NCBI GenBank assembly: GCA_002842575.1
Contig: PHDJ01000006.1
Coordinates: forward strand, 1-64,000
Source: Bacteroidetes bacterium HGW-Bacteroidetes-2
Lineage (GTDB): Bacteria > Bacteroidota > Bacteroidia > Flavobacteriales > Flavobacteriaceae
Direction of reading: 5' to 3'
DNA: 64,000 nucleotides
The translations under genes and the position numbers were made by a program. The notes below the pieces were generated by a model. It saw only the letters and a program-made list of their open reading frames with translations. It ran no database searches and was not told the origin of the DNA. Within the stretch, counting starts at the first letter, position 1. Each line of letters begins with the position of its first letter. Positions 1 through 64,000 of this stretch are shown here, one piece after another.

Positions 1-4
1 AAAA

Positions 5-38
5 TTAATTCTTCTGGGGCTAGCCCCAGAAGAATTAA
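5..38. repeat. Perfect 34-bp loopless palindrome (ttaattcttctggggc|tagccccagaagaattaa-type)
   Basis: Bases 5-21 are the exact reverse complement of bases 22-38. Confidence 0.9.
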
Positions 39-98
39 AAATAATATCTTAGTTCAAGAATTAGAATAACTAACAGTTCTAATTAGGGGAAGCTTACA

Positions 99-953
99 AT
101 GGTTATTGCCACCAGAGATAGAGGACTTCCAAGCGATGAACATCCTAATTTTTATGATTACAACTATCTTGTTGTTCGACTGGAGATTGACAACAAAGTG
201 TATTTACTTGATGCCACTGACAAATTTACCTCTTTTGGTTTGTTGCCATTTCGAGCCCTCAATCATCACGGAAGGGTTTTTAATTACAATGGTGTAAGTT
301 TTTGGCAGGACACCCGTGTCCATCAACCAAGTACCCATCAAATTAATGTAATTGCAAAATTGGACTCCTTTGGAACATTGCAAGGAAAAGTAAATGAAAG
401 ACTTACAAATTATGATGCAAGAAATAGAAGAGCAACATTATCAAGTTTAAGCCTACAAAATTATATCATTAAAAAAGAAAAATCATATAAAAACTACACG
501 ATAACCAATCTTGAGATTTACCATCAATTTGATAATGAAACACCACTAGTTGAAAGATTTGACATTCAGTTTGAAAATAAAAATTCAGAAGAAGGAATTA
601 TATTCAATCCCTTTTTATATGATTTTTTTAAACAAAACCCACTTACATTAAATGAAAGAAGTTATCCTATTAATTTTGGATATCCAAGAACTTATATTTA
701 GCAAATATCCGTTGAACTTACTGAGGATTATGAGATTTTAGAATTACCAAAAAGTAAATCCTTTTTTCTAAGAGATAATAGTATTGAAATTCGATTTTCA
801 GTAGAAAAAAATGAAACAAAAATTGATTTAATGTTATTTATGAAAGTAAATGGCATGGAATACCCAACAGAGTCTTATGAAGGAATCCAAGAAATATTTT
901 CACATTTTATCGACATTCAAAAAAACAGCCTTATTATTTTAAAGAAAAAATAA
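99..953 (+). pseudogene. C-terminal remnant of a DUF3857/transglutaminase-like protein, interrupted by an in-frame TAG at 699-701
   Basis: ORF 99-701 (YLLDATDKFTSFGLLPFRALNHHGRV...) continues in the same frame after one stop codon to the TAA at 951-953 (QISVELTEDYEILELPKSKSFFLRDNSIEIRF...); the N-terminal catalytic part is absent. Confidence 0.65.
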
Positions 954-1014
954 AAATCAATTTTTAAAACTAAAGCAACTTTTATTTTTCGAAAATTTAC
1001 ATCTTACCACAAAA

Positions 1015-1048
1015 AAAAGGGTTTCATAAAATTGGAAAACCCTTTTTA
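1015..1048 (+). terminator. Hairpin aaaagggttt...aaaccctttt followed by T-rich tract
   Basis: Inverted repeat with flanking A/T tracts downstream of the pseudogene. Confidence 0.55.
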
Positions 1049-1291
1049 ATTCAAATAAAACTTATTAAATCCCCAATTAATAAGATGTTGTAAATGTACA
1101 TAAAAATCTAAATGTCAATCAAGAGGGTTTTTCCTGTTTTTTAATAGGTGAAAAAATATTTTTTTTCTTTTATTCTCATAGTAAAATACTTTCTATTTTT
1201 TAAAAATAAGATATTTTAAAAAAGTTTTAATAATTGGCATTTGTAAACTAGGACATTTTTCATCGTCTAAGTGAAAAAATAATAATCAATA

Positions 1292-2149
1292 ATGCAAAAA
1301 CCTATAAGAATTACCCTACTACTATTAACATTTATTTTAAATTTTAATATGCATGCTCAAATCTCAGAAGAAGTTAAATACACCCAAAGCAACAAAGGAA
1401 AATTCTTTGTTTATTATGGTGGTAATAGAGAAAACTATTCAAAATCTGACATTCATTTTAAAGGAGCCGACTATAATTTTACCTTACAAGATGTAAAAGC
1501 GCACGACAAACCAAAAGGATATAGCAGTGATTATATTAACCCTGCAAATATGACCATTCCTCAAACCAATTTCAGAATAGGCTATTTTCTTACAGACCAT
1601 TATTCTCTTTCTTTGGGTTTAGACCATATGAAATATGTTGTAACCCAAAATCAGATAGGAAAAATATCTGGAATCATAAACCTACCAACTTCTGATGAAG
1701 GCTCTGCATTTAATGGAACCTATTCAAACGAAAACATCGAATTTACCAAAGAATTTTTGATTTTTGAACATACCGATGGGCTAAATTATATAAATATAGA
1801 AGCCGCAAGAACAGACGATATTTCTGCATTATTTCACATCAAAAATACCGATAAATTTCAAGTAAACCTTACCGAAGGTATTGGAGGTGGAATGTTATAC
1901 CCAAAGACAAATTCCACTTTATTAGGAAAGGATAGAAATGATGAATTTCACGTAGCTGGCTATGGGGTTTCCTTAAAAACAGGAATTAACTTAACCTTTT
2001 TTAAACACTTCTTTTTTCAAGCCGAGCTAAAAGGCGGATATATTGATATGCAAGATATTCGTACAACAAACAACCCAATTGATAAAGCCTCACAACATTT
2101 TTTCTTTCTTCAGAGAATGATGGCCGTAGGCGGTATTTTTAGAATATAA
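1292..2149 (+). CDS. Predicted secreted/outer-membrane beta-barrel protein
   Basis: Signal peptide-like N-terminus (MQKPIRITLLLLTFILNFNMHAQ), alternating aromatic/Gly beta-strand pattern, C-terminal ...VGGIFRI. Confidence 0.55.
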   Translation: MQKPIRITLLLLTFILNFNMHAQISEEVKYTQSNKGKFFVYYGGNRENYSKSDIHFKGADYNFTLQDVKAHDKPKGYSSDYINPANMTIPQTNFRIGYFLTDHYSLSLGLDHMKYVVTQNQIGKISGIINLPTSDEGSAFNGTYSNENIEFTKEFLIFEHTDGLNYINIEAARTDDISALFHIKNTDKFQVNLTEGIGGGMLYPKTNSTLLGKDRNDEFHVAGYGVSLKTGINLTFFKHFFFQAELKGGYIDMQDIRTTNNPIDKASQHFFFLQRMMAVGGIFRI

Positions 2150-2219
2150 TTTTCCCTACTTACTTGTTGTTTTCAAGGCGAATCAAAAAAAAATTCCGAT
2201 TCGCTTTGTTATTTTCTAA

Positions 2220-3353
2220 CTATTTTTCCGTTTTAATATACTGAACATTTCTTTCTTTTAAATAGTGTAGAAAATACGTGAAACAACTTTCATGCTTGCC
2301 AACAAGCTCTGGTGGAAAAACCCCTTTTTCGGTAAAGATTCCATCTAAAAACAGATTTGCGGCAGCAGTAGCAGTATATCCAGTAGTTCTTGCCATAGAA
2401 GAAGCGTTGGTTTCTTTGCAAAATTCATCGTATAAACTATATATAATGGTTTTGTTTTTACCCTTTTTATCGGTTCCCTTTATAGTAATTCGCATCACGG
2501 TAATCTCCTCTTCTGTATCGCCTAATTTCCATTCATTAAACAAAATTTTAGAAGAAAATTCTAATGGAGAAATGGAAACCCCATTTACCATAATGTTTTC
2601 TTCATTAAAAAATCCACTATTTTTCAACACATTTATATATTCAATATGTCCTGGATATCGCAATGTTTTTTCTTTCATATTTGGAATATGTGCCATGGTG
2701 TAAAGAATAGAACGCAAACCATCAGAGTTAAAAGATTCTAGGGTACCCATTTTTTCAAAATTCACCAATTCTACATCAGAAAGCGCATCTTTTACTACCA
2801 CATGACCATTTTCTATATAGCGAGCTGGGCGCGTATATTCTTCAATTACATCTACTGGAGAAAAAGGTGCTTTGTAATTAAAAGGCCATTTTTTAATTTT
2901 TGGCAAACCACCCACCAAACATTCAAAATCAGTAAGTTTTAGTTTTTCATTATAATAACCTAAAATAATATTTCCCATTCCGGGAGCTACACCACAATCT
3001 ACGATAGCTGTTACATTTTTTTGCTTTGCAAGTGCGTTTAATTCTAAAGCATTTTCTGGAAAAAAGGAAATGTCAATAACATTTTTTTCGGCCTCAAGGA
3101 TAGTTTTTAACGTTTCAAATCCTAAAAACCCAGGCACTGCGCAAAGCACCAAATCATAAGGTTGGATTGTTTTCTGAAGAGTTGCTTTATTAGTTACATC
3201 TAATGTTATTGGGATAAGTGTATTACACTTTTCAACAGCTTTATCTAATGCTGCTTTATTAAAATCGGTTATGGCAACCGAATGTCTTTTTGCCAAATCG
3301 ATTGCCATTGTGGAACCAACCATACCGGCACCTAATACTATTATATTGCTCAT
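2220..3353 (-). CDS. Saccharopine dehydrogenase family protein (LYS9-like, NAD(P)-binding)
   Basis: N-terminal Rossmann MSNIIVLGAGMVGSTMAIDLAKRH; VDCGVAPGMGNIILGYY; LYS9-type length and organisation. Confidence 0.8.
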   Translation of the reverse strand: MSNIIVLGAGMVGSTMAIDLAKRHSVAITDFNKAALDKAVEKCNTLIPITLDVTNKATLQKTIQPYDLVLCAVPGFLGFETLKTILEAEKNVIDISFFPENALELNALAKQKNVTAIVDCGVAPGMGNIILGYYNEKLKLTDFECLVGGLPKIKKWPFNYKAPFSPVDVIEEYTRPARYIENGHVVVKDALSDVELVNFEKMGTLESFNSDGLRSILYTMAHIPNMKEKTLRYPGHIEYINVLKNSGFFNEENIMVNGVSISPLEFSSKILFNEWKLGDTEEEITVMRITIKGTDKKGKNKTIIYSLYDEFCKETNASSMARTTGYTATAAANLFLDGIFTEKGVFPPELVGKHESCFTYFLHYLKERNVQYIKTEK

Positions 3354-3631
3354 ATTGATTTAATTTTATAAATAATTGAAATGAAAGTAAAAAGAAAAAT
3401 AATCTATAGGAAGAAATAAAAACTATAATCCTGGAATTAAAATCCAAGGCATTTCAGAGAGTTGTTTTGTATAAATAAATATCATAGGCTAAATGTACAT
3501 AATATTTTGAAAATAAATTGTTTTTAAAACATTTGCCCATAAAAAGAAAATCGCAGCATAAAGTCTATTCTTATACCAAGTTATTAGCTAAAAAATTAGA
3601 AATAAATGTATGAAAGATAAAAAAGTGCATA

Positions 3632-3665
3632 AAAAAAGTGATCCTTTTCAGAATCACTTTTTTTT
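3632..3665. terminator. Bidirectional intrinsic terminator-like hairpin (aaaaaaagtgat...atcacttttttt)
   Basis: 12-bp inverted repeat, 10-nt loop, A/T tracts on both sides. Confidence 0.65.
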
Positions 3666-3803
3666 TAGCCGCTACTATTAACTCCCCAATCAATATAGCT
3701 TACACAAATATGCGTTATTAACTAATAAGAGTCAAGGGTACTTTGCCTGAAATAAAAAGGGGGTTTTTCCTGTAAAAAAATATTATGGTTTTAATTTAAT
3801 TAA

Positions 3804-5012
3804 TTATTTCCCATCCACAAAGTCTTGTAAATAAGAAAATTTTTTAGTGAGTTTACCGTCTTTCGTTACTAGTGCACGCTCTAACACACCATCTTTATCT
3901 CCATTAAAAAAAGCGGGAATCACATTTTTGATAAACATTTCTCCAAAACCTTCACTGGCATCTTTAGGCAATTCACAAGGCAAATTATCTACTGCCATTA
4001 CTGTAATAGCATCTTTAGCATTAAAAGCAACTTCCCTTTCACTTTTAGAATTATAGCCATAAAAGGGCTCGGCAATGGTAGATGCCCGAAGCGTGGATGC
4101 TATGGGACCATCGATATCACAAGAAATATCTGCAATTAAGTTTATTTTAAAATCTGGGTGTTTAGCATCCTTGCGGGTAAATAAATAAGGCGCACCATTA
4201 CCATAAAAATGACCCGTAATAAGCATATCACTTACTTTAGCAAAACGCATAAAATTAGATGCATACTCTTGGGGATTATTATAAAAATCGTGCTTTTCAG
4301 CTACTTGTCCATCTTTACGCTTATTATAGTCTAAAACGTCGATTAAACAAAAAACCGATTCTGAAAATGATTTTGTTAGATATTCGTTTATCTCTACTTG
4401 TTTTATTTTTAAGTGATCTAAAATTTCTTTTGCACCATGAGCCACTTTACCACTTCCCGTAAGCACAATTTTAAGGTTGGGAAGTTTTATTTTAAGCAAT
4501 TCACTTTTTACGGCTTCCAAATCTGGTAGCGTTTCCACCTTAGGCAATTGAAAAATACCCTCTCGTAAACCCAATGCCCTAAAACCATTGTAGGCACCAA
4601 CCAATCCTGCATAACGACCAAAACCTATTAACCGGTGCCCTTCTTCAGTTACAATGGTTTCGTGATCAAATAATTGAATGTTTTTTTCTAAAACAGCCTT
4701 TAATAAATTTCGATTATAGGGTTGTTTTTTAATGGTGTGGCTAAAGAAAAAGTATTTTTTATTCGGAATTAAAGCCGAAATAGGCACTTCTTTAACGCCT
4801 ATCATTACATCGCAGCTAGAAATATTTTCAATTACTTCAAACCCTTTTTTGCGATAGGCTTCATCCTTAAAAATTCGAATGTCAGAAGTTTCCACTTTAA
4901 TATGAGCTTCCGGAAACTTTTGTATGACTTCTTGGCATTTTTCAGGGGAAAACACGACGCGTCTGTCGGGTGGATTTTTACGTTCTTTAATAATTGCGAA
5001 GGTAATTGGCAT
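3804..5012 (-). CDS. LYS1-like saccharopine dehydrogenase / lysine-ketoglutarate-reductase-type protein (AlaDH/PNT-like N-terminal domain)
   Basis: MPITFAIIKERKNPPDRRVVFSPEKC; EEGHRLIGFGRYAGLVGAYNG motif typical of LYS1/LKR family. Confidence 0.8.
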   Translation of the reverse strand: MPITFAIIKERKNPPDRRVVFSPEKCQEVIQKFPEAHIKVETSDIRIFKDEAYRKKGFEVIENISSCDVMIGVKEVPISALIPNKKYFFFSHTIKKQPYNRNLLKAVLEKNIQLFDHETIVTEEGHRLIGFGRYAGLVGAYNGFRALGLREGIFQLPKVETLPDLEAVKSELLKIKLPNLKIVLTGSGKVAHGAKEILDHLKIKQVEINEYLTKSFSESVFCLIDVLDYNKRKDGQVAEKHDFYNNPQEYASNFMRFAKVSDMLITGHFYGNGAPYLFTRKDAKHPDFKINLIADISCDIDGPIASTLRASTIAEPFYGYNSKSEREVAFNAKDAITVMAVDNLPCELPKDASEGFGEMFIKNVIPAFFNGDKDGVLERALVTKDGKLTKKFSYLQDFVDGK

Positions 5013-5043
5013 TTGGAATATTTTTTGTAGTGAATAAATTGGA

Positions 5044-5075
5044 TTGCAAAGATAAGATTTTAAGACGTATCTTTG
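5044..5075 (+). promoter_or_regulatory. Bacteroidota-type promoter for ssrA (TTG-N21-TATCTTTG); inverted -7-like CAAAGATA at 5047-5054 may serve the divergent 3804-5012 gene
   Basis: Match to the Bacteroidota -33 TTG / -7 TAnnTTTG consensus about 30 nt upstream of the tmRNA 5' end. Confidence 0.6.
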
Positions 5076-5106
5076 CCCTTCGCAACAAGCGAAAAATCTT
5101 TTTTTA

Positions 5107-5503
5107 GGGGTCGACTGGTTTTGACAGCGAGACTAATGAAATGGTAAGCACGTCGAGCGCTGGGTTACAGCTCGTAAATCTCATAATTCACACTTTTTAA
5201 ACGGCGAAGATAACTACGCCCTAGCTGCATAACCCGAATAAAGTAAGGTAATGCCTCGGCCCGCAAGGCGGGCAAGCAGGATGTCTCTCAACGGCCTTGG
5301 TTTGCGGCATTTGATATAGAGACATCGTAAAAGTAAACCTAGAAGTCACAGGATCCTGATGTGGTTTTGAAACTCAATTGGGAATAAGGATAAAATTGGT
5401 AGTTTTTGACCGGCTTTATCACGAAAATCAAATAAAAACTAAGCGTGTAGAAAGCTTTTTTATTACTTGTTTGGACGAGGGTTCGAATCCCTCCGACTCC
5501 ACC
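5107..5503 (+). ncRNA. ssrA: transfer-messenger RNA (tmRNA)
   Basis: 5' ggggtcgactgg pairs with 3' gactcc; T-arm gttcgaatcc; tag reading frame ggc gaa gat aac tac gcc cta gct gca taa = GEDNYALAA* at 5203-5232. Confidence 0.95.
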
Positions 5504-5506
5504 TTC

Positions 5507-5548
5507 GCCCTCCGAAGCTTTTGAATTTACGAAAAAGCGAAGGAGGGC
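5507..5548 (+). terminator. GC-rich hairpin just after tmRNA (gccctcc-gaa-gctttt ... aaaagc-gaa-ggagggc)
   Basis: Two stems separated by a symmetric GAA/GAA internal loop, directly after the ssrA 3' end. Confidence 0.6.
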
Positions 5549-5569
5549 TCATTATTATATGCTATTTAA

Positions 5570-6766
5570 TTTAGTACATGACAAAAAGCAGAATAGGTTG
5601 TTTTCCAAAGACTTGAATCCAGTCAAAAAAAATTTTGACAAGTAATCTAATCCGTATTTAAACACACTTACTGCTCTTCTACCATGTTTTTTTATTATTT
5701 TTTTTGATGTTTTCATCCAAATAGTCGCCAATTTTATAGCACCATACAAAAGCAATCATTGTCAGTGAAAATAATTTTTCTAATCTTTCTAAATCGCTCA
5801 CATGTGTGTCTTCTATATTAAAACCGCTACTCTTTAATCCCCTAAAAAGGGTTTCAATCTGCCATCGTTGTTTGTAATACGCCTTTGCTTGCTCTGGTTT
5901 GTTGAACGAAACTATAATTAAAAATTCCATATTCCCGTCTCTGTCAATTGTTTTACTTCCAGATAGATAACATCGCTGTCCGTGTAGCTCCACTATTTTC
6001 GGATAATGATAAAACTCTCCAACTTTCAAATTATTAAACAACCAGAATGCTTTTATGTCTGCTTGTTTTTGGTAAGAATTATTTCTAATTCGGATGTAAT
6101 ATCGAATATTTTTATTGTTCAAAAATTCAAGCCATTTATCACCAACAAACTCTCTATCGGCCAATAAACAATTAATGCTTTGTTTTCCAAACCACTCAAT
6201 ATATTTCTTAATCAAATCAATTCGCTCCTCGGTATCTGAATTTCCTAGCTTGTCTAACATTTTGAACATTAACGGAAAAGCTACATTTTTATAACTGACA
6301 CCTAGCATTAATATATTGATGTTCTTCGTCCCAAATTTCCAATTCGTTCTGTCTAAAACAGCACCAAATCATCTTTAAATGGCAATAGATTGAATACCAG
6401 AACCGAAACCGTCTTCATCGGAAAATCAAATTCCTTCATAAATCGTTGAATTCTTCTGTAAGAACTGTTTTTATCAGCTTTTACGTCAAATCCACAGGCA
6501 AGTCTATCATAATTGATTGTCTTTATTTGCATAAAGCCGTTATAAATAAACAGATGAGCTTGACCCTTGCCAGATTGAGTTCCCCTTTAAAACGACCTTG
6601 CAATACTGATATTAACGATGAATCTTTACTCTCTAGACTGGTGTTCTTCATTAGAAAAATTATGCGGTAATAATTCTTTAATGTAATGAATATCTGTCTT
6701 TTATCCTAATTTATTATTACTTATTTTGTTGATTTTCAATGAAATATATTTTTGTCATGTACTAAA
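5570..6766 (-). mobile_element. IS4-family-like insertion sequence, degenerate
   Basis: Perfect 18-bp terminal inverted repeats tttagtacatgacaaaaa (5570-5587) / tttttgtcatgtactaaa (6749-6766) enclosing a transposase reading frame. Confidence 0.85.
5679..6655 (-). pseudogene. IS4-family DDE transposase, disrupted by at least two frameshifts
   Basis: C-terminal part SINCLLADREFVGDKWLEFL...YYKQRWQIETLFRGLKSSGFNIEDTHV (DDE type). Upstream fragments in other frames: MKNTSLESKDSSLISVLQGRFKGELNLARVKLICLFITALCK / IKTINYDRLACGFDVKADKNSSYRRIQRFMKEFDFPMKTVSVLVFNLLPFKDDLVL / LDRTNWKFGTKNINILM. Confidence 0.8.
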
Positions 6767-6896
6767 ACATTAATTAACAAAAATCATCAAATTTTTACCA
6801 TTTTATTATTAATATCCTAAAAACACGCCTATATATTCAAAGAAGTTAAATAAAAAAATGTAATTTTATTTATTTAAAACTAAATTTTATTTATAT

Positions 6897-7193
6897 TTGT
6901 TTCAATTTAATTTAAAAATGAATCCAAAATTACCCATCCTCTGTCCCTCATGCGAAAGCATTTTACAGGTTGCACAATTAAAATGTGAGCACTGTAATAC
7001 CTCTGTAGGTGGAAACTATGCACTACCAATATTTTTAAAACTTCTTCAAGAAGAGCAAGACTTTATGATGCAGTTTTTTATGAACAGCGGCAGCTTGAAA
7101 GAAATGGCAAAACAGATGGGAAACAGTTACCCTACTATAAGAAATAAACTGGACGATATTATTGAAAAATTAAATACTTTAAACCAAAAATAG
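6897..7193 (+). CDS. DUF2089-like protein (zinc-ribbon plus HTH-like C-terminus)
   Basis: CPSCES...CEHCNTSVGGNY followed by LKEMAKQMGNSYPTIRNKLDDII. Confidence 0.7.
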   Translation: MFQFNLKMNPKLPILCPSCESILQVAQLKCEHCNTSVGGNYALPIFLKLLQEEQDFMMQFFMNSGSLKEMAKQMGNSYPTIRNKLDDIIEKLNTLNQK

Positions 7194-7196
7194 TAA

Positions 7197-7785
7197 ATGA
7201 TAAAGCCATTATTACATCCATTTTCAATATTTTCCGAAAAAAAACTCTTGTTTTTTGGAATAGTACTTACTATTTTTTCTGCTTTTTTAGCCTCTTTTTT
7301 TAACGCCCGAAGAAATGGTGTTCTGGATGTCCATTTTGTTACTTCCATTTCGTTTACTACTGCTTTGATAGAAAGCTTAATCAACTTATTTATACTATCT
7401 ATTTTTCTGTTTATAGCGGGGATAATTACCAATAAAAAAACAAGATTAATTGACATTTTTATCACCGCTTTAGTTGCCTTACCTGTTTTTTTGCTTACTT
7501 TTTTCTTCAACATAAATAACACCATGTCCGATTTAGGATTGCAAATAAGCGAGTTAAATAGTAATAATTCTATAATGGAAATCCTATTAGACAATATATT
7601 TCTTCTTCTAGTTTTTGCTTTATGGAGTTTATTGGTTTTGGCTTGGGTTTTTATCTTACTCTATTCCGGTTTTAAAGTGGCATCAAATGCTAAAGGCTCA
7701 AAGCCTATTTTTTTTATTTATTGGTGCAATACTTCTAGCTGAAATTATTTCTAAACTAGCAATTAATCAATTTTCTTTTCTATGA
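7197..7785 (+). pseudogene. YIP1-like multi-TM membrane protein, apparently frameshifted in a T8 tract (7708-7715)
   Basis: ORF 7197-7742 ends ...IFFIYWCNTSS*; the shifted frame gives ...FIGAILLAEIISKLAINQFSFL* with its TGA overlapping the next gene's ATG (ATGA at 7782). Confidence 0.6.
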
Positions 7786-8273
7786 AAACATTTTATGAAG
7801 AGCAGCAATTTAACCAGTCTTGGTTAAAAGTTTTATTCATTTTTATCCTTGTTGTATCGCTAATACCATTAATAATTTTTATGAATCAGGAGAATTTTGA
7901 TACAAATTCTGAAGAATTATGGTTGTTGTTCATTACAAATACGTTACTCGTTTTCCTTTTCCTATTTTTGATTTGGGTTTTAAAATTGAAAATTAAAATA
8001 GACACTCACGGCATCCATTATGCCTTTTCCCCTTTCAGAAATTCTTTAAAAACCATTACGTGGCGCGAAATAAAATCTTGTGAAGTAGTTTCTTATAGTC
8101 CTATAGGCGATTATGGCGGCTGGGGATATCGCATTAGTTTTCGTCAAGGCAGGGCTTTGAATGTAAAAGGAAATAAAGGCATAAAAATTGAGTTATTAAG
8201 TGGTAAGAAATTACTACTAGGCACACAAAAGCCAATAGAAGCTCAAGAAGCTATAGCCTATTTTAAAAAATAA
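7782..8273 (+). CDS. Hypothetical membrane protein (two N-terminal TM segments, PH-like C-terminal region)
   Basis: Complete ORF with two hydrophobic segments followed by a soluble domain. Confidence 0.6.
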   Translation: MKTFYEEQQFNQSWLKVLFIFILVVSLIPLIIFMNQENFDTNSEELWLLFITNTLLVFLFLFLIWVLKLKIKIDTHGIHYAFSPFRNSLKTITWREIKSCEVVSYSPIGDYGGWGYRISFRQGRALNVKGNKGIKIELLSGKKLLLGTQKPIEAQEAIAYFKK

Positions 8274-8296
8274 ACCAACAGAAAAATATTGTACTG

Positions 8297-9244
8297 ATGA
8301 AAAACTGCATACATATTCTCTTTACATTCCTGATTGTTTTTGTCTCTTTTGGTCAAAATAAAGCGTATAAAGCAGAAGAGATAAAAATAAATAACCTCAT
8401 CGATGGTTTGCTGCTTGTACCAGAAAACGAAGAAACCTCAACACTAGCCATTCTCATTCAAGGCTCCGGACCAACCGATAGAAATGGCAACCAACCGATG
8501 GTAAACAATAATTCTTTAAAATATCTGGCAGAAGGTTTAAGCAATAGAAAAATTGCAACCTTTCGGTATGACAAACGATTGGTAAACCTAGCTAGACAGG
8601 GAAGGTTAAAAGAAGAAAACATTGTGTTTGATGATTTTATCAAAGATGCTATGGATGTTACTGCCTATTTTAAAAAAGACCCCCGTTTTTCTAAAATTGT
8701 AATCATTGGTCACAGCGAAGGTTCTTTAGTTGGAATGGTAACCGCGCAAGAAAATCGGGCAGATGCATTTATTTCTATCGCTGGAGCCGGTCAGGAAATT
8801 GATGATGTAATCGTTGACCAATTGGAACGCCAAGCTCCGGCGTTAAAAGAGGACGCTCGAAATAGTTTTGATGATTTACGGATAAATGGTATTGCTACTA
8901 ATTATGGTATTGGTCTCTCGTCTATTTTTAGACCAAGCGTGCAACCTTTTATGCGAACATGGATGGCGTATAATCCACAAAAAGAAATTGCAAAACTTAA
9001 CATTCCGGTATATATAATTAATGGCGACCAGGATATTCAGGTAGATGAAAATGAAGCTAAACTATTGAAAGAAGCAAAACCGGATGCCGAGTTTTTAATA
9101 ATTGAAGGGATGAACCATATCTTTAAAAAGATAACTCTGGGAGATACTATGGAAAACGCAAAGTCCTATAACGAGCCTAACCGACCCATCATGCCCGAAC
9201 TTGTCGAAAAGATAACCACCTTCATCAAACAACTAAATAACTAA
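8297..9244 (+). CDS. Secreted alpha/beta hydrolase
   Basis: Signal peptide; IQGSGPTDRNGN oxyanion region; GHSEG nucleophile elbow; MNHIFK His. Confidence 0.85.
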   Translation: MKNCIHILFTFLIVFVSFGQNKAYKAEEIKINNLIDGLLLVPENEETSTLAILIQGSGPTDRNGNQPMVNNNSLKYLAEGLSNRKIATFRYDKRLVNLARQGRLKEENIVFDDFIKDAMDVTAYFKKDPRFSKIVIIGHSEGSLVGMVTAQENRADAFISIAGAGQEIDDVIVDQLERQAPALKEDARNSFDDLRINGIATNYGIGLSSIFRPSVQPFMRTWMAYNPQKEIAKLNIPVYIINGDQDIQVDENEAKLLKEAKPDAEFLIIEGMNHIFKKITLGDTMENAKSYNEPNRPIMPELVEKITTFIKQLNN

Positions 9245-9284
9245 GCATTAGAAAATGTAAAACTCTTACTTTTTAGTAAATTGT

Positions 9285-9368
9285 TCTCAATTCTCACTCA
9301 ACACTCAACACTCACCCATCACTCAACACTCACCAACTCACCAACTCACCACTCACCAACTCACCACT
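9285..9368. repeat. Low-complexity ACTCA(A/C)-type intergenic repeat array
   Basis: ctcaattctcactcaacactcaacactcacccatcactcaacactcaccaactcaccaactcaccactcaccaactcaccact. Confidence 0.85.
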
Positions 9369-9370
9369 AA

Positions 9371-10390
9371 TTACCATCTAATAATAACGCTTCCCCAGGT
9401 AAACCCACTTCCAAAAGCAGCAAGAATAACTACATCGTTTTCTTTAATTTTTCCTTGTTCCCAAGCTTGAGTAAGTGCAATGGGTATAGATGCTGCAGTA
9501 GTATTACCATAGGTCATGATATTATTGAATACTTGATTATCAGAAAGACCAAATTTCTTTTGAACAAACTGCGAAATACGCAAATTAGCTTGATGTGGAA
9601 TCAACATATCAATATCTTCTTTATTTAAACCATTGGTTTGCAATCCTTCCATAATTACTTCTGTAAATCGAACAATAGCATTTTTAAACACTAACGGTCC
9701 ATTCATATAAGGAAAGTAAGACTCGTCATTAGGATCATTATCTTTTAAAATATCGTTAACCCAACGTTGTCCCATTCCTGGTGCAACAAGGGAAAGCTCT
9801 TTAAAATGCTCTCCTTGCGAGTGTAAATGAGTGGAAAGCAATCCTTTGTTAGGATTTTCTTCTCTGCTTAAAATTACAGCTCCAGCACCATCACCAAAAA
9901 TAACAGTAACGCCTCTTCCCCTGGTAGTTTTATCTAATCCGTGCGAATGGAGCTCTGCACCAATTACCAAAATATTTTTATACATCCCCGTTTTTATGAA
10001 CTGGTCTGCAACAGAAATAGCATAAACAAATCCCGAACATTGGTTGCGCACATCAAGTGCACCAACAGTTTTAATATCTAATTCTTTTTGAACTAAAACT
10101 CCGGGACCAGGAAAATAAAAATCTGGACTTAACGTAGCAAAAATAATAAAATCAATATCATTTTTATCTATACCGGCCCTCTCAATCGCTACTTTTGCGG
10201 CTTTTACTCCCATTGCAGATGTAGTGTCTCCCGCTCCGGGTACTGCCCAATGTCGTTCTTTAATACCGGTTCGCTCTTGTATCCATTCGTCATTGGTATC
10301 CATCATTTTGGATAAATCCTCATTCGTTACTATATTATCTGGAACATAACTTCCTAAACCAATTATTTTTGAATTATACATTTTTCTCAT
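9371..10390 (-). CDS. 3-oxoacyl-ACP synthase III family protein
   Basis: RNQCSGFVYAI active-site Cys region, IPHQANLRI (His), YGNTTAASIPIAL (Asn); KAS III length. FabH type. Confidence 0.9.
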   Translation of the reverse strand: MRKMYNSKIIGLGSYVPDNIVTNEDLSKMMDTNDEWIQERTGIKERHWAVPGAGDTTSAMGVKAAKVAIERAGIDKNDIDFIIFATLSPDFYFPGPGVLVQKELDIKTVGALDVRNQCSGFVYAISVADQFIKTGMYKNILVIGAELHSHGLDKTTRGRGVTVIFGDGAGAVILSREENPNKGLLSTHLHSQGEHFKELSLVAPGMGQRWVNDILKDNDPNDESYFPYMNGPLVFKNAIVRFTEVIMEGLQTNGLNKEDIDMLIPHQANLRISQFVQKKFGLSDNQVFNNIMTYGNTTAASIPIALTQAWEQGKIKENDVVILAAFGSGFTWGSVIIRW

Positions 10391-11013
10391 AGTCTAAAAA
10401 AATAAGATATTACTTTGAATTGTGTTGCAATATACGCATTAATGATAATTAGATTAATACTTTAATACTTCATTAAGTATGCATGCATAGTATATAAAAA
10501 ACATCTATAGGATTGATTATTATATGGTTGCTTTTTCTTAAATTCACATAAATAATTAATAAAACTAAAAAGGATGCTGAAAAATCAACTTACGGCGGAA
10601 ATTTTAAGTCCAAATATTTTTATATTACTTACAAAAGATGATTTTGTTTAGAAAGCCATTTTTTTTATTGTACTCTTTTTAATTCTTTATTTTTTGCTAC
10701 GTAACTTATAGTTAAAAACATTAATGATAAAATGATTTGCAAGTTAGGTTAGGACCTTCTTCCAGGTAAAGAATCAAAATTAGCCTAAACTTTCATTTGT
10801 AAACGAACAAAGAAAATTGCTTTATACTATCCGTTTTTGAATAAAAAACCCCAATTTTACAATATCAAATTTGCTCTTATCAAGTTTCAAATTATTTTCA
10901 AAAAAATTTCCTCTTCAAAGGTGAAAATGTTTACTTAAATTTGATTGTACTATATGGATATTTTGGCCTAAAAAATATCCAAACGGATTATTAAAACTAA
11001 GACATATTAAAAT

Positions 11014-13014
11014 ATGGATAATTTTTGGCTGATTATGTCATCGGCAATTATAGTAGGTGTCGGGATTTTTTGTATTCCTATGCTGCCAGCAAAAATAAAA
11101 GTTTTTACTAGTTTTCTTCTTGTTTTACTCGTTGCAATAACCACATCCATTCCTGCAGTAAATGCATTATTTGGAACCCCCGTAGAATTTTTTCTGCCAG
11201 GCTCTGTTTTATTTGGAGAGATTCCCCTGCGTATTGATGCTTTATCTGCTTGGTTTATTTTAATTATCAATTTAACCTGTTTAAATGGCGCTTTTTACGG
11301 CATTGGCTATATGAAAACCTATAATGCACAAAAGGCAAATCTTTCATTACATTGGTCTCTATTTCTTATTTTTCAGGTTTCTATGCTTTGGGTTTGTATG
11401 TTACAGCACAGCTTGGCATTTTTGATTGCTTGGGAAATGATGTCTTTATCGTCTTTATTTTTAGTGATTTTTGAACACAACAAAAAGGATACCTTAAAAG
11501 CTGGTATCAATTATATGGTGCAAATGCACTTGGGTGTTGCGTTTTTAACCGTTGGCTTTATTTGGGTATATTTTGCTCAAGGCTCCTTTAATTTTATTGC
11601 AATAAGCGACTATTTTGGCACCAACTTTAATGCCTGGTTATTTCTGGTTTTTTTTGTAGGTTTTGGTATCAAAGCGGGTTTTGTACCGCTACATTCTTGG
11701 CTTCCTCACGCACATCCTGCTGCACCTTCACATATTTCTGGTGTGATGTCTGGTGTAATTGTGAAATTAGGAATTTACGGAATTATTCGAGTGGCCTTAA
11801 TGCTGCAAAGTGAATTGTTACTTATTGGCGAATCCATTCTTATTATTTCCATAATTACCGGAATATTTGGTATTTTAAACGCAAGTGTACATCGAGATTT
11901 TAAAAAAATGTTAGCCTATTGTACTATTGAAAACATAGGTATTATTGGCGCAGGCATTGGATTGTTTCTTATTGGTGCTGGTTTTAATAACACAATGCTT
12001 ATGGTTATTGGGCTTAGTAGTGCTTTATTACATACTTTAAATCACTCTTTATTCAAATCTTTATTATTTTTTGCCGTTGGGTCTGTTTATCAGCAAACTC
12101 ACTCGCGGGATATGGAAAAACTAGGTGGACTCATTCGCCAAATGCCTCAAACCGCCATTTTATTTCTTATTGGCGCCATTGCTATCGGTGGGCTACCTCC
12201 TTTAAACGGCTTTATTTCTGAAATTTTAATTTATAACGGATTTTTAAACGGCATACATACCATTGGTCTAACGCATTCTACTTTAATGATACTTTCGCTT
12301 GCAAGTTTGGCTTTTATAGGCGGACTTTCTTTGTTAACCTTTACTAAAATGTTTGGCACCGTGTTTTTAGGAAATCCAAGGCAGCTTTTGAAAAATACCC
12401 CAACAGAAGTCTCTTTATGGATGCGGGCACCGCAATATTTTATTGTTGCTATAATGTTTTCCATAGGTTTTTTTCCACAATTTTATTTTAGTGTGACTCT
12501 TCAAGTTATTCAATCTATGATGCCCATTTCTAACCTAATCGATTTAGAAATATTTACCCCCATGATAACATTAATGGAAAATGTGGGTAGATATTCTATT
12601 CTTTTTTTAGTACTTCTTATAGGAATCTTTCTTTTACGAAATTATTTTGTAAAACTTCAACCTATAACACAAAACAATACATGGGGGTGCGGCTATGTGG
12701 CACCAAATATATCTATGCAATACACTGGAAAATCTTATTCTAAAAGCTTAAGCAAGCTATTGAGCTTTATTGTAAAGGAAAATAAAAAATATATGGAAAT
12801 TGAAACCAGTGATATTTTTCCTGAATCAAGAAAACACACCTCTCATTATGCTGATTTTTTTGAAGATAACATTTTTGAGCAGGCAACAAAACGATTGCTA
12901 CGTGGATTAAACTATTTTCAATTTATACAAAATGGGAAAGTTCAAATGTATGTGGTTTATGGAATTTTCTTTATTTTATTGGTGTTTTTTGGCACCTTAT
13001 TTAACCTAATCTGA
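11014..13014 (+). CDS. HyfB/NuoL-like proton-translocating antiporter-type subunit (first copy)
   Basis: AWEMMSLSSLFLVIFEH; KAGFVPLHSWLPHAHPAAPSHISGVMSGVIVKLGIYGIIR; HyfB-type C-terminal TWGCGYVAPNISMQYTGKSY. Confidence 0.9.
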   Translation: MDNFWLIMSSAIIVGVGIFCIPMLPAKIKVFTSFLLVLLVAITTSIPAVNALFGTPVEFFLPGSVLFGEIPLRIDALSAWFILIINLTCLNGAFYGIGYMKTYNAQKANLSLHWSLFLIFQVSMLWVCMLQHSLAFLIAWEMMSLSSLFLVIFEHNKKDTLKAGINYMVQMHLGVAFLTVGFIWVYFAQGSFNFIAISDYFGTNFNAWLFLVFFVGFGIKAGFVPLHSWLPHAHPAAPSHISGVMSGVIVKLGIYGIIRVALMLQSELLLIGESILIISIITGIFGILNASVHRDFKKMLAYCTIENIGIIGAGIGLFLIGAGFNNTMLMVIGLSSALLHTLNHSLFKSLLFFAVGSVYQQTHSRDMEKLGGLIRQMPQTAILFLIGAIAIGGLPPLNGFISEILIYNGFLNGIHTIGLTHSTLMILSLASLAFIGGLSLLTFTKMFGTVFLGNPRQLLKNTPTEVSLWMRAPQYFIVAIMFSIGFFPQFYFSVTLQVIQSMMPISNLIDLEIFTPMITLMENVGRYSILFLVLLIGIFLLRNYFVKLQPITQNNTWGCGYVAPNISMQYTGKSYSKSLSKLLSFIVKENKKYMEIETSDIFPESRKHTSHYADFFEDNIFEQATKRLLRGLNYFQFIQNGKVQMYVVYGIFFILLVFFGTLFNLI

Positions 13015-15044
13015 TGGTATATATTCAAACTTATATAGAAATTTTGATACTGACCCTTCTGTTGATTCCATTTATAAAAATGAAATGGAAAGGAATAGTT
13101 ACGGTTTCTGCGGTAATTTTAAATGCTATAATAATTGGATATATTGCTCTACCTGCCTTAATGGGTGAAAAATTAGAATTTATTTTATCGGGAACCATCA
13201 TTACCAGTGAAATCCCGATTAGGATTGACGCACTATCTGGATGGTTTATGCTCTTGATTAACTTTACCGTCATTACCGGGGCTTTGTATGGTTTACAGTA
13301 TATGAAAGCCTATCAAAAACAAACCACAAACATTTCATTACATTGCCTTGCATTTCTTTTAATGCAAACCTCATTAATGGCTATTTGCATAATTCAAAAT
13401 TCATTAGTGTTTTTATTTGCTTGGGAAATTATGACGCTTTCTTGTTTTATTCTCATTATTTTTGAATACCAAAAACAGGCTACACTCAAAGCTGGCATCA
13501 CTTTTTTGATTCAATCGCACGTTGGGGTATTATTTCTTACTTTAGGATTTATCTGGGTAAATTATAGAACTGGCTCTTATGATTTTGAGGCCATTCATCA
13601 ATTTTCAACTACATTTCCACCTGTTGTAAGTTTAGGGGTGTTTTTTGCCTTTTTTATTGGGTTTGCTATTAAAGCAGGATTTGTACCTTTTCATACGTGG
13701 CTTCCGTATGCACATCCTGCCTCTCCATCTCATATTTCTGCAGTAATGTCTGGTGTCATCATCAAAATAGGCATTTTTGGAATTTTAAGAATGTTACAAC
13801 TTATTCAAACCGATTATGTGGTATTGGGCTATTTAATTCTTGTGTTTTCAGTTATTTCTGGCATTTATGGAGTAATGCTCGCTATCATTCAACACAATTT
13901 AAAGAAACTTTTGGCCTACCACAGCATCGAAAATATAGGTATTATAGGTATTGGTATTGGGTTGGGAACTTTAGGAATAGGACAAGAAAATAGCAACTTA
14001 GTTTTTTTTGGGTTTGGTGGGGCTCTGCTTCACGTATTAAACCATTCTTTATTTAAATCGTTACTGTTTTTTGGTGCAGGAAACCTTTATCAAGCAACAC
14101 ACACGATGAATATTGAGCACTTTGGAGGGCTAGTAAAAAGAATGCCGCAAACCACCATTTTATTTCTGATTGCCTCACTTGCTATTTGTGGACTTCCACC
14201 ATTTAACGGTTTTGTGTCTGAATTTTTAATTTACTCCGGTTTATTTCAGGGAATGAAAAACATTGCAATGCTTAATATAATGACCCTTCTTTTCTCCGTT
14301 TTTGGATTAGTACTTATTGGAGGTCTTGCGCTTCTTTGTTTTACCAAAGCCTTTGGGTCTATTTTTTTAGGGAATGCCCGTAAGGATTTTAATGACACTC
14401 CCACCGAATCTAAAATGGGGAAACTCTTACCAATGTATATGGCTGCAGCGGGTATTGTTTCTATAGGTCTATTTCCAAAATTTTTCTTGTCTCTTTTACT
14501 TGAACCTATAAAATTATATGCTGATAAGATGAAATTTATGGAGGATATTTCACCTTCTATCCAAATTAGCGATACGCTTCAATATATAGGTTATTGTGCA
14601 ATTGAATTTATTGTATTAGTGGCTTTTATTTTATATATAAGAAAATGGGTTACTAACAAAAAACCAAAACCCATCCAAGCCACTTGGGGTTGTGGTTATG
14701 TGGGAGAAACCAAAAAAATGCAATATTCTGCCAGTTCGTTCATTAGATCCTACAGAAAACTTGCTGAACCCCTTTTATCTATTGAAAAGCATAAAATTGA
14801 CATTGAAGGTGTTTTTCCTTCTTTAGGCAAACACGAAACCCATCCTCATGATAAAATTGAAATATGGCTCCTTGAAAAACCATGGAAACGAATGCGACAT
14901 TTCTTCATAAGATTCCAGTTTTTGCAAAATGGGAATGCACAGTTTTATGTGCTTTATGGTACGGTATTCATCGCATTAATTATTGGTTTTCCAATTTTAT
15001 TTGATGCAATAAAAAAAATAATTTACTTTTTAAACCAAATATAG
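13014..15044 (+). CDS. HyfB/NuoL-like proton-translocating antiporter-type subunit (second, paralogous copy)
   Basis: AWEIMTLSCFILIIFEY; KAGFVPFHTWLPYAHPASPSHISAVMSGVIIKIGIFGILR; ATWGCGYVGETKKMQYSASSF; collinear with the preceding ORF. Confidence 0.9.
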   Translation: MVYIQTYIEILILTLLLIPFIKMKWKGIVTVSAVILNAIIIGYIALPALMGEKLEFILSGTIITSEIPIRIDALSGWFMLLINFTVITGALYGLQYMKAYQKQTTNISLHCLAFLLMQTSLMAICIIQNSLVFLFAWEIMTLSCFILIIFEYQKQATLKAGITFLIQSHVGVLFLTLGFIWVNYRTGSYDFEAIHQFSTTFPPVVSLGVFFAFFIGFAIKAGFVPFHTWLPYAHPASPSHISAVMSGVIIKIGIFGILRMLQLIQTDYVVLGYLILVFSVISGIYGVMLAIIQHNLKKLLAYHSIENIGIIGIGIGLGTLGIGQENSNLVFFGFGGALLHVLNHSLFKSLLFFGAGNLYQATHTMNIEHFGGLVKRMPQTTILFLIASLAICGLPPFNGFVSEFLIYSGLFQGMKNIAMLNIMTLLFSVFGLVLIGGLALLCFTKAFGSIFLGNARKDFNDTPTESKMGKLLPMYMAAAGIVSIGLFPKFFLSLLLEPIKLYADKMKFMEDISPSIQISDTLQYIGYCAIEFIVLVAFILYIRKWVTNKKPKPIQATWGCGYVGETKKMQYSASSFIRSYRKLAEPLLSIEKHKIDIEGVFPSLGKHETHPHDKIEIWLLEKPWKRMRHFFIRFQFLQNGNAQFYVLYGTVFIALIIGFPILFDAIKKIIYFLNQI

Positions 15045-15045
15045 T

Positions 15046-15951
15046 ATGCTAAGCCTTGTATTAATGGTTGTCACAAGTTTGTTTTTTATGGGAATTGTTA
15101 TAAGAACCAAAAGCATAACTTCTGGCAGAAAAGGACCAGGAATCTTTCAGCCGATGAAAGACGTGATTCGATTGTGGAAAAAAGGAGCAGTGTTTAGCCG
15201 CACTACCAGCTTTATTTTTCAGATTGCACCAAGCATTTATTTTGCTTCTATTATTATGGCTATTTTAGTAATACCTTTTGGGCAATACAAAGGCATTGTT
15301 TCTTTTGATGGTGATTTTGTGTTTTTTGCTTATGTGCTAGCTCTTGGAAAATTTTTCAGCATCATTGGCGCTTTAGATACCGGAAGTAGTTTTGAGGGTA
15401 TGGGAGCAAGTCGAGAAGCATTATACTCGATGCTTGCAGAGCCTGCCTTTTTTATTTTAATGGGTTCTTTCGCATTGTACACAGGGCATACCTCGTTCTA
15501 CGAAATATTTACATCCCTCCATTTTGGTTCTTATATTTCGTATGCCCTTGGTATTTTAGCAACCTTTGTTTTAATTATGATTGCTATGATTGAAAACAGC
15601 CGTATGCCGGTTGACGACCCAAAAACACATTTAGAATTAACGATGGTTCACGAAGTAATGATTCTGGACAACAGCGGTTTTGATTTGGGTTTAATTCTTT
15701 TTGGCACAAACCTAAAGTTTGCAATGTATGGAGCGCTTATAGCCAATTTTTTTACCGGTTCATTTTCAATCCTAATTTCTATCCTTATATTTTTAGTAGT
15801 TCAAATCCTCTTTGCTATTATGGTAGGAATTTTAGAGTCCTTTTCCGCACGATTTAGAATGGGAAATAATGCCCAATTTATATTTACTCTTACCTCTTTT
15901 TCGATACTAATATTTTTTGGGGTATTACTGATTATGGGGAAATTTGTTTAA
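15046..15951 (+). CDS. HyfC/NuoH-like membrane subunit
   Basis: RKGPGIFQPMKDVIRLWKKG; EGMGASREALYSMLAEPAFF; NSRMPVDDPKTHLELTMVHE. Confidence 0.9.
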   Translation: MLSLVLMVVTSLFFMGIVIRTKSITSGRKGPGIFQPMKDVIRLWKKGAVFSRTTSFIFQIAPSIYFASIIMAILVIPFGQYKGIVSFDGDFVFFAYVLALGKFFSIIGALDTGSSFEGMGASREALYSMLAEPAFFILMGSFALYTGHTSFYEIFTSLHFGSYISYALGILATFVLIMIAMIENSRMPVDDPKTHLELTMVHEVMILDNSGFDLGLILFGTNLKFAMYGALIANFFTGSFSILISILIFLVVQILFAIMVGILESFSARFRMGNNAQFIFTLTSFSILIFFGVLLIMGKFV

Positions 15952-16026
15952 TTATGAATGCTTTTACATTATTTAATTTTTATGGATTGTATTATAAACA
16001 ATTTGATTTAAAAAATTTATAAAAAA

Positions 16027-16656
16027 ATGACTAACGTATTATTAATCGTATTTTCTATGTCGCTTATCTATTTAAGTATAGCAAACCGACTGATGAGTTA
16101 TGTAAAAATTCTTGCCTTTCAAGGCATCCTACTGTTTGGAGTAAGTTTTATAGAATTGGGTGAAATGAACCCACTAAATCTCACCTTCATACTTTTAGAA
16201 ACCGTTATTTTTAAAGCACTCGCGGTTCCCTTATTTCTTAATTACGTAATAAAACGAAATGCTATTACTAGAGAGGCAGAGCCATATGTGCCCAACTTTA
16301 TTTCCCTTATTATTGTAACTACTATTGTTGTAGCTACCTTTTTGTTATCTAATACCATTGAGGATTCACAATTAAACAAAGTATATTTTGTTGCGGCGCT
16401 ATCTGCCCTATTTACGGGTTTATATATTATTGGCACCAGAAAAAAAATTCTAACACACGTTATGGGGTTTCTGGTTATAGAAAACGGAGTTTTTATTTTA
16501 TCGCTTGCCGTGGGTAACGAAATGCCATTGCTGGTTAACACTGGTATTCTTCTCGATCTTTTTATCACGGTATTACTCCTAGGAATATTTGTAAATAAAA
16601 TTGGTGATGTTCTTGGAAGCGGTGATGTGGACCAATTAAGAAACTTAAAAGATTAA
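16027..16656 (+). CDS. HyfE-like membrane subunit
   Basis: Seven-TM HyfE/NuoK-like; ILLETVIFKALAVPLFLNYVIKR; GFLVIENGVFILSLA. Confidence 0.8.
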   Translation: MTNVLLIVFSMSLIYLSIANRLMSYVKILAFQGILLFGVSFIELGEMNPLNLTFILLETVIFKALAVPLFLNYVIKRNAITREAEPYVPNFISLIIVTTIVVATFLLSNTIEDSQLNKVYFVAALSALFTGLYIIGTRKKILTHVMGFLVIENGVFILSLAVGNEMPLLVNTGILLDLFITVLLLGIFVNKIGDVLGSGDVDQLRNLKD

Positions 16657-16729
16657 CGATGTTAAATGTTTTTATTAAAAAAATCGTTTTTAAAATGTTT
16701 AGATATACACTAAAATTATCATTCAAAAT

Positions 16730-18157
16730 ATGACCATACCTTATTTAATAGGTGCATTTGCCATTTCAGCCTCCCTGTTTTTTAACAGAAATAAAAAAAT
16801 GAATTATATCCTAGTGGCTATTTTTCTAATTCTTCAATGGGTGTTTACCATCTTTGAATATCACCATAAAAACATAGAAGAATATGGCTATTTCCTTCCG
16901 GATGCTATTGGTGTTTTATTGCTTTTTACCATTAGTATTATTGTTGTCCCTGCCTTTTACCATAGCTATGTTTTCTTTTCAAAAAATGATGACCATCCAA
17001 GAAATAGAGCGATGTATTATGCCTCTATGGTTGTACTTATCTTTGCATTAAGTTTGGCTTACCTTTCTAACCATATTGCGGTAACTTGGATTTTTGTGGA
17101 AATGACTACTCTTTCTGCATCAGCTCTTATTTATCACCGAAGAAATCTTCGCACCCTTGAAGGTACTTGGAAATATATTTTTGTTTGCTCTATAAGTATC
17201 ACTTTTGTATTTATTGGTATTTTGTTTTTAAGTATTGCCGTTCAGCAAGTCGGTCAAAGTGATCTAACGTTCACTTCCTTAATAAGGAGAGCAAATGAAT
17301 TGGATCCTTTTTGGCTCCGATTGGCTTTCATTTTTATCTTTACTGGATATACTGCCAAAATAGGTCTTGTGCCTATGTACACTGCCGGAATTGATGCAAA
17401 AGACAAAGCCCCTTCACCTGCTGGGGCCTTATTATCGAGTGTTTTAATGAATGTGGGGTTTATAGGTATTTTTCGTTTCTACGAAATCATTGCCCAAACT
17501 AAATTGCTTCCTTGGACAAATAATATCATTATGATTTCTGCTGTCCTTTCTATATTTATTGCTGCCGTTTATATGATTAAAGTAAAAAACATAAAAAGGA
17601 TGTTTGCTTACTCTAGTATTGAACATATGGGTATTGTAATGTTAGGTATTGCCGCCGGTGGTATTGGCTATTATGCTGCCATACTGCATATTATTCTTCA
17701 CTCGTTTGTAAAATCTAGCTTATTTTTTCAAATGGGGCAAATTTATAGGATATACAAAAGCAAAAGCATTTACGATTCGGGAAATTATTTTAAATACAAC
17801 CTTACTGGTGCTATGGTGATTCTTTTAGGATTTATTTCAGCTACGGCAATGCCACCATCCGGTATGTTTATTAGCGAATTTTTAATTTTTCGGTCCTTGT
17901 TTGAAGCCCATTATTTATTTGTATTAATTTTGGTTTTATTACTTCTCACTATTATTATTTGGGCTTTTGGAAAAAACATATTCAAATTGCTGTTTTCCCC
18001 AGCAGTAGATTTTGATGAAACAAAAGTAGAACGCATAAAACCCTACGAATCCATTTCACAATTCATTTTTCTAGGTCTCGTGGTTTACCTTGGGTTAAAT
18101 CCACCACAAGAAATGGTCGATTTGATAAATGAAGCTGTTAAAAACCTACCTTTATAG
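16730..18157 (+). CDS. HyfF/NuoN-like antiporter-type subunit
   Basis: TWIFVEMTTLSASALIYHRRN; GYTAKIGLVPMYTAGIDAKDKAPSPAGALLSSVLMNVG; YSSIEHMGIVMLG. Confidence 0.9.
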   Translation: MTIPYLIGAFAISASLFFNRNKKMNYILVAIFLILQWVFTIFEYHHKNIEEYGYFLPDAIGVLLLFTISIIVVPAFYHSYVFFSKNDDHPRNRAMYYASMVVLIFALSLAYLSNHIAVTWIFVEMTTLSASALIYHRRNLRTLEGTWKYIFVCSISITFVFIGILFLSIAVQQVGQSDLTFTSLIRRANELDPFWLRLAFIFIFTGYTAKIGLVPMYTAGIDAKDKAPSPAGALLSSVLMNVGFIGIFRFYEIIAQTKLLPWTNNIIMISAVLSIFIAAVYMIKVKNIKRMFAYSSIEHMGIVMLGIAAGGIGYYAAILHIILHSFVKSSLFFQMGQIYRIYKSKSIYDSGNYFKYNLTGAMVILLGFISATAMPPSGMFISEFLIFRSLFEAHYLFVLILVLLLLTIIIWAFGKNIFKLLFSPAVDFDETKVERIKPYESISQFIFLGLVVYLGLNPPQEMVDLINEAVKNLPL

Positions 18158-18159
18158 AT

Positions 18160-19656
18160 ATGAAAGCAATTGCCATTAAAAATAACCAGCCAATTCCTTT
18201 TGATACTATTCCTACTCTGGAATATTCGCAATTTTTAGAATTCAATACCTCATTGTTACAAGATGAAAACCACCATTGTGTAAATTATTATGGTATTGCA
18301 ATTCAAGATAAAGTAAAACTTATTTGCTGCATTGCAAACGATAAGGACGCGCTTTTCCATGTTTCCTCGTCATTAGTTCCACGACAAACGCCCATTGAAT
18401 CTTTTACACAGCATCACCTTGCTTTTGAAAAATTTGAACGAGAAATTTACGAAAATTTTGGTGTTCCTATACGTAATCACCCTTGGTTAAAACCGGTTCG
18501 ATTTGCTTTCAATCAAACTAATAAAAATAATACCATTGCCAACTATCCGTTTTTTAATATAGAAAGTGAAGAATTGCACCAAGTAGGTGTTGGTCCAATC
18601 CACGCAGGAATTATTGAGCCCGGACATTTTCGTTTTATCTGCAATGGCGAACAAATTTTGCATCTTGAAATCCAATTAGGGTATCAGCATCGGGGCATTG
18701 AAACCCTATTTCTTCAGAAGAAAAAATTAATTGAACGCCACACCTTAGCAGAAAATATTTCAGGCGACTCAGTAGTAGGACACACTACCACCTTTGCTAA
18801 TTTATGGGAAGTCTTGTGTAATGTGAAAACCGATGTCGAATCACATTTTGCACGAACTCTAGCATTAGAATTAGAACGCATAGCCATTCATACCGGCGAC
18901 TTAAGTGGTATGTGTACCGATGTGGGTTATCAACTAGGAAGTGCCGTTTATGGCCGACTTAGAACTCCTATCATTAACTTTTTCCAACAATGGTGTGGAA
19001 ACAGGATGGCAAAAAGTTTAATTCGTGCAGGATTTTCAAATTTTCCTATCACAGAAGAATTGGGAGAAAAATTAAAAAAAGTATTGGATGCGTTTGAACC
19101 AGATTTCGATGAAATTTGCAAGGAAACATTTAGTGCGCCAACTGTATTAGGTAGGTTTGAAAAAACAGGAATCGTAACCAATGCCGTAGGAAAAAGCATA
19201 GGTCTTGTGGGGATGGCAGCAAGAATGACAAATATTAATCGAGATATTAGAACATCTCACCCGTACAATCTTTATCCAAACCTATCGCACCAACCTATTC
19301 TTAAACATCACGGCGATGCATATAGCCGCGCAAGAATTAAATATAGAGAGGTAAAACAATCCATAGCTTATATTAAAACCTTATTAAATGCCATACCCGC
19401 AGAAAATACAAATAAAATAGTACTACCAAAACCCACACCAAATACTTTTGTACTTTCAATGGTAGAAGGTTGGCGAGGTGAAATTTGCCATTGTGCCATT
19501 ACCGATGCTCAAGGAGAATTGGTTCATTATAAAATAAAAGACCCTTCTTTTCATAATTGGTTAGCAATGGCTTTGGCGGTAAGAAATAATGAAATTTCAG
19601 ATTTTCCTATAAGCAATAAAAGTTTCAATTTATCCTATGCAGGCCACGATTTATAA
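18160..19656 (+). CDS. NiFe-hydrogenase large subunit/NuoCD-like protein without Ni-binding cysteines (Ehr-type)
   Basis: GVGPIHAGIIEPGHFRFICNGEQILHLEIQLGYQHRGIE; L1 region reads AENISGDSVVGH and L2 region reads SFNLSYAGHDL, with no CxxC. Confidence 0.88.
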   Translation: MKAIAIKNNQPIPFDTIPTLEYSQFLEFNTSLLQDENHHCVNYYGIAIQDKVKLICCIANDKDALFHVSSSLVPRQTPIESFTQHHLAFEKFEREIYENFGVPIRNHPWLKPVRFAFNQTNKNNTIANYPFFNIESEELHQVGVGPIHAGIIEPGHFRFICNGEQILHLEIQLGYQHRGIETLFLQKKKLIERHTLAENISGDSVVGHTTTFANLWEVLCNVKTDVESHFARTLALELERIAIHTGDLSGMCTDVGYQLGSAVYGRLRTPIINFFQQWCGNRMAKSLIRAGFSNFPITEELGEKLKKVLDAFEPDFDEICKETFSAPTVLGRFEKTGIVTNAVGKSIGLVGMAARMTNINRDIRTSHPYNLYPNLSHQPILKHHGDAYSRARIKYREVKQSIAYIKTLLNAIPAENTNKIVLPKPTPNTFVLSMVEGWRGEICHCAITDAQGELVHYKIKDPSFHNWLAMALAVRNNEISDFPISNKSFNLSYAGHDL

Positions 19657-19677
19657 TTTCAAGTTTAAAAAAACATT

Positions 19678-20430
19678 ATGATTAACAATTTAAAAATACT
19701 CATTCACCAAGGAAAACAATATATTCCGGATGTCACTACGGTGGAAATTCCGGGTGTTTTTAGAGGGTTGCCAATAATTAGCAACGAAAAAGTAGATGAA
19801 AATACACTTGAAGAAATTTGTCCCACTAAAGCTATTACTACCAATCCTGTACAGTTAGATTTAGGTAAATGTACCTTTTGTGGTGCATGTGCCATCGCTT
19901 TTCCAAAAAAAATAAGGTTCACAAAAACATACAAAATTGCAAGCAATAGTCGCGAGGGATTGGTCGTAAAAGAAGGCCTAGAAACCCCTATTGTACTTAA
20001 CCCCGAAATTATTAGAAAAGAAATTAGCGACTATTTTAGTGGCTCATTAAAACTTCGTCAGGTGTGTGCCGGTGGCGATGGCAGTTGCGAGTTAGAGCTT
20101 GGTGCGTGCAGCAATGTTAACTTTGACATGGGTCGTTATGGAATTGAATTTGTACCTTCCCCTAGACACGCTGACGGCATCGTTATTACAGGGCCCATCA
20201 CCAAAAGTATGGCAGAGCCACTTCAAATTTGCTATGATGCAATGCCCGAGCCAAAAATTATAATTTTGGCAGGTACAGATGCTATTAGCGGAGGAATTTT
20301 TTCTGGCAGCCCAGCATTAGACAGAAGTTTTTTAGAAACCCATAAAATTGATTTGTATGTGCCTGGAAACCCAATACATCCTTTAACCTTCATTAATGGA
20401 GTTTTAGAATTAATAAGAAAAAGAAAATAA
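19678..20430 (+). CDS. Ferredoxin-domain / NuoB-like small subunit fusion with degenerate proximal-cluster ligands
   Basis: CPTKAI...CTFCGAC ferredoxin motif; LKLRQVCAGGDGSCELELGACSNVNFDMGRYGIEFVPSPRHADGIVITGPIT; later AGTDAISGG and YVPGNPI where cysteines are expected. Confidence 0.88.
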   Translation: MINNLKILIHQGKQYIPDVTTVEIPGVFRGLPIISNEKVDENTLEEICPTKAITTNPVQLDLGKCTFCGACAIAFPKKIRFTKTYKIASNSREGLVVKEGLETPIVLNPEIIRKEISDYFSGSLKLRQVCAGGDGSCELELGACSNVNFDMGRYGIEFVPSPRHADGIVITGPITKSMAEPLQICYDAMPEPKIIILAGTDAISGGIFSGSPALDRSFLETHKIDLYVPGNPIHPLTFINGVLELIRKRK

Positions 20431-20450
20431 TACTAAATCCATTCTAAAAA

Positions 20451-20485
20451 AAGAGGCAAATTTCAAAGAATGAAACTTGCCTCTT
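20451..20485 (+). terminator. Hairpin aagaggcaa...ttgcctctt downstream of the Ehr-like operon
   Basis: Inverted repeat directly downstream of the last operon gene. Confidence 0.55.
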
Positions 20486-20702
20486 AAACAACCTAACCAA
20501 TAAATAAAATTAATTGTGCTTGAAAATATTTTCTAAGGATTCATAGCAATTTTGATTCCCACACAGGTATTTTATATATTGTAAAAGTAACTTTGTTTAA
20601 TTTTTAATCCAAATAAATAAACAGAAAGTTTTGTTAATTTTTCGCCAATGTATTTTTTTATAGCTAAACTATATTAAATATCATTTCAAAAAAACTATCC
20701 CT

Positions 20703-22016
20703 CTATAGATTTACATATTTTTTATATGCATTAATTTGCACCCTTGCTCCCAAATCATTCATTAAATTATACAACCCAAAAAATGTTCGATTAATGTATA
20801 AAAAATGTTTGGAACCGCGGTTACCATTCATTTTTCTAATTTCATTGTCTTTAGAATATTTTTCACTCAATTTTGCTATTTTCCTAAAGAAAACAGGATC
20901 TGAAAAATCAAAAGTGTCGCTGTGAAATGGTAGGGTAAACAAACTCAACATTTCATGAAAGAGTTCGGAAAAGAATTTTAGTTCCTCCGGGGTATCATCT
21001 GTACGTAAAATTTCTAAGGCAAACATTCGTTCCATAAATAGATCAGGGTTGTTTATATATTCAGGCTTAGCTAACTCAAAGTAGGGTACATAAAATTCTT
21101 CGGGTACCCGTTTTATGCATCCAAAATCGATAGCTATTAATTGAAACTCTTTACTTATCAAAAAATTTCCAGGATGTGGATCTGCATGAACACTTTTTAG
21201 TATATGGATTTGGTACATATAAAAATCCCATAAGGCTTGTCCAACTTTATCAGCAAGTACTTTATTGGTATTTCGATTAGTGAATTCTGAAAGATGCTCG
21301 CCTTCCATCCAGTCCATAGTAAGAATACGTTTGCTGGATAAATTTTCATAATATAACGGAAAAATTATATTTGGTATTAAGGCACAAGCTTCAGTAATTT
21401 CCTTGCTTTGAAGTAATTCCAAATTATAATCGGTTTCTTCTAATAGTTTATCCTCTACTTCTTTAAAATATTTATCGGAATCTTTTCCTTTAATATTAAA
21501 CATTTTCATTGCCACAGGTTTTACAAGGGCTAAATCACTACTTATGCTTTCGGCAACTCCGGGATATTGAATTTTAACGGCTAACTGTTTTCCATCACGG
21601 GTAGCTCGATGTACTTGCCCAATACTAGCTGCATTAACAGAATCTACATTAAAACTATCAAAAATAGCTTCCGGTTCTTGACCTAAATATTTTTTAAACG
21701 TTTTTCTTACCAAAGCAGCAGAAAGTGGTGGCACCTGAAACTGTGCCAAAGAAAATTTTTCAACATAGGCTTTTGGCATGATGTTTTTTTCCATACTAAG
21801 CATTTGGGCTACTTTCAAGGCACTTCCTTTAAGATTTTTAAGGCTGTCGTAGATATCTTCAGCGTTACTTTCATTTAATTTATCTTTAGTCAATTCTGGA
21901 TGTACAAATTTTTCTCCATAATATTTTAAATAGTTTCCTCCTACTTTTACTCCTGTTTTCAACAATTGAGAAGCACGTTTAATTTTTCCAGTGGGAATAG
22001 AATCTAATGTTTTCAT
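20703..22016 (-). CDS. ABC1/AarF (UbiB-like) atypical kinase family protein
   Basis: KNLKGSALKVAQMLSME; AASIGQVHRA; AVKIQYPGV; HADPHPGNFL; AIDFGCIKR. Confidence 0.92.
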   Translation of the reverse strand: MKTLDSIPTGKIKRASQLLKTGVKVGGNYLKYYGEKFVHPELTKDKLNESNAEDIYDSLKNLKGSALKVAQMLSMEKNIMPKAYVEKFSLAQFQVPPLSAALVRKTFKKYLGQEPEAIFDSFNVDSVNAASIGQVHRATRDGKQLAVKIQYPGVAESISSDLALVKPVAMKMFNIKGKDSDKYFKEVEDKLLEETDYNLELLQSKEITEACALIPNIIFPLYYENLSSKRILTMDWMEGEHLSEFTNRNTNKVLADKVGQALWDFYMYQIHILKSVHADPHPGNFLISKEFQLIAIDFGCIKRVPEEFYVPYFELAKPEYINNPDLFMERMFALEILRTDDTPEELKFFSELFHEMLSLFTLPFHSDTFDFSDPVFFRKIAKLSEKYSKDNEIRKMNGNRGSKHFLYINRTFFGLYNLMNDLGARVQINAYKKYVNL

Positions 22017-22154
22017 AAATTACTTTTCTTTATACTATTATGGATACTATTTTATTTTTAAATCAAAAAGGTTGCTTTTAATTAGCATCACAATTGTTTT
22101 AATTGCTTTGCAGATACCATAAACTCTTTTTCTATAATTTCTTAAAGGTTTGCA

Positions 22155-22844
22155 TTATGCCATTTTTTCTTTCCAAAGAAATTTACCAAAATCTATCATA
22201 CTTTCTAATGGTGTGGTGGCAAATACATCAAAGATTGCTCTAACTGACTTCTCAATAACCAAATCTGTTTTCTCAAATGCAGCTGAATTATCATCCATCC
22301 AAAACTTTAAGATAAATACAGTTTGTAACCAAGCACCTTCTGAAAATATAAAAGTGGGTTGTTTTAATATGTTTATCTGTTTCTCGTCATTTTTGTCCTC
22401 AATCAATTCTGTGGCAAACACTTTAATTTTTTTACGTAATCCAGCAAGTTGCTGCATGTTTTTCAGTATATCCTTGTGTTCTTTTAATGTAAAAAACACA
22501 TAACTACGATTGGCTGTAAGCAATTCAAAAAAAGTATAAAAAAACGTTAGCATTTTTTCCTGATTGCTATTGGACTCAAAATTTTTATTTTTATAAGCCA
22601 AATCCATTGTCATTTGAAAAAAAGTAGTCCAAATAACTGTTTTTAAACCTTCAAAAGAACCAAAAAATTGATAAAATTGAGCTTCGGTAAAACCATTTTC
22701 TTTGGCAAATTTATAAACCGATTTTGGTGCTTGTTCATGCTCTAAAACATAACTCATGTACACATTTATAATATCTTGCTGGGTTATTTTAGTAATAGTA
22801 CCCTGAGCTTTCTTTGTTGAATTTGTTTTTTTTGTTGTTGCCAT
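22155..22844 (-). CDS. TetR-family-like transcriptional regulator
   Basis: Short helical protein with N-terminal HTH (SVYKFAKENGFTEAQFYQFFGSFEGLK). Confidence 0.75.
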   Translation of the reverse strand: MATTKKTNSTKKAQGTITKITQQDIINVYMSYVLEHEQAPKSVYKFAKENGFTEAQFYQFFGSFEGLKTVIWTTFFQMTMDLAYKNKNFESNSNQEKMLTFFYTFFELLTANRSYVFFTLKEHKDILKNMQQLAGLRKKIKVFATELIEDKNDEKQINILKQPTFIFSEGAWLQTVFILKFWMDDNSAAFEKTDLVIEKSVRAIFDVFATTPLESMIDFGKFLWKEKMA

Positions 22845-23131
22845 AATACACTGTTTCTGAACTATTTTATGAAGAAATATTGAACACCAAAGATACTATA
22901 TGTTTAACATTAATAATATATAAGTTAAACAGAAAGTTTTGTTAAAAATTAAGACGGTTTGATTAGTCTTTAAATAACTCTTTCCCAAATTTAGTGCGTG
23001 ATTTTTTCATTTTCTCTGAACCACAAAAAAATACTAGCCTTTAAATACCTTTTTGTGCCATCTTGTCACCCACTACCCTCTTGGTACTTTTTTTGCCTTA
23101 GTCTGTGAAACAGTATTAAACAAAACAAATT

Positions 23132-25018
23132 ATGGCAACAGGAAACATTAATGTATCGGTAGAGAATATCTTTCCTTTAATTAAAAAGTTTTTATACAGC
23201 GACCACGAGATTTTTCTTCGGGAGCTAATTTCGAATGCAACAGATGCAACTTTAAAATTAAAACACTTAACCAATATTGGTGAAGCCAATGTTGAATACG
23301 GTACTCCAAAGATTGAAGTAAAAATTGACAAAGAAAAGAAGCAATTACACATCATTGACCAAGGAATTGGGATGACCAAAGACGAGGTAGAAAAATATAT
23401 CAACCAAATTGCTTTTTCTGGTGCAGAAGAGTTTTTAGAAAAATACAAAGATAAAAATGGCAAAGATGCCGGCATTATTGGGCATTTTGGATTGGGTTTT
23501 TATTCAGCCTTTATGGTAGCAAGCAAGGTAGAAATACTTACTAAATCCTATAAAGACGAACCTGCTGCACGTTGGACATGTGACGGTTCACCAGAATACA
23601 CCTTAGAAGAAGCCGACAAAACAGAACGAGGCACCGAAATTATTTTGCATATAGCTGACGATTCGACCGAATTTCTAGAAGAAAGTCGCATTGACAGTTT
23701 GCTCCAAAAATATAACAAGTTTATGCCTATCCCAATTAAATTTGGAACCAAAGAGGCTAATGTGGCTACAGAAGATGCAAAAGAAGGTGACGAAAAAGAA
23801 AAAGTAGAAATTGATAATATTATCAATAACCCAAATCCGGCGTGGACAAAACAACCTGCAGATTTAAATGAAGAAGACTACAAAAGTTTCTATAGAGAGT
23901 TGTATCCTATGCAGTTTGAAGAACCTCTATTTAATATTCATCTAAATGTAGATTATCCTTTTAATCTAACTGGAATTTTATATTTCCCAAGATTAGGTCA
24001 GGACATGAATATGCAAAAAGACCGGATTCAGTTATACCAAAATCAGGTATATGTTACCGATAATGTAGAAGGAATTGTTCCTGAATTCCTAACCATGCTT
24101 CGCGGAGTTATTGACTCTCCAGATATTCCTTTAAACGTTTCCAGAAGCTATTTACAAGCTGATGGTGCTGTTAAAAAAATATCCAGCTACATCACTAGAA
24201 AAGTAGCCGACAAATTAACGTCCTTATTCAATGACAATCGTGAAGATTTTGAAAAAAAATGGAATGATATAAAAATTGTCATTGAATATGGAATGCTATC
24301 TGAAGATAAATTCTTTGAAAAATCTAATAAATTTGCTTTGTACCCAACGGTAGAGGGCACTTATTTCACATTTGATGAACTTCAAGAAAAAATAAAAGAT
24401 TCCCAAACCGATAAAGATGGTAAGCTTATAATTCTTTATGCAAGCAATAAAGACGAACAACACGCCTATATTGAAACCGCAAAAGAAAAAGGATATGAGG
24501 TTTTACTTTTAGATTCGCCCATCGTTTCTCATTTAATTCAAAAGCTAGAAAGCGAAAAAGAAAAAGTAAGTTTTGTAAGAGTTGATGGAGACCACATAGA
24601 CAACCTAGTAAAGAAAGAAGACCAAGCAATTTCAAAGCTGAATGAGGATGAAAAAACAGCCTTAAAAACCATACTTGAAGAAATTGTTCCAAAGCAAAAA
24701 TTTAGTGTACAACTAGAAGCCATGGATAGTAACGCAAGTCCGTTTATCATTACGCAACCAGAGTTTATGAGACGAATGAAAGAAATGAGTCAAACTGGCG
24801 GCGGCGGTATGTTTGGAATGGGAAACATGCCCGAAATGTATAATCTTGTGGTCAATACCAACCATGAATTAGTGGGTGAAATACTTAACACAAAAACTAA
24901 GAAAAAACAAGAACGACTTATCACACAAGCATTAGACCTAGCACGACTCTCACAAAACTTGTTAAAAGGCGAAGAATTAACTGCATTTATCAAACGAAGT
25001 TATGAGATGATCAAGTAA
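23132..25018 (+). CDS. htpG: Molecular chaperone HtpG (Hsp90)
   Basis: FLRELISNATDATLKLKHL; IDQGIGMTKDEVEKYINQIAFSGAEEF; GHFGLGFYSAFMVA. Confidence 0.97.
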   Translation: MATGNINVSVENIFPLIKKFLYSDHEIFLRELISNATDATLKLKHLTNIGEANVEYGTPKIEVKIDKEKKQLHIIDQGIGMTKDEVEKYINQIAFSGAEEFLEKYKDKNGKDAGIIGHFGLGFYSAFMVASKVEILTKSYKDEPAARWTCDGSPEYTLEEADKTERGTEIILHIADDSTEFLEESRIDSLLQKYNKFMPIPIKFGTKEANVATEDAKEGDEKEKVEIDNIINNPNPAWTKQPADLNEEDYKSFYRELYPMQFEEPLFNIHLNVDYPFNLTGILYFPRLGQDMNMQKDRIQLYQNQVYVTDNVEGIVPEFLTMLRGVIDSPDIPLNVSRSYLQADGAVKKISSYITRKVADKLTSLFNDNREDFEKKWNDIKIVIEYGMLSEDKFFEKSNKFALYPTVEGTYFTFDELQEKIKDSQTDKDGKLIILYASNKDEQHAYIETAKEKGYEVLLLDSPIVSHLIQKLESEKEKVSFVRVDGDHIDNLVKKEDQAISKLNEDEKTALKTILEEIVPKQKFSVQLEAMDSNASPFIITQPEFMRRMKEMSQTGGGGMFGMGNMPEMYNLVVNTNHELVGEILNTKTKKKQERLITQALDLARLSQNLLKGEELTAFIKRSYEMIK

Positions 25019-25060
25019 AACTTTTTGGTTTCAATTTTGATTAAACTTCAGAAAAATCCT

Positions 25061-25100
25061 AAAATACATCTTTAGCTTTTTATAGCTTAAGATGTATTTT
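25061..25100 (+). terminator. htpG terminator hairpin (aaaatacatctt...aagatgtatttt + T tract)
   Basis: 12-bp perfect inverted repeat followed by poly-T. Confidence 0.75.
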
Positions 25101-25292
25101 TTTTTCAATTAAAGAATTTTCTAAAAATTAAAAACAGAAATTCATTGTATTTTAAATAAAAAAATGTGCTCTTTGATAAACAATTTTTATAGATATTGAT
25201 AAACCCTATGTAAGTTAAAAAAAATCAAGTGGGTCATTATTCTGGCAAAGTACTTGATAATAAAATATCATAAACCACAACTTCATCATAAT

Positions 25293-25703
25293 ATGAAATT
25301 AGTACTTCTCACAATACTATTTAGTTTCACTATTCACATTAGTACTGCACAAACCCTACAAAACAGCAGTTACAGCACTACAGGTTATTTAAAAAATGAT
25401 GGAACAATTCAAAATAGCAGTTACAGTACTGTAGGATATATAAAAGAAAATGGCACCATACAAAACGCTAGTTATAGTACTATTGGCTATATAAAGCAAG
25501 GCGGCATCATTCAAAATTCTAGCTATAGCACAGTAGGATATGTAAAAGAAGACGGTAAGGTGCAAAATAGCAGTTATACCACAATAGGTTATATTAAGGA
25601 GGATGGCACGGTTCAAAATAGCAGTTATAGCACTATTGGCTATGCTAAAAATGTAAAAAAAGAATGGGCAGCAGTGGTGTTTTTCTTTTTTAATTTCAAT
25701 TAA
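25293..25703 (+). CDS. Secreted six-repeat protein (16-aa unit x-I-Q-N-S-S-Y-S-T-I-G-Y-I-K-E-D/N-G), resembling '5-fold beta-flower'-type proteins
   Basis: Six consecutive repeats; signal peptide MKLVLLTILFSFTIHISTAQ (internal ATG at 25293 preferred over 25254). Confidence 0.75.
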   Translation: MKLVLLTILFSFTIHISTAQTLQNSSYSTTGYLKNDGTIQNSSYSTVGYIKENGTIQNASYSTIGYIKQGGIIQNSSYSTVGYVKEDGKVQNSSYTTIGYIKEDGTVQNSSYSTIGYAKNVKKEWAAVVFFFFNFN

Positions 25704-25781
25704 AAAATATTCTAAAAAGTTATGAATCCATCGGTTTTATTTCTTCCAATTGGTTAAGTTTGTTATTCAAAAAAAAATTCA

Positions 25782-27257
25782 ATGAATAAAGGCACTATAA
25801 CGATACTCATTTTTTTTATTTCTTTATGTTTATTTTCACAAACCGATAAAGAAATTGCATCCTCCCTTATTACAAAAAACAAGATAGAAAGTCATATCTA
25901 TTTTCTTGCTAGTGATGAAATGCGCGGTCGGGAAACTGGAACAAATGAAGGGAAAATTGCAGCACAATATTTAGCCAATCAATTGCGTGGGTATGGCACA
26001 AAACAAGTGCCTAGCGCTGATGGATTTTTTCAGAACGTACCACTATCAAAAACAACAGCGGCAACCAAACGAAGTATTCGTATAAATGGTGAAGAGCAAA
26101 TAGCTCCTGCTCCTATAGAAGGCGGAAACTTTTATTATGATGGTACTGCTGTGTATGTAAACTACGGTCTTGAAAAAGATTATGAAATGCAGGATGTAAA
26201 AGATAAGGTAGTATATGTAAAGGCTGGAAGCGAAACTATAAATTCTGCCAGAGAAATGTTTGGACTAATAGAACAAAAAAAAGAATTGGCTAAAAAACAC
26301 GGTGCAGTGGCAATTGTTGAGTTGGCAGATATAAACCCTGCAATATGGAGTTTTATTGACCATGCCTATTCCGAAAATAGAATAGGTTTAGTAGAAAAGG
26401 AGGAAGAAAAGGAAGATTTTAACTATTTCTGGGTGCTAGACACCAATAATGCTATTGCTAACTCTATTGCCTCTAACAAAAAAAACATTGTTGAAATCAC
26501 TATTTCAGGCATAAAAAAAGAAGAAATAATTTCTCGAAATGTAGTGGCAATGGTAGAAGGTACCGATCCTAAACTTAAAAATGAATACATCATTTATTCT
26601 GGACATTATGACCACGTAGGCATAGGAAAACCAGATGCAACAGGCGACTCAATATACAACGGTGCAAGAGACAATGCTGTGGGTGTAACAACAGTTTTGA
26701 GTATGGCAGAAAATGTAGCCAAGTATCCCACCAAACGGAGTGCTCTTTTTATTTTATTCACTGGAGAAGAAAAAGGACTTTTAGGAAGCAAATATTATGT
26801 AGAAAACCCTTTAATTGCCTTAAACCAAATGGTGTATTGTTTTAATAGTGATAATGCCGGTTATAATGACACTAGTATCATTACCGTTGTAGGACTAGGA
26901 AGAACCACTGCTGAAAATGATATAAAAGTAGCCGCTTCGGCCTTTGGTTTACAGGCTAAAGACGATCCTGCGCCTGAGCAAAACCTTTTTGACCGAAGTG
27001 ATAATGTGAATTTTGCTGCAAAAGGAATTCCTGCACCAACCTATTCCTTAGGGTTTACTTCTTTTTCAGGGAATGTAACTGACCATTACCATCAACCAAG
27101 CGATGAAGCAGATACGATTGATTATGATTATTTAGTAAAGTTTTTTAAATCCTATGTGCTTTCAGGAAGACTTATCGGCAACAATCCAAAAACGCCATTT
27201 TGGGTAAGTGGCGACACTTATGAGGCTGCTGGGAAAAAACTTTATAATAAAAAATAA
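25782..27257 (+). CDS. M28 family metallopeptidase (secreted aminopeptidase)
   Basis: IIYSGHYDHVGIG; GARDNAVGVTTVL; FTGEEKGLLGSKYY; DHYHQPSDEADTID. Confidence 0.9.
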   Translation: MNKGTITILIFFISLCLFSQTDKEIASSLITKNKIESHIYFLASDEMRGRETGTNEGKIAAQYLANQLRGYGTKQVPSADGFFQNVPLSKTTAATKRSIRINGEEQIAPAPIEGGNFYYDGTAVYVNYGLEKDYEMQDVKDKVVYVKAGSETINSAREMFGLIEQKKELAKKHGAVAIVELADINPAIWSFIDHAYSENRIGLVEKEEEKEDFNYFWVLDTNNAIANSIASNKKNIVEITISGIKKEEIISRNVVAMVEGTDPKLKNEYIIYSGHYDHVGIGKPDATGDSIYNGARDNAVGVTTVLSMAENVAKYPTKRSALFILFTGEEKGLLGSKYYVENPLIALNQMVYCFNSDNAGYNDTSIITVVGLGRTTAENDIKVAASAFGLQAKDDPAPEQNLFDRSDNVNFAAKGIPAPTYSLGFTSFSGNVTDHYHQPSDEADTIDYDYLVKFFKSYVLSGRLIGNNPKTPFWVSGDTYEAAGKKLYNKK

Positions 27258-27290
27258 CTTTAAATAGTAAGCTTTCCCCAAAAAAAAAGG

Positions 27291-27533
27291 ATGACAAACA
27301 ACGATATATTAAAAAAATTGCGTGTAGCTTTAAAACTCACTAACGATGATATTGAGAAAATAATGGCGTTGGTTGATTTTAAAGTTTCAAAATCTGAACT
27401 AGGTGCACTTTTCAGAAAAGAAGACCACCCAAAATATATGGAATGTGGCGATCAGTTTTTGCGAAACTTTCTCAATGGACTAATTATTCATTTACGCGGA
27501 CCAATGGAAAATAAAAATCACCACACCAAATAA
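27291..27533 (+). CDS. DUF1456 (YehS-like) family protein
   Basis: NNDILKKLRVALKLTNDDIEKIMALVDFKVSKSELGALFRKEDHPKY. Confidence 0.8.
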   Translation: MTNNDILKKLRVALKLTNDDIEKIMALVDFKVSKSELGALFRKEDHPKYMECGDQFLRNFLNGLIIHLRGPMENKNHHTK

Positions 27534-27580
27534 GCAGAATGGTTTAACACAAAAAAAATCAGGGATAAAAAAGGAATAAA

Positions 27581-28033
27581 TTAAACTTTTGTAAATAACA
27601 ACAAGTCAATACTGCCATCACCTCCACTTACGTGTTTTAAGTCTATTAATGAGATTGAAACAGTTTCAATGTTCCAATCTTCACTTATTTCATCAAAAGG
27701 GCCATTTGAAATATTAAAATTCAACAAAAATTTTGGGGTGCCACTACTACTAATGCTTGTTGTCCAAGTACCATTTAAGGGTGTAGAACCATTTGTGGCG
27801 AGAACAGAACCGTTTGCGTTAAAAGTAAAATTAAAACCGGTATAATTACTGGTTTGATTTACACCCTCTTCTATAAAACGAGTTATTTTCCAGTTACCTT
27901 GTATTATTGCATCCTGAAGTTGTGATACATTACCACTGTTTGTATGATCTATATTCCCGTCATTTGAGCAAGATAATGAAAGAAAACTCAATATCATCAA
28001 TGCTATTATTGCAAGAAAAAAATTATACTTCAT
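27581..28033 (-). CDS. Lipoprotein with a single lipocalin-like domain
   Basis: Lipobox LSLSCSNDG; domain ...GNWKITRFIEEGVNQTSNYTGFNFTFNANGSVLA...LNGTW...DLLLFTKV. Confidence 0.6.
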   Translation of the reverse strand: MKYNFFLAIIALMILSFLSLSCSNDGNIDHTNSGNVSQLQDAIIQGNWKITRFIEEGVNQTSNYTGFNFTFNANGSVLATNGSTPLNGTWTTSISSSGTPKFLLNFNISNGPFDEISEDWNIETVSISLIDLKHVSGGDGSIDLLLFTKV

Positions 28034-28061
28034 AAAATTATTATTTGTATTATGCTTATTT

Positions 28062-29441
28062 TTAAAATTTTTCGAAAGTCAATAAATCAGCATCACTATC
28101 ATTATCCTCACGAAGTCGAACTTGACTGTTTTGAAAATCTATTACCATCCAGTCGTCATCTAAATCGTCTAGTGGGTTAACATTATTAAAATTCAATACA
28201 AGTTTTAAATTACCATCGGTTCCTGTAACAAACCAAGTGCCGTTTAGGGTGCCATTTGTATTGGTGGCCGCCACAATTCCACTTTCCATAAAATTAAAGC
28301 TAAAAGAGTTAAAATCAGAGGTTTCATCATCTACTCCATCGTCAAGATATTGAGCCACAAACCAATTACCATCTATTAAAATAGTTCTTAATTGTTGTGC
28401 TTCAGGGCTTCCACCACCTCCCGTTGTAGGTGTTCTAGAAAAGGTTAAATAATCGGTACTGCCATCACCGCCACTAATATCAAACAAACGAATAAGCTCA
28501 TTTGAAAATTCGATAACTTTCCAGTCTTCATCTAACTCGTCTAGTGGAAAATTAAGTCCAAAATTCAAATTCAATTTTAATTGACCTCCACTAGTAGTGT
28601 TTACAAACCAAGTGCCTGTTGTTGTATTAGCTCCTAAAATTGCACTTGCAGTACCATCGGTATGGAATATAAATTCATATCCTGCAAAATCTGAGGTTTC
28701 ATCTTGATCATCAAAGAAAAAGGAAACAAACCAACTATCAGTAATTAATATGGTTTCTAAATCTATAGGCAGTGGTGAATCGTCTATTATAATATCTATA
28801 CAATTTTGAATAAGGTCTTGCAGCTGGTTATTATTGGTTACTACAACGCTAGATCCATCAGATAAAATAATAGTTATCGGAAAATCAATGGCTAAAAAAA
28901 CGCCATCTTCAAGGGTTGTCAAAAAAACAAAAAGTTGTGCATCACTTGAAATCACAACCGTACCTGTTTGTTCGTTATTAGCATTAAAAATAAAAAAAGT
29001 AATAGGATAAACAATGTCTATACAATTTATAGAGTTGTCTAACGATTGGCATAATATTACGAGAGCATCCAGCTCTTGTTGATTGTTTACTAAACGCGTT
29101 GAAAAATCTTCAAACACAACGGTTATTGGAAATACAATAGTAATTGGTGATGTTGTATTGCCTATACTAGCTAAATCTGAAAGGTCTGTTATAGTTATGG
29201 TTTGTCCATTAATAATTACCTGATAAGGAAACTGAATGGAAGAACAAGGAGTACTATCAATAAAATCATCAATACTTCCGCTATTTTGAGAAGCATTTTG
29301 CAGTAGTGTTGCCAAAACAGAATTTGCTATTATAGTATCACCAGGAGTGGTATCAATAAACTCAGACGCTTCTTTTTGACAAGAAAAAAGAACAAAACTC
29401 ATCACTAAAATAACAAGAATTGGAGTGGTAGAAATTTTCAT
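28062..29441 (-). CDS. Lipoprotein with two C-terminal copies of the same lipocalin-like domain
   Basis: Lipobox LFSCQKEA; tandem repeats ILITDSWFVSFFFDDQDETSDFAGYEF... and ILIDGNWFVAQYLDDGVDDETSDFNSFSF... Confidence 0.65.
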   Translation of the reverse strand: MKISTTPILVILVMSFVLFSCQKEASEFIDTTPGDTIIANSVLATLLQNASQNSGSIDDFIDSTPCSSIQFPYQVIINGQTITITDLSDLASIGNTTSPITIVFPITVVFEDFSTRLVNNQQELDALVILCQSLDNSINCIDIVYPITFFIFNANNEQTGTVVISSDAQLFVFLTTLEDGVFLAIDFPITIILSDGSSVVVTNNNQLQDLIQNCIDIIIDDSPLPIDLETILITDSWFVSFFFDDQDETSDFAGYEFIFHTDGTASAILGANTTTGTWFVNTTSGGQLKLNLNFGLNFPLDELDEDWKVIEFSNELIRLFDISGGDGSTDYLTFSRTPTTGGGGSPEAQQLRTILIDGNWFVAQYLDDGVDDETSDFNSFSFNFMESGIVAATNTNGTLNGTWFVTGTDGNLKLVLNFNNVNPLDDLDDDWMVIDFQNSQVRLREDNDSDADLLTFEKF

Positions 29442-29540
29442 AATTAGTCTGCATTTTCAATTAGAACAGTAAAGATAAAAATTACCCTACCTACTTTTTT
29501 AAAAAGTTTTAAATATATTTGCATAAATTTAACAAAACCC

Positions 29541-30050
29541 ATGATTGAGGAAGATAACGTCTGTAAAGACAACATTTACAATAAGTTGTTTCAAACCCTT
29601 TCCACTTCTATTTATAATTTTATTTATTTTAAATGTGGTGATTCTTCACAAGCTGAAGATTTAGTGCAAGAAGCTTTTATTAAATTGTGGGAAAACTGCG
29701 CTAAGGTTCCTCAAAAAAAAGCAAAATCATTTTTATATACGGTTTGCAGTAATGCATTTTTAAATGAAGTTGCGCACAAAAAAGTGGTTTTAAATTACGC
29801 AGAAAAAACTGGCCCGAGAGTCAATATTCAAACCCCTCAATACCTATTAGAAGAAAAAGAATTTGAAACAAAACTTCAAAACGCCCTCGCAAACTTAACA
29901 GAGAAGCAGCGCACTGCTTTTTTAATGAATAGAATTGAAGGAAAAAAATACCGTGAAATAGCAGAAATACTAGATATATCTGTAAAAGCGGTAGAAAAAC
30001 GTATGAGTCAAGCCTTAGATTCACTTCGGAAAGAAATTAAAAATATATAA
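29541..30050 (+). CDS. RNA polymerase ECF-type sigma factor (FecI-like)
   Basis: DSSQAEDLVQEAFIKLWEN; LTEKQRTAFLMNRIEGKKYREIAEILDISVKAVEKRMSQALDSLRKE. Confidence 0.92.
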   Translation: MIEEDNVCKDNIYNKLFQTLSTSIYNFIYFKCGDSSQAEDLVQEAFIKLWENCAKVPQKKAKSFLYTVCSNAFLNEVAHKKVVLNYAEKTGPRVNIQTPQYLLEEKEFETKLQNALANLTEKQRTAFLMNRIEGKKYREIAEILDISVKAVEKRMSQALDSLRKEIKNI

Positions 30051-30109
30051 CATTATAAGGTAGGGTAATTAAGGTTTTGCCTGTTTCACATAAAGATAAA
30101 TAAAACGTA

Positions 30110-31009
30110 ATGAACGAACAATTACTACATAAATTTTTAAATAACGAAATAACAGCCGCTGAGATGGAAACATTGCAAACAACGGATACTTATCGAGATT
30201 ATTTAAAAATTGCCTCCACGACTTCCTCCATGCATCCCCCTACATTTAACCAAGAACGTGTTTGGCAAAAGCTAAGTGAAAAAACAAAAAAACAGGCTAA
30301 AGTTATATCCCTTTCCTTTTTTAGACCTCTTATAAAATATGCCGCTATTTTTGCATTGCTACTTGCAGGATATCTTTATGTTACAAATCTTGATGTTTCT
30401 GTAACATCGCATTTAGCTGAAAAGAAAAACATAACTCTTCCTGATAATTCAGAAGTGGTTTTAAATGCAGATTCTAAAGTTATTTACAACAAAAACTCTT
30501 GGAATAAAAAAAGATCCTTATCTTTAAATGGAGAAGCCTTTTTTAAGGTAGCAAAAGGCAAAAAATTTGATGTAGTAACCCCACAAGGTGTTGTAAGTGT
30601 TATGGGCACACAATTTAATGTGCAAAGCAGAAAAAATCATTTTCACATATCTTGTTTTGAAGGTCTTGTGCGTGTAAATTTTAATAATCAGGAAATACAA
30701 CTTCCGGCAGGAAATAGCGTTTTAATAGAAAACGGAATTCTTATAGCACAACAAAACATTAGCACAACACAACCCGGATGGATGTTTAATGAAAGTACTT
30801 TTGAAAACACGCCTTTAATAGCTGTTATAGGGGAGTTGCAAAGACAATACAACATTGAAGTAGTATTTAAAATAAGTGATAAAAACATACTTTATACAGG
30901 AACATTTACCCACACAAATTTAGATGCCGCATTAAAAACAATTTGTGAACCTTTAAAACTTAAATATTCTATAGATGACAAAAGGGGCGTAATAATTTAT
31001 GAAGATTAA
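30110..31009 (+). CDS. FecR-family anti-sigma factor
   Basis: ITLPDNSEVVLNADSKVIYNKN; GEAFFKVAKGKKFDVVTPQGVVSVMGTQFNV. Confidence 0.92.
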   Translation: MNEQLLHKFLNNEITAAEMETLQTTDTYRDYLKIASTTSSMHPPTFNQERVWQKLSEKTKKQAKVISLSFFRPLIKYAAIFALLLAGYLYVTNLDVSVTSHLAEKKNITLPDNSEVVLNADSKVIYNKNSWNKKRSLSLNGEAFFKVAKGKKFDVVTPQGVVSVMGTQFNVQSRKNHFHISCFEGLVRVNFNNQEIQLPAGNSVLIENGILIAQQNISTTQPGWMFNESTFENTPLIAVIGELQRQYNIEVVFKISDKNILYTGTFTHTNLDAALKTICEPLKLKYSIDDKRGVIIYED

Positions 31010-33572
31010 AACTGGGGGGATTTCATTATTATTTATAATTTTTATGCTATTCCCTTTTGGGAATCAGGTTTGTAATGCACAAGAAAAAAAGCAAACACTG
31101 CTATTTGTTCTGGAACAATTAGAAGAACTTTTTGAGATTAGGTTTTCCTATGCAAGTCAGGATATAGATAACATTGAAATAAACACTCCAAATTATAATA
31201 ATACACTACCTTTTCTTTTAGAAGAATTAAACAATATCACTGGACTTCAATTTAGGTTTATCGATGGTCGGTACATTACAATTACTAAGTATGAAGAAGG
31301 TTTTATTGATATTTGTGGAATACTTATCGATGCCGAAACATTATTTCCTCTTGAAGGTGCTACGATTCAGATACTAGAAACCAATCAAAGTGCCATTTCC
31401 AATAGTTCCGGCAATTTTATGATGATAAGCGTTCCAAAAAATGCAACCCTACAAATTTCTTACTTGGGGTATAACACAATCAGAAAAACTTCTGATACTT
31501 TTCAAAAATCAAATCCTTGTATTTCTCTGAAATTAAAACTGGAAATCAGTGAACTTCAAGATGTGGTGTTGCAAAACATTTTTGCAAAAGGAATCCAAAA
31601 AAAGAAAGATGGCGCAATTTTGCTAAACACAGAAAACTTTGGAAATTTACCAGGACTTACTGAACCCGATGTGCTTTCAATGATTCAAGCACTTCCAGGT
31701 ATTATAAGCGCAGATGAAACGGTATCTAACATCAGCATTCGCGGTGGTACTACCGATGAAAACCTAATCTTATGGGATGACATCAGGATGTTTCAAAACG
31801 GACATTTTTTTGGCCTAATTACTGCCTTTAATCCTTATTTAACCCAAAAAATAACCTTATATAAAAATGGAACAAACGCTCGTTATGGCGAAAGTGTTTC
31901 GGGTGTTGTTGCCATGAATTCAGCAAATGATATACCTGAAAATTTTTCAGGAGGAATCCAACTAAATATGATTAATACTGGTGCTTTTGCTGAAATTCCT
32001 TTGAGTAAAAAACTAGGAATTTACGTTTCAGGAAGACGATCTGTAATTGACTTTATTGAAACGCCAACCTACAACCAGTTTTTTAATAGAATTTTTCAAA
32101 ACACTGAAGTCACCAACTTACAAAATACTACTGGAACTGGAATTTTCTCTGCCCAAGAAGATTTTTCATTTTATGATATCAGTTTTAAAGCCATTTACCG
32201 CCCATCAAACAAAGATAGTTTTCATTTTAATTTTTTGAATATTGACAATCTATTAAATTTTACAGAAACCTTTGCAACAGAGGCCACCCAAAATTCCGAA
32301 ACAAGTAATTTAAATCAAAATAGTATTGCAGGTGGAATAAGTTGGAACAGAAAATGGCTAGACAATATAAGAACAAACGTATTAATTTATAGCACTCACT
32401 ATATACTTGACGCCAGTAATTTAGATGTTTTTTCAAACCAGCAGATCTTTCAATCTAATGAGGTTTTAGAAACTGGAATTAAACTAGATGCTTCACTCCT
32501 TTGGGCAAACAATAATACCTTTACTTCAGGATACCAATTTATAGAAACAGGCATCAGCAATACCCAAGATGTGAACATTCCTCGCTTTAGAAGCTTTGTT
32601 AAAGAAGTTTTGCGCAATCATTCTTTTTTTGTAAGTAATACTTTTGATTTTTTCTCATCAAAAACTAGCATAACCGCTGGATTAAGAACAAATTACTTTC
32701 CTAAATTTAGTAAATTTTTAATTGAACCTCGTTTGAATGTACATCAAAAACTAGGTAATGGTTTTTCAATTGAAGCAGCTATTGAACAAAAAAGTCAGTC
32801 AGTAACCCAACGCATCGATTTGCAAAGTGACTTTCTAGGTGTTGAAAAAAGACGATGGGTGCTTGCAAATGAAGATAATGTACCTATTGAAACTAGCACA
32901 CAATATTCTCTAGGTTTTCTATACCAAAAAAACAATTGGCTCCTACAATTTGAAGGATTTCTAAAAAAAGTAGATGGCATTACAACCGCAAACCAAGGAT
33001 TTCAAAATCAATTACAATTTGTTAGAACCATAGGAAGTTATGAAGCCTCCGGAATAGAATTTATTTTGAATAAAAAGCACAAAAACTGGAGCACATGGCT
33101 AAGTTATACCTACACAAACTTAGACTATACCTTTAATGAGTTAATTCCAAGTAGTTTTCCTCACAATACAAACATACCACATCAAGCTACTTTAGCGACC
33201 TCCTATACTTGGAACAAAATTAAAATTTCGTCGGGATTAAACTGGCATAGCGGAAAACCCAATACCGTTCCTATTAATGAAAACGCTATCGAAATTATAA
33301 ACAGTATCCCTACCATTCAATATGCAAGTCCAAACCAAGAGCAACTTGACGATTATTATAGAGTGGACATATCAGCCGAATATGAATTTTTTATTTCCAA
33401 TAAAATTATAGGAAAAATTAATGCAGCCCTGTTGAATGCTACTGATAGAAAAAATATTTTAAACACGTATTATGTTATAGAAGAAAACAATTCGATGGAG
33501 CCTACAATTAATCAAATAGATCAATTATCACTAGGCATTACCCCTAATATTTCTTTACAAATTCTTTTTTAG
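30999..33572 (+). CDS. TonB-dependent outer-membrane receptor with STN and carboxypeptidase-regulatory-like N-terminal domains
   Basis: Secretin/TonB-short-N-like start; LSMIQALPGIISADETVSNISIRGGTTDENLILWDDI plug; C-terminal barrel ending ...LGITPNISLQILF. Confidence 0.9.
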   Translation: MKIKTGGISLLFIIFMLFPFGNQVCNAQEKKQTLLFVLEQLEELFEIRFSYASQDIDNIEINTPNYNNTLPFLLEELNNITGLQFRFIDGRYITITKYEEGFIDICGILIDAETLFPLEGATIQILETNQSAISNSSGNFMMISVPKNATLQISYLGYNTIRKTSDTFQKSNPCISLKLKLEISELQDVVLQNIFAKGIQKKKDGAILLNTENFGNLPGLTEPDVLSMIQALPGIISADETVSNISIRGGTTDENLILWDDIRMFQNGHFFGLITAFNPYLTQKITLYKNGTNARYGESVSGVVAMNSANDIPENFSGGIQLNMINTGAFAEIPLSKKLGIYVSGRRSVIDFIETPTYNQFFNRIFQNTEVTNLQNTTGTGIFSAQEDFSFYDISFKAIYRPSNKDSFHFNFLNIDNLLNFTETFATEATQNSETSNLNQNSIAGGISWNRKWLDNIRTNVLIYSTHYILDASNLDVFSNQQIFQSNEVLETGIKLDASLLWANNNTFTSGYQFIETGISNTQDVNIPRFRSFVKEVLRNHSFFVSNTFDFFSSKTSITAGLRTNYFPKFSKFLIEPRLNVHQKLGNGFSIEAAIEQKSQSVTQRIDLQSDFLGVEKRRWVLANEDNVPIETSTQYSLGFLYQKNNWLLQFEGFLKKVDGITTANQGFQNQLQFVRTIGSYEASGIEFILNKKHKNWSTWLSYTYTNLDYTFNELIPSSFPHNTNIPHQATLATSYTWNKIKISSGLNWHSGKPNTVPINENAIEIINSIPTIQYASPNQEQLDDYYRVDISAEYEFFISNKIIGKINAALLNATDRKNILNTYYVIEENNSMEPTINQIDQLSLGITPNISLQILF

Positions 33573-33573
33573 C

Positions 33574-35352
33574 TTACATACGTTCAGGAACCTCGATGCC
33601 CAATAATTTAAAAGAGGATTGAATTACTTCACCAACTTTTTTTGAAAGTTGCACACGAAATTCACGCTTTCCTTCTTCTATTTCTGCTAGTATTGGAACA
33701 CTTTGGTAAAATGAATTATAGGCTTTTACTAAATCATAGGTATAATTAGCCACCAAAGCAGGACTATAATTTTCTGAAGCATTTTGTATAGCTTCCGGAT
33801 ATAACTGCAATTGTTTTATTAACTCTTTTTCTTTAGAATGCAATTCTACCTCTGAAGAAATAGTATAATTTGATGCATTATCCTTTCTGAGAATAGATTG
33901 AATTCGAGCGAAAGTATATTGAATAAATGGCCCAGTATTACCTTGAAAATCTACAGATTCTACTGGGTTAAAAAGAATACTTTTTTTGGGGTCAACTTTA
34001 AGAATATAATATTTCAAAGCTCCCAACCCAATGATGTTGTATAAAGTTTTCTTTTCCTCTTTGTTATAACCATCTAGTTTGCCCAATTCCTCTGAAAGTT
34101 CTTTTGCTGTTTGTGCCATATCTGCAATTAAGTCGTCTGCATCTACCACTGTTCCCTCACGGCTTTTCATTTTTCCGCTAGGTAAATCTACCATGCCATA
34201 ACTTAAATGGAATAACTGGTCGGCCCAAGTATATCCTAACTTTTTTAAAATCAAAAACAATACTTTAAAATGATAATCTTGCTCATTACCAACCGTATAA
34301 ACCATACCTCCAACATCTGGGAAATCTTTCACTCGCTGAATAGCAGTGCCTATATCTTGGGTCATATATACAGAAGTGCCATCGCTTCGTAAAACAATTT
34401 TTTCGTCTAATCCATCCTCGGTAAGATCAATCCAAACACTTCCGTCTTCCTTTTTGAAAAACACACCCTTTTCTAATCCTTCAATAACCACATCTTTTCC
34501 AAGAAGATAGGTATTGCTTTCATAATAGTTTTTATCAAAAGCTACTCCTAATTTTTTATATGTTTCTTCAAAACCTGCATACACCCAAGCATTCATTGTA
34601 TTCCAAAGAGAAATTGTTTTTGGGTCCCCAGATTCCCAAAGTTGAAGCATTTCTTGAGCTTCTAATAAAAGTGGTGCTTCTTTTTTTGCTTCTTCTTCTG
34701 TTTTACCTTCAGAGATAAGATGTGCAATTTCTTTTTTATATTCTTGGTCAAAGGTAACGTAGTAATTTCCAACAAACTTATCTCCTTTTAATCCAGTAGA
34801 TTCAGGGGTTTCTTCATTTCCAAATTTTTGCCAAGCCAACATACTTTTACAAATATGAATACCTCGATCGTTGATAATTTGAGTTTTATATACTTTTTTA
34901 CCACTTGCTTTGATGATTTCAGCAACTGCAAAACCAAGTAAATTATTTCGTACGTGACCTAAATGCAAGGGCTTATTTGTGTTTGGTGAAGAAAATTCGA
35001 CCATAACAGCCTTAGAGTTTAATTTTGGCTCTTCAAAGCCATAAGTGCTATTGTCCTTGATGTTTTTGAAAAATTCTAAATAATAGGCATCTACAATTAC
35101 AATATTTAAAAAGCCTTTTACCACATTAAATTTAGCAACTTCAAATACATTATTTTTTAAATAGTCTCCCAAAACTTCGCCCAGTTTCTCTGGGTTCATC
35201 TTCACCTGCCGCAACATCGGAAAAAGAACCACGGTAATATCTCCTTCAAATTCTTTACGTGTAGTTTGAAATTCAACGGCAGGTAGTTCAGTATTGTACA
35301 CAGCAATAAATGCCTCTTTTATTTTAGCTTCTAGTATTTGTTGTAAGGTCAT
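33574..35352 (-). CDS. argS: Arginine--tRNA ligase
   Basis: VEFSSPNTNKPLHLGHVRNNLLG; YTVGNEQDYHFKVLF; MKSREGTVVDADDL; C-terminal ...LLGIEVPERM. Confidence 0.97.
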   Translation of the reverse strand: MTLQQILEAKIKEAFIAVYNTELPAVEFQTTRKEFEGDITVVLFPMLRQVKMNPEKLGEVLGDYLKNNVFEVAKFNVVKGFLNIVIVDAYYLEFFKNIKDNSTYGFEEPKLNSKAVMVEFSSPNTNKPLHLGHVRNNLLGFAVAEIIKASGKKVYKTQIINDRGIHICKSMLAWQKFGNEETPESTGLKGDKFVGNYYVTFDQEYKKEIAHLISEGKTEEEAKKEAPLLLEAQEMLQLWESGDPKTISLWNTMNAWVYAGFEETYKKLGVAFDKNYYESNTYLLGKDVVIEGLEKGVFFKKEDGSVWIDLTEDGLDEKIVLRSDGTSVYMTQDIGTAIQRVKDFPDVGGMVYTVGNEQDYHFKVLFLILKKLGYTWADQLFHLSYGMVDLPSGKMKSREGTVVDADDLIADMAQTAKELSEELGKLDGYNKEEKKTLYNIIGLGALKYYILKVDPKKSILFNPVESVDFQGNTGPFIQYTFARIQSILRKDNASNYTISSEVELHSKEKELIKQLQLYPEAIQNASENYSPALVANYTYDLVKAYNSFYQSVPILAEIEEGKREFRVQLSKKVGEVIQSSFKLLGIEVPERM

Positions 35353-35713
35353 TAACTTAATTTTTAGGCTCTATTTTCAGAGCGCAAAGATACGGAAAAA
35401 TACTCCCTCTATATCGTTGTGCTTTATAGGTTTTTGTTCTTGGAAAATTAGTGTTTGTAAATAGAAAGTTTTAAGGCTATTGAAATTTAATTCTAAATAC
35501 TAAAATTAATGTTTAGTGCCTGTAAATTTTAAGAAAATGATGCCTTTTTTCTTGCATTAATGAAGTATATCGAAAACAAAAAAATTCAACCCCTATAGAA
35601 AGAATCTACAAGAATTGAAATTTAAAGGAATGGGTGTCTCTTCTCAATAAATTAAGTGATTTCTATAATAAATAATTATTTTTAGTTTATTAAAAAAAAC
35701 CGATTTTTTGCTT

Positions 35714-36034
35714 TTAAAGAATAATTATTAATAGTAAAATGATAATTATTGCGCCAACAGATAGATAGAGACCGTTTCCGGTACTTCGTATTTCTTTATT
35801 AATATCACGAACTTCTTTACGGAGTTCTTTTCTTTCAGAACGAGTAAGTGTTGACCTGTCCATTTCTTTAATTTCATCTATACGATTCAGCATATTTTGT
35901 ACATGTGCAGGAATTTCTTTAGGTGTTGGTGCAGGAATTGCAATATTTTTTTCTGATGCCATCATAGGCGTTGAAAATGTACCTAATGATAATAAAAGTA
36001 TCATTAAATAAAGAGCTGTTTTTTTCATAATCAT
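35714..36034 (-). CDS. Small secreted/membrane protein with C-terminal TM segment
   Basis: Signal peptide; charged helix; VGAIIIILLLIIIL. Confidence 0.6.
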   Translation of the reverse strand: MIMKKTALYLMILLLSLGTFSTPMMASEKNIAIPAPTPKEIPAHVQNMLNRIDEIKEMDRSTLTRSERKELRKEVRDINKEIRSTGNGLYLSVGAIIIILLLIIIL

Positions 36035-36559
36035 GTTATTTAAATTTGTTCGTTATTTTGTTGTGTAAATATGCCTTTTTATACCGCTTATATTGTTACA
36101 TATTTAATACTATTAGTTGTATATTTCTCACTTTTGGCGCATATAAATTTGTATAAAATCAATAACTGCTAATTAACGTTTCCAATATTAATACTGATGT
36201 AAAAAGAAAAACAGAAGCTGAAGTAGGTAAAGCATTTACAATACTGCATCGCATCAAATTGTGAAGCACTGTATTGCCTAATATATTTATTAACCTAAGC
36301 AGTATTCAAATACATAACTTGCTTATTTTAAATAACCACCTAAATGTTTGCAGCATAAAATTGCGATCAAAAGGTATCCTCGCGGGTTTTTGCACACTTT
36401 TAGATTCTTTTGCTTTGTTAATTCCATTTTACAAATGGAGTCTCTATAAGGGCAACGCCAAGGAATATATTTTATATCGGGATAATTATTTTATAAAAAT
36501 TGAAGCTAGCAAAAAAAGCATCCACTTGTTTAAAAAAATTTTAACCTACAAATTAGAAT

Positions 36560-36592
36560 AACTGCCCACATAAATAGGCAGTTTAATTTTTT
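36560..36592 (+). terminator. Hairpin aactgcc...ggcagtt + poly-T
   Basis: 7-bp stem followed by taattttttttt. Confidence 0.7.
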
Positions 36593-36752
36593 TTTGGTAA
36601 AATGCAGCCCAAAATTATACGTTTTATAAACGCAAAACAACGATGTGGTTTGGTGATTTGTATAGGTGTTTTCTGTAAATTTGATTCTTGGCTCTTACAT
36701 CAAAATGTTGAAGAACCCAATAGGCTATCTGTCAAATAATAAAACGGATTGC

Positions 36753-36790
36753 CGTTTCAATACGTTTCAATACGTTTCAATACGTTTCAA
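36753..36790 (+). repeat. 10-bp tandem repeat (tacgtttcaa)x4, first unit imperfect
   Basis: gccgtttcaa tacgtttcaa tacgtttcaa tacgtttcaa directly before tattaATG. Confidence 0.95.
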
Positions 36791-36795
36791 TATTA

Positions 36796-38148
36796 ATGAA
36801 AGATTTTATAGATAAAATTAGAATCCTACTAAAGTCAAAATTCGATTTAATAGACAATGAGAAGTTAAAAAAGAACCTACTCAATGCCTTGCCATTTTGG
36901 ATAGGTGCTTTTATAACTGGAACCACTGCGGTTATTTATGCAAAATTATTCTTTTGGGCAGAACTCGGAACACATCTTATCTACGAAAATGCACGTTGGA
37001 GCTTTTTTGTTATAACGCCGTTATGTTTTGTATTAGCTTGGTCTATGGTTGTGAGATATGCACCATTTTCAGGAGGAAGTGGGATTCCCCAAGTAATCGC
37101 ATCTATTGAATTATCTGGGCAAAAAAATAACCACAAAGTAAATTTATTACTTAGTTTAAGAACTATTTTAATAAAAATTATATCTAGTGTGGTTATGGTT
37201 TTTGGTGGTGGTGTTATTGGAAGGGAAGGACCTATGATTCAAATTTCAGCTTCTATTTTTAAAAAAATAAACGATCTATTACCTGCCTGGTATCCGAAAA
37301 TTTCAAAACAAAATATGATTGTTACGGGTGCTGCAGCTGGACTTGCGTCAGCTTTTAATACTCCTTTAGGTGGAATTGTTTTTGCCATTGAAGAGCTTAC
37401 AAGAACACATTTTAATTTGTTTAAATCGGCTTTGTTAACTGGCGTCATTATTGCGGGTCTTACTGCATTAAATTTTCTTGGCCCATATTTGTATTTAGGC
37501 TATCCACGATTAGACGGTGTTACAAGTTGGATTATAATTACCATAATACCTTTGGCAATTGTTACTGGTTTTGCTGGCAGCGGCATGGGTTCAATTATTT
37601 TATATATTTTCAAAAAAAAATCCATATTAAAAAAGAATTATCAAAAGATAATTTATGTTGCCATTTGTGGTTTAATTATCGCTTCATTAGCAATACTTAT
37701 TGATATAAAAACATTTGGTTCTGGGAAAGATATTATGGTTACTACTTTATTTACTGACCAAAAACAGTTAGAATGGTACGTTCCTTTTTTAAGAATTATT
37801 GGCCCTATTATTTCTTTTTCAACTGGTGCTGCTGGCGGTATTTTTGCACCATCTCTAAGTGCTGGCGCAAGTATTGGAGCCGTTTTTTCTGGTTGGTTGC
37901 AATTGTCAAATCCAGACACAAATTTAATTATCTTGTGTGGAATGACTGGGTTTTTGACTAGCATAACTCGAAGCCCATTTACCTCCTCCATTATTGTTTT
38001 GGAAATGACCAATACACATAATGTTATATTTTATATAATGCTAACTGCACTATTATCAAACCTTATTGCAACACTTATTAGTAGAAAATCCTTTTATGAC
38101 CTTTTAAAAAACCAATATGTCGATGTTGTCAATAAAGTTAAAATTTAA
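36796..38148 (+). CDS. ClC-family chloride channel/transporter
   Basis: GSGIPQV; GGGVIGREGPMIQ; AAAGLASAFNTPLGGIVFAIEEL; GAAGGIFAPSLSAGA. Confidence 0.93.
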   Translation: MKDFIDKIRILLKSKFDLIDNEKLKKNLLNALPFWIGAFITGTTAVIYAKLFFWAELGTHLIYENARWSFFVITPLCFVLAWSMVVRYAPFSGGSGIPQVIASIELSGQKNNHKVNLLLSLRTILIKIISSVVMVFGGGVIGREGPMIQISASIFKKINDLLPAWYPKISKQNMIVTGAAAGLASAFNTPLGGIVFAIEELTRTHFNLFKSALLTGVIIAGLTALNFLGPYLYLGYPRLDGVTSWIIITIIPLAIVTGFAGSGMGSIILYIFKKKSILKKNYQKIIYVAICGLIIASLAILIDIKTFGSGKDIMVTTLFTDQKQLEWYVPFLRIIGPIISFSTGAAGGIFAPSLSAGASIGAVFSGWLQLSNPDTNLIILCGMTGFLTSITRSPFTSSIIVLEMTNTHNVIFYIMLTALLSNLIATLISRKSFYDLLKNQYVDVVNKVKI

Positions 38149-38290
38149 AAGAGGCATATACCTATTATAACTTTATTATAAATGCTTTATAAATAATTTC
38201 ATTTTAAAAACTAAAAAACCTCTTTTAAAAAATACCTTCCCGCCAGAAATAACTTTTCCATAACTATTACAAAACTTTTAGTGAGTTTCT

Positions 38291-38935
38291 TTGCAAAAAA
38301 AAATGGACTTATTTATTTATGTTTTTGCTGCCTTATTTTCTGTTATTAACCCCTTAGACACTGTTCCTATTTTTGTAGGTCTTACTCAGGAGAAAGATAC
38401 TTTAGAACGCAAAAAAACCGCCTTACTCACCTCTATAAACGTTTTTGTAATATTGATAATTTCTTTTTTTATAGGAAAATATTTACTTAGCTTTTTCGGA
38501 ATTAGTTTGGACGCACTCCGCATTGCTGGGGGTCTTATTATTGTTACCTCGGGCTTTGCTTTACTTACAGGTTCTTTTTCAAAACATAAAGGTATGAAAA
38601 ATAAAAGGGTACAAAATGATTTGGCAAAAAGGGAACGATTTTCATTAACTCCACTTGCTATACCGATGCTAGCAGGTCCAGGCTCTATTTCTATGCAAAT
38701 TGCATTAAACCAAAAGCACCAAGAAACCACTGAAATATTAATTACTATGGGCGCAATTTTAGCGGTTTGTATTGCAACATTTGCTATTTTAAGAAGCTCT
38801 TATTTTATTGTTCGTTTTCTTGGAGCATCAGGCATTAATGCCATTTCAAGAATTATTGGGTTTATCATTATTGCAATTGGTATAGAATACATTAGTAGCT
38901 CCGTTGTATCTATTTTAAAATCGGTCATGCTATAA
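38291..38935 (+). CDS. MarC family integral membrane protein
   Basis: FSVINPLDTVPIFVGLT; LRIAGGLIIVTSGFALL; PLAIPMLAGPGSIS. Confidence 0.92.
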   Translation: MQKKMDLFIYVFAALFSVINPLDTVPIFVGLTQEKDTLERKKTALLTSINVFVILIISFFIGKYLLSFFGISLDALRIAGGLIIVTSGFALLTGSFSKHKGMKNKRVQNDLAKRERFSLTPLAIPMLAGPGSISMQIALNQKHQETTEILITMGAILAVCIATFAILRSSYFIVRFLGASGINAISRIIGFIIIAIGIEYISSSVVSILKSVML

Positions 38936-39064
38936 GCAATAATAAACTTATAAGCAGCTCAAAATAAAAATTCACCATTCCTACTTTATGTCAATTTTAT
39001 TAAACAACTTAACTTCTATTTAACTATAAAAACAAAAAGGTTTATGTATTTTTAAATCAAAAAA

Positions 39065-40501
39065 TTGAAAATACTACTCACTGGAGCTAATGGCTATATT
39101 GGCAAAAGATTACTACCAGAATTATTGGATCTTGGTCATGAAATAATATGCTGTGTAAGAGATAAAAACCGAATTGAATTAGACTTCCACACATTAAAAA
39201 AAGTAAGTTTTATAGAAGTTGATTTTTTAAACCCCGTAACATCAGAAAACTTCCCTACAGATTTTGATGTTGCTTATTATCTTATTCATTCCATGAGTTC
39301 TTCTACCGATGATTTTGATGAAAAAGAATCGATTTCGGCACTTAATTTCAATATTTATATGCAGGCTACTTCTGTAAAACAAGTAGTTTACCTCAGCGGA
39401 ATCGTTAATGAAAAAAAGTTGTCAAAACACCTTTCTTCCCGAAAAAAAGTAGAAGATATTTTATACAAAGGCAACTACGCACTCACCGTACTTCGCGCAG
39501 GAATTGTAGTAGGCTCCGGAAGTTCTTCCTTTGAAATTATTCGGGATTTGTGTGAAAAATTACCTCTAATGGTTGCTCCAAAATGGTTAGAAACCAAAAC
39601 CCAACCTATAGCCATTCGAGATGTAATATCTTTGCTCTCAGGTGTTTTACTTAATGAAAAATGCTATAATCAATCGTTTGATATTGGCGGTCCAGACGTC
39701 CTTACCTACAAAGAAATGCTTTTACGCTATGCAAAAATCAGAAAGCTGCGTCTTTGGATTGTTTCAGTTCCTGTAATGACGCCTCGCCTTTCATCCTATT
39801 GGTTGTATTTTGTAACTTCAACAAGTTATATGTTAGCAGTTAATTTAGTAGAAAGCATGAAAATGGAAGTCGTTGCTAAAAACAATAAACTTCTTGAAAT
39901 TTTAGAATTAAAACCAATAATTTATGAGGAGGCTATAGAAAAGGCCTTTATAAAAATAGAGCAAAATTTAGTTATTTCCAGTTGGAAAGATGCACTTGTA
40001 TCTGGACGCTTTTCTAATTTAAAAAACTACATTCAAATACCAAAATTTGGTTGTTTAAAGGACAGTAAATCTGTTGCCATTGATAATCCAGAACAGGTTT
40101 TAGAAAATATTTGGTCCATTGGGGGTAATCGAGGCTGGTATTATGCAAATTGGTTATGGAAAATTCGTGGTTATATGGACTTACTAGCAGGAGGTGTAGG
40201 CCTTCGCAGAGGAAGAACACATCCTGATAAAATTTATGCTGGTGATGCACTAGACTTCTGGCGTGTTTTACTTGCAGATAAAGAGGAAAAACGCATATTG
40301 CTTTTTGCAGAAATGAAACTGCCTGGTGAAGCCTGGTTAGAATTTGTAATAACCAAAGACAACATTTTAAAACAAACAGCCACTTTCAGACCCAAAGGAA
40401 TCTGGGGCAGATTGTATTGGTATTCTATCTTACCATTTCATTATTTTATTTTTGGTGGAATGATTCGTAATATTGCAACCTTTGAAAACCATAAATCATG
40501 A
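39065..40501 (+). CDS. NAD(P)H-binding SDR-family protein with DUF2867-like C-terminal domain (TTG start)
   Basis: MKILLTGANGYIGKRLLPELL; C-terminal GGVGLRRGRTHPDKIYAGDALDFWRVL...LPGEAWLEF. Confidence 0.88.
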   Translation: MKILLTGANGYIGKRLLPELLDLGHEIICCVRDKNRIELDFHTLKKVSFIEVDFLNPVTSENFPTDFDVAYYLIHSMSSSTDDFDEKESISALNFNIYMQATSVKQVVYLSGIVNEKKLSKHLSSRKKVEDILYKGNYALTVLRAGIVVGSGSSSFEIIRDLCEKLPLMVAPKWLETKTQPIAIRDVISLLSGVLLNEKCYNQSFDIGGPDVLTYKEMLLRYAKIRKLRLWIVSVPVMTPRLSSYWLYFVTSTSYMLAVNLVESMKMEVVAKNNKLLEILELKPIIYEEAIEKAFIKIEQNLVISSWKDALVSGRFSNLKNYIQIPKFGCLKDSKSVAIDNPEQVLENIWSIGGNRGWYYANWLWKIRGYMDLLAGGVGLRRGRTHPDKIYAGDALDFWRVLLADKEEKRILLFAEMKLPGEAWLEFVITKDNILKQTATFRPKGIWGRLYWYSILPFHYFIFGGMIRNIATFENHKS

Positions 40502-41130
40502 GGTATCTAATTATTGTTGTTTTTTCCTTGTTACTACTTAGCTGTAAAAGCGAGATAAAAAAGGAAATTATTCTTGTTGAAGAAGATCAAGACTTAATTG
40601 AACTTTTAGCAAATATGACTGGTAGCTTTAGTTCAGAAAAACAAGCGGAAAGAGACTCCACTTATTTCTCTATTTCACTGCATATGTATCCTATTTGGAA
40701 AGAAAAAGAAGGAAATTGGCTATATGTAGAACAAGCTTTATATGACAAACAAGAAGCTCCATACCGACAACGAATTTACCATATAAGCAGAGTAAATGAC
40801 AGTGTTTTTAAAAGCGAGATTTATGCTCTTCCAAACCAAAGTCTTTGGGTTTGCAAATGGGAAACACCCGAAGTTTTTGATAAGCTATTACAAGAATCCT
40901 TGCTTATTAGAAAAGGTTGTGAAGTCTTTTTAAGAAAAACTGCTGAAAATACATTCATAGGAAAAACGGCTGGTAAAACATGCGAAAGTAAATTGAGAGG
41001 CGCAACCTATGCCACTTCGCATGTGAAAATCAATGAAAAAAGCATTATTTCTTGGAATCGGGGTTTTAATAAAAAAGATAGCCTAGTTTGGGGAGCTTCA
41101 AAAAGGGGTTATGTTTTTGATAAACTTTAA
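40498..41130 (+). CDS. CpcT/CpeT-like chromophore lyase family lipoprotein
   Basis: LIELLANMTGSFSSEKQAERDSTYFSISLHMYPIW...WLYVEQALYDKQEAPYRQRIYHI; lipobox LLLLSC. Confidence 0.85.
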   Translation: MRYLIIVVFSLLLLSCKSEIKKEIILVEEDQDLIELLANMTGSFSSEKQAERDSTYFSISLHMYPIWKEKEGNWLYVEQALYDKQEAPYRQRIYHISRVNDSVFKSEIYALPNQSLWVCKWETPEVFDKLLQESLLIRKGCEVFLRKTAENTFIGKTAGKTCESKLRGATYATSHVKINEKSIISWNRGFNKKDSLVWGASKRGYVFDKL

Positions 41131-41209
41131 AAAGTATTTAAATAAATAAACCCTTTTTTAAGTTAACCAAGTTTTTTTTTAATAGCTGCTTACCATTTAA
41201 TAAGGCAAA

Positions 41210-42145
41210 CTATCTCTTTGGTAAAAAAACTTCAGCCATCATACATCGAGCACTTCCACCTCCTAGAGTTTCAATAGTACTAAGACTACTGCTTAAAATT
41301 GAAGTGTATTTTTTAATAGTAGTTATTTGAAGTTTTGTTAAACTATCATAAGCAGATTTTGACATAACCGTAATACTTTTTCCCTCTTTGCTTTCAATTT
41401 CTAGCATATTCCCTGCAAAATTTTCTACTTGTGCTTCTGAAATTACTATAATTTCTTTTTTATCTTCTTTTAAATGTTGCAGAACATTTTTACGTTCTGT
41501 TTTATTGTCAATACAATCCAAACAAATTACCGCAAAATCTTTAGCAATACACATCATTACATTAGTATGGTAAATAGGCAATCGTTTTCCATCAAAAGTT
41601 TGATATGCCGTAAAAAGCACAGGTGTATATTCAAAATCTTCGCAAAACTCAATAAATAATTCTTCGTCAGCTCTAGGCGATAATGCACAGTATGCTTTTC
41701 GATTTATACGATCCAGAACCAAACTTCCGGTTCCTTCTAAATAAACATCTTCCTCCTCTGCCGCAGTATAATCTACTATGTTTTTAATTAGAAAACCTTC
41801 TTTTTCTATTTGTTCTAAAACATCTTCTCTTCGTTCTCTTCTTCTGTTTTCTGCAAACATAGGATAAAGAGCCACATCTCCATTTTCATGAAAAGAGATC
41901 CAATTGTTTGGAAATACAGAATCCGGGGTGTCTAAAGAACCGTCATCATTAAAAATAACTACCTGAATGCCTGCTTCTTTTAATTTTTGAACCATAGAGT
42001 CAAATTCTTCTTGAGCAAGCTTATTACTGTCTTTGTTTATTAAATCTTCTGAAGCTGTTTGATAAAAATTGTTTATAACTGTTTCCTCGTTTAAACGAAA
42101 AGCAGCTGGGCGTACCATCAATATGGTGTTTGTGGTTTGTTTCAT
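41210..42145 (-). CDS. Amidinotransferase-fold hydrolase, CtlX-like (citrulline utilisation)
   Basis: ILMVRPAAFRLNEETVINNFYQ; DSVFPNNWISFHENG; LEGTGSLVLDR; C-terminal GGGSARCMMAEVFLP. Confidence 0.85.
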   Translation of the reverse strand: MKQTTNTILMVRPAAFRLNEETVINNFYQTASEDLINKDSNKLAQEEFDSMVQKLKEAGIQVVIFNDDGSLDTPDSVFPNNWISFHENGDVALYPMFAENRRRERREDVLEQIEKEGFLIKNIVDYTAAEEEDVYLEGTGSLVLDRINRKAYCALSPRADEELFIEFCEDFEYTPVLFTAYQTFDGKRLPIYHTNVMMCIAKDFAVICLDCIDNKTERKNVLQHLKEDKKEIIVISEAQVENFAGNMLEIESKEGKSITVMSKSAYDSLTKLQITTIKKYTSILSSSLSTIETLGGGSARCMMAEVFLPKR

Positions 42146-42221
42146 GTTGTAGAAAGTTTGTTTATTTTTTTAAAGCTTATACTTTAAGATAGATACCTTT
42201 GAACTATAAATACTACTCATT

Positions 42222-43154
42222 TTATTCTCTAATTAATGGCATGGTGCTGCAACGCAAAAGTCCTTCTTGTTTAGATATTTCAGCATAGGGTATTTCTTCT
42301 ACAATAAAACCATTATTTCTAAGCCAAGTGTTCAGCCGTTTAAAATTTTTTTCAGAAACAACCACGTCCGGTGCTATAGAAAATATATTGCTATTCATAT
42401 GATACATTTCTTCTCTAGTAATATGAAAAAGATTTTCTTCTCCAAAAAGATTTACTAGGAAAACATAATCTGCTTCTTCACGAAAACCTTGTTTGTAAAT
42501 AATAGCTTTATGAAAACCAACTGGCTGAAAACAGCAGTCTAAATGCAAGGCGTTATCTCTAGCTTCAATTTTAGATTTTACGAGATCCAGTTCTTTGACA
42601 ATTTTATTTGGAAACAAATTTCTAATGTACTCTACTCCTTCTAAATTAGTTCGTGCAGTAATATAATCTTTATAGTCGCTTCCTTTGTAGGTACCTATAA
42701 AAATGTAATCATTCCAAAGCATTACGTCGCCACCTTCAATGTGAACTTCTTCAGGGGGTCGAACCACTTTTTTAGGATCTATCTTATCTATAATATATTG
42801 TATAGCATTAAATTCTTTTTCCCTTTCTGGTAAAATATTTGCCTTGATGAATACATCATCAATAACAAAAGCAATATCTCTTGCAAAAATCTGGTTGTAG
42901 TCTTCAATTTCTTCAGGACGAAATACTTGTACATCATATTTTTCAAAAACTTTAGCAAATGCTTCTATCTCTGGTATCATATCTTCATTTTTTGGATAGG
43001 TGCCAGCAAGTATATGCTCTAAAGATTTTGGGTCATAGGCTTCTTCAACTTTTGGGGTAGGCCCATTACTATGTGCTGTACCTAAAACCACGGCTCTTAA
43101 TCTTGAAGTTTCATTTTTAACGTTTAGCTGCAACATGGTATTTTTTTTACGCAA
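42222..43154 (-). CDS. Arginine deiminase / DDAH-like amidinotransferase family protein
   Basis: FARDIAFVIDD; VHIEGGDVMLW; LHLDCCFQPVG; C-terminal GLLRCSTMPLIRE. Confidence 0.85.
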   Translation of the reverse strand: MRKKNTMLQLNVKNETSRLRAVVLGTAHSNGPTPKVEEAYDPKSLEHILAGTYPKNEDMIPEIEAFAKVFEKYDVQVFRPEEIEDYNQIFARDIAFVIDDVFIKANILPEREKEFNAIQYIIDKIDPKKVVRPPEEVHIEGGDVMLWNDYIFIGTYKGSDYKDYITARTNLEGVEYIRNLFPNKIVKELDLVKSKIEARDNALHLDCCFQPVGFHKAIIYKQGFREEADYVFLVNLFGEENLFHITREEMYHMNSNIFSIAPDVVVSEKNFKRLNTWLRNNGFIVEEIPYAEISKQEGLLRCSTMPLIRE

Positions 43155-43160
43155 ATATAA

Positions 43161-43196
43161 AAAAACTCCTTCTTGAATAAGTAAGAAGGAGCTTTT
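43161..43196 (-). terminator. Terminator-like hairpin downstream of gltA
   Basis: ctccttctt...aagaaggag stem flanked by A/T tracts. Confidence 0.65.
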
Positions 43197-43218
43197 AAAA
43201 TATGATTTTGATTACTAT

Positions 43219-44502
43219 TTATCTTTTGTCCATTTCTTTGAACTCTCTATAAGTATAGCCTGTATAAATTTGTCTTGGGCGACCAATAGGTTCTTTATTT
43301 AAACGCATTTCTCTCCATTGTGCTATCCAGCCTGGTAAGCGACCTAGAGCAAACATTACGGTAAACATGTCTGTTGGAATACCAAGTGCTCTATAGATTA
43401 TTCCCGAATAAAAATCGACGTTTGGATATAAATTTCTAGACTTGAAATAGTCGTCTTCAAGAGCAACTTTTTCTAGGCGTTTAGCAATATCTAAAACTGG
43501 GTCATCAATGCCTAAATCACCTAGAACATTATCTGCAGCTTTTTTGATTATTTTTGCACGAGGATCAAAGTTTTTATATACTCTGTGTCCAAAACCCATC
43601 AATCTAAAAGGATCTTCTTTGTCTTTTGCTTTAAGAATAAATTTAGAAGTGTCTCCGCCATCTGCTTTTATTGTTTCCAACATTTCAATTACTGCTTGGT
43701 TTGCTCCACCATGAAGCGGCCCCCAAAGTGCTGAAATACCAGCTGAAATAGAAGCAAAAAGACCGGTATGCGCTGAACCAACAATACGTACTGTAGAAGT
43801 AGAACAGTTTTGCTCATGATCTGCGTGAAGGATTAATAATTTATCTAGCGCTTCTATTACTTTAGGATCTACGGCATACTCTTCGTTAGGCTTGTGAAAC
43901 ATCATTTTATGGATATTTTCAACATAACCTAATGAAGTGCTGCCATAATTTAAAGGAAGGCTTGCTTTTTTACGCATTGTCCAAGCAACTAATACCGGAA
44001 ATTTTCCAAGTATTTTCACAATGGCTTTGTACATATCTTCTTCAGAGTTTACATTTACGGAAGAAGGGTTAAAAGCCACAAGTGCATTCGTTAAGGAAGC
44101 TAAAACACCCATAGGATGAGCAGATTTTGGAAATCCATCCAAAATGCGTTTCATGTCTTCATCTACAATAGATTCGGCTTTAATGTCTTTATGAAATTTA
44201 GCTAGTTGTTCTTGGGTTGGTAGTTCTCCAAAAATGAGTAAGTAACAAACCTCTAAGAAACTTCCTTTGTCGGCTAGTTCTTCTATGGAATAGCCTCTAT
44301 ATCTTAAAATCCCCTTTTCTCCGTCTAAAAAAGTAATGGCACTTTCACAAGAACCTGTATTTTTAAATCCTGGATCTATCGTAATAACACTTGTACTTGC
44401 ACGTAATGAGCTTATATCGATTGCTAATTCATTTTCGGATCCTTCAAATACGGGAAATTCATATTTTTTCCCGCCAATTTCAATTGTTGCTGTATTTGAC
44501 AT
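43219..44502 (-). CDS. gltA: Citrate synthase
   Basis: GEKGILRYRGYSIEELA; GPLHGGANQAV; MGFGHRVYKNFDPRA; FYSGIIYRALGIPTDMFTVMFALGRLPGWIAQW. Confidence 0.97.
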   Translation of the reverse strand: MSNTATIEIGGKKYEFPVFEGSENELAIDISSLRASTSVITIDPGFKNTGSCESAITFLDGEKGILRYRGYSIEELADKGSFLEVCYLLIFGELPTQEQLAKFHKDIKAESIVDEDMKRILDGFPKSAHPMGVLASLTNALVAFNPSSVNVNSEEDMYKAIVKILGKFPVLVAWTMRKKASLPLNYGSTSLGYVENIHKMMFHKPNEEYAVDPKVIEALDKLLILHADHEQNCSTSTVRIVGSAHTGLFASISAGISALWGPLHGGANQAVIEMLETIKADGGDTSKFILKAKDKEDPFRLMGFGHRVYKNFDPRAKIIKKAADNVLGDLGIDDPVLDIAKRLEKVALEDDYFKSRNLYPNVDFYSGIIYRALGIPTDMFTVMFALGRLPGWIAQWREMRLNKEPIGRPRQIYTGYTYREFKEMDKR

Positions 44503-44638
44503 ATATGTTATTCTTTTATTGTATTAATATTTTATGACCTCTTGCGAAGTTACAAAATATTAGACGATTTCTTAACAAAAACTAACACTTGTTAGGTTAA
44601 AATTTCTTTAAATCCGGAGTGTTTTTCAGGTTAATTTT

Positions 44639-45928
44639 TTACTTAAATTTAAAGGCTCTTTCCTGCGGAAAAAAAGCCACAGATCCAAGTTCTTCTTCAA
44701 TACGAAGTAACTGATTGTACTTTGCCATCCTGTCACTTCTAGATGCAGAACCGGTTTTTATTTGACCACAATTTAATGCTACCGCTAAATCTGCTATAGT
44801 ATTATCTTCCGTTTCTCCAGATCTATGAGACATAACCGTTGTATATCCAGCATTTTGAGCCATCGTAACTGTGGCGATGGTTTCTGTCAAGGTGCCAATT
44901 TGGTTTACCTTTATTAAAATTGAATTAGCAATATTTTCTTTAATTCCTCTTGAAAGACGTTCTACGTTTGTAACAAAAAGATCATCACCTACTAGTTGTA
45001 CAGTGTTACCTATAAGTTCGGTAAGGTATTTCCATCCTTCCCAATCGTTTTGATCCATTCCATCTTCTATAGAAATTATAGGGTATTTTGATGCTAATTC
45101 GGCTAAATATTCTGCTTGATCTTTAGAGGTTCTTACTTTTCCTGTTGCTCCTTCAAACTTGGTATAGTCATATATTTCATCAACAAAAAACTCAGCGGCA
45201 GCGCAGTCTAAAGCAATTTTAATTTCCTCTCCAAAAATATATCCAGCATTTTTAACGGCAATCGCTATCGTTTCAATAGCATCTTCCGTTCCGCCGAGTG
45301 TTGGTGCAAAACCACCTTCATCACCCACTGCAGTGCTTAATCCTCTATTGTGTAGTACTTTTTTTAAATGGTGAAATATTTCTGTTCCCATTTGCATGGC
45401 GTGAGAAAAGTTTTTGGCTTTTACAGGCATAATCATAAACTCTTGAAATGCAATAGGCGCGTCACTATGAGAGCCGCCATTGATAATATTCATCATGGGC
45501 ACAGGTAGAGTATGTGCATTCACACCGCCTACATAACGGTATAAGGGCATGCCAAGCTCTTGTGCTGCTGCTTTTGCTACTGCAAGAGAAACTCCTAAAA
45601 TAGCATTTGCGCCTAAATTAGATTTGTTTGGTGTGCCGTCCAAGGCAATCATGATTTGATCTATTTGATTTTGTTCAAAGATAGATGTACCTAAAAGTGT
45701 TTGCGAAATAATTTTATTTACGTTACTTACAGCATTAATCACGCCTTTACCCATATAAGCAATTCCGCCGTCTCTTAATTCTACAGCCTCGTGTTCGCCT
45801 GTAGAGGCTCCAGATGGCACAGCAGCACGTCCTAAAACCCCGTTTTCGGTTATTACATCAACTTCTATAGTTGGATTTCCTCTGGAATCAAAAATTTGTC
45901 TTGCTCGGATGTCAATTATTATACTCAT
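44639..45928 (-). CDS. eno: Enolase (phosphopyruvate hydratase)
   Basis: [51 protein letters not shown]. Confidence 0.98.
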
Positions 45929-45948
45929 AATTTTTAATATATTTTAAG

Positions 45949-46033
45949 TTGAGGCGTAATATATTAAGCCTTTACGGATTTATTTTTTTTATTGAGGCGT
46001 AATATATTACGCCTTTACGGATTTATTTTTTTG
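45949..46033 (-). repeat. 43-bp tandem duplication spanning the carA 3' end
   Basis: ttgaggcgtaatatattaagcctttacggatttatttttttt (45949-45990) and ttgaggcgtaatatattacgcctttacggatttatttttttg (45992-46033). Confidence 0.95.
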
Positions 46034-47128
46034 AATATTTTCCATAAACTGATCAAACAAATAACGTGCGTCGTGCGGACCGGGACTGGCTTCTGGATGG
46101 TATTGCACTGAAAAACAGTTTTTGTTTTTCATTTTGATACCGGCAACCGTGTGATCGTTTAGATGTACGTGAGTAATTTCTATATTTGGGTGATTTTCTG
46201 TTTCTTCTCGGTTAATAGCAAAACCGTGATTTTGTGAAGTTATTTCTCCTTTACCAGTTATAAGATTCATCACTGGATGATTTATTCCTCTGTGACCGTG
46301 GTGCATTTTATAGGTAGAAATTCCGTTTGCTAAAGCAATTACTTGATGTCCTAAGCAAATTCCAAAAAGAGGTAGGTTTTTTTCTATAATTTGTTTTGCT
46401 ACTTCAATAGCATTTAACAAAGGTTGAGGATCACCTGGCCCATTTGACAAAAAGTAACCATCAGGTTTAAATGATTCCATCGCATCAAAAGTGGAGTCAT
46501 ACGGAAACACTTGAATGTAACAATCTCTTTCGGCAAGGTTTCTTAAAATATTTTTTTTGATGCCAATGTCTAATGCTGAAATTTTATAGGTAGCATTTTC
46601 GTTACCAAAGAAATAAGGTTTTTTTGTAGAAACTTTAGAAGCTAATTCCAAACCATTCATCTCTGGAACATTGGCTAGTTGTTTTTTTAAAATTTCTATA
46701 TTATCAACATCTGTAGAAATTACAGCATTCATAGCTCCATTATCTCGAATGTAGCTTACGAGCGCCCGTGTATCTACATCAGAAATTGCAAGGAGATTGT
46801 TTTTGTTTAAAAATTCTTCTAAGGAAGCATCTGCATTATCACGGGAATAATTATAACTAAAATTTCTGCAAATAAGTCCTGCTATTTTAATGCCATCAGA
46901 TTCAACTTCGTCTTTATTGGTTCCGTAATTTCCAATATGTGCGTTAGTAGTAACCATTAGCTGTCCAAAATAAGAAGGGTCTGTAAAAATTTCCTGGTAA
47001 CCTGTCATACCGGTATTGAAACATACTTCCCCAAAGGCACTTCCTTCTTTTCCCCCGACTGCTTTGCCGTGAAAAATGGTTCCGTCTGCAAGTAAAATGA
47101 TGGCTTTTTTTCTAGTTTGGTACTTCAT
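46007..47128 (-). CDS. carA: Carbamoyl-phosphate synthase small subunit
   Basis: FNTGMTGYQEIFTDPSYFGQ; LSNGPGDP; FGICLGHQ; SVQYHPEASPGPHDARYLFD. Confidence 0.97.
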   Translation of the reverse strand: MKYQTRKKAIILLADGTIFHGKAVGGKEGSAFGEVCFNTGMTGYQEIFTDPSYFGQLMVTTNAHIGNYGTNKDEVESDGIKIAGLICRNFSYNYSRDNADASLEEFLNKNNLLAISDVDTRALVSYIRDNGAMNAVISTDVDNIEILKKQLANVPEMNGLELASKVSTKKPYFFGNENATYKISALDIGIKKNILRNLAERDCYIQVFPYDSTFDAMESFKPDGYFLSNGPGDPQPLLNAIEVAKQIIEKNLPLFGICLGHQVIALANGISTYKMHHGHRGINHPVMNLITGKGEITSQNHGFAINREETENHPNIEITHVHLNDHTVAGIKMKNKNCFSVQYHPEASPGPHDARYLFDQFMENIQKNKSVKA

Positions 47129-47532
47129 GAAGAATACGTGTTGTGTTGTTTTATACTAGAGTGCAAAAATAGTATAAAAAAAGGGATAAACTATAGAAGC
47201 CTATCCCCTTTTCGAATTTTATAGATTAGCTTCCTATTCTTTTTTATTAAAATTTAAACCAAGATTTAATGGAATCATTAATGGCCAAAAACCACTATTA
47301 CCTTTTACATCGAAGTAAAATTGTGGTCTGGCATCAAAAAGGAAATGGATATTTCATAATTTCCTTTGTAAACCCCAGATTGGCTTTATGGCAAAATCAA
47401 AATCAGATTTTCTTTACACATTATCTGCAATGGAAGATCCTCTGCTGACAATCCTGCCGGAAATAAAATTGCCGGAATTGTTAGAAATGGACTTTTCATT
47501 ATTATAAATGATTTTTTGAGTATATTTTCCAG

Positions 47533-48504
47533 TTACTGCTTAATTAGCTTTTTAGAAACTTTGCTTTTATTAGTTTCAAACTGAACTATATAAAAACCCC
47601 TGGGCAAGTCAGAAATATTTAGCTGCTCTGCTTTTTTGGATTTTAATACTTCTTGACCCACACTATTATATATGCTAATTGAAAAATCGGTATTATTAGT
47701 AGATTCTATATTTAAGAAATCCTTTGCCGGATTAGGGAAAATGGCAAAATCATTAATTACATAGTCATTAATAGAAAGTAGATCTTGCACAAATCGGTAG
47801 GTTGTGCCCTCAGGAATCATCCCCACTAAGGCGCCATCAAACCCCTGATTGCCAGGTTCTATTATATTAAAATTTGGATTTTCAGGATTTCCCGTAAGAA
47901 AAAATGCATTGTCTTCCAGTTCATCAGTCTCTAAATTATAAGATGCTAATAAGCTTACAACAGGGCCTGTTTCCCCTTCAAAAGAACCACTTGGATTATT
48001 TATTTGGCTTTGGCCATATCTGTATTCTATAGTATTTGAGCCCTCATAAAGCCATAGTTGAAAATTCATAAAATCGTTTTCCGTAGCATCATCAAAAAAT
48101 CCAACATTATTCCATTCAATTTTGAAAATTTGACTACCGCTTGTGCCTTCTGTTAAATAGGAAATATTAGATAAGGAATTTCCTGTCCCAAACCCAAAAT
48201 CAATTATATCTTGAGAAATTGGAGCAAATATTGGCACAATACCGGAGAAATTTGGATTGGAAGAAAGGATACCTCCCACACTCCATTCCACAATATAAAT
48301 AGTACTAAAGGTATGAGTGCCTATTTGAAAATCAAATCCTAAAGGAATTACAAATTCTGGATCATCCCAGGTTTGTCCGTTATTTAAAGATGTGCTTCCC
48401 ACTAAATCGGTATAAACTTCATTTGTAGCAGTAAATTCATAATTACTTTGGGAAAAGGTTATTAAAGGCAACATAAGTAACATTAAACAAATAATTTTTT
48501 TCAT
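47533..48504 (-). CDS. Secreted protein with T9SS type A C-terminal sorting domain
   Basis: Signal peptide MKKIICLMLLMLPLITFSQ; INDFAIFPNPAKDFLNIES...SISIYNSVGQEVLKSK...LPRGFYIVQFETNKSKVSKKLIKQ. Confidence 0.9.
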   Translation of the reverse strand: MKKIICLMLLMLPLITFSQSNYEFTATNEVYTDLVGSTSLNNGQTWDDPEFVIPLGFDFQIGTHTFSTIYIVEWSVGGILSSNPNFSGIVPIFAPISQDIIDFGFGTGNSLSNISYLTEGTSGSQIFKIEWNNVGFFDDATENDFMNFQLWLYEGSNTIEYRYGQSQINNPSGSFEGETGPVVSLLASYNLETDELEDNAFFLTGNPENPNFNIIEPGNQGFDGALVGMIPEGTTYRFVQDLLSINDYVINDFAIFPNPAKDFLNIESTNNTDFSISIYNSVGQEVLKSKKAEQLNISDLPRGFYIVQFETNKSKVSKKLIKQ

Positions 48505-48548
48505 AGTAATATTTTATTAGATTATTTTCTTGCTAAATATAAATTAAA

Positions 48549-48577
48549 AAAGGATAAACCGTTACAGTTTATCCCTT
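48549..48577 (-). terminator. Terminator-like hairpin at the end of the ribosomal/rpoA operon
   Basis: ggataaac...gtttatcc stem; A-rich on the + strand, hence T-rich on the transcribed strand. Confidence 0.65.
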
Positions 48578-48601
48578 GTGTATTAGAATGAAATTAAAAA
48601 T

Positions 48602-49171
48602 TTATTCTTTCTCATTTTTTGGTTCTTGCTCGTTGTTTTCAGGAGCATCATTTGTTGCTTCAGGCGCAGCAGTTTCAGGAGTTGTAGCTTCTGGTGTTAC
48701 TTCTTCTGTTTTTTCAGCTGGTGCCGCTTTTGTAGTGGTATCCTCTGCTTTCTTCGCTTTACCGGCACGACGTGTGGATTTTTTCTTCTCAGGCTTGCTT
48801 GCATTGTAAACTTCATTGAAATCTACTAATTCAATCATCGCCATATCAGCATTATCTCCTAAGCGGTTACCTAATTTAATAATCCTGGTATAACCACCCG
48901 GGCGATCGCCAACTTTTACCGCAACATCCCTGAATAATTCAGTTACTGCTTCTTTTTGACGTAATCTTGCAAAAACAATACGTCTGTTGTGCGTAGTGTC
49001 TTCTTTTGATTTTGTTACTAATGGCTCTACAAATTGTTTAAGTGCTTTTGCTTTTGCCACTGTGGTATTGATTCTTTTATGTTCAATTAAGGAACACGCC
49101 ATATTAGCCAACATAGACTTTCTGTGCGCAGTCTTTCTACTTAAGTGATTTACTTTTTTTCCGTGTCTCAT
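48602..49171 (-). CDS. rplQ: 50S ribosomal protein L17 with long Ala/Glu/Thr-rich C-terminal tail
   Basis: [34 protein letters not shown]; tail [50 protein letters not shown]. Confidence 0.96.
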
Positions 49172-49249
49172 TTTGTTTAGATGTTAGATATGAGATTTGA
49201 GATGTGAGACTTTTTTTTTAAATCTCACGTCTTATATCTCAAGTCTGTT

Positions 49250-50242
49250 TTAGTCTTTATCTAATTTATATTTGGTAAGATCCATACCAAAGTTAAGTCC
49301 TTTTACATTTACCAGTTCTTCCAGTTCTGTCAATGATTTTTTACCGAAGTTTCTGAACTTCATTAAATCATTTTTATTGAAAGAAACTAAATCGCCAAGG
49401 GTATCTACTTCTGCAGCTTTCAAGCAATTTAATGCTCTTACTGAAAGATCCATATCCACTAATTTGGTTTTTAGCAACTGACGCATGTGAAGGGATTCTT
49501 CATCATAAGTTTCTGTTTGTGCAATTTCATCAGCTTCTAAGGTGATGCGCTCGTCACTAAACAACATAAAGTGGTGTATAAGTGTTTTTGCAGCCTCTGT
49601 TAATGCTTCTTTAGGGTGAATAGATCCGTCTGAAATGATTTCGAAAATTAATTTTTCGTAATCTGTTTTTTGTTCTACACGGTAATTTTCAATGCTGTAT
49701 TTTACATTTTTGATTGGAGTGTAGATAGAATCCACAAAGATGGTACCTAGGGGTGCATTTGCCTTTTTATTTTCTTCTGCAGGAACATACCCTCTACCTT
49801 TTTCTATGGTAATTTCCATATTAAGGTTTACTTTAGGTTCCATATTACAAATTACTAACTCAGGATTTAATATTTGAAACCCAGAGATGAATTTTTGGAA
49901 ATCACCAGCTTTAAGTTGATTTTTACCAGAAACAGAAATAGTTACAGTTTCGTTATCAATTTCATCAATTTGATGTTTGAAACGAACTTGCTTTAAACCA
50001 AGAATTATTTCTGTTACATCTTCCACTACTCCTGGTATGGTTGAGAATTCGTGATCCACTCCTTCAATACGAATAGAGGTGATAGCAAAACCTTCCAATG
50101 AGGATAATAGTACTCTTCTAAGCGCGTTACCAATGGTTAATCCGTAACCTGGTTCTAAAGGGCGAAATTCAAATTTCCCTTCAAAATCGGTGGAGGTAAT
50201 CATTATAACTTTATCGGGCTTCTGAAAATTTAGTATTGCCAT
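49250..50242 (-). CDS. rpoA: DNA-directed RNA polymerase subunit alpha
   Basis: [28 protein letters not shown]; alpha-[16 protein letters not shown]...[13 protein letters not shown]; start assigned to [12 protein letters not shown], not the ORF's upstream Met. Confidence 0.97.
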
Positions 50243-50261
50243 ATTGTGATTCCTGTAGTTA

Positions 50262-50867
50262 TTATTTAGAATATAATTCGACGATGAATTGTGTGTTAAT
50301 ATTTTCCGGAATTTGAATTCTAGATGGAATGGAAACATAGGCTCCTTCCATCTTATCATTATTCCAAGATATCCACTCGTAAGAGTGACTTGCGTTTGAT
50401 AAAGAATTAGTGATGGTTTCTAGTGATTTTGATTTTTCTCTTACCGCTATTACATCACCTGCTTTAACTTGGTAAGAAGAAATATTTACTTTTTTACCAT
50501 TTACTAAAATGTGTCTGTGAGAAACTAACTGACGGGCACCGCTTCTTGTAGGAGCTATTCCCATTCTGAAAACAACATTATCTAACCTAGATTCACAGTA
50601 TTGAAGCAATACATCTCCCGTGATTCCGGGAGCCGCTGTTGCTTTTTTGAACATGTTTCTAAATTGCTTTTCTAAAACGCCGTAAGTAAATTTAGCTTTT
50701 TGCTTTTCCATTAATTGGATTGCATATTCAGATTTTTTACCTCTACGTTTTGCATTCCCATGTTGTCCTGGAGGATAGTTTCTTTTTTCGAAAGCTTTAT
50801 CATCTCCAAAAATAGCTTCGCCAAATTTACGTGCTATCTTTGTTTTGGGACCGGTATATCTTGCCAT
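50262..50867 (-). CDS. rpsD: 30S ribosomal protein S4
   Basis: [45 protein letters not shown]. Confidence 0.97.
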
Positions 50868-51060
50868 ATTAAATTTTATTTGTGAAGGGAAGATGAATTA
50901 AGGTCTGTCCTTCATCTATCGTATTCCTTCTTTTGTTTATACTTATTGTTTGTCCTCCCCCTAAATCACCCTCCAAAAGAGGGGGTCTTTTGGGATTGTT
51001 ATTGTTACTGTTTTCTAGTTAACTTTGTATTTCTTATTTCTTACTTCTTACCTATAAGAG

Positions 51061-51444
51061 TTATACTCTTCTTCTTTTAGGAGGTCTGCAACCGTTGTGA
51101 GGCATTGGTGTAATATCAACAATTTCTGTTACCTCAATACCACTGTTGTGAATGGAACGTATTGCAGATTCTCTTCCGTTACCTGGCCCTTTTACATAGA
51201 CTTTTACTTTGCGAAGTCCTGCGTCATGTGCTATTTTAGATGCGTCTTCTGCTGCTAATTGCGCTGCGTAAGGAGTGTTTTTCTTAGAACCTCTAAAACC
51301 CATTTTACCAGCTGAAGACCAAGAAATTACATCGCCGCCTTTGTTTGTTAACGATACAATTATATTGTTAAAAGATGCTGTAACGTGAGCTTGTCCTACA
51401 GATTCAACGTTAACTTTACGTTTTTTTGTGCTTTGTTTTGCCAT
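51061..51444 (-). CDS. rpsK: 30S ribosomal protein S11
   Basis: [58 protein letters not shown]. Confidence 0.98.
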
Positions 51445-51455
51445 ATCTCTAGGTA

Positions 51456-51830
51456 TTATTTAGTTGCTTTTTTCTTGTTAGCAACAGTTTTACGTTTTCC
51501 TTTTCTGGTTCTTGAGTTATTCTTAGTACGTTGACCTCTTAATGGAAGTCCAGATCTGTGACGAATACCTCTATAGCATCCAATGTCCATAAGTCGTTTA
51601 ATACTCATTTGAACTTCAGAACGCAATTCACCTTCAATTTTGTAAAAACTTACAGCATCACGAATGCGACCAATTTCGTCATCATTCCAGTCTGTTACTT
51701 TTGTATCTTCACTTACTTCAGCTTTTGCTAAAATGTCTTTGGCACGGCTTCTACCGATACCAAATATGTAAGTTAACGCGATTACACCCCTTTTTTGTTT
51801 TGGGATATCTACACCTGCTATTCTTGCCAT
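51456..51830 (-). CDS. rpsM: 30S ribosomal protein S13
   Basis: [51 protein letters not shown]. Confidence 0.98.
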
Positions 51831-51833
51831 ATC

Positions 51834-51950
51834 TTAACCTTGTCTTTGTTTGAACCTAGGGTTCTTTTTGTTAATAACATATAATGTACCTTTTCTACGC
51901 ACAATTTTGCACTCGGCACTTCTTTTCTTAATGGATGTTCTTACTTTCAT
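51834..51950 (-). CDS. rpmJ: 50S ribosomal protein L36 (38 aa, missed by the ORF track)
   Basis: Reverse-strand translation [38 protein letters not shown]. Confidence 0.95.
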
Positions 51951-52032
51951 AATAAATTAATTAGCGATTGCAGGTTAACGAAATTTGATTTCTGATTTGT
52001 AATCTAAAATCTAAAAATCGTCTATCTTTAAT

Positions 52033-52248
52033 CTAATATCTATAAGTTATTCTTGCCTTACTTAAATCATAAGGGCTCATTTCTAATTTTACTTTATCTC
52101 CGGGAAGTAATTTAATATAGTGCATACGCATTTTTCCCGAAATGTGTGCAGTTACTACGTGTCCATTTTCTAACTCTACTCTAAACATTGCGTTGGAAAG
52201 AGCCTCGATTATAGTTCCGTCTTGTTCTATTGCAGATTGTTTTGCCAT
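52033..52248 (-). CDS. infA: Translation initiation factor IF-1
   Basis: [53 protein letters not shown]. Confidence 0.98.
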
Positions 52249-52250
52249 AA

Positions 52251-53588
52251 TTAAGCTACTGCTTTTCTGTTTTTTCCTGTTTTCATTAAACCGTCATAAT
52301 GTCTGTTTAACAAATAGGCATTAATCTGTTGCATTGTGTCAATGGCAACCCCTACCATAATTAATAAGGATGTGCCTCCATAAAACAATGCCCAGCCTGC
52401 TTGTATTCCTAACAACTTTACAGCAAATGCAGGGAAGATAGCAATGACTGCAAGAAAAATAGAACCTGGGAGTGTTATTTGTGACATAATTTTATCTAAA
52501 TATTCACCCGTTTCAGAACCTGGTTTAATGCCTGGAACAAATCCACCACTGCGTTTTAAATCATCAGCCATTTTATTAGTAGGAACTGTGATTGCAGTAT
52601 AAAAGTAAGTAAATATGATAATCAATAAAGCGAAAACCACATTGTACCATAAGCCAAATATATCACTAAAGGCAACTGTAAAAGACTGAGCCATTTCAGA
52701 GGCTGATAGTCCAGCTACAGCAGCTGGTATAAACATAATTGCTTGTGCAAAGATAATAGGCATTACTCCAGAAGCGTTTAACTTTAACGGAATATATTGT
52801 CTAGATCCAAATGCATTTTTTTCATAGCCCCCTGTAGCAGTTCTTCTTGCATACTGCACTGGTATTTGGCGTACTGCCAAAACCAATAAGATAGAGAGTA
52901 ATATAATTACAAACCAAATAACTAATTCAATGAGGATAAAAATTAATCCACCATTAGATTCAAACACTCTGGATGCAAACTCTTGCACAAATGCTTGAGG
53001 TAATTTTGCAATAATACCTACCATAATAAGTATAGATATACCATTTCCTATACCTTTATCTGTAATTTTTTCTCCCAACCACATTGCAAAAACACACCCT
53101 GTTGTTAGTATGATTACAGAAGATGCCACAAATGTAAAGCTGCTTCCTAGTAAAAAAGCATCGCTTGGAAGGATGTTAAAAAGGTTGTAGATGTATCCTG
53201 GACCTTGTACTAAGGTAATTGCAATGGTTAACCAACGGGTAATTTGGTTGATTTTTTTTCGACCACTTTCGCCTTCTTTTTGAAGTTTTTGAAGATATGG
53301 TACTGCGATACCCATCAACTGTACAACAATAGAAGCAGAAATATAAGGCATAATGCCTAACGCAAAAACAGATGCATTTGCAAATGCACCTCCTGTAAAG
53401 GCATTAAGAAGTCCTAAAATACCGCCGTCAGTTTGATTAGCAAGCCCTTGTAATTGAGAAGCATCAATACCTGGTAAAACAACTTGTGCACCAAAACGAT
53501 AGACTAATAACAAACCAAGTGTTAAAAGAATTCTATTTCTTAGCTCTTCAATGTTCCAGATATTTTTTAGGGTATCAATAAATTTCAT
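52251..53588 (-). CDS. secY: Preprotein translocase subunit SecY
   Basis: [61 protein letters not shown]. Confidence 0.98.
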
Positions 53589-53601
53589 TATCCTAGTTAT
53601 A

Positions 53602-54051
53602 TTATAGAGTTACCACTTGTCCACCTGCTGCTTCAATCACGTTTTTTGCAGTAGCAGTAAATTTGTGGGCAGATATATTCACTTTCGCTTTTAATTCTCC
53701 TCTACCTAATATCTTTACTAATTCATTTTTGGTTGCCAAGCCTAATGAAACAATAGTTTCAAAATCTAGCGTATCCTTTATTTTTTTGTCATCAACTAAT
53801 CCTTGAATAGTGTCAAGGTTAATTCCTTGATATTCTTTACGATTGACATTAGTGAACCCAAATTTAGGGACACGTCTTTGAAGTGGCATTTGACCACCTT
53901 CAAAACCAATTTTTCTAGAATATCCAGAACGAGACTTAGCCCCTTTATGACCTCTGGAAGCTGTGCCTCCAGTGCCAGATCCTTGACCACGACCTAATCT
54001 TTTGTTACTTTGAACTGAACCTGCAGCAGGTTTTAAGTTACTTAAATCCAT
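53602..54051 (-). CDS. rplO: 50S ribosomal protein L15
   Basis: [43 protein letters not shown]. Confidence 0.98.
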
Positions 54052-54063
54052 AGTTTTATTGTC

Positions 54064-54246
54064 TTATTTAGCTTCTTCTACAGAAACTAAGTGTTTTACT
54101 TTATTCACCATACCAAGTATGCTTGGTGTGTCATCGTGTATTACGCTTTGATTTATTCTTTTAAGTCCTAATGACTCTAGAGTTAATTTTTGCGTTTTAG
54201 CGCGCTTAATATCGCTTCTTACTTTTGTTACTTTAATTTTTGCCAT
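54064..54246 (-). CDS. rpmD: 50S ribosomal protein L30
   Basis: Position between rpsE and rplO; IKVTKVRSDIKRAKTQKLTLESLGLKRINQSV. Confidence 0.96.
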   Translation of the reverse strand: MAKIKVTKVRSDIKRAKTQKLTLESLGLKRINQSVIHDDTPSILGMVNKVKHLVSVEEAK

Positions 54247-54257
54247 ATCTCGTTTTA

Positions 54258-54782
54258 TTAACCTTTGAAAACTTTTTCTAACGAAATTCCACGTTGTTTT
54301 GCAACAGTATGTGCACTTCGCATTTGTAATAAAGCATCAAAAGTAGCTTTAACCACGTTATGTGGGTTTGAAGATCCTTGTGATTTTGATAATACATCGT
54401 GTACACCAACTGCTTCAAGTACCGCACGAACAGCACCTCCAGCAATTAATCCAGTTCCAGGAGCAGCAGGAATTAGGTTAACTCTTGCTCCGCCGAATTT
54501 ACCTTTTTGTTCGTGAGGCAAAGTTACTTTGTTTAGAGGAATACGAACCAGATTTTTCTTTGCATCTTCAATAGCTTTTGCAATTGCGCTAGCTACATCT
54601 TTAGATTTTCCAAGTCCTTGACCCACAACTCCGTTTTCATCACCCACAACTACAATAGCTGAAAATCCGAAAGCTCTACCACCTTTAGTTACTTTAGTAA
54701 CACGTTGTACTCCAACTAAGCGGTCTTTTAATTCAATTCCACTTGGTTTTACCAGTTCTACGTTTTTATAATTTTGATACAT
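54258..54782 (-). CDS. rpsE: 30S ribosomal protein S5
   Basis: [70 protein letters not shown]. Confidence 0.98.
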
Positions 54783-54788
54783 AATATT

Positions 54789-55145
54789 TTAGAATTTAAG
54801 TCCGCCTTCTCTAGCGCCTTCAGCTAATGATTTAATTCTTCCGTGGTATAAATACCCACCTCTATCAAAAGAAATTGTATCTACTCCAGCTTTTACTGCT
54901 TTTTCGGCAATTGCTTTTCCAACTAGTTTTGCTGCTTCTACTTTACTAGCTTTTGAAACATCTATGTCTTTATCTCTTGAGGATGCTGCAGTAATAGTCT
55001 TACCAGAAACATCATCAATTAATTGTGCGTAAATTTCTTTATTGCTTCTAAAGACAGCTAATCTTGGTTTTTGTTCAGAACCGGAAACAATTTTACGGAT
55101 TCTAAATCTTATTCTATCTCTTCTATCGTTTTTAGATAATGCCAT
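54789..55145 (-). CDS. rplR: 50S ribosomal protein L18
   Basis: [44 protein letters not shown]. Confidence 0.98.
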
Positions 55146-55155
55146 AACTTTATGC

Positions 55156-55698
55156 TTATGCAGATTTACCTGCTTTTCTTCTTAATAGTTCTCCTACAAA
55201 TTTAATACCTTTTCCTTTGTAAGGTTCAGGTTTACGGAAACCACGTATTTTTGCGGCTACTTGTCCAACTAACTGTTTGTCAAATGACGTTAATTTTACA
55301 ACTGGATTCTTCCCTTTTTCACTGATGGTTTCTACTACTACTTCTGGAGCAATATCAAGTACAATGTTATGCGAATATCCAAGTGCAAGATCTAATTTTT
55401 GTCCTTGGTTGCTAGCTCTATATCCTACCCCAACTAATTCTAATTCTTTGGTCCACCCTGCGGAAACACCATGAATCATATTGTTAACTAAGGAGCGGTA
55501 TAGACCGTGTAATGTACGGTGTTGTTTAGCGTCTGATGGACGTTCAACATATACATTTTCTTCTTCAACCTTTATGGTTACTTCAGAAAACTCTTGTTTT
55601 AATTCTCCCAACTTTCCTTTAACAGTAATGATGTTATCATCAATATGTACTGTAACGCCACTTGGGATTGCTACTGGATTATTACCTATTCTAGACAT
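55156..55698 (-). CDS. rplF: 50S ribosomal protein L6
   Basis: [33 protein letters not shown]. Confidence 0.98.
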
Positions 55699-55713
55699 TT
55701 CTTTTGTCGTTTA

Positions 55714-56115
55714 TTAGTATACGTAACACAATAATTCTCCTCCAACATTCTCTGCCTTGGCTTGCTTTCCGGTCATTACTCCGTGTGAAGTAGAGACAAT
55801 GGCAATTCCTAAACCGTTTAAGATTCTTGGAAGTTCTGTTGAACTTGCGTATTTACGTAAACCAGGTTTACTAATTCGTTGAATTTTTCTTATTACAGGC
55901 TCTTTAGTTACTTTGTCATATTTGATGGCGATTTTAATAGTTCCTTGTGGACCATTGTCGTCTTCAAATTTATAACTAAGGATGTACCCTTGATCGAATA
56001 AGATTTTAGTTATCTCTTTCTTTAGATTAGATGCAGGTATTTCAACCACTCTGTGGTTTGCATGAATTGCATTTCTAAGCCTTGTAAGATAATCTGCGAT
56101 TGGATCTGTTGTCAT
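55714..56115 (-). CDS. rpsH: 30S ribosomal protein S8
   Basis: DPIADYLTRLRNAI; GIAIVSTSHGVMTGKQAKAENVGGELLCYVY. Confidence 0.98.
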   Translation of the reverse strand: MTTDPIADYLTRLRNAIHANHRVVEIPASNLKKEITKILFDQGYILSYKFEDDNGPQGTIKIAIKYDKVTKEPVIRKIQRISKPGLRKYASSTELPRILNGLGIAIVSTSHGVMTGKQAKAENVGGELLCYVY

Positions 56116-56235
56116 TTTATTGAATTTGCGGATGTGGTTTTTCGTCTTACCGAAACCTTCATCCAGTTATTTTAATTTTATGAATTGTTGTAAAGCAACA
56201 ATTTCACAGTTTTTTGCAATAAACAAGTATCTTTA

Positions 56236-56505
56236 TTACCAACTTGCTTTTCTAACTCCTGGAATTAAACCTTGGTTTGCCATTTCACGAAACATAACAC
56301 GTGAAAGTCCAAAAGTTCGCATATATCCTCTAGGGCGTCCAGTTAATTTACAGCGGTTGTGTAAACGAACAGGTGAAGCATTTTTAGGCAGTTTTTGTAA
56401 TGCGTCATAATCTCCAGCTTCTTTTAAAGCTTTTCTTTTTTCAGCATATCTATCTACTGTCTTTTGTCTTTTAACCTCACGGGCTTTCATTGATTCTTTA
56501 GCCAT
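56236..56505 (-). CDS. rpsN: 30S ribosomal protein S14
   Basis: [47 protein letters not shown]. Confidence 0.97.
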
Positions 56506-56508
56506 CTC

Positions 56509-57060
56509 TTAATTCTTTTTAAAAGGTAATCCTAGTTCCGTTAATAATGATTTTGCTTCCTTGTCTGTTTCAGCGTTGGTAACAAATGTGATGTCCATAC
56601 CTTGGATTTTATTTACTTTGTCAATATCAATTTCTGGGAAAATGATTTGTTCGGTAACCCCTAGGTTGTAATTTCCTCTCCCATCAAATCCAGATGCTTT
56701 AATTCCATTAAAGTCGCGTACTCGTGGTAGTGCAGAAGTTACTAATCTATCTAAAAACTCATACATTCTTTCTCCACGTAAAGTTACTTTAACGCCTATT
56801 GGCATTCCTTTTCGAAGTTTGAAAGATGCAACGTCTTTTTTAGAAATAGTTGCAATTGCTTTTTGCCCAACAATTCTTGAAATTTCATCTACTGAATAGT
56901 CGATCAATTTCTTGTCAGCAACAGCAGCACCAACTCCTCTTGAGATTACTATTTTTTGCAGTTTTGGAACTTGCATTACATTTTTGTAACCAAATTCTTC
57001 CTGAAGAGCAGCGATTATACGGCTCTTATATTCTTCTTTAAGTCTTGGTGAATATCCCAT
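56509..57060 (-). CDS. rplE: 50S ribosomal protein L5
   Basis: [40 protein letters not shown]. Confidence 0.98.
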
Positions 57061-57062
57061 AA

Positions 57063-57377
57063 CTAAATTACTTCATTAGATTTTTTTGAAAAACGCACTT
57101 TTTTGTCGCCTTCCATTCTATAGCCAACTCTTGTTGCTTTTTTTGATTTAGCATCAATTAAAGACAGGTTGGAAATGTGGATAGGGGCTTCCTTTTTTAC
57201 AATACCTCCTTGTGGGCTTTTTGCATTAGGTTTTTGATGTTTAGACACCAAGTTTATTCCTTCCACTATGGCTTTATTTTTGTCAAGAAATATTTTCATC
57301 ACTTTACCTTCAGATCCTTTGTGGTCTCCTGCAATAACAGTAACGTTATCTCCTGATTTAATTTTAAGCTTTGTCAT
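57063..57377 (-). CDS. rplX: 50S ribosomal protein L24
   Basis: [22 protein letters not shown]. Confidence 0.97.
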
Positions 57378-57389
57378 CTTATATACGTA

Positions 57390-57758
57390 TTAAAGCACCT
57401 CAGGTGCTAGTGATACAATTTTCATAAATTGTTTATCACGAAGTTCTCTGGCAACAGGGCCAAAAACACGTGTTCCTCTCATTTCTCCAGCAGGGTTCAA
57501 TAGAACACAAGCGTTATCATCAAATCGGATGTAAGAGCCATCTGGTCTTCTCACCTCTTTAGTGGTACGAACAACAACTGCTGTAGATACTGCACCTTTT
57601 TTAATGTTTCCATTAGGTGTAGCTTCTTTTACAGTTACTACAATCTTGTCTCCTAAGGAAGCGTACCGTTTTTTTGTACCTCCCAAAACACGGATGGTAA
57701 GCACTTCTTTTGCTCCCGTGTTGTCTGCAACTTTAAGTCTTGATTCTTGTTGTAACAT
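57390..57758 (-). CDS. rplN: 50S ribosomal protein L14
   Basis: [55 protein letters not shown]. Confidence 0.98.
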
Positions 57759-57760
57759 GA

Positions 57761-58018
57761 TTATTTAGCTCTTTCTAAAATTTCTACTAGTCTCCAACAT
57801 TTAGATTTACTTAAGGGTCTTGTTTCCATGATTCTTACAGTATCTCCTTCGTTGCAGTCGTTTTTTTCATCGTGCGCGACATATTTCTTAGTCTTTAACA
57901 CGAACTTTCCGTACATTGGGTGTTTTACCTTTTTTACTTCGGCAACTACAATGGATTTTTCCATTTTATTGCTGGTTACTACCCCTACACGTTCTTTTCT
58001 TAAATTTCTTTTTTCCAT
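57761..58018 (-). CDS. rpsQ: 30S ribosomal protein S17
   Basis: [35 protein letters not shown]. Confidence 0.97.
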
Positions 58019-58035
58019 CTTTAAGCTTCGTACAG

Positions 58036-58227
58036 TTATTGCACTTCTCTTTTAGTTAGTTCTGTCTCAATTCTAGCAATGGATCTTCTTTGATCTCTTA
58101 GTTGAATTGGATTTTCCAACGGTGAAATGGCATGTGCCATTTTTAAGTCTGAATATGATTTTCTAGACTCAACAAGTTTTTCTTGTAACTTAGCTAAAGT
58201 TGCTTCTTTTATTTCTGCTTGTTTCAT
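58036..58227 (-). CDS. rpmC: 50S ribosomal protein L29
   Basis: [57 protein letters not shown]. Confidence 0.96.
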
Positions 58228-58239
58228 AATATCGAATAA

Positions 58240-58659
58240 TTAAGCTTGAAAATCTCTAGCGGTTATAAACTTAGTTTTTACTGGCAGTTTTTGTGCTGCA
58301 AGGCGCATTGCCTCTTTTGCTACATCTGCGGGTACTCCTGCTACTTCAAAAAGTATTCGCCCTGGTTTTACAATTGCTACCCAATATTCAACGGCGCCTT
58401 TACCTTTACCCATACGTACTTCAAGAGGTTTTTTGGTAATAGGCTTGTCTGGAAATATTTTTATCCAAAGTTGCCCTTCTCTTTTCATAAAACGAGTAGC
58501 AGCAATACGTGCGGCTTCAATTTGACGTGCAGTTAGAAAATCTGAATCTAACGATTTTATGCCAAAGGTTCCATTTGAAAGTTGATTTCCTCGTTGGGAA
58601 ATACCTTTCATACGTCCTTTTTGTTGTTTACGGAATTTTGTTCTTTTAGGTTGTAACAT
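58240..58659 (-). CDS. rplP: 50S ribosomal protein L16
   Basis: [35 protein letters not shown]. Confidence 0.98.
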
Positions 58660-58677
58660 TTTTCTTTCTTTAAAAAA

Positions 58678-59409
58678 TTACTTTCTACGACGTGGTTTGT
58701 TACCACCTCTTGGCGGTGCTGCTGGTCTATCTCCTCCTTTTCCTTCTTTCTTGGATAAACCAACAAGTGGGGAAAGTTCTCTTTTACCAAATACTTCACC
58801 TTTCATAATCCATACTTTAACTCCCAATCTACCATAGGTAGTGTGGGATTCTACTAAAGCATAGTCTATGTCTGCTCTAAAAGTTGATAAAGGAATACGA
58901 CCATCTTTGTAGGATTCTGAACGTGCCATTTCAGCTCCATTCAAACGTCCTGAAATTTGAACTTTAATTCCTTCTGCATTCATTCGCATAGCAGCAGTAA
59001 TTGCCATTTTTATAGCGCGTCTATAAGAAATTCTACTTTCAATTTGACGAGCAATACTTGTTGCTACTAGGAATGCATCGAGTTCAGGTCTTTTAATTTC
59101 AAAAATATTGATCTGTACTTCTTTACCTGTAATCTTTTTAAGTTCTTCTTTTAACTTGTCTACCTCCTGACCTGCTTTCCCGATAATAATTCCCGGTCTT
59201 GCAGTGGTGATAGTAACGGTTACAAGTTTAAGAGTTCTTTCAATGATTACTCTAGACACACTTGCTTTTGCTAAACGAGCGTGAACATATTTTCTAATCT
59301 TGTCGTCTTCGGCAAGTTTATCACCGTAGTCATTACCTCCGTACCAGTTAGATTCCCATCCTCTGATTATTCCTAGGCGATTTCCGATTGGATTTGTCTT
59401 CTGTCCCAT
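58678..59409 (-). CDS. rpsC: 30S ribosomal protein S3
   Basis: [57 protein letters not shown]. Confidence 0.98.
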
Positions 59410-59822
59410 TATGAATTGCTTTGTGTGTTATCATTAGCTCCTAATACCAGTGTTACGTGGTTTGAGCGTTTTCTAATTCTGTGCGCGCGACCTTGAGGTG
59501 CAGTGCGAAGTCTTTTTAACATAGAGCCTCCATCTACACGAATTTCTTTTACAAAAAGATCTGCATCTTCAATGCTTGAATCCTCATTTTTTGCTTGCCA
59601 GTTAGCAATGGCAGACAATAAAAGTTTTTCTAGCCTGCGTGAAGATTCTTTTGAACTGAACTTCAAAATACTAAGCGCTTTATTAACTTTTTCACCGCGT
59701 ACTAAATCTGCCATAAGGCGCATTTTTCTTGGTGATGTTGGGCAGTTATTCAACTTTGCAAAAGCTATAGTTTTCTTAGCTTCTTTCATTTGCTCTGCTC
59801 TTTCTTTTTTACGAACTCCCAT
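59409..59822 (-). CDS. rplV: 50S ribosomal protein L22
   Basis: [43 protein letters not shown]. Confidence 0.97.
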
Positions 59823-59828
59823 AGCTTA

Positions 59829-60107
59829 TTATTTTTTTCCTTTATTTTTTGCACCTGCATGACCTCTGAAAGATCGTGTGGGTGAAAATTCGCCTAGTTT
59901 ATGTCCTACCATATTTTCAGTAACATATACAGGAACAAATTGTCGCCCGTTGTGTACTGCTATGGTTTGCCCAACGAAATCTGGAGTAATCATAGATGCT
60001 CTTGACCAAGTTTTGATTACGCTTTTCTTGTTTGATTCTACGTTTAGTTGAACTTTCTTTTCTAATTTATAGTGAACGTAAGGTCCTTTTTTTAATGAAC
60101 GTGCCAT
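59829..60107 (-). CDS. rpsS: 30S ribosomal protein S19
   Basis: [44 protein letters not shown]. Confidence 0.98.
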
Positions 60108-60113
60108 ATGTTT

Positions 60114-60938
60114 TTATTTCTTTCTACGTTCTACAATATATTTATTACTCGCTTTCGTTTTAGAACGGGTTCTGTAACCTTTAGCAGGCAAACCTTTTCT
60201 AGAACGTGGATGTCCTCCTGAGGCGCGACCTTCTCCACCACCCATTGGGTGATCTACAGGATTCATCGCCACTGGCCTTGTGCGTGGTCTTCTACCTAGC
60301 CATCTGCTTCTACCTGCTTTACCAGATACAAGTAATTGATGGTCACTGTTTGAAACAGCTCCGATAGTTGCCATACATGTAACAAGAATTAATCTAGTTT
60401 CACCTGAGGGCAATTTTACAGTTGCAAATTTCCCGTCTCTTGCCATAAGTTGTGCAAATGCACCGGCACTTCGAGCCATTGTCGCTCCTTGTCCGGGGCG
60501 AAGCTCTATACAAGAAATAATGGTTCCTAATGGAATTATGGAAAGTGGCATACAGTTTCCTATTTCTGGTGCTACATCTGCTCCAGATAAAAGGTTTTGA
60601 CCTACTTGTAGTCCATTTTGTGCTATGATATAACGCTTTTCACCATCTTGGTAATTAAGCAGTGCTATAAAAGCGGTTCTGTTTGGATCGTACTCGATAG
60701 ATTGAACAGTTGCGGGAATACCCTCTTTGTTTCTTTTAAAATCTATGATACGATACTTTTGTTTGTGACCTCCACCTACTTGACGGATGGTCATTTTTCC
60801 TTGACTGTTTCTACCTCCTGATCTTTTTTTCGGAACAAGCAAGCTTTTTTCCGGCTTATCAGTAGTAATGGTGTCAAAACCATTTACTACTCTAAAACGC
60901 TGACCTGGGGTGATAGGTTTTAATTTTCTTACTGACAT
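60114..60938 (-). CDS. rplB: 50S ribosomal protein L2
   Basis: [53 protein letters not shown]. Confidence 0.98.
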
Positions 60939-60951
60939 TTTTGTCTAATTT

Positions 60952-61242
60952 CTAGATGTTGTTATAAAAATCTATGGTATCACCTTCCGCTACCTGTACA
61001 ATTGCTTTTTTATATGCACTTGTTTTACCAGTTACGACACCCGTTTTTGTGAAACGAGTTTTTCTGTCGGGGCGGACATTTATTGTGCGAACTTTAGTAA
61101 CAGAAACTCCAAAAGCAGCTTCAATGGCTCCTTTTATTTCTATCTTATTCGCCTTACTATCAACCACAAAGCCGTAACGATTTTTGTCTTCAGCGTCTTT
61201 AGTAGCCTTTTCTGTAATTATAGGTTTTATTAAGATATTCAT
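60952..61242 (-). CDS. rplW: 50S ribosomal protein L23
   Basis: ILIKPIITEKATKDAEDKNRYGFVVDSKANKIEIKGAIEAAFGV. Confidence 0.97.
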   Translation of the reverse strand: MNILIKPIITEKATKDAEDKNRYGFVVDSKANKIEIKGAIEAAFGVSVTKVRTINVRPDRKTRFTKTGVVTGKTSAYKKAIVQVAEGDTIDFYNNI

Positions 61243-61247
61243 GGTTT

Positions 61248-61877
61248 CTATTTACTTAAGTTTGATTCAATTCCTTCCAAAGAACCTTCTAATAGCACTA
61301 AGCTATTTGCGTTTAAAATTTTGTAAGTACTTAATTCTGAATTTATTAAGACTTCGGTGCCTTTTAAATTGCGCGAGGACAAATATACATTATTATTTAA
61401 CTCTCCCAACACAAACAAAGATTTTTTGTTTTCTAAACCTAAAGTCTTTAAAAGACTGGTAAAATTCTTTGTTCTTGGTGTGTCAAATTGAAAATCTTCT
61501 AGTACATAAATAGCTTTGTCGTTTGCTTTCATCGTTAATGCCGATTTTCTTGCTAAACGCTTTAGGCTTTTATTAAGTTTGAAAGAGTAGCTTCTTGGTC
61601 TTGGACCAAATACCCTACCTCCACCTTTAAACAATGGGTTTTTAATGTTACCAGCACGTGCAGTACCCGTTCCCTTTTGTTTTTTTATTTTTCTTGTACT
61701 ACCTTTAATTTCTGCTCTTTCTTTAGATTTGTGCGTTCCTTGTCTTTGGTTAGCCAAGTATTGCTTTACATCTAAGTAAACTGCATGATTGTTAGGTTCT
61801 ATTTCAAAAACATCTTTAGAAAGGGTTACCTCTCTACCTGTTTCTTTTCCGTTAATATCTAATACCGCTACCTTCAT
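61248..61877 (-). CDS. rplD: 50S ribosomal protein L4
   Basis: [17 protein letters not shown] (internal Met chosen; its ATG overlaps the rplC stop); GTGTARAGNIKNPLFKGGGRVFGPRPRSY. Confidence 0.97.
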   Translation of the reverse strand: MKVAVLDINGKETGREVTLSKDVFEIEPNNHAVYLDVKQYLANQRQGTHKSKERAEIKGSTRKIKKQKGTGTARAGNIKNPLFKGGGRVFGPRPRSYSFKLNKSLKRLARKSALTMKANDKAIYVLEDFQFDTPRTKNFTSLLKTLGLENKKSLFVLGELNNNVYLSSRNLKGTEVLINSELSTYKILNANSLVLLEGSLEGIESNLSK

Positions 61878-62488
61878 TATTTCTGAATAATTACATAAGC
61901 GTTTTTGTGACCTGGAACACATCCTTTAACCACAAGCAAGTTCTTTTCTGGAACTACTTTTAAAACTCTTAAATTTTCAACTTTAACTTTATCACCACCC
62001 ATTCTACCTGCCATTCGCATTCCTTTGAATACTCTTGCAGGATACGATGCAGCTCCTATAGAACCTGGTGCTCTTAAACGGTTGTGTTGACCGTGAGTGG
62101 CTTGACCTACTCCGGCAAAACCGTGTCGTTTTACTACCCCTTGAAATCCTTTTCCTTTTGAGATTCCGGAAATATCCACAAATTCTCCTTCGATAAATTG
62201 ATTTACAGTGATGGTATCACCTAATTTAAAATTTTCTTCAAATCCTTGGAATTCTACGACTTTCCGTTTTGCAACGGTTCCTGCTTTTTTTGCATGCCCT
62301 TCAGCAGCTTTATTTACAGTCTTTTTGTCATCGAAACCAAGTTGAAGAGCCTCATACCCGTCAACCTCTTTGGTTCTGACTTGGGTAACTACACATGGTC
62401 CTGCTTCTATAACGGTGCAAGGAATATTTTTTCCTTTCTCGTCAAAGATGCTGGTCATGCCTACTTTTCTTCCAATTAACCCAGACAT
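61877..62488 (-). CDS. rplC: 50S ribosomal protein L3
   Basis: [52 protein letters not shown]. Confidence 0.98.
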
Positions 62489-62613
62489 ATTTATTTAATT
62501 ATTAATTAATACTCGTTTTTATTCTACTTATTTTAAAAAAAATAGGGTCAAAATACTTTCAACCCTGAATGTATTTTTCCGTTTTTCCTTCGCTCGCAGC
62601 TCTGGACATGTAG

Positions 62614-62689
62614 GATTGAAGACTATGGTTTTATGATTTCTGATATAAGATTTATATTTATTTAAATCTTATATCCTTAATCTTCAATC
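62614..62689. repeat. Nested inverted repeat in the rpsJ-rplC spacer (outer gattgaaga/tcttcaatc, inner gatataagattta/taaatcttatatc)
   Basis: Two nested perfect stems of 9 and 13 bp. Confidence 0.8.
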
Positions 62690-62701
62690 GGAATTTAATT
62701 A

Positions 62702-63007
62702 TCACACTTTAATTTCAACTTCTACTCCACTTGGTAGCTCTAATTTCATTAAAGCGTCAATGGTTTTTGAAGAGGAACTATAAATATCAAGCAATCTTTT
62801 ATAAGAGCTCAATTGAAATTGTTCTCTAGATTTCTTGTTCACGTGTGGAGAACGCAATACAGTAAAGATTTTTTTATTGGTTGGTAACGGAATTGGTCCT
62901 GTTACTATTGCTCCTGTACTCTTTACGGTTTTTACGATTTTTTCAGCAGATTTGTCCACCAAATTGTAATCGTAAGATTTAAGTTTTATTCTGATTTTCT
63001 GACTCAT
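62702..63007 (-). CDS. rpsJ: 30S ribosomal protein S10
   Basis: [43 protein letters not shown]. Confidence 0.98.
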
Positions 63008-63018
63008 CTCTGTTAAAA

Positions 63019-64000
63019 TTAAGCGTTAGCTCCTTTTGTTTTTTTAATTACTTCCTCAGATATGTTTGAAGGAGTTTCTGCATAATGTGAAAATTCCATT
63101 GTAGAAGTTGCTCTTCCTGAGGATAAAGTTCTCAACGTAGTTACATATCCAAACATTTCGGATAATGGAACGGTTGCTTTGATGGTTTTAGCTCCTGCAC
63201 GATCGCCCATATCACTTACTTGACCACGACGACGGTTAAGATCTCCAACAATATCTCCCATATTTTCTTCTGGGGTAATAACTTCTATTTTCATTATGGG
63301 TTCAAGAATTACAGAACCGGCAGCTTTAGCAGCGGCTTTGTATCCCATTTTTGCAGCAAGTTCAAAAGACAATGAATCAGAATCCACAGGGTGAAAAGAT
63401 CCATCCTTAAGAGTAATTTTCATACTATCCATTTCAAATCCAGCAAGAGGGCCATTTTTCATGGCTTCTTTAAATCCTTTTTCAATAGCTGGAACATATT
63501 CTTTAGGCACATTACCACCTTTAATTACATTCACAAATTCTAAACCTATTTTTCCTTCTTCTGCAGGTTCCATAGTAAATACAATATCTGCAAATTTACC
63601 ACGACCTCCAGATTGTTTTTTGTAAACCTCTCTGTGATTTGCTGTTTTTGTAATTGCTTCTTTATATTCCACTTGTGGTTCTCCTTGGTTTACTTCTACT
63701 TTAAATTCGCGACGTAATCTGTCAACGATGATATCTAAGTGAAGCTCTCCCATTCCGGAAATAATAGTTTGTCCGGATGCTTCGTCAGTTCTAACTGTAA
63801 ATGTTGGATCTTCTTCTGCAAGTTTAGACAATGCCATCCCTAATTTATCTACATCCACTTTTGTTTTTGGCTCTATTGCGATTCCGATAACAGGGTCTGG
63901 AAAAACCATACTTTCTAAAACGATAGGGAATTTTTCAGCAGATAAGGTGTCTCCTGTTTTTATATCTTTAAACCCAACGGCAGCTCCAATATCTCCTGCT
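63019..64000 (-). CDS. fusA: Elongation factor G (partial; continues beyond the right edge)
   Basis: [54 protein letters not shown]; ends ...[12 protein letters not shown]; the frame is open to the window edge. Confidence 0.96.

Follow-up and report, generated by a model that had tools for sequence, protein, structure and literature searches.

A seven-gene operon of Bacteroidetes bacterium HGW-Bacteroidetes-2 codes for a membrane complex of the Ehr type that lacks the NiFe site and has very probably lost the canonical N2 cluster as well, judging by the residues found at the ligand positions. Since both the NiFe site and the Fe-S cluster feeding it are lost and the ion pathways are intact, the complex probably works without the usual electron transfer. 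The best explanation, to which we give about an even chance, is an Ehr-family ion translocator with its electron wire removed, which would be gated by non-redox, proton-coupled events in the former active-site cavity. The operon was found at 11014-20430 of the window, that is, the whole stretch of DNA analyzed (positions 1 to 64,000 of contig PHDJ01000006.1, assembly GCA_002842575.1). It comprises seven co-directional open reading frames (ORFs), all on the + strand, whose products were assigned to families using Pfam and NCBIfam profiles:

11014..13014, + strand: B1, HyfB-like antiporter-type subunit, 666 aa (PF00361, 1.6e-52; best NCBIfam match hydrogenase 4 subunit B)
13014..15044, + strand: B2, second HyfB-like subunit, 676 aa, tandem duplicate (PF00361, 5e-55)
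15046..15951, + strand: C, HyfC/HycD/NuoH-like membrane anchor with the E-channel (PF00146, 2.4e-31)
16027..16656, + strand: E, HyfE-like (HyfE/NuoK-like) membrane subunit (NF008556, 2.3e-17; PF00420 under the cut-off)
16730..18157, + strand: F, HyfF-like antiporter-type subunit (PF00361, 1.7e-42; NCBIfam hydrogenase membrane subunit/hydrogenase 4 subunit F)
18160..19656, + strand: G, large subunit, 30 kDa-like plus 49 kDa/HycE-like, without NiFe ligands (PF00346, 1.4e-33; PF00329, 1.5e-4)
19678..20430, + strand: I, small subunit, N-terminal ferredoxin-like half-domain fused to a NuoB/HycG-like (20 kDa) domain (PF01058, 1.4e-19; PF00037, 9.5e-5)

The gene arrangement and the subunit identities proposed in the preliminary description (two HyfB-like proteins, HyfC, HyfE, HyfF, a large and a small subunit) are thus borne out by ORF positions and profile matches. 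The full B1-B2-C-E-F-G-I order is intact in 21 loci, and the operon is not a chance arrangement, as the same gene order is found again in many genomes. A group-4-hydrogenase-type subunit set combined with antiporter-type subunits is what characterizes the energy-converting hydrogenase-related (Ehr) complexes of Marreiros et al. 2013, as presented in PMC10284858 and PMC6349859. As far as ORFs and Pfam matches tell, none of the operon genes codes for a diaphorase- or dehydrogenase-type partner or for a NuoE/F/G module, and there is no Pfam match to a DabA-type beta-carbonic-anhydrase subunit among the seven operon proteins.

The large subunit shows what has become of the hydrogenase active site. 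Alignment of G to HycE revealed that all four NiFe cysteines are replaced, and both NiFe CxxC motifs of group 4 hydrogenases are therefore missing:

18760..18771, + strand: first lost NiFe CxxC of G, Ser201...Ser204, aligned to HycE RVCGIC
19633..19644, + strand: second lost NiFe CxxC of G, Ser492...Gly495, aligned to HycE

The NiFe cysteine set is missing in every family member. The catalytic arm thus has no NiFe site, as had been suggested initially, and the Ehr label holds because G is devoid of all four cysteines; the operon also belongs to the same family as sequences from lineages with reported Ehr complexes (PMC6349859). The cavity itself is well preserved. Formate hydrogenlyase residues to which a role in proton transfer is ascribed (PMC9474812) have counterparts in G: His148, Glu153, Glu397 and Arg439 are present in 63 of 63 N2-less members and His244 in 62 of 63. 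Named by their HycE positions, the residues with equivalents in all or nearly all N2-less members are His188, Glu193, His284, Glu437 and Arg478. Of the canopy residues, Asp may be exchanged for Asn, and Ser is not retained. The beta1-beta2 loop is hydrogenase-like (EPGHF), unlike the complex I type.

The most unusual feature, absent from the preliminary description, is found in the small subunit. When I is aligned with HycG, the positions of the ligands of N2, the proximal [4Fe-4S] cluster, are occupied by Asp134, Cys137, Asp201 and Asn231, and a single [4Fe-4S] motif is retained elsewhere in the protein:

20077..20088, + strand: N2 ligand positions 1 and 2, Asp134 and Cys137 (both Cys in HycG), from the alignment
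20278..20280, + strand: N2 ligand position 3, Asp201 (Cys in HycG and NuoB), from the alignment
20368..20370, + strand: N2 ligand position 4, Asn231 (Cys in HycG and NuoB), from the alignment
19819..19890, + strand: sole retained [4Fe-4S] motif of I, N6b-type, Cys48, Cys65, Cys68 and Cys71, aligned with NuoI/HyfH/HycF

The alignment of I with PDB sequences likewise shows that cysteines of MbhJ and HycG are missing. Thus, I does not have the N2 ligands expected of the NuoB-like subunit of complex I, and instead of the Fe-S chain with an N2-type cluster (CCCC) that is usual in Ehr complexes it has DCDN. The cluster held by Cys48, Cys65, Cys68 and Cys71 we take to be N6b-type by the ferredoxin ligand rule; in complex I this cluster adjoins N2. 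Its four cysteines are at least 97% conserved in both the N2-less and the CCCC clades. The N6a-type cysteines, present in HycF, HyfH, NuoI, a Brevinematales member (L081) and several Gastranaerophilales, are missing from I and from the main Bacteroidota clade. An early-branching N2-less member (L060) retains them, and two others (L061 and L066) have variant forms. These distributions indicate that the whole family lost NiFe first, that the loss of N2 followed and that N6a mostly disappeared last, with the N6b-type motif kept by all. An N2-type cluster is not part of the Ehr definition given in PMC6349859 and PMC10284858. We found no Ehr members without N2 in the literature searched, the original 2013 Ehr paper lying outside that search; Ehr complexes without NiFe are already known, and the loss of N2 in Ehr members is apparently unreported.

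Among solved structures, G and I come closest to P. furiosus MBH, E. coli formate hydrogenlyase and complex I. With G and I read through as one chain, AlphaFold2 produced a confident joint fold (pLDDT 83, pTM 0.88) that matches formate hydrogenlyase HycE (7z0s_E, E 8e-24) and NuoCD of complex I. The ten-residue blocks around the former N2 ligand positions have mean pLDDT values of 81-96 in this model. The C-terminus of G is disturbed by the artificial fusion and is better in the model of G alone (pLDDT 87.7), and the beta1-beta2 cavity loop is of low confidence in both models.

Relatives of the operon were sought in 80 genome contigs and in 395 sampled Bacteroidia genomes. This gave 97 family sequences, all from genome sequences (mostly metagenome-assembled genomes, MAGs), a few of which may represent one genome through two collections. 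The N2 ligand set is CCCC in 29 of them and DCDN in 49, and the remaining 19 have other incomplete sets, including DNDN, DTDN, DVDN, DGDN, DADH, DNEN, ENEN, DDNY and DDHS (one of the 19, DCXN, contains an unread residue). Altogether, the set is incomplete in 68 of 97 sequences. In N2-less members, position 1 is D or E, position 3 is D, E, N or H and position 4 is N, H, Y or S; position 2 drifts between C, N, A, T, V, G, D and S. The CCCC members come mainly from Gastranaerophilales/Melainabacteria, with further ones from Brevinematales, Spirochaetia, FCPU426, unnamed bacteria, a contig labeled Muribaculaceae and a single genome of Bacteroidia (L137). The N2-less members belong overwhelmingly to Bacteroidota; one MAG among them (L066) is labeled Bifidobacterium breve, presumably by mistake. 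The distribution is patchy: 16 of the 395 sampled Bacteroidia genomes carry the complex, 15 of these N2-less, and it is present in only one of four other genomes of the same genus. Some genomes, among them those of termite-gut Bacteroidales and of certain Cytophagales, carry the small-subunit gene away from the other genes. In nearly all of these split-locus genomes a close G homolog was found elsewhere, and in one (G062) only a distant one.

We used the tree of G, a subunit that does not itself carry the N2 trait, to follow the history of the cluster, because I is too short to resolve the base. In a quick G tree, all N2-less members fall on one side of a branch with SH-aLRT support of 95. In a more careful G tree, the N2-less branch has UFBoot 93 and SH-aLRT 80, and one change suffices in 92% of bootstrap trees. 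These trees indicate that the N2 ligand set was lost once, in a Bacteroidota clade; the direction is that of loss, as the outgroups (Hyc/Hyf and complex I) carry the cluster. The small-subunit tree was discarded as a basis, since its base is poorly resolved and two changes of N2 state are needed; in it, the N2-bearing Bacteroidia sequence (L137) lies near early N2-less members. Fixed differences between the clades in I amount to only five positions, three of which are N2 ligands (P about 2e-5 by chance). Comparison of the window with near relatives yields dN/dS of ~0.02-0.2 depending on the subunit, which are rough ratios as dS is near saturation; purifying selection on the operon is strong. 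Sequencing error or a local pseudogene is ruled out by the 68 sequences with an incomplete set together with the low dN/dS.

Ehr complexes have been reported from Melainabacteria and Spirochaetes (PMC6349859). In our G tree, built from the family sequences with Hyc/Hyf and complex I as outgroups, the window complex groups with Gastranaerophilales (Melainabacteria) and Spirochaetia members, which are part of the sister clade. The Bacteroidota branch differs from Ehr complexes in that it is also devoid of the N2-type and usually of the N6a-type ligand set, and HyfB is duplicated in most of its members. The idea that Ehr complexes are intermediates between hydrogenases and complex I, mentioned in the preliminary description, does not describe the N2-less branch, where the missing cluster is a derived loss according to the G tree. 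Nor did the ferredoxin- or quinone-linked complex put forward in the same place find support as an oxidoreductase of the usual layout: three of the four N2 ligands are gone from the window protein, and none of the clade members has the full set. As a whole, that earlier interpretation is partly supported.

The membrane arm is another matter. Within the N2-less clade, all three antiporter-type subunits (B1, B2 and F) have Glu144, Lys234, His348 and Glu407 (NuoM numbering) without exception; B1 and B2 also retain Lys265, which F has exchanged for another residue. In C, the E-channel residues Tyr96, Lys102, Glu124, Glu132, Glu183, Glu197 and Glu203 are kept, and two further Glu positions of the channel are Lys and His. 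Named by their HycD positions, the channel residues with equivalents in all or nearly all N2-less members are Tyr102, Glu130, Glu138, Glu189, Glu203 and Glu206. E could be aligned only badly with NuoK, the key glutamates of NuoK included. B1 and B2 form separate clades inside the N2-less group (SH-aLRT 99-100), which places their duplication within this clade. The antiporter signature noted initially is thus present, and the arm is very likely still ion-active (H+ or Na+).

The rest of the genome was surveyed by single-family searches. Only one other PF01058 protein was found. It belongs to a separate NiFe hydrogenase (NiFe_hyd_SSU_C and NiFeSe_Hases domains), of which it is the small subunit and which is inferred from gene layout to be of group 1; judged by PF01058, there is therefore no complex I. 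Around this hydrogenase, on another contig, lie hyp-like genes. Accordingly, the reported absence of hyp genes is true of the window and not of the genome, and we dropped it as support for the Ehr assignment. No match to molybdopterin oxidoreductase (PF00384) was found in the genome, the same search being positive in 11 of 14 control genomes. Pairing of Ehr with formate dehydrogenase, proposed in PMC6349859, is thereby removed for HGW-Bacteroidetes-2, which differs from formate dehydrogenase-linked Ehr systems in having no candidate for that enzyme. A pair of Mrp-type antiporter genes is located on contig C45, separate from the operon. A search for conserved neighbor genes in the main clade found only lineage-specific ones. 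A gene for a SulP anion transporter neighbors that of the small subunit in four N2-less loci, and in two of them (L051 and L147) it follows directly downstream on the same strand, at a distance of 79 and about 25 bp. The L051 protein was considered as a possible SulP-carbonic anhydrase fusion, which was rejected as its C-terminal extension has no carbonic anhydrase match.

Among known systems, E. coli hydrogenase 4 and formate hydrogenlyase (Hyf, Hyc) share the HyfB, C, E, F, G and I-like subunits, the cavity loop Glu, the canopy Arg and most of the E-channel. However, the operon has no NiFe site, N2-type cluster, HyfA/HyfH, formate dehydrogenase or maturation protease gene. Complex I has homologous NuoB/CD/H/L-M-N modules, but the operon has neither the NADH module nor the N2 ligand set. 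The DAB/MpsAB systems (DabB plus DabA) have a complex-I-like antiporter subunit too (PMC13144422); in contrast to them, the operon has no DabA-like protein and keeps a whole hydrogenase-type soluble arm. The Mrp cation/H+ antiporter likewise consists of antiporter-type subunits, yet its layout (MrpA-G) does not include the 49/20 kDa-like soluble arm, represented here by G and I.

Taken as an ion translocator without the electron wire, the complex may be pictured as follows. Electrons would no longer enter the former active-site cavity by the normal route. The three antiporter-type subunits would most likely move H+ or Na+, and the E-channel of HyfC would couple this movement to a proton-linked, non-redox event in the cavity of G. 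There, a small ligand could be bound or undergo acid-base turnover, or a conformational gate could operate, and the remaining N6b-type cluster may be structural or serve as a redox/iron sensor setting the gate. Such a reading is favored by three precedents. Yarrowia complex I without N2 assembles and is inactive as a quinone reductase (PMC8042128), antiporter modules are able to conduct protons on their own (PMC11496545), and in DAB2 an antiporter-like subunit is coupled to CO2 hydration and works without electron transfer (PMC13144422). The first candidate roles are pH/Na+ homeostasis or weak-acid/bicarbonate handling. A more specific version, which we consider rather improbable, would couple the ion gradient to an acid-base reaction in the former NiFe/quinone cavity, e.g. 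CO2/bicarbonate uptake or hydration, or the handling of another small weak acid. The SulP neighbors are a circumstantial lead in this direction.

The main rival, less probable though a serious possibility, is a re-wired oxidoreductase. Here, ferredoxin would directly reduce the N6b-type cluster, and the electron would go on to whatever occupies the vacated N2 pocket (Asp134/Asp201/Asn231), be it substrate, metal or cofactor; this would drive the membrane arm. The full conservation of the N6b-type motif in both clades is indeed easier to understand if electrons still pass. Every replacement at N2 positions 1, 3 and 4 (D, E, N, H, Y, S) might bind a metal, and the conserved Asp/Asp/Asn could hold another metal or cofactor continuing the relay; the N6b-N2 spacing of complex I would permit electron transfer into the pocket. 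However, without N2 the cavity would lie past the normal electron-tunneling range from N6b in complex I geometry, the operon has no redox partner and the genome no molybdopterin oxidoreductase. In addition, a cubane-like site is unlikely because N2 position 2 drifts freely. That coupling is non-redox, rather than by a re-routed electron path, we hold to be roughly an even proposition.

A plain Mrp-like cation/H+ antiporter, with the soluble arm only structural or regulatory and the cavity idle, appears improbable. The intact antiporter residues and the extra antiporter subunit gained by duplication in the N2-less clade would suit it, but a dead cavity leaves the invariant cavity residues of G unexplained, and an Mrp-type gene pair already exists on contig C45. 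Even less credence can be given to an ordinary Ehr complex with a re-liganded Fe-S cluster ([4Fe-4S], [3Fe-4S] or [2Fe-2S]) held at N2 by Asp, Asn and Cys. Some ferredoxins do have an Asp-ligated [4Fe-4S] cluster, and one Cys is kept in the 49 DCDN sequences; nevertheless, members of the same clade have Ala, Val, Gly, Asn or Thr at position 2, leaving no sulfur ligand at any of the four positions, and a cluster with only Asp, Asp and Asn as ligands is not known to us. Finally, it is hardly conceivable that the operon is decaying or codes for a genuine group 4 NiFe hydrogenase, its cysteines missing through sequence error. The hydrogenase 4-like subunit set and the hyp genes would fit the latter, but the NiFe cysteine set is missing from all members (on which ground hydrogenase identity was rejected), the incomplete N2 set is common to 68 sequences, purifying selection is strong and the hyp genes accompany the separate hydrogenase.

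Profile libraries call such genes hydrogenase 4 or NADH dehydrogenase. For annotators, these labels are no ground for crediting the genomes with hydrogen metabolism or complex I. If the acid-base reading were true, a DAB-type function would have arisen a second time, here out of a hydrogenase. In complex I, N2 is the start of the last electron transfer to quinone, and it has long been asked how electron transfer powers ion pumping at a great distance. The N2-less branch and its N2-bearing sister offer a natural comparison. Under strong selection, the former has kept the proton residues of its cavity, most of its E-channel and its antiporters, and may help to find out of what a membrane arm is capable in the absence of redox chemistry.

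Three cysteines of the large subunit (G) of the Ehr-type operon, Cys40, Cys252 and Cys443 (window numbering), are conserved in the clade that lacks the ligand set of the proximal [4Fe-4S] cluster N2 and are not conserved in its N2-bearing sister. By alignment, Cys252 is located two residues ahead of the helix Asp that lines the cavity in complex I. At the 3' end of the operon, a terminator-like 15-pair stem (20451-20485), followed by T's on the - strand, separates the operon from a convergent gene:

20703-22016, - strand, ABC1-kinase-like gene, convergent with the operon

The surroundings of related loci (L-numbers) were also compiled. Near the N2-less small-subunit gene, four loci code for a SulP-family anion transporter (PF00916), and two of these clusters (L051 and L147) also encode outer-membrane-type proteins, about 445 aa long, that resemble each other:

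L051:10823-13054, SulP gene, same strand as the small-subunit gene, 79 bp apart
L147:6595-8298, SulP gene, same strand as the small-subunit gene, about 25 bp apart
L052:11796-14021, SulP gene
L050:1176-3419, SulP gene
L051:6928-8256, outer-membrane-type protein
L147:5174-6511, outer-membrane-type protein

Solitary small-subunit genes, with G encoded elsewhere in the genome, are found in termite-gut-type Bacteroidales (L057, L059, L063, L064 and L067), where they directly follow a dihydroorotate-dehydrogenase-like gene. In L074 and eight further loci, mostly from Gastranaerophilales, a formate/nitrite channel gene adjoins the N2-bearing form of the operon, usually in divergent orientation:

L074:2317-3177, formate/nitrite channel gene (PF01226)

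The window's own genome also harbors what looks like a complete NiFe hydrogenase cluster (contig C72, locus L145, about 7900-18300), comprising small and large subunits, a cytochrome b-like protein, a maturation protease-like protein and hyp genes.

In G248, a sampled Bacteroidia genome (L137, L144 and L154), the N2 cysteines are kept, and the small-subunit gene is on a different contig from the genes for the antiporter-type subunit F and for G. G248 may possibly represent an intermediate, its position in the tree being unsure owing to a long branch.
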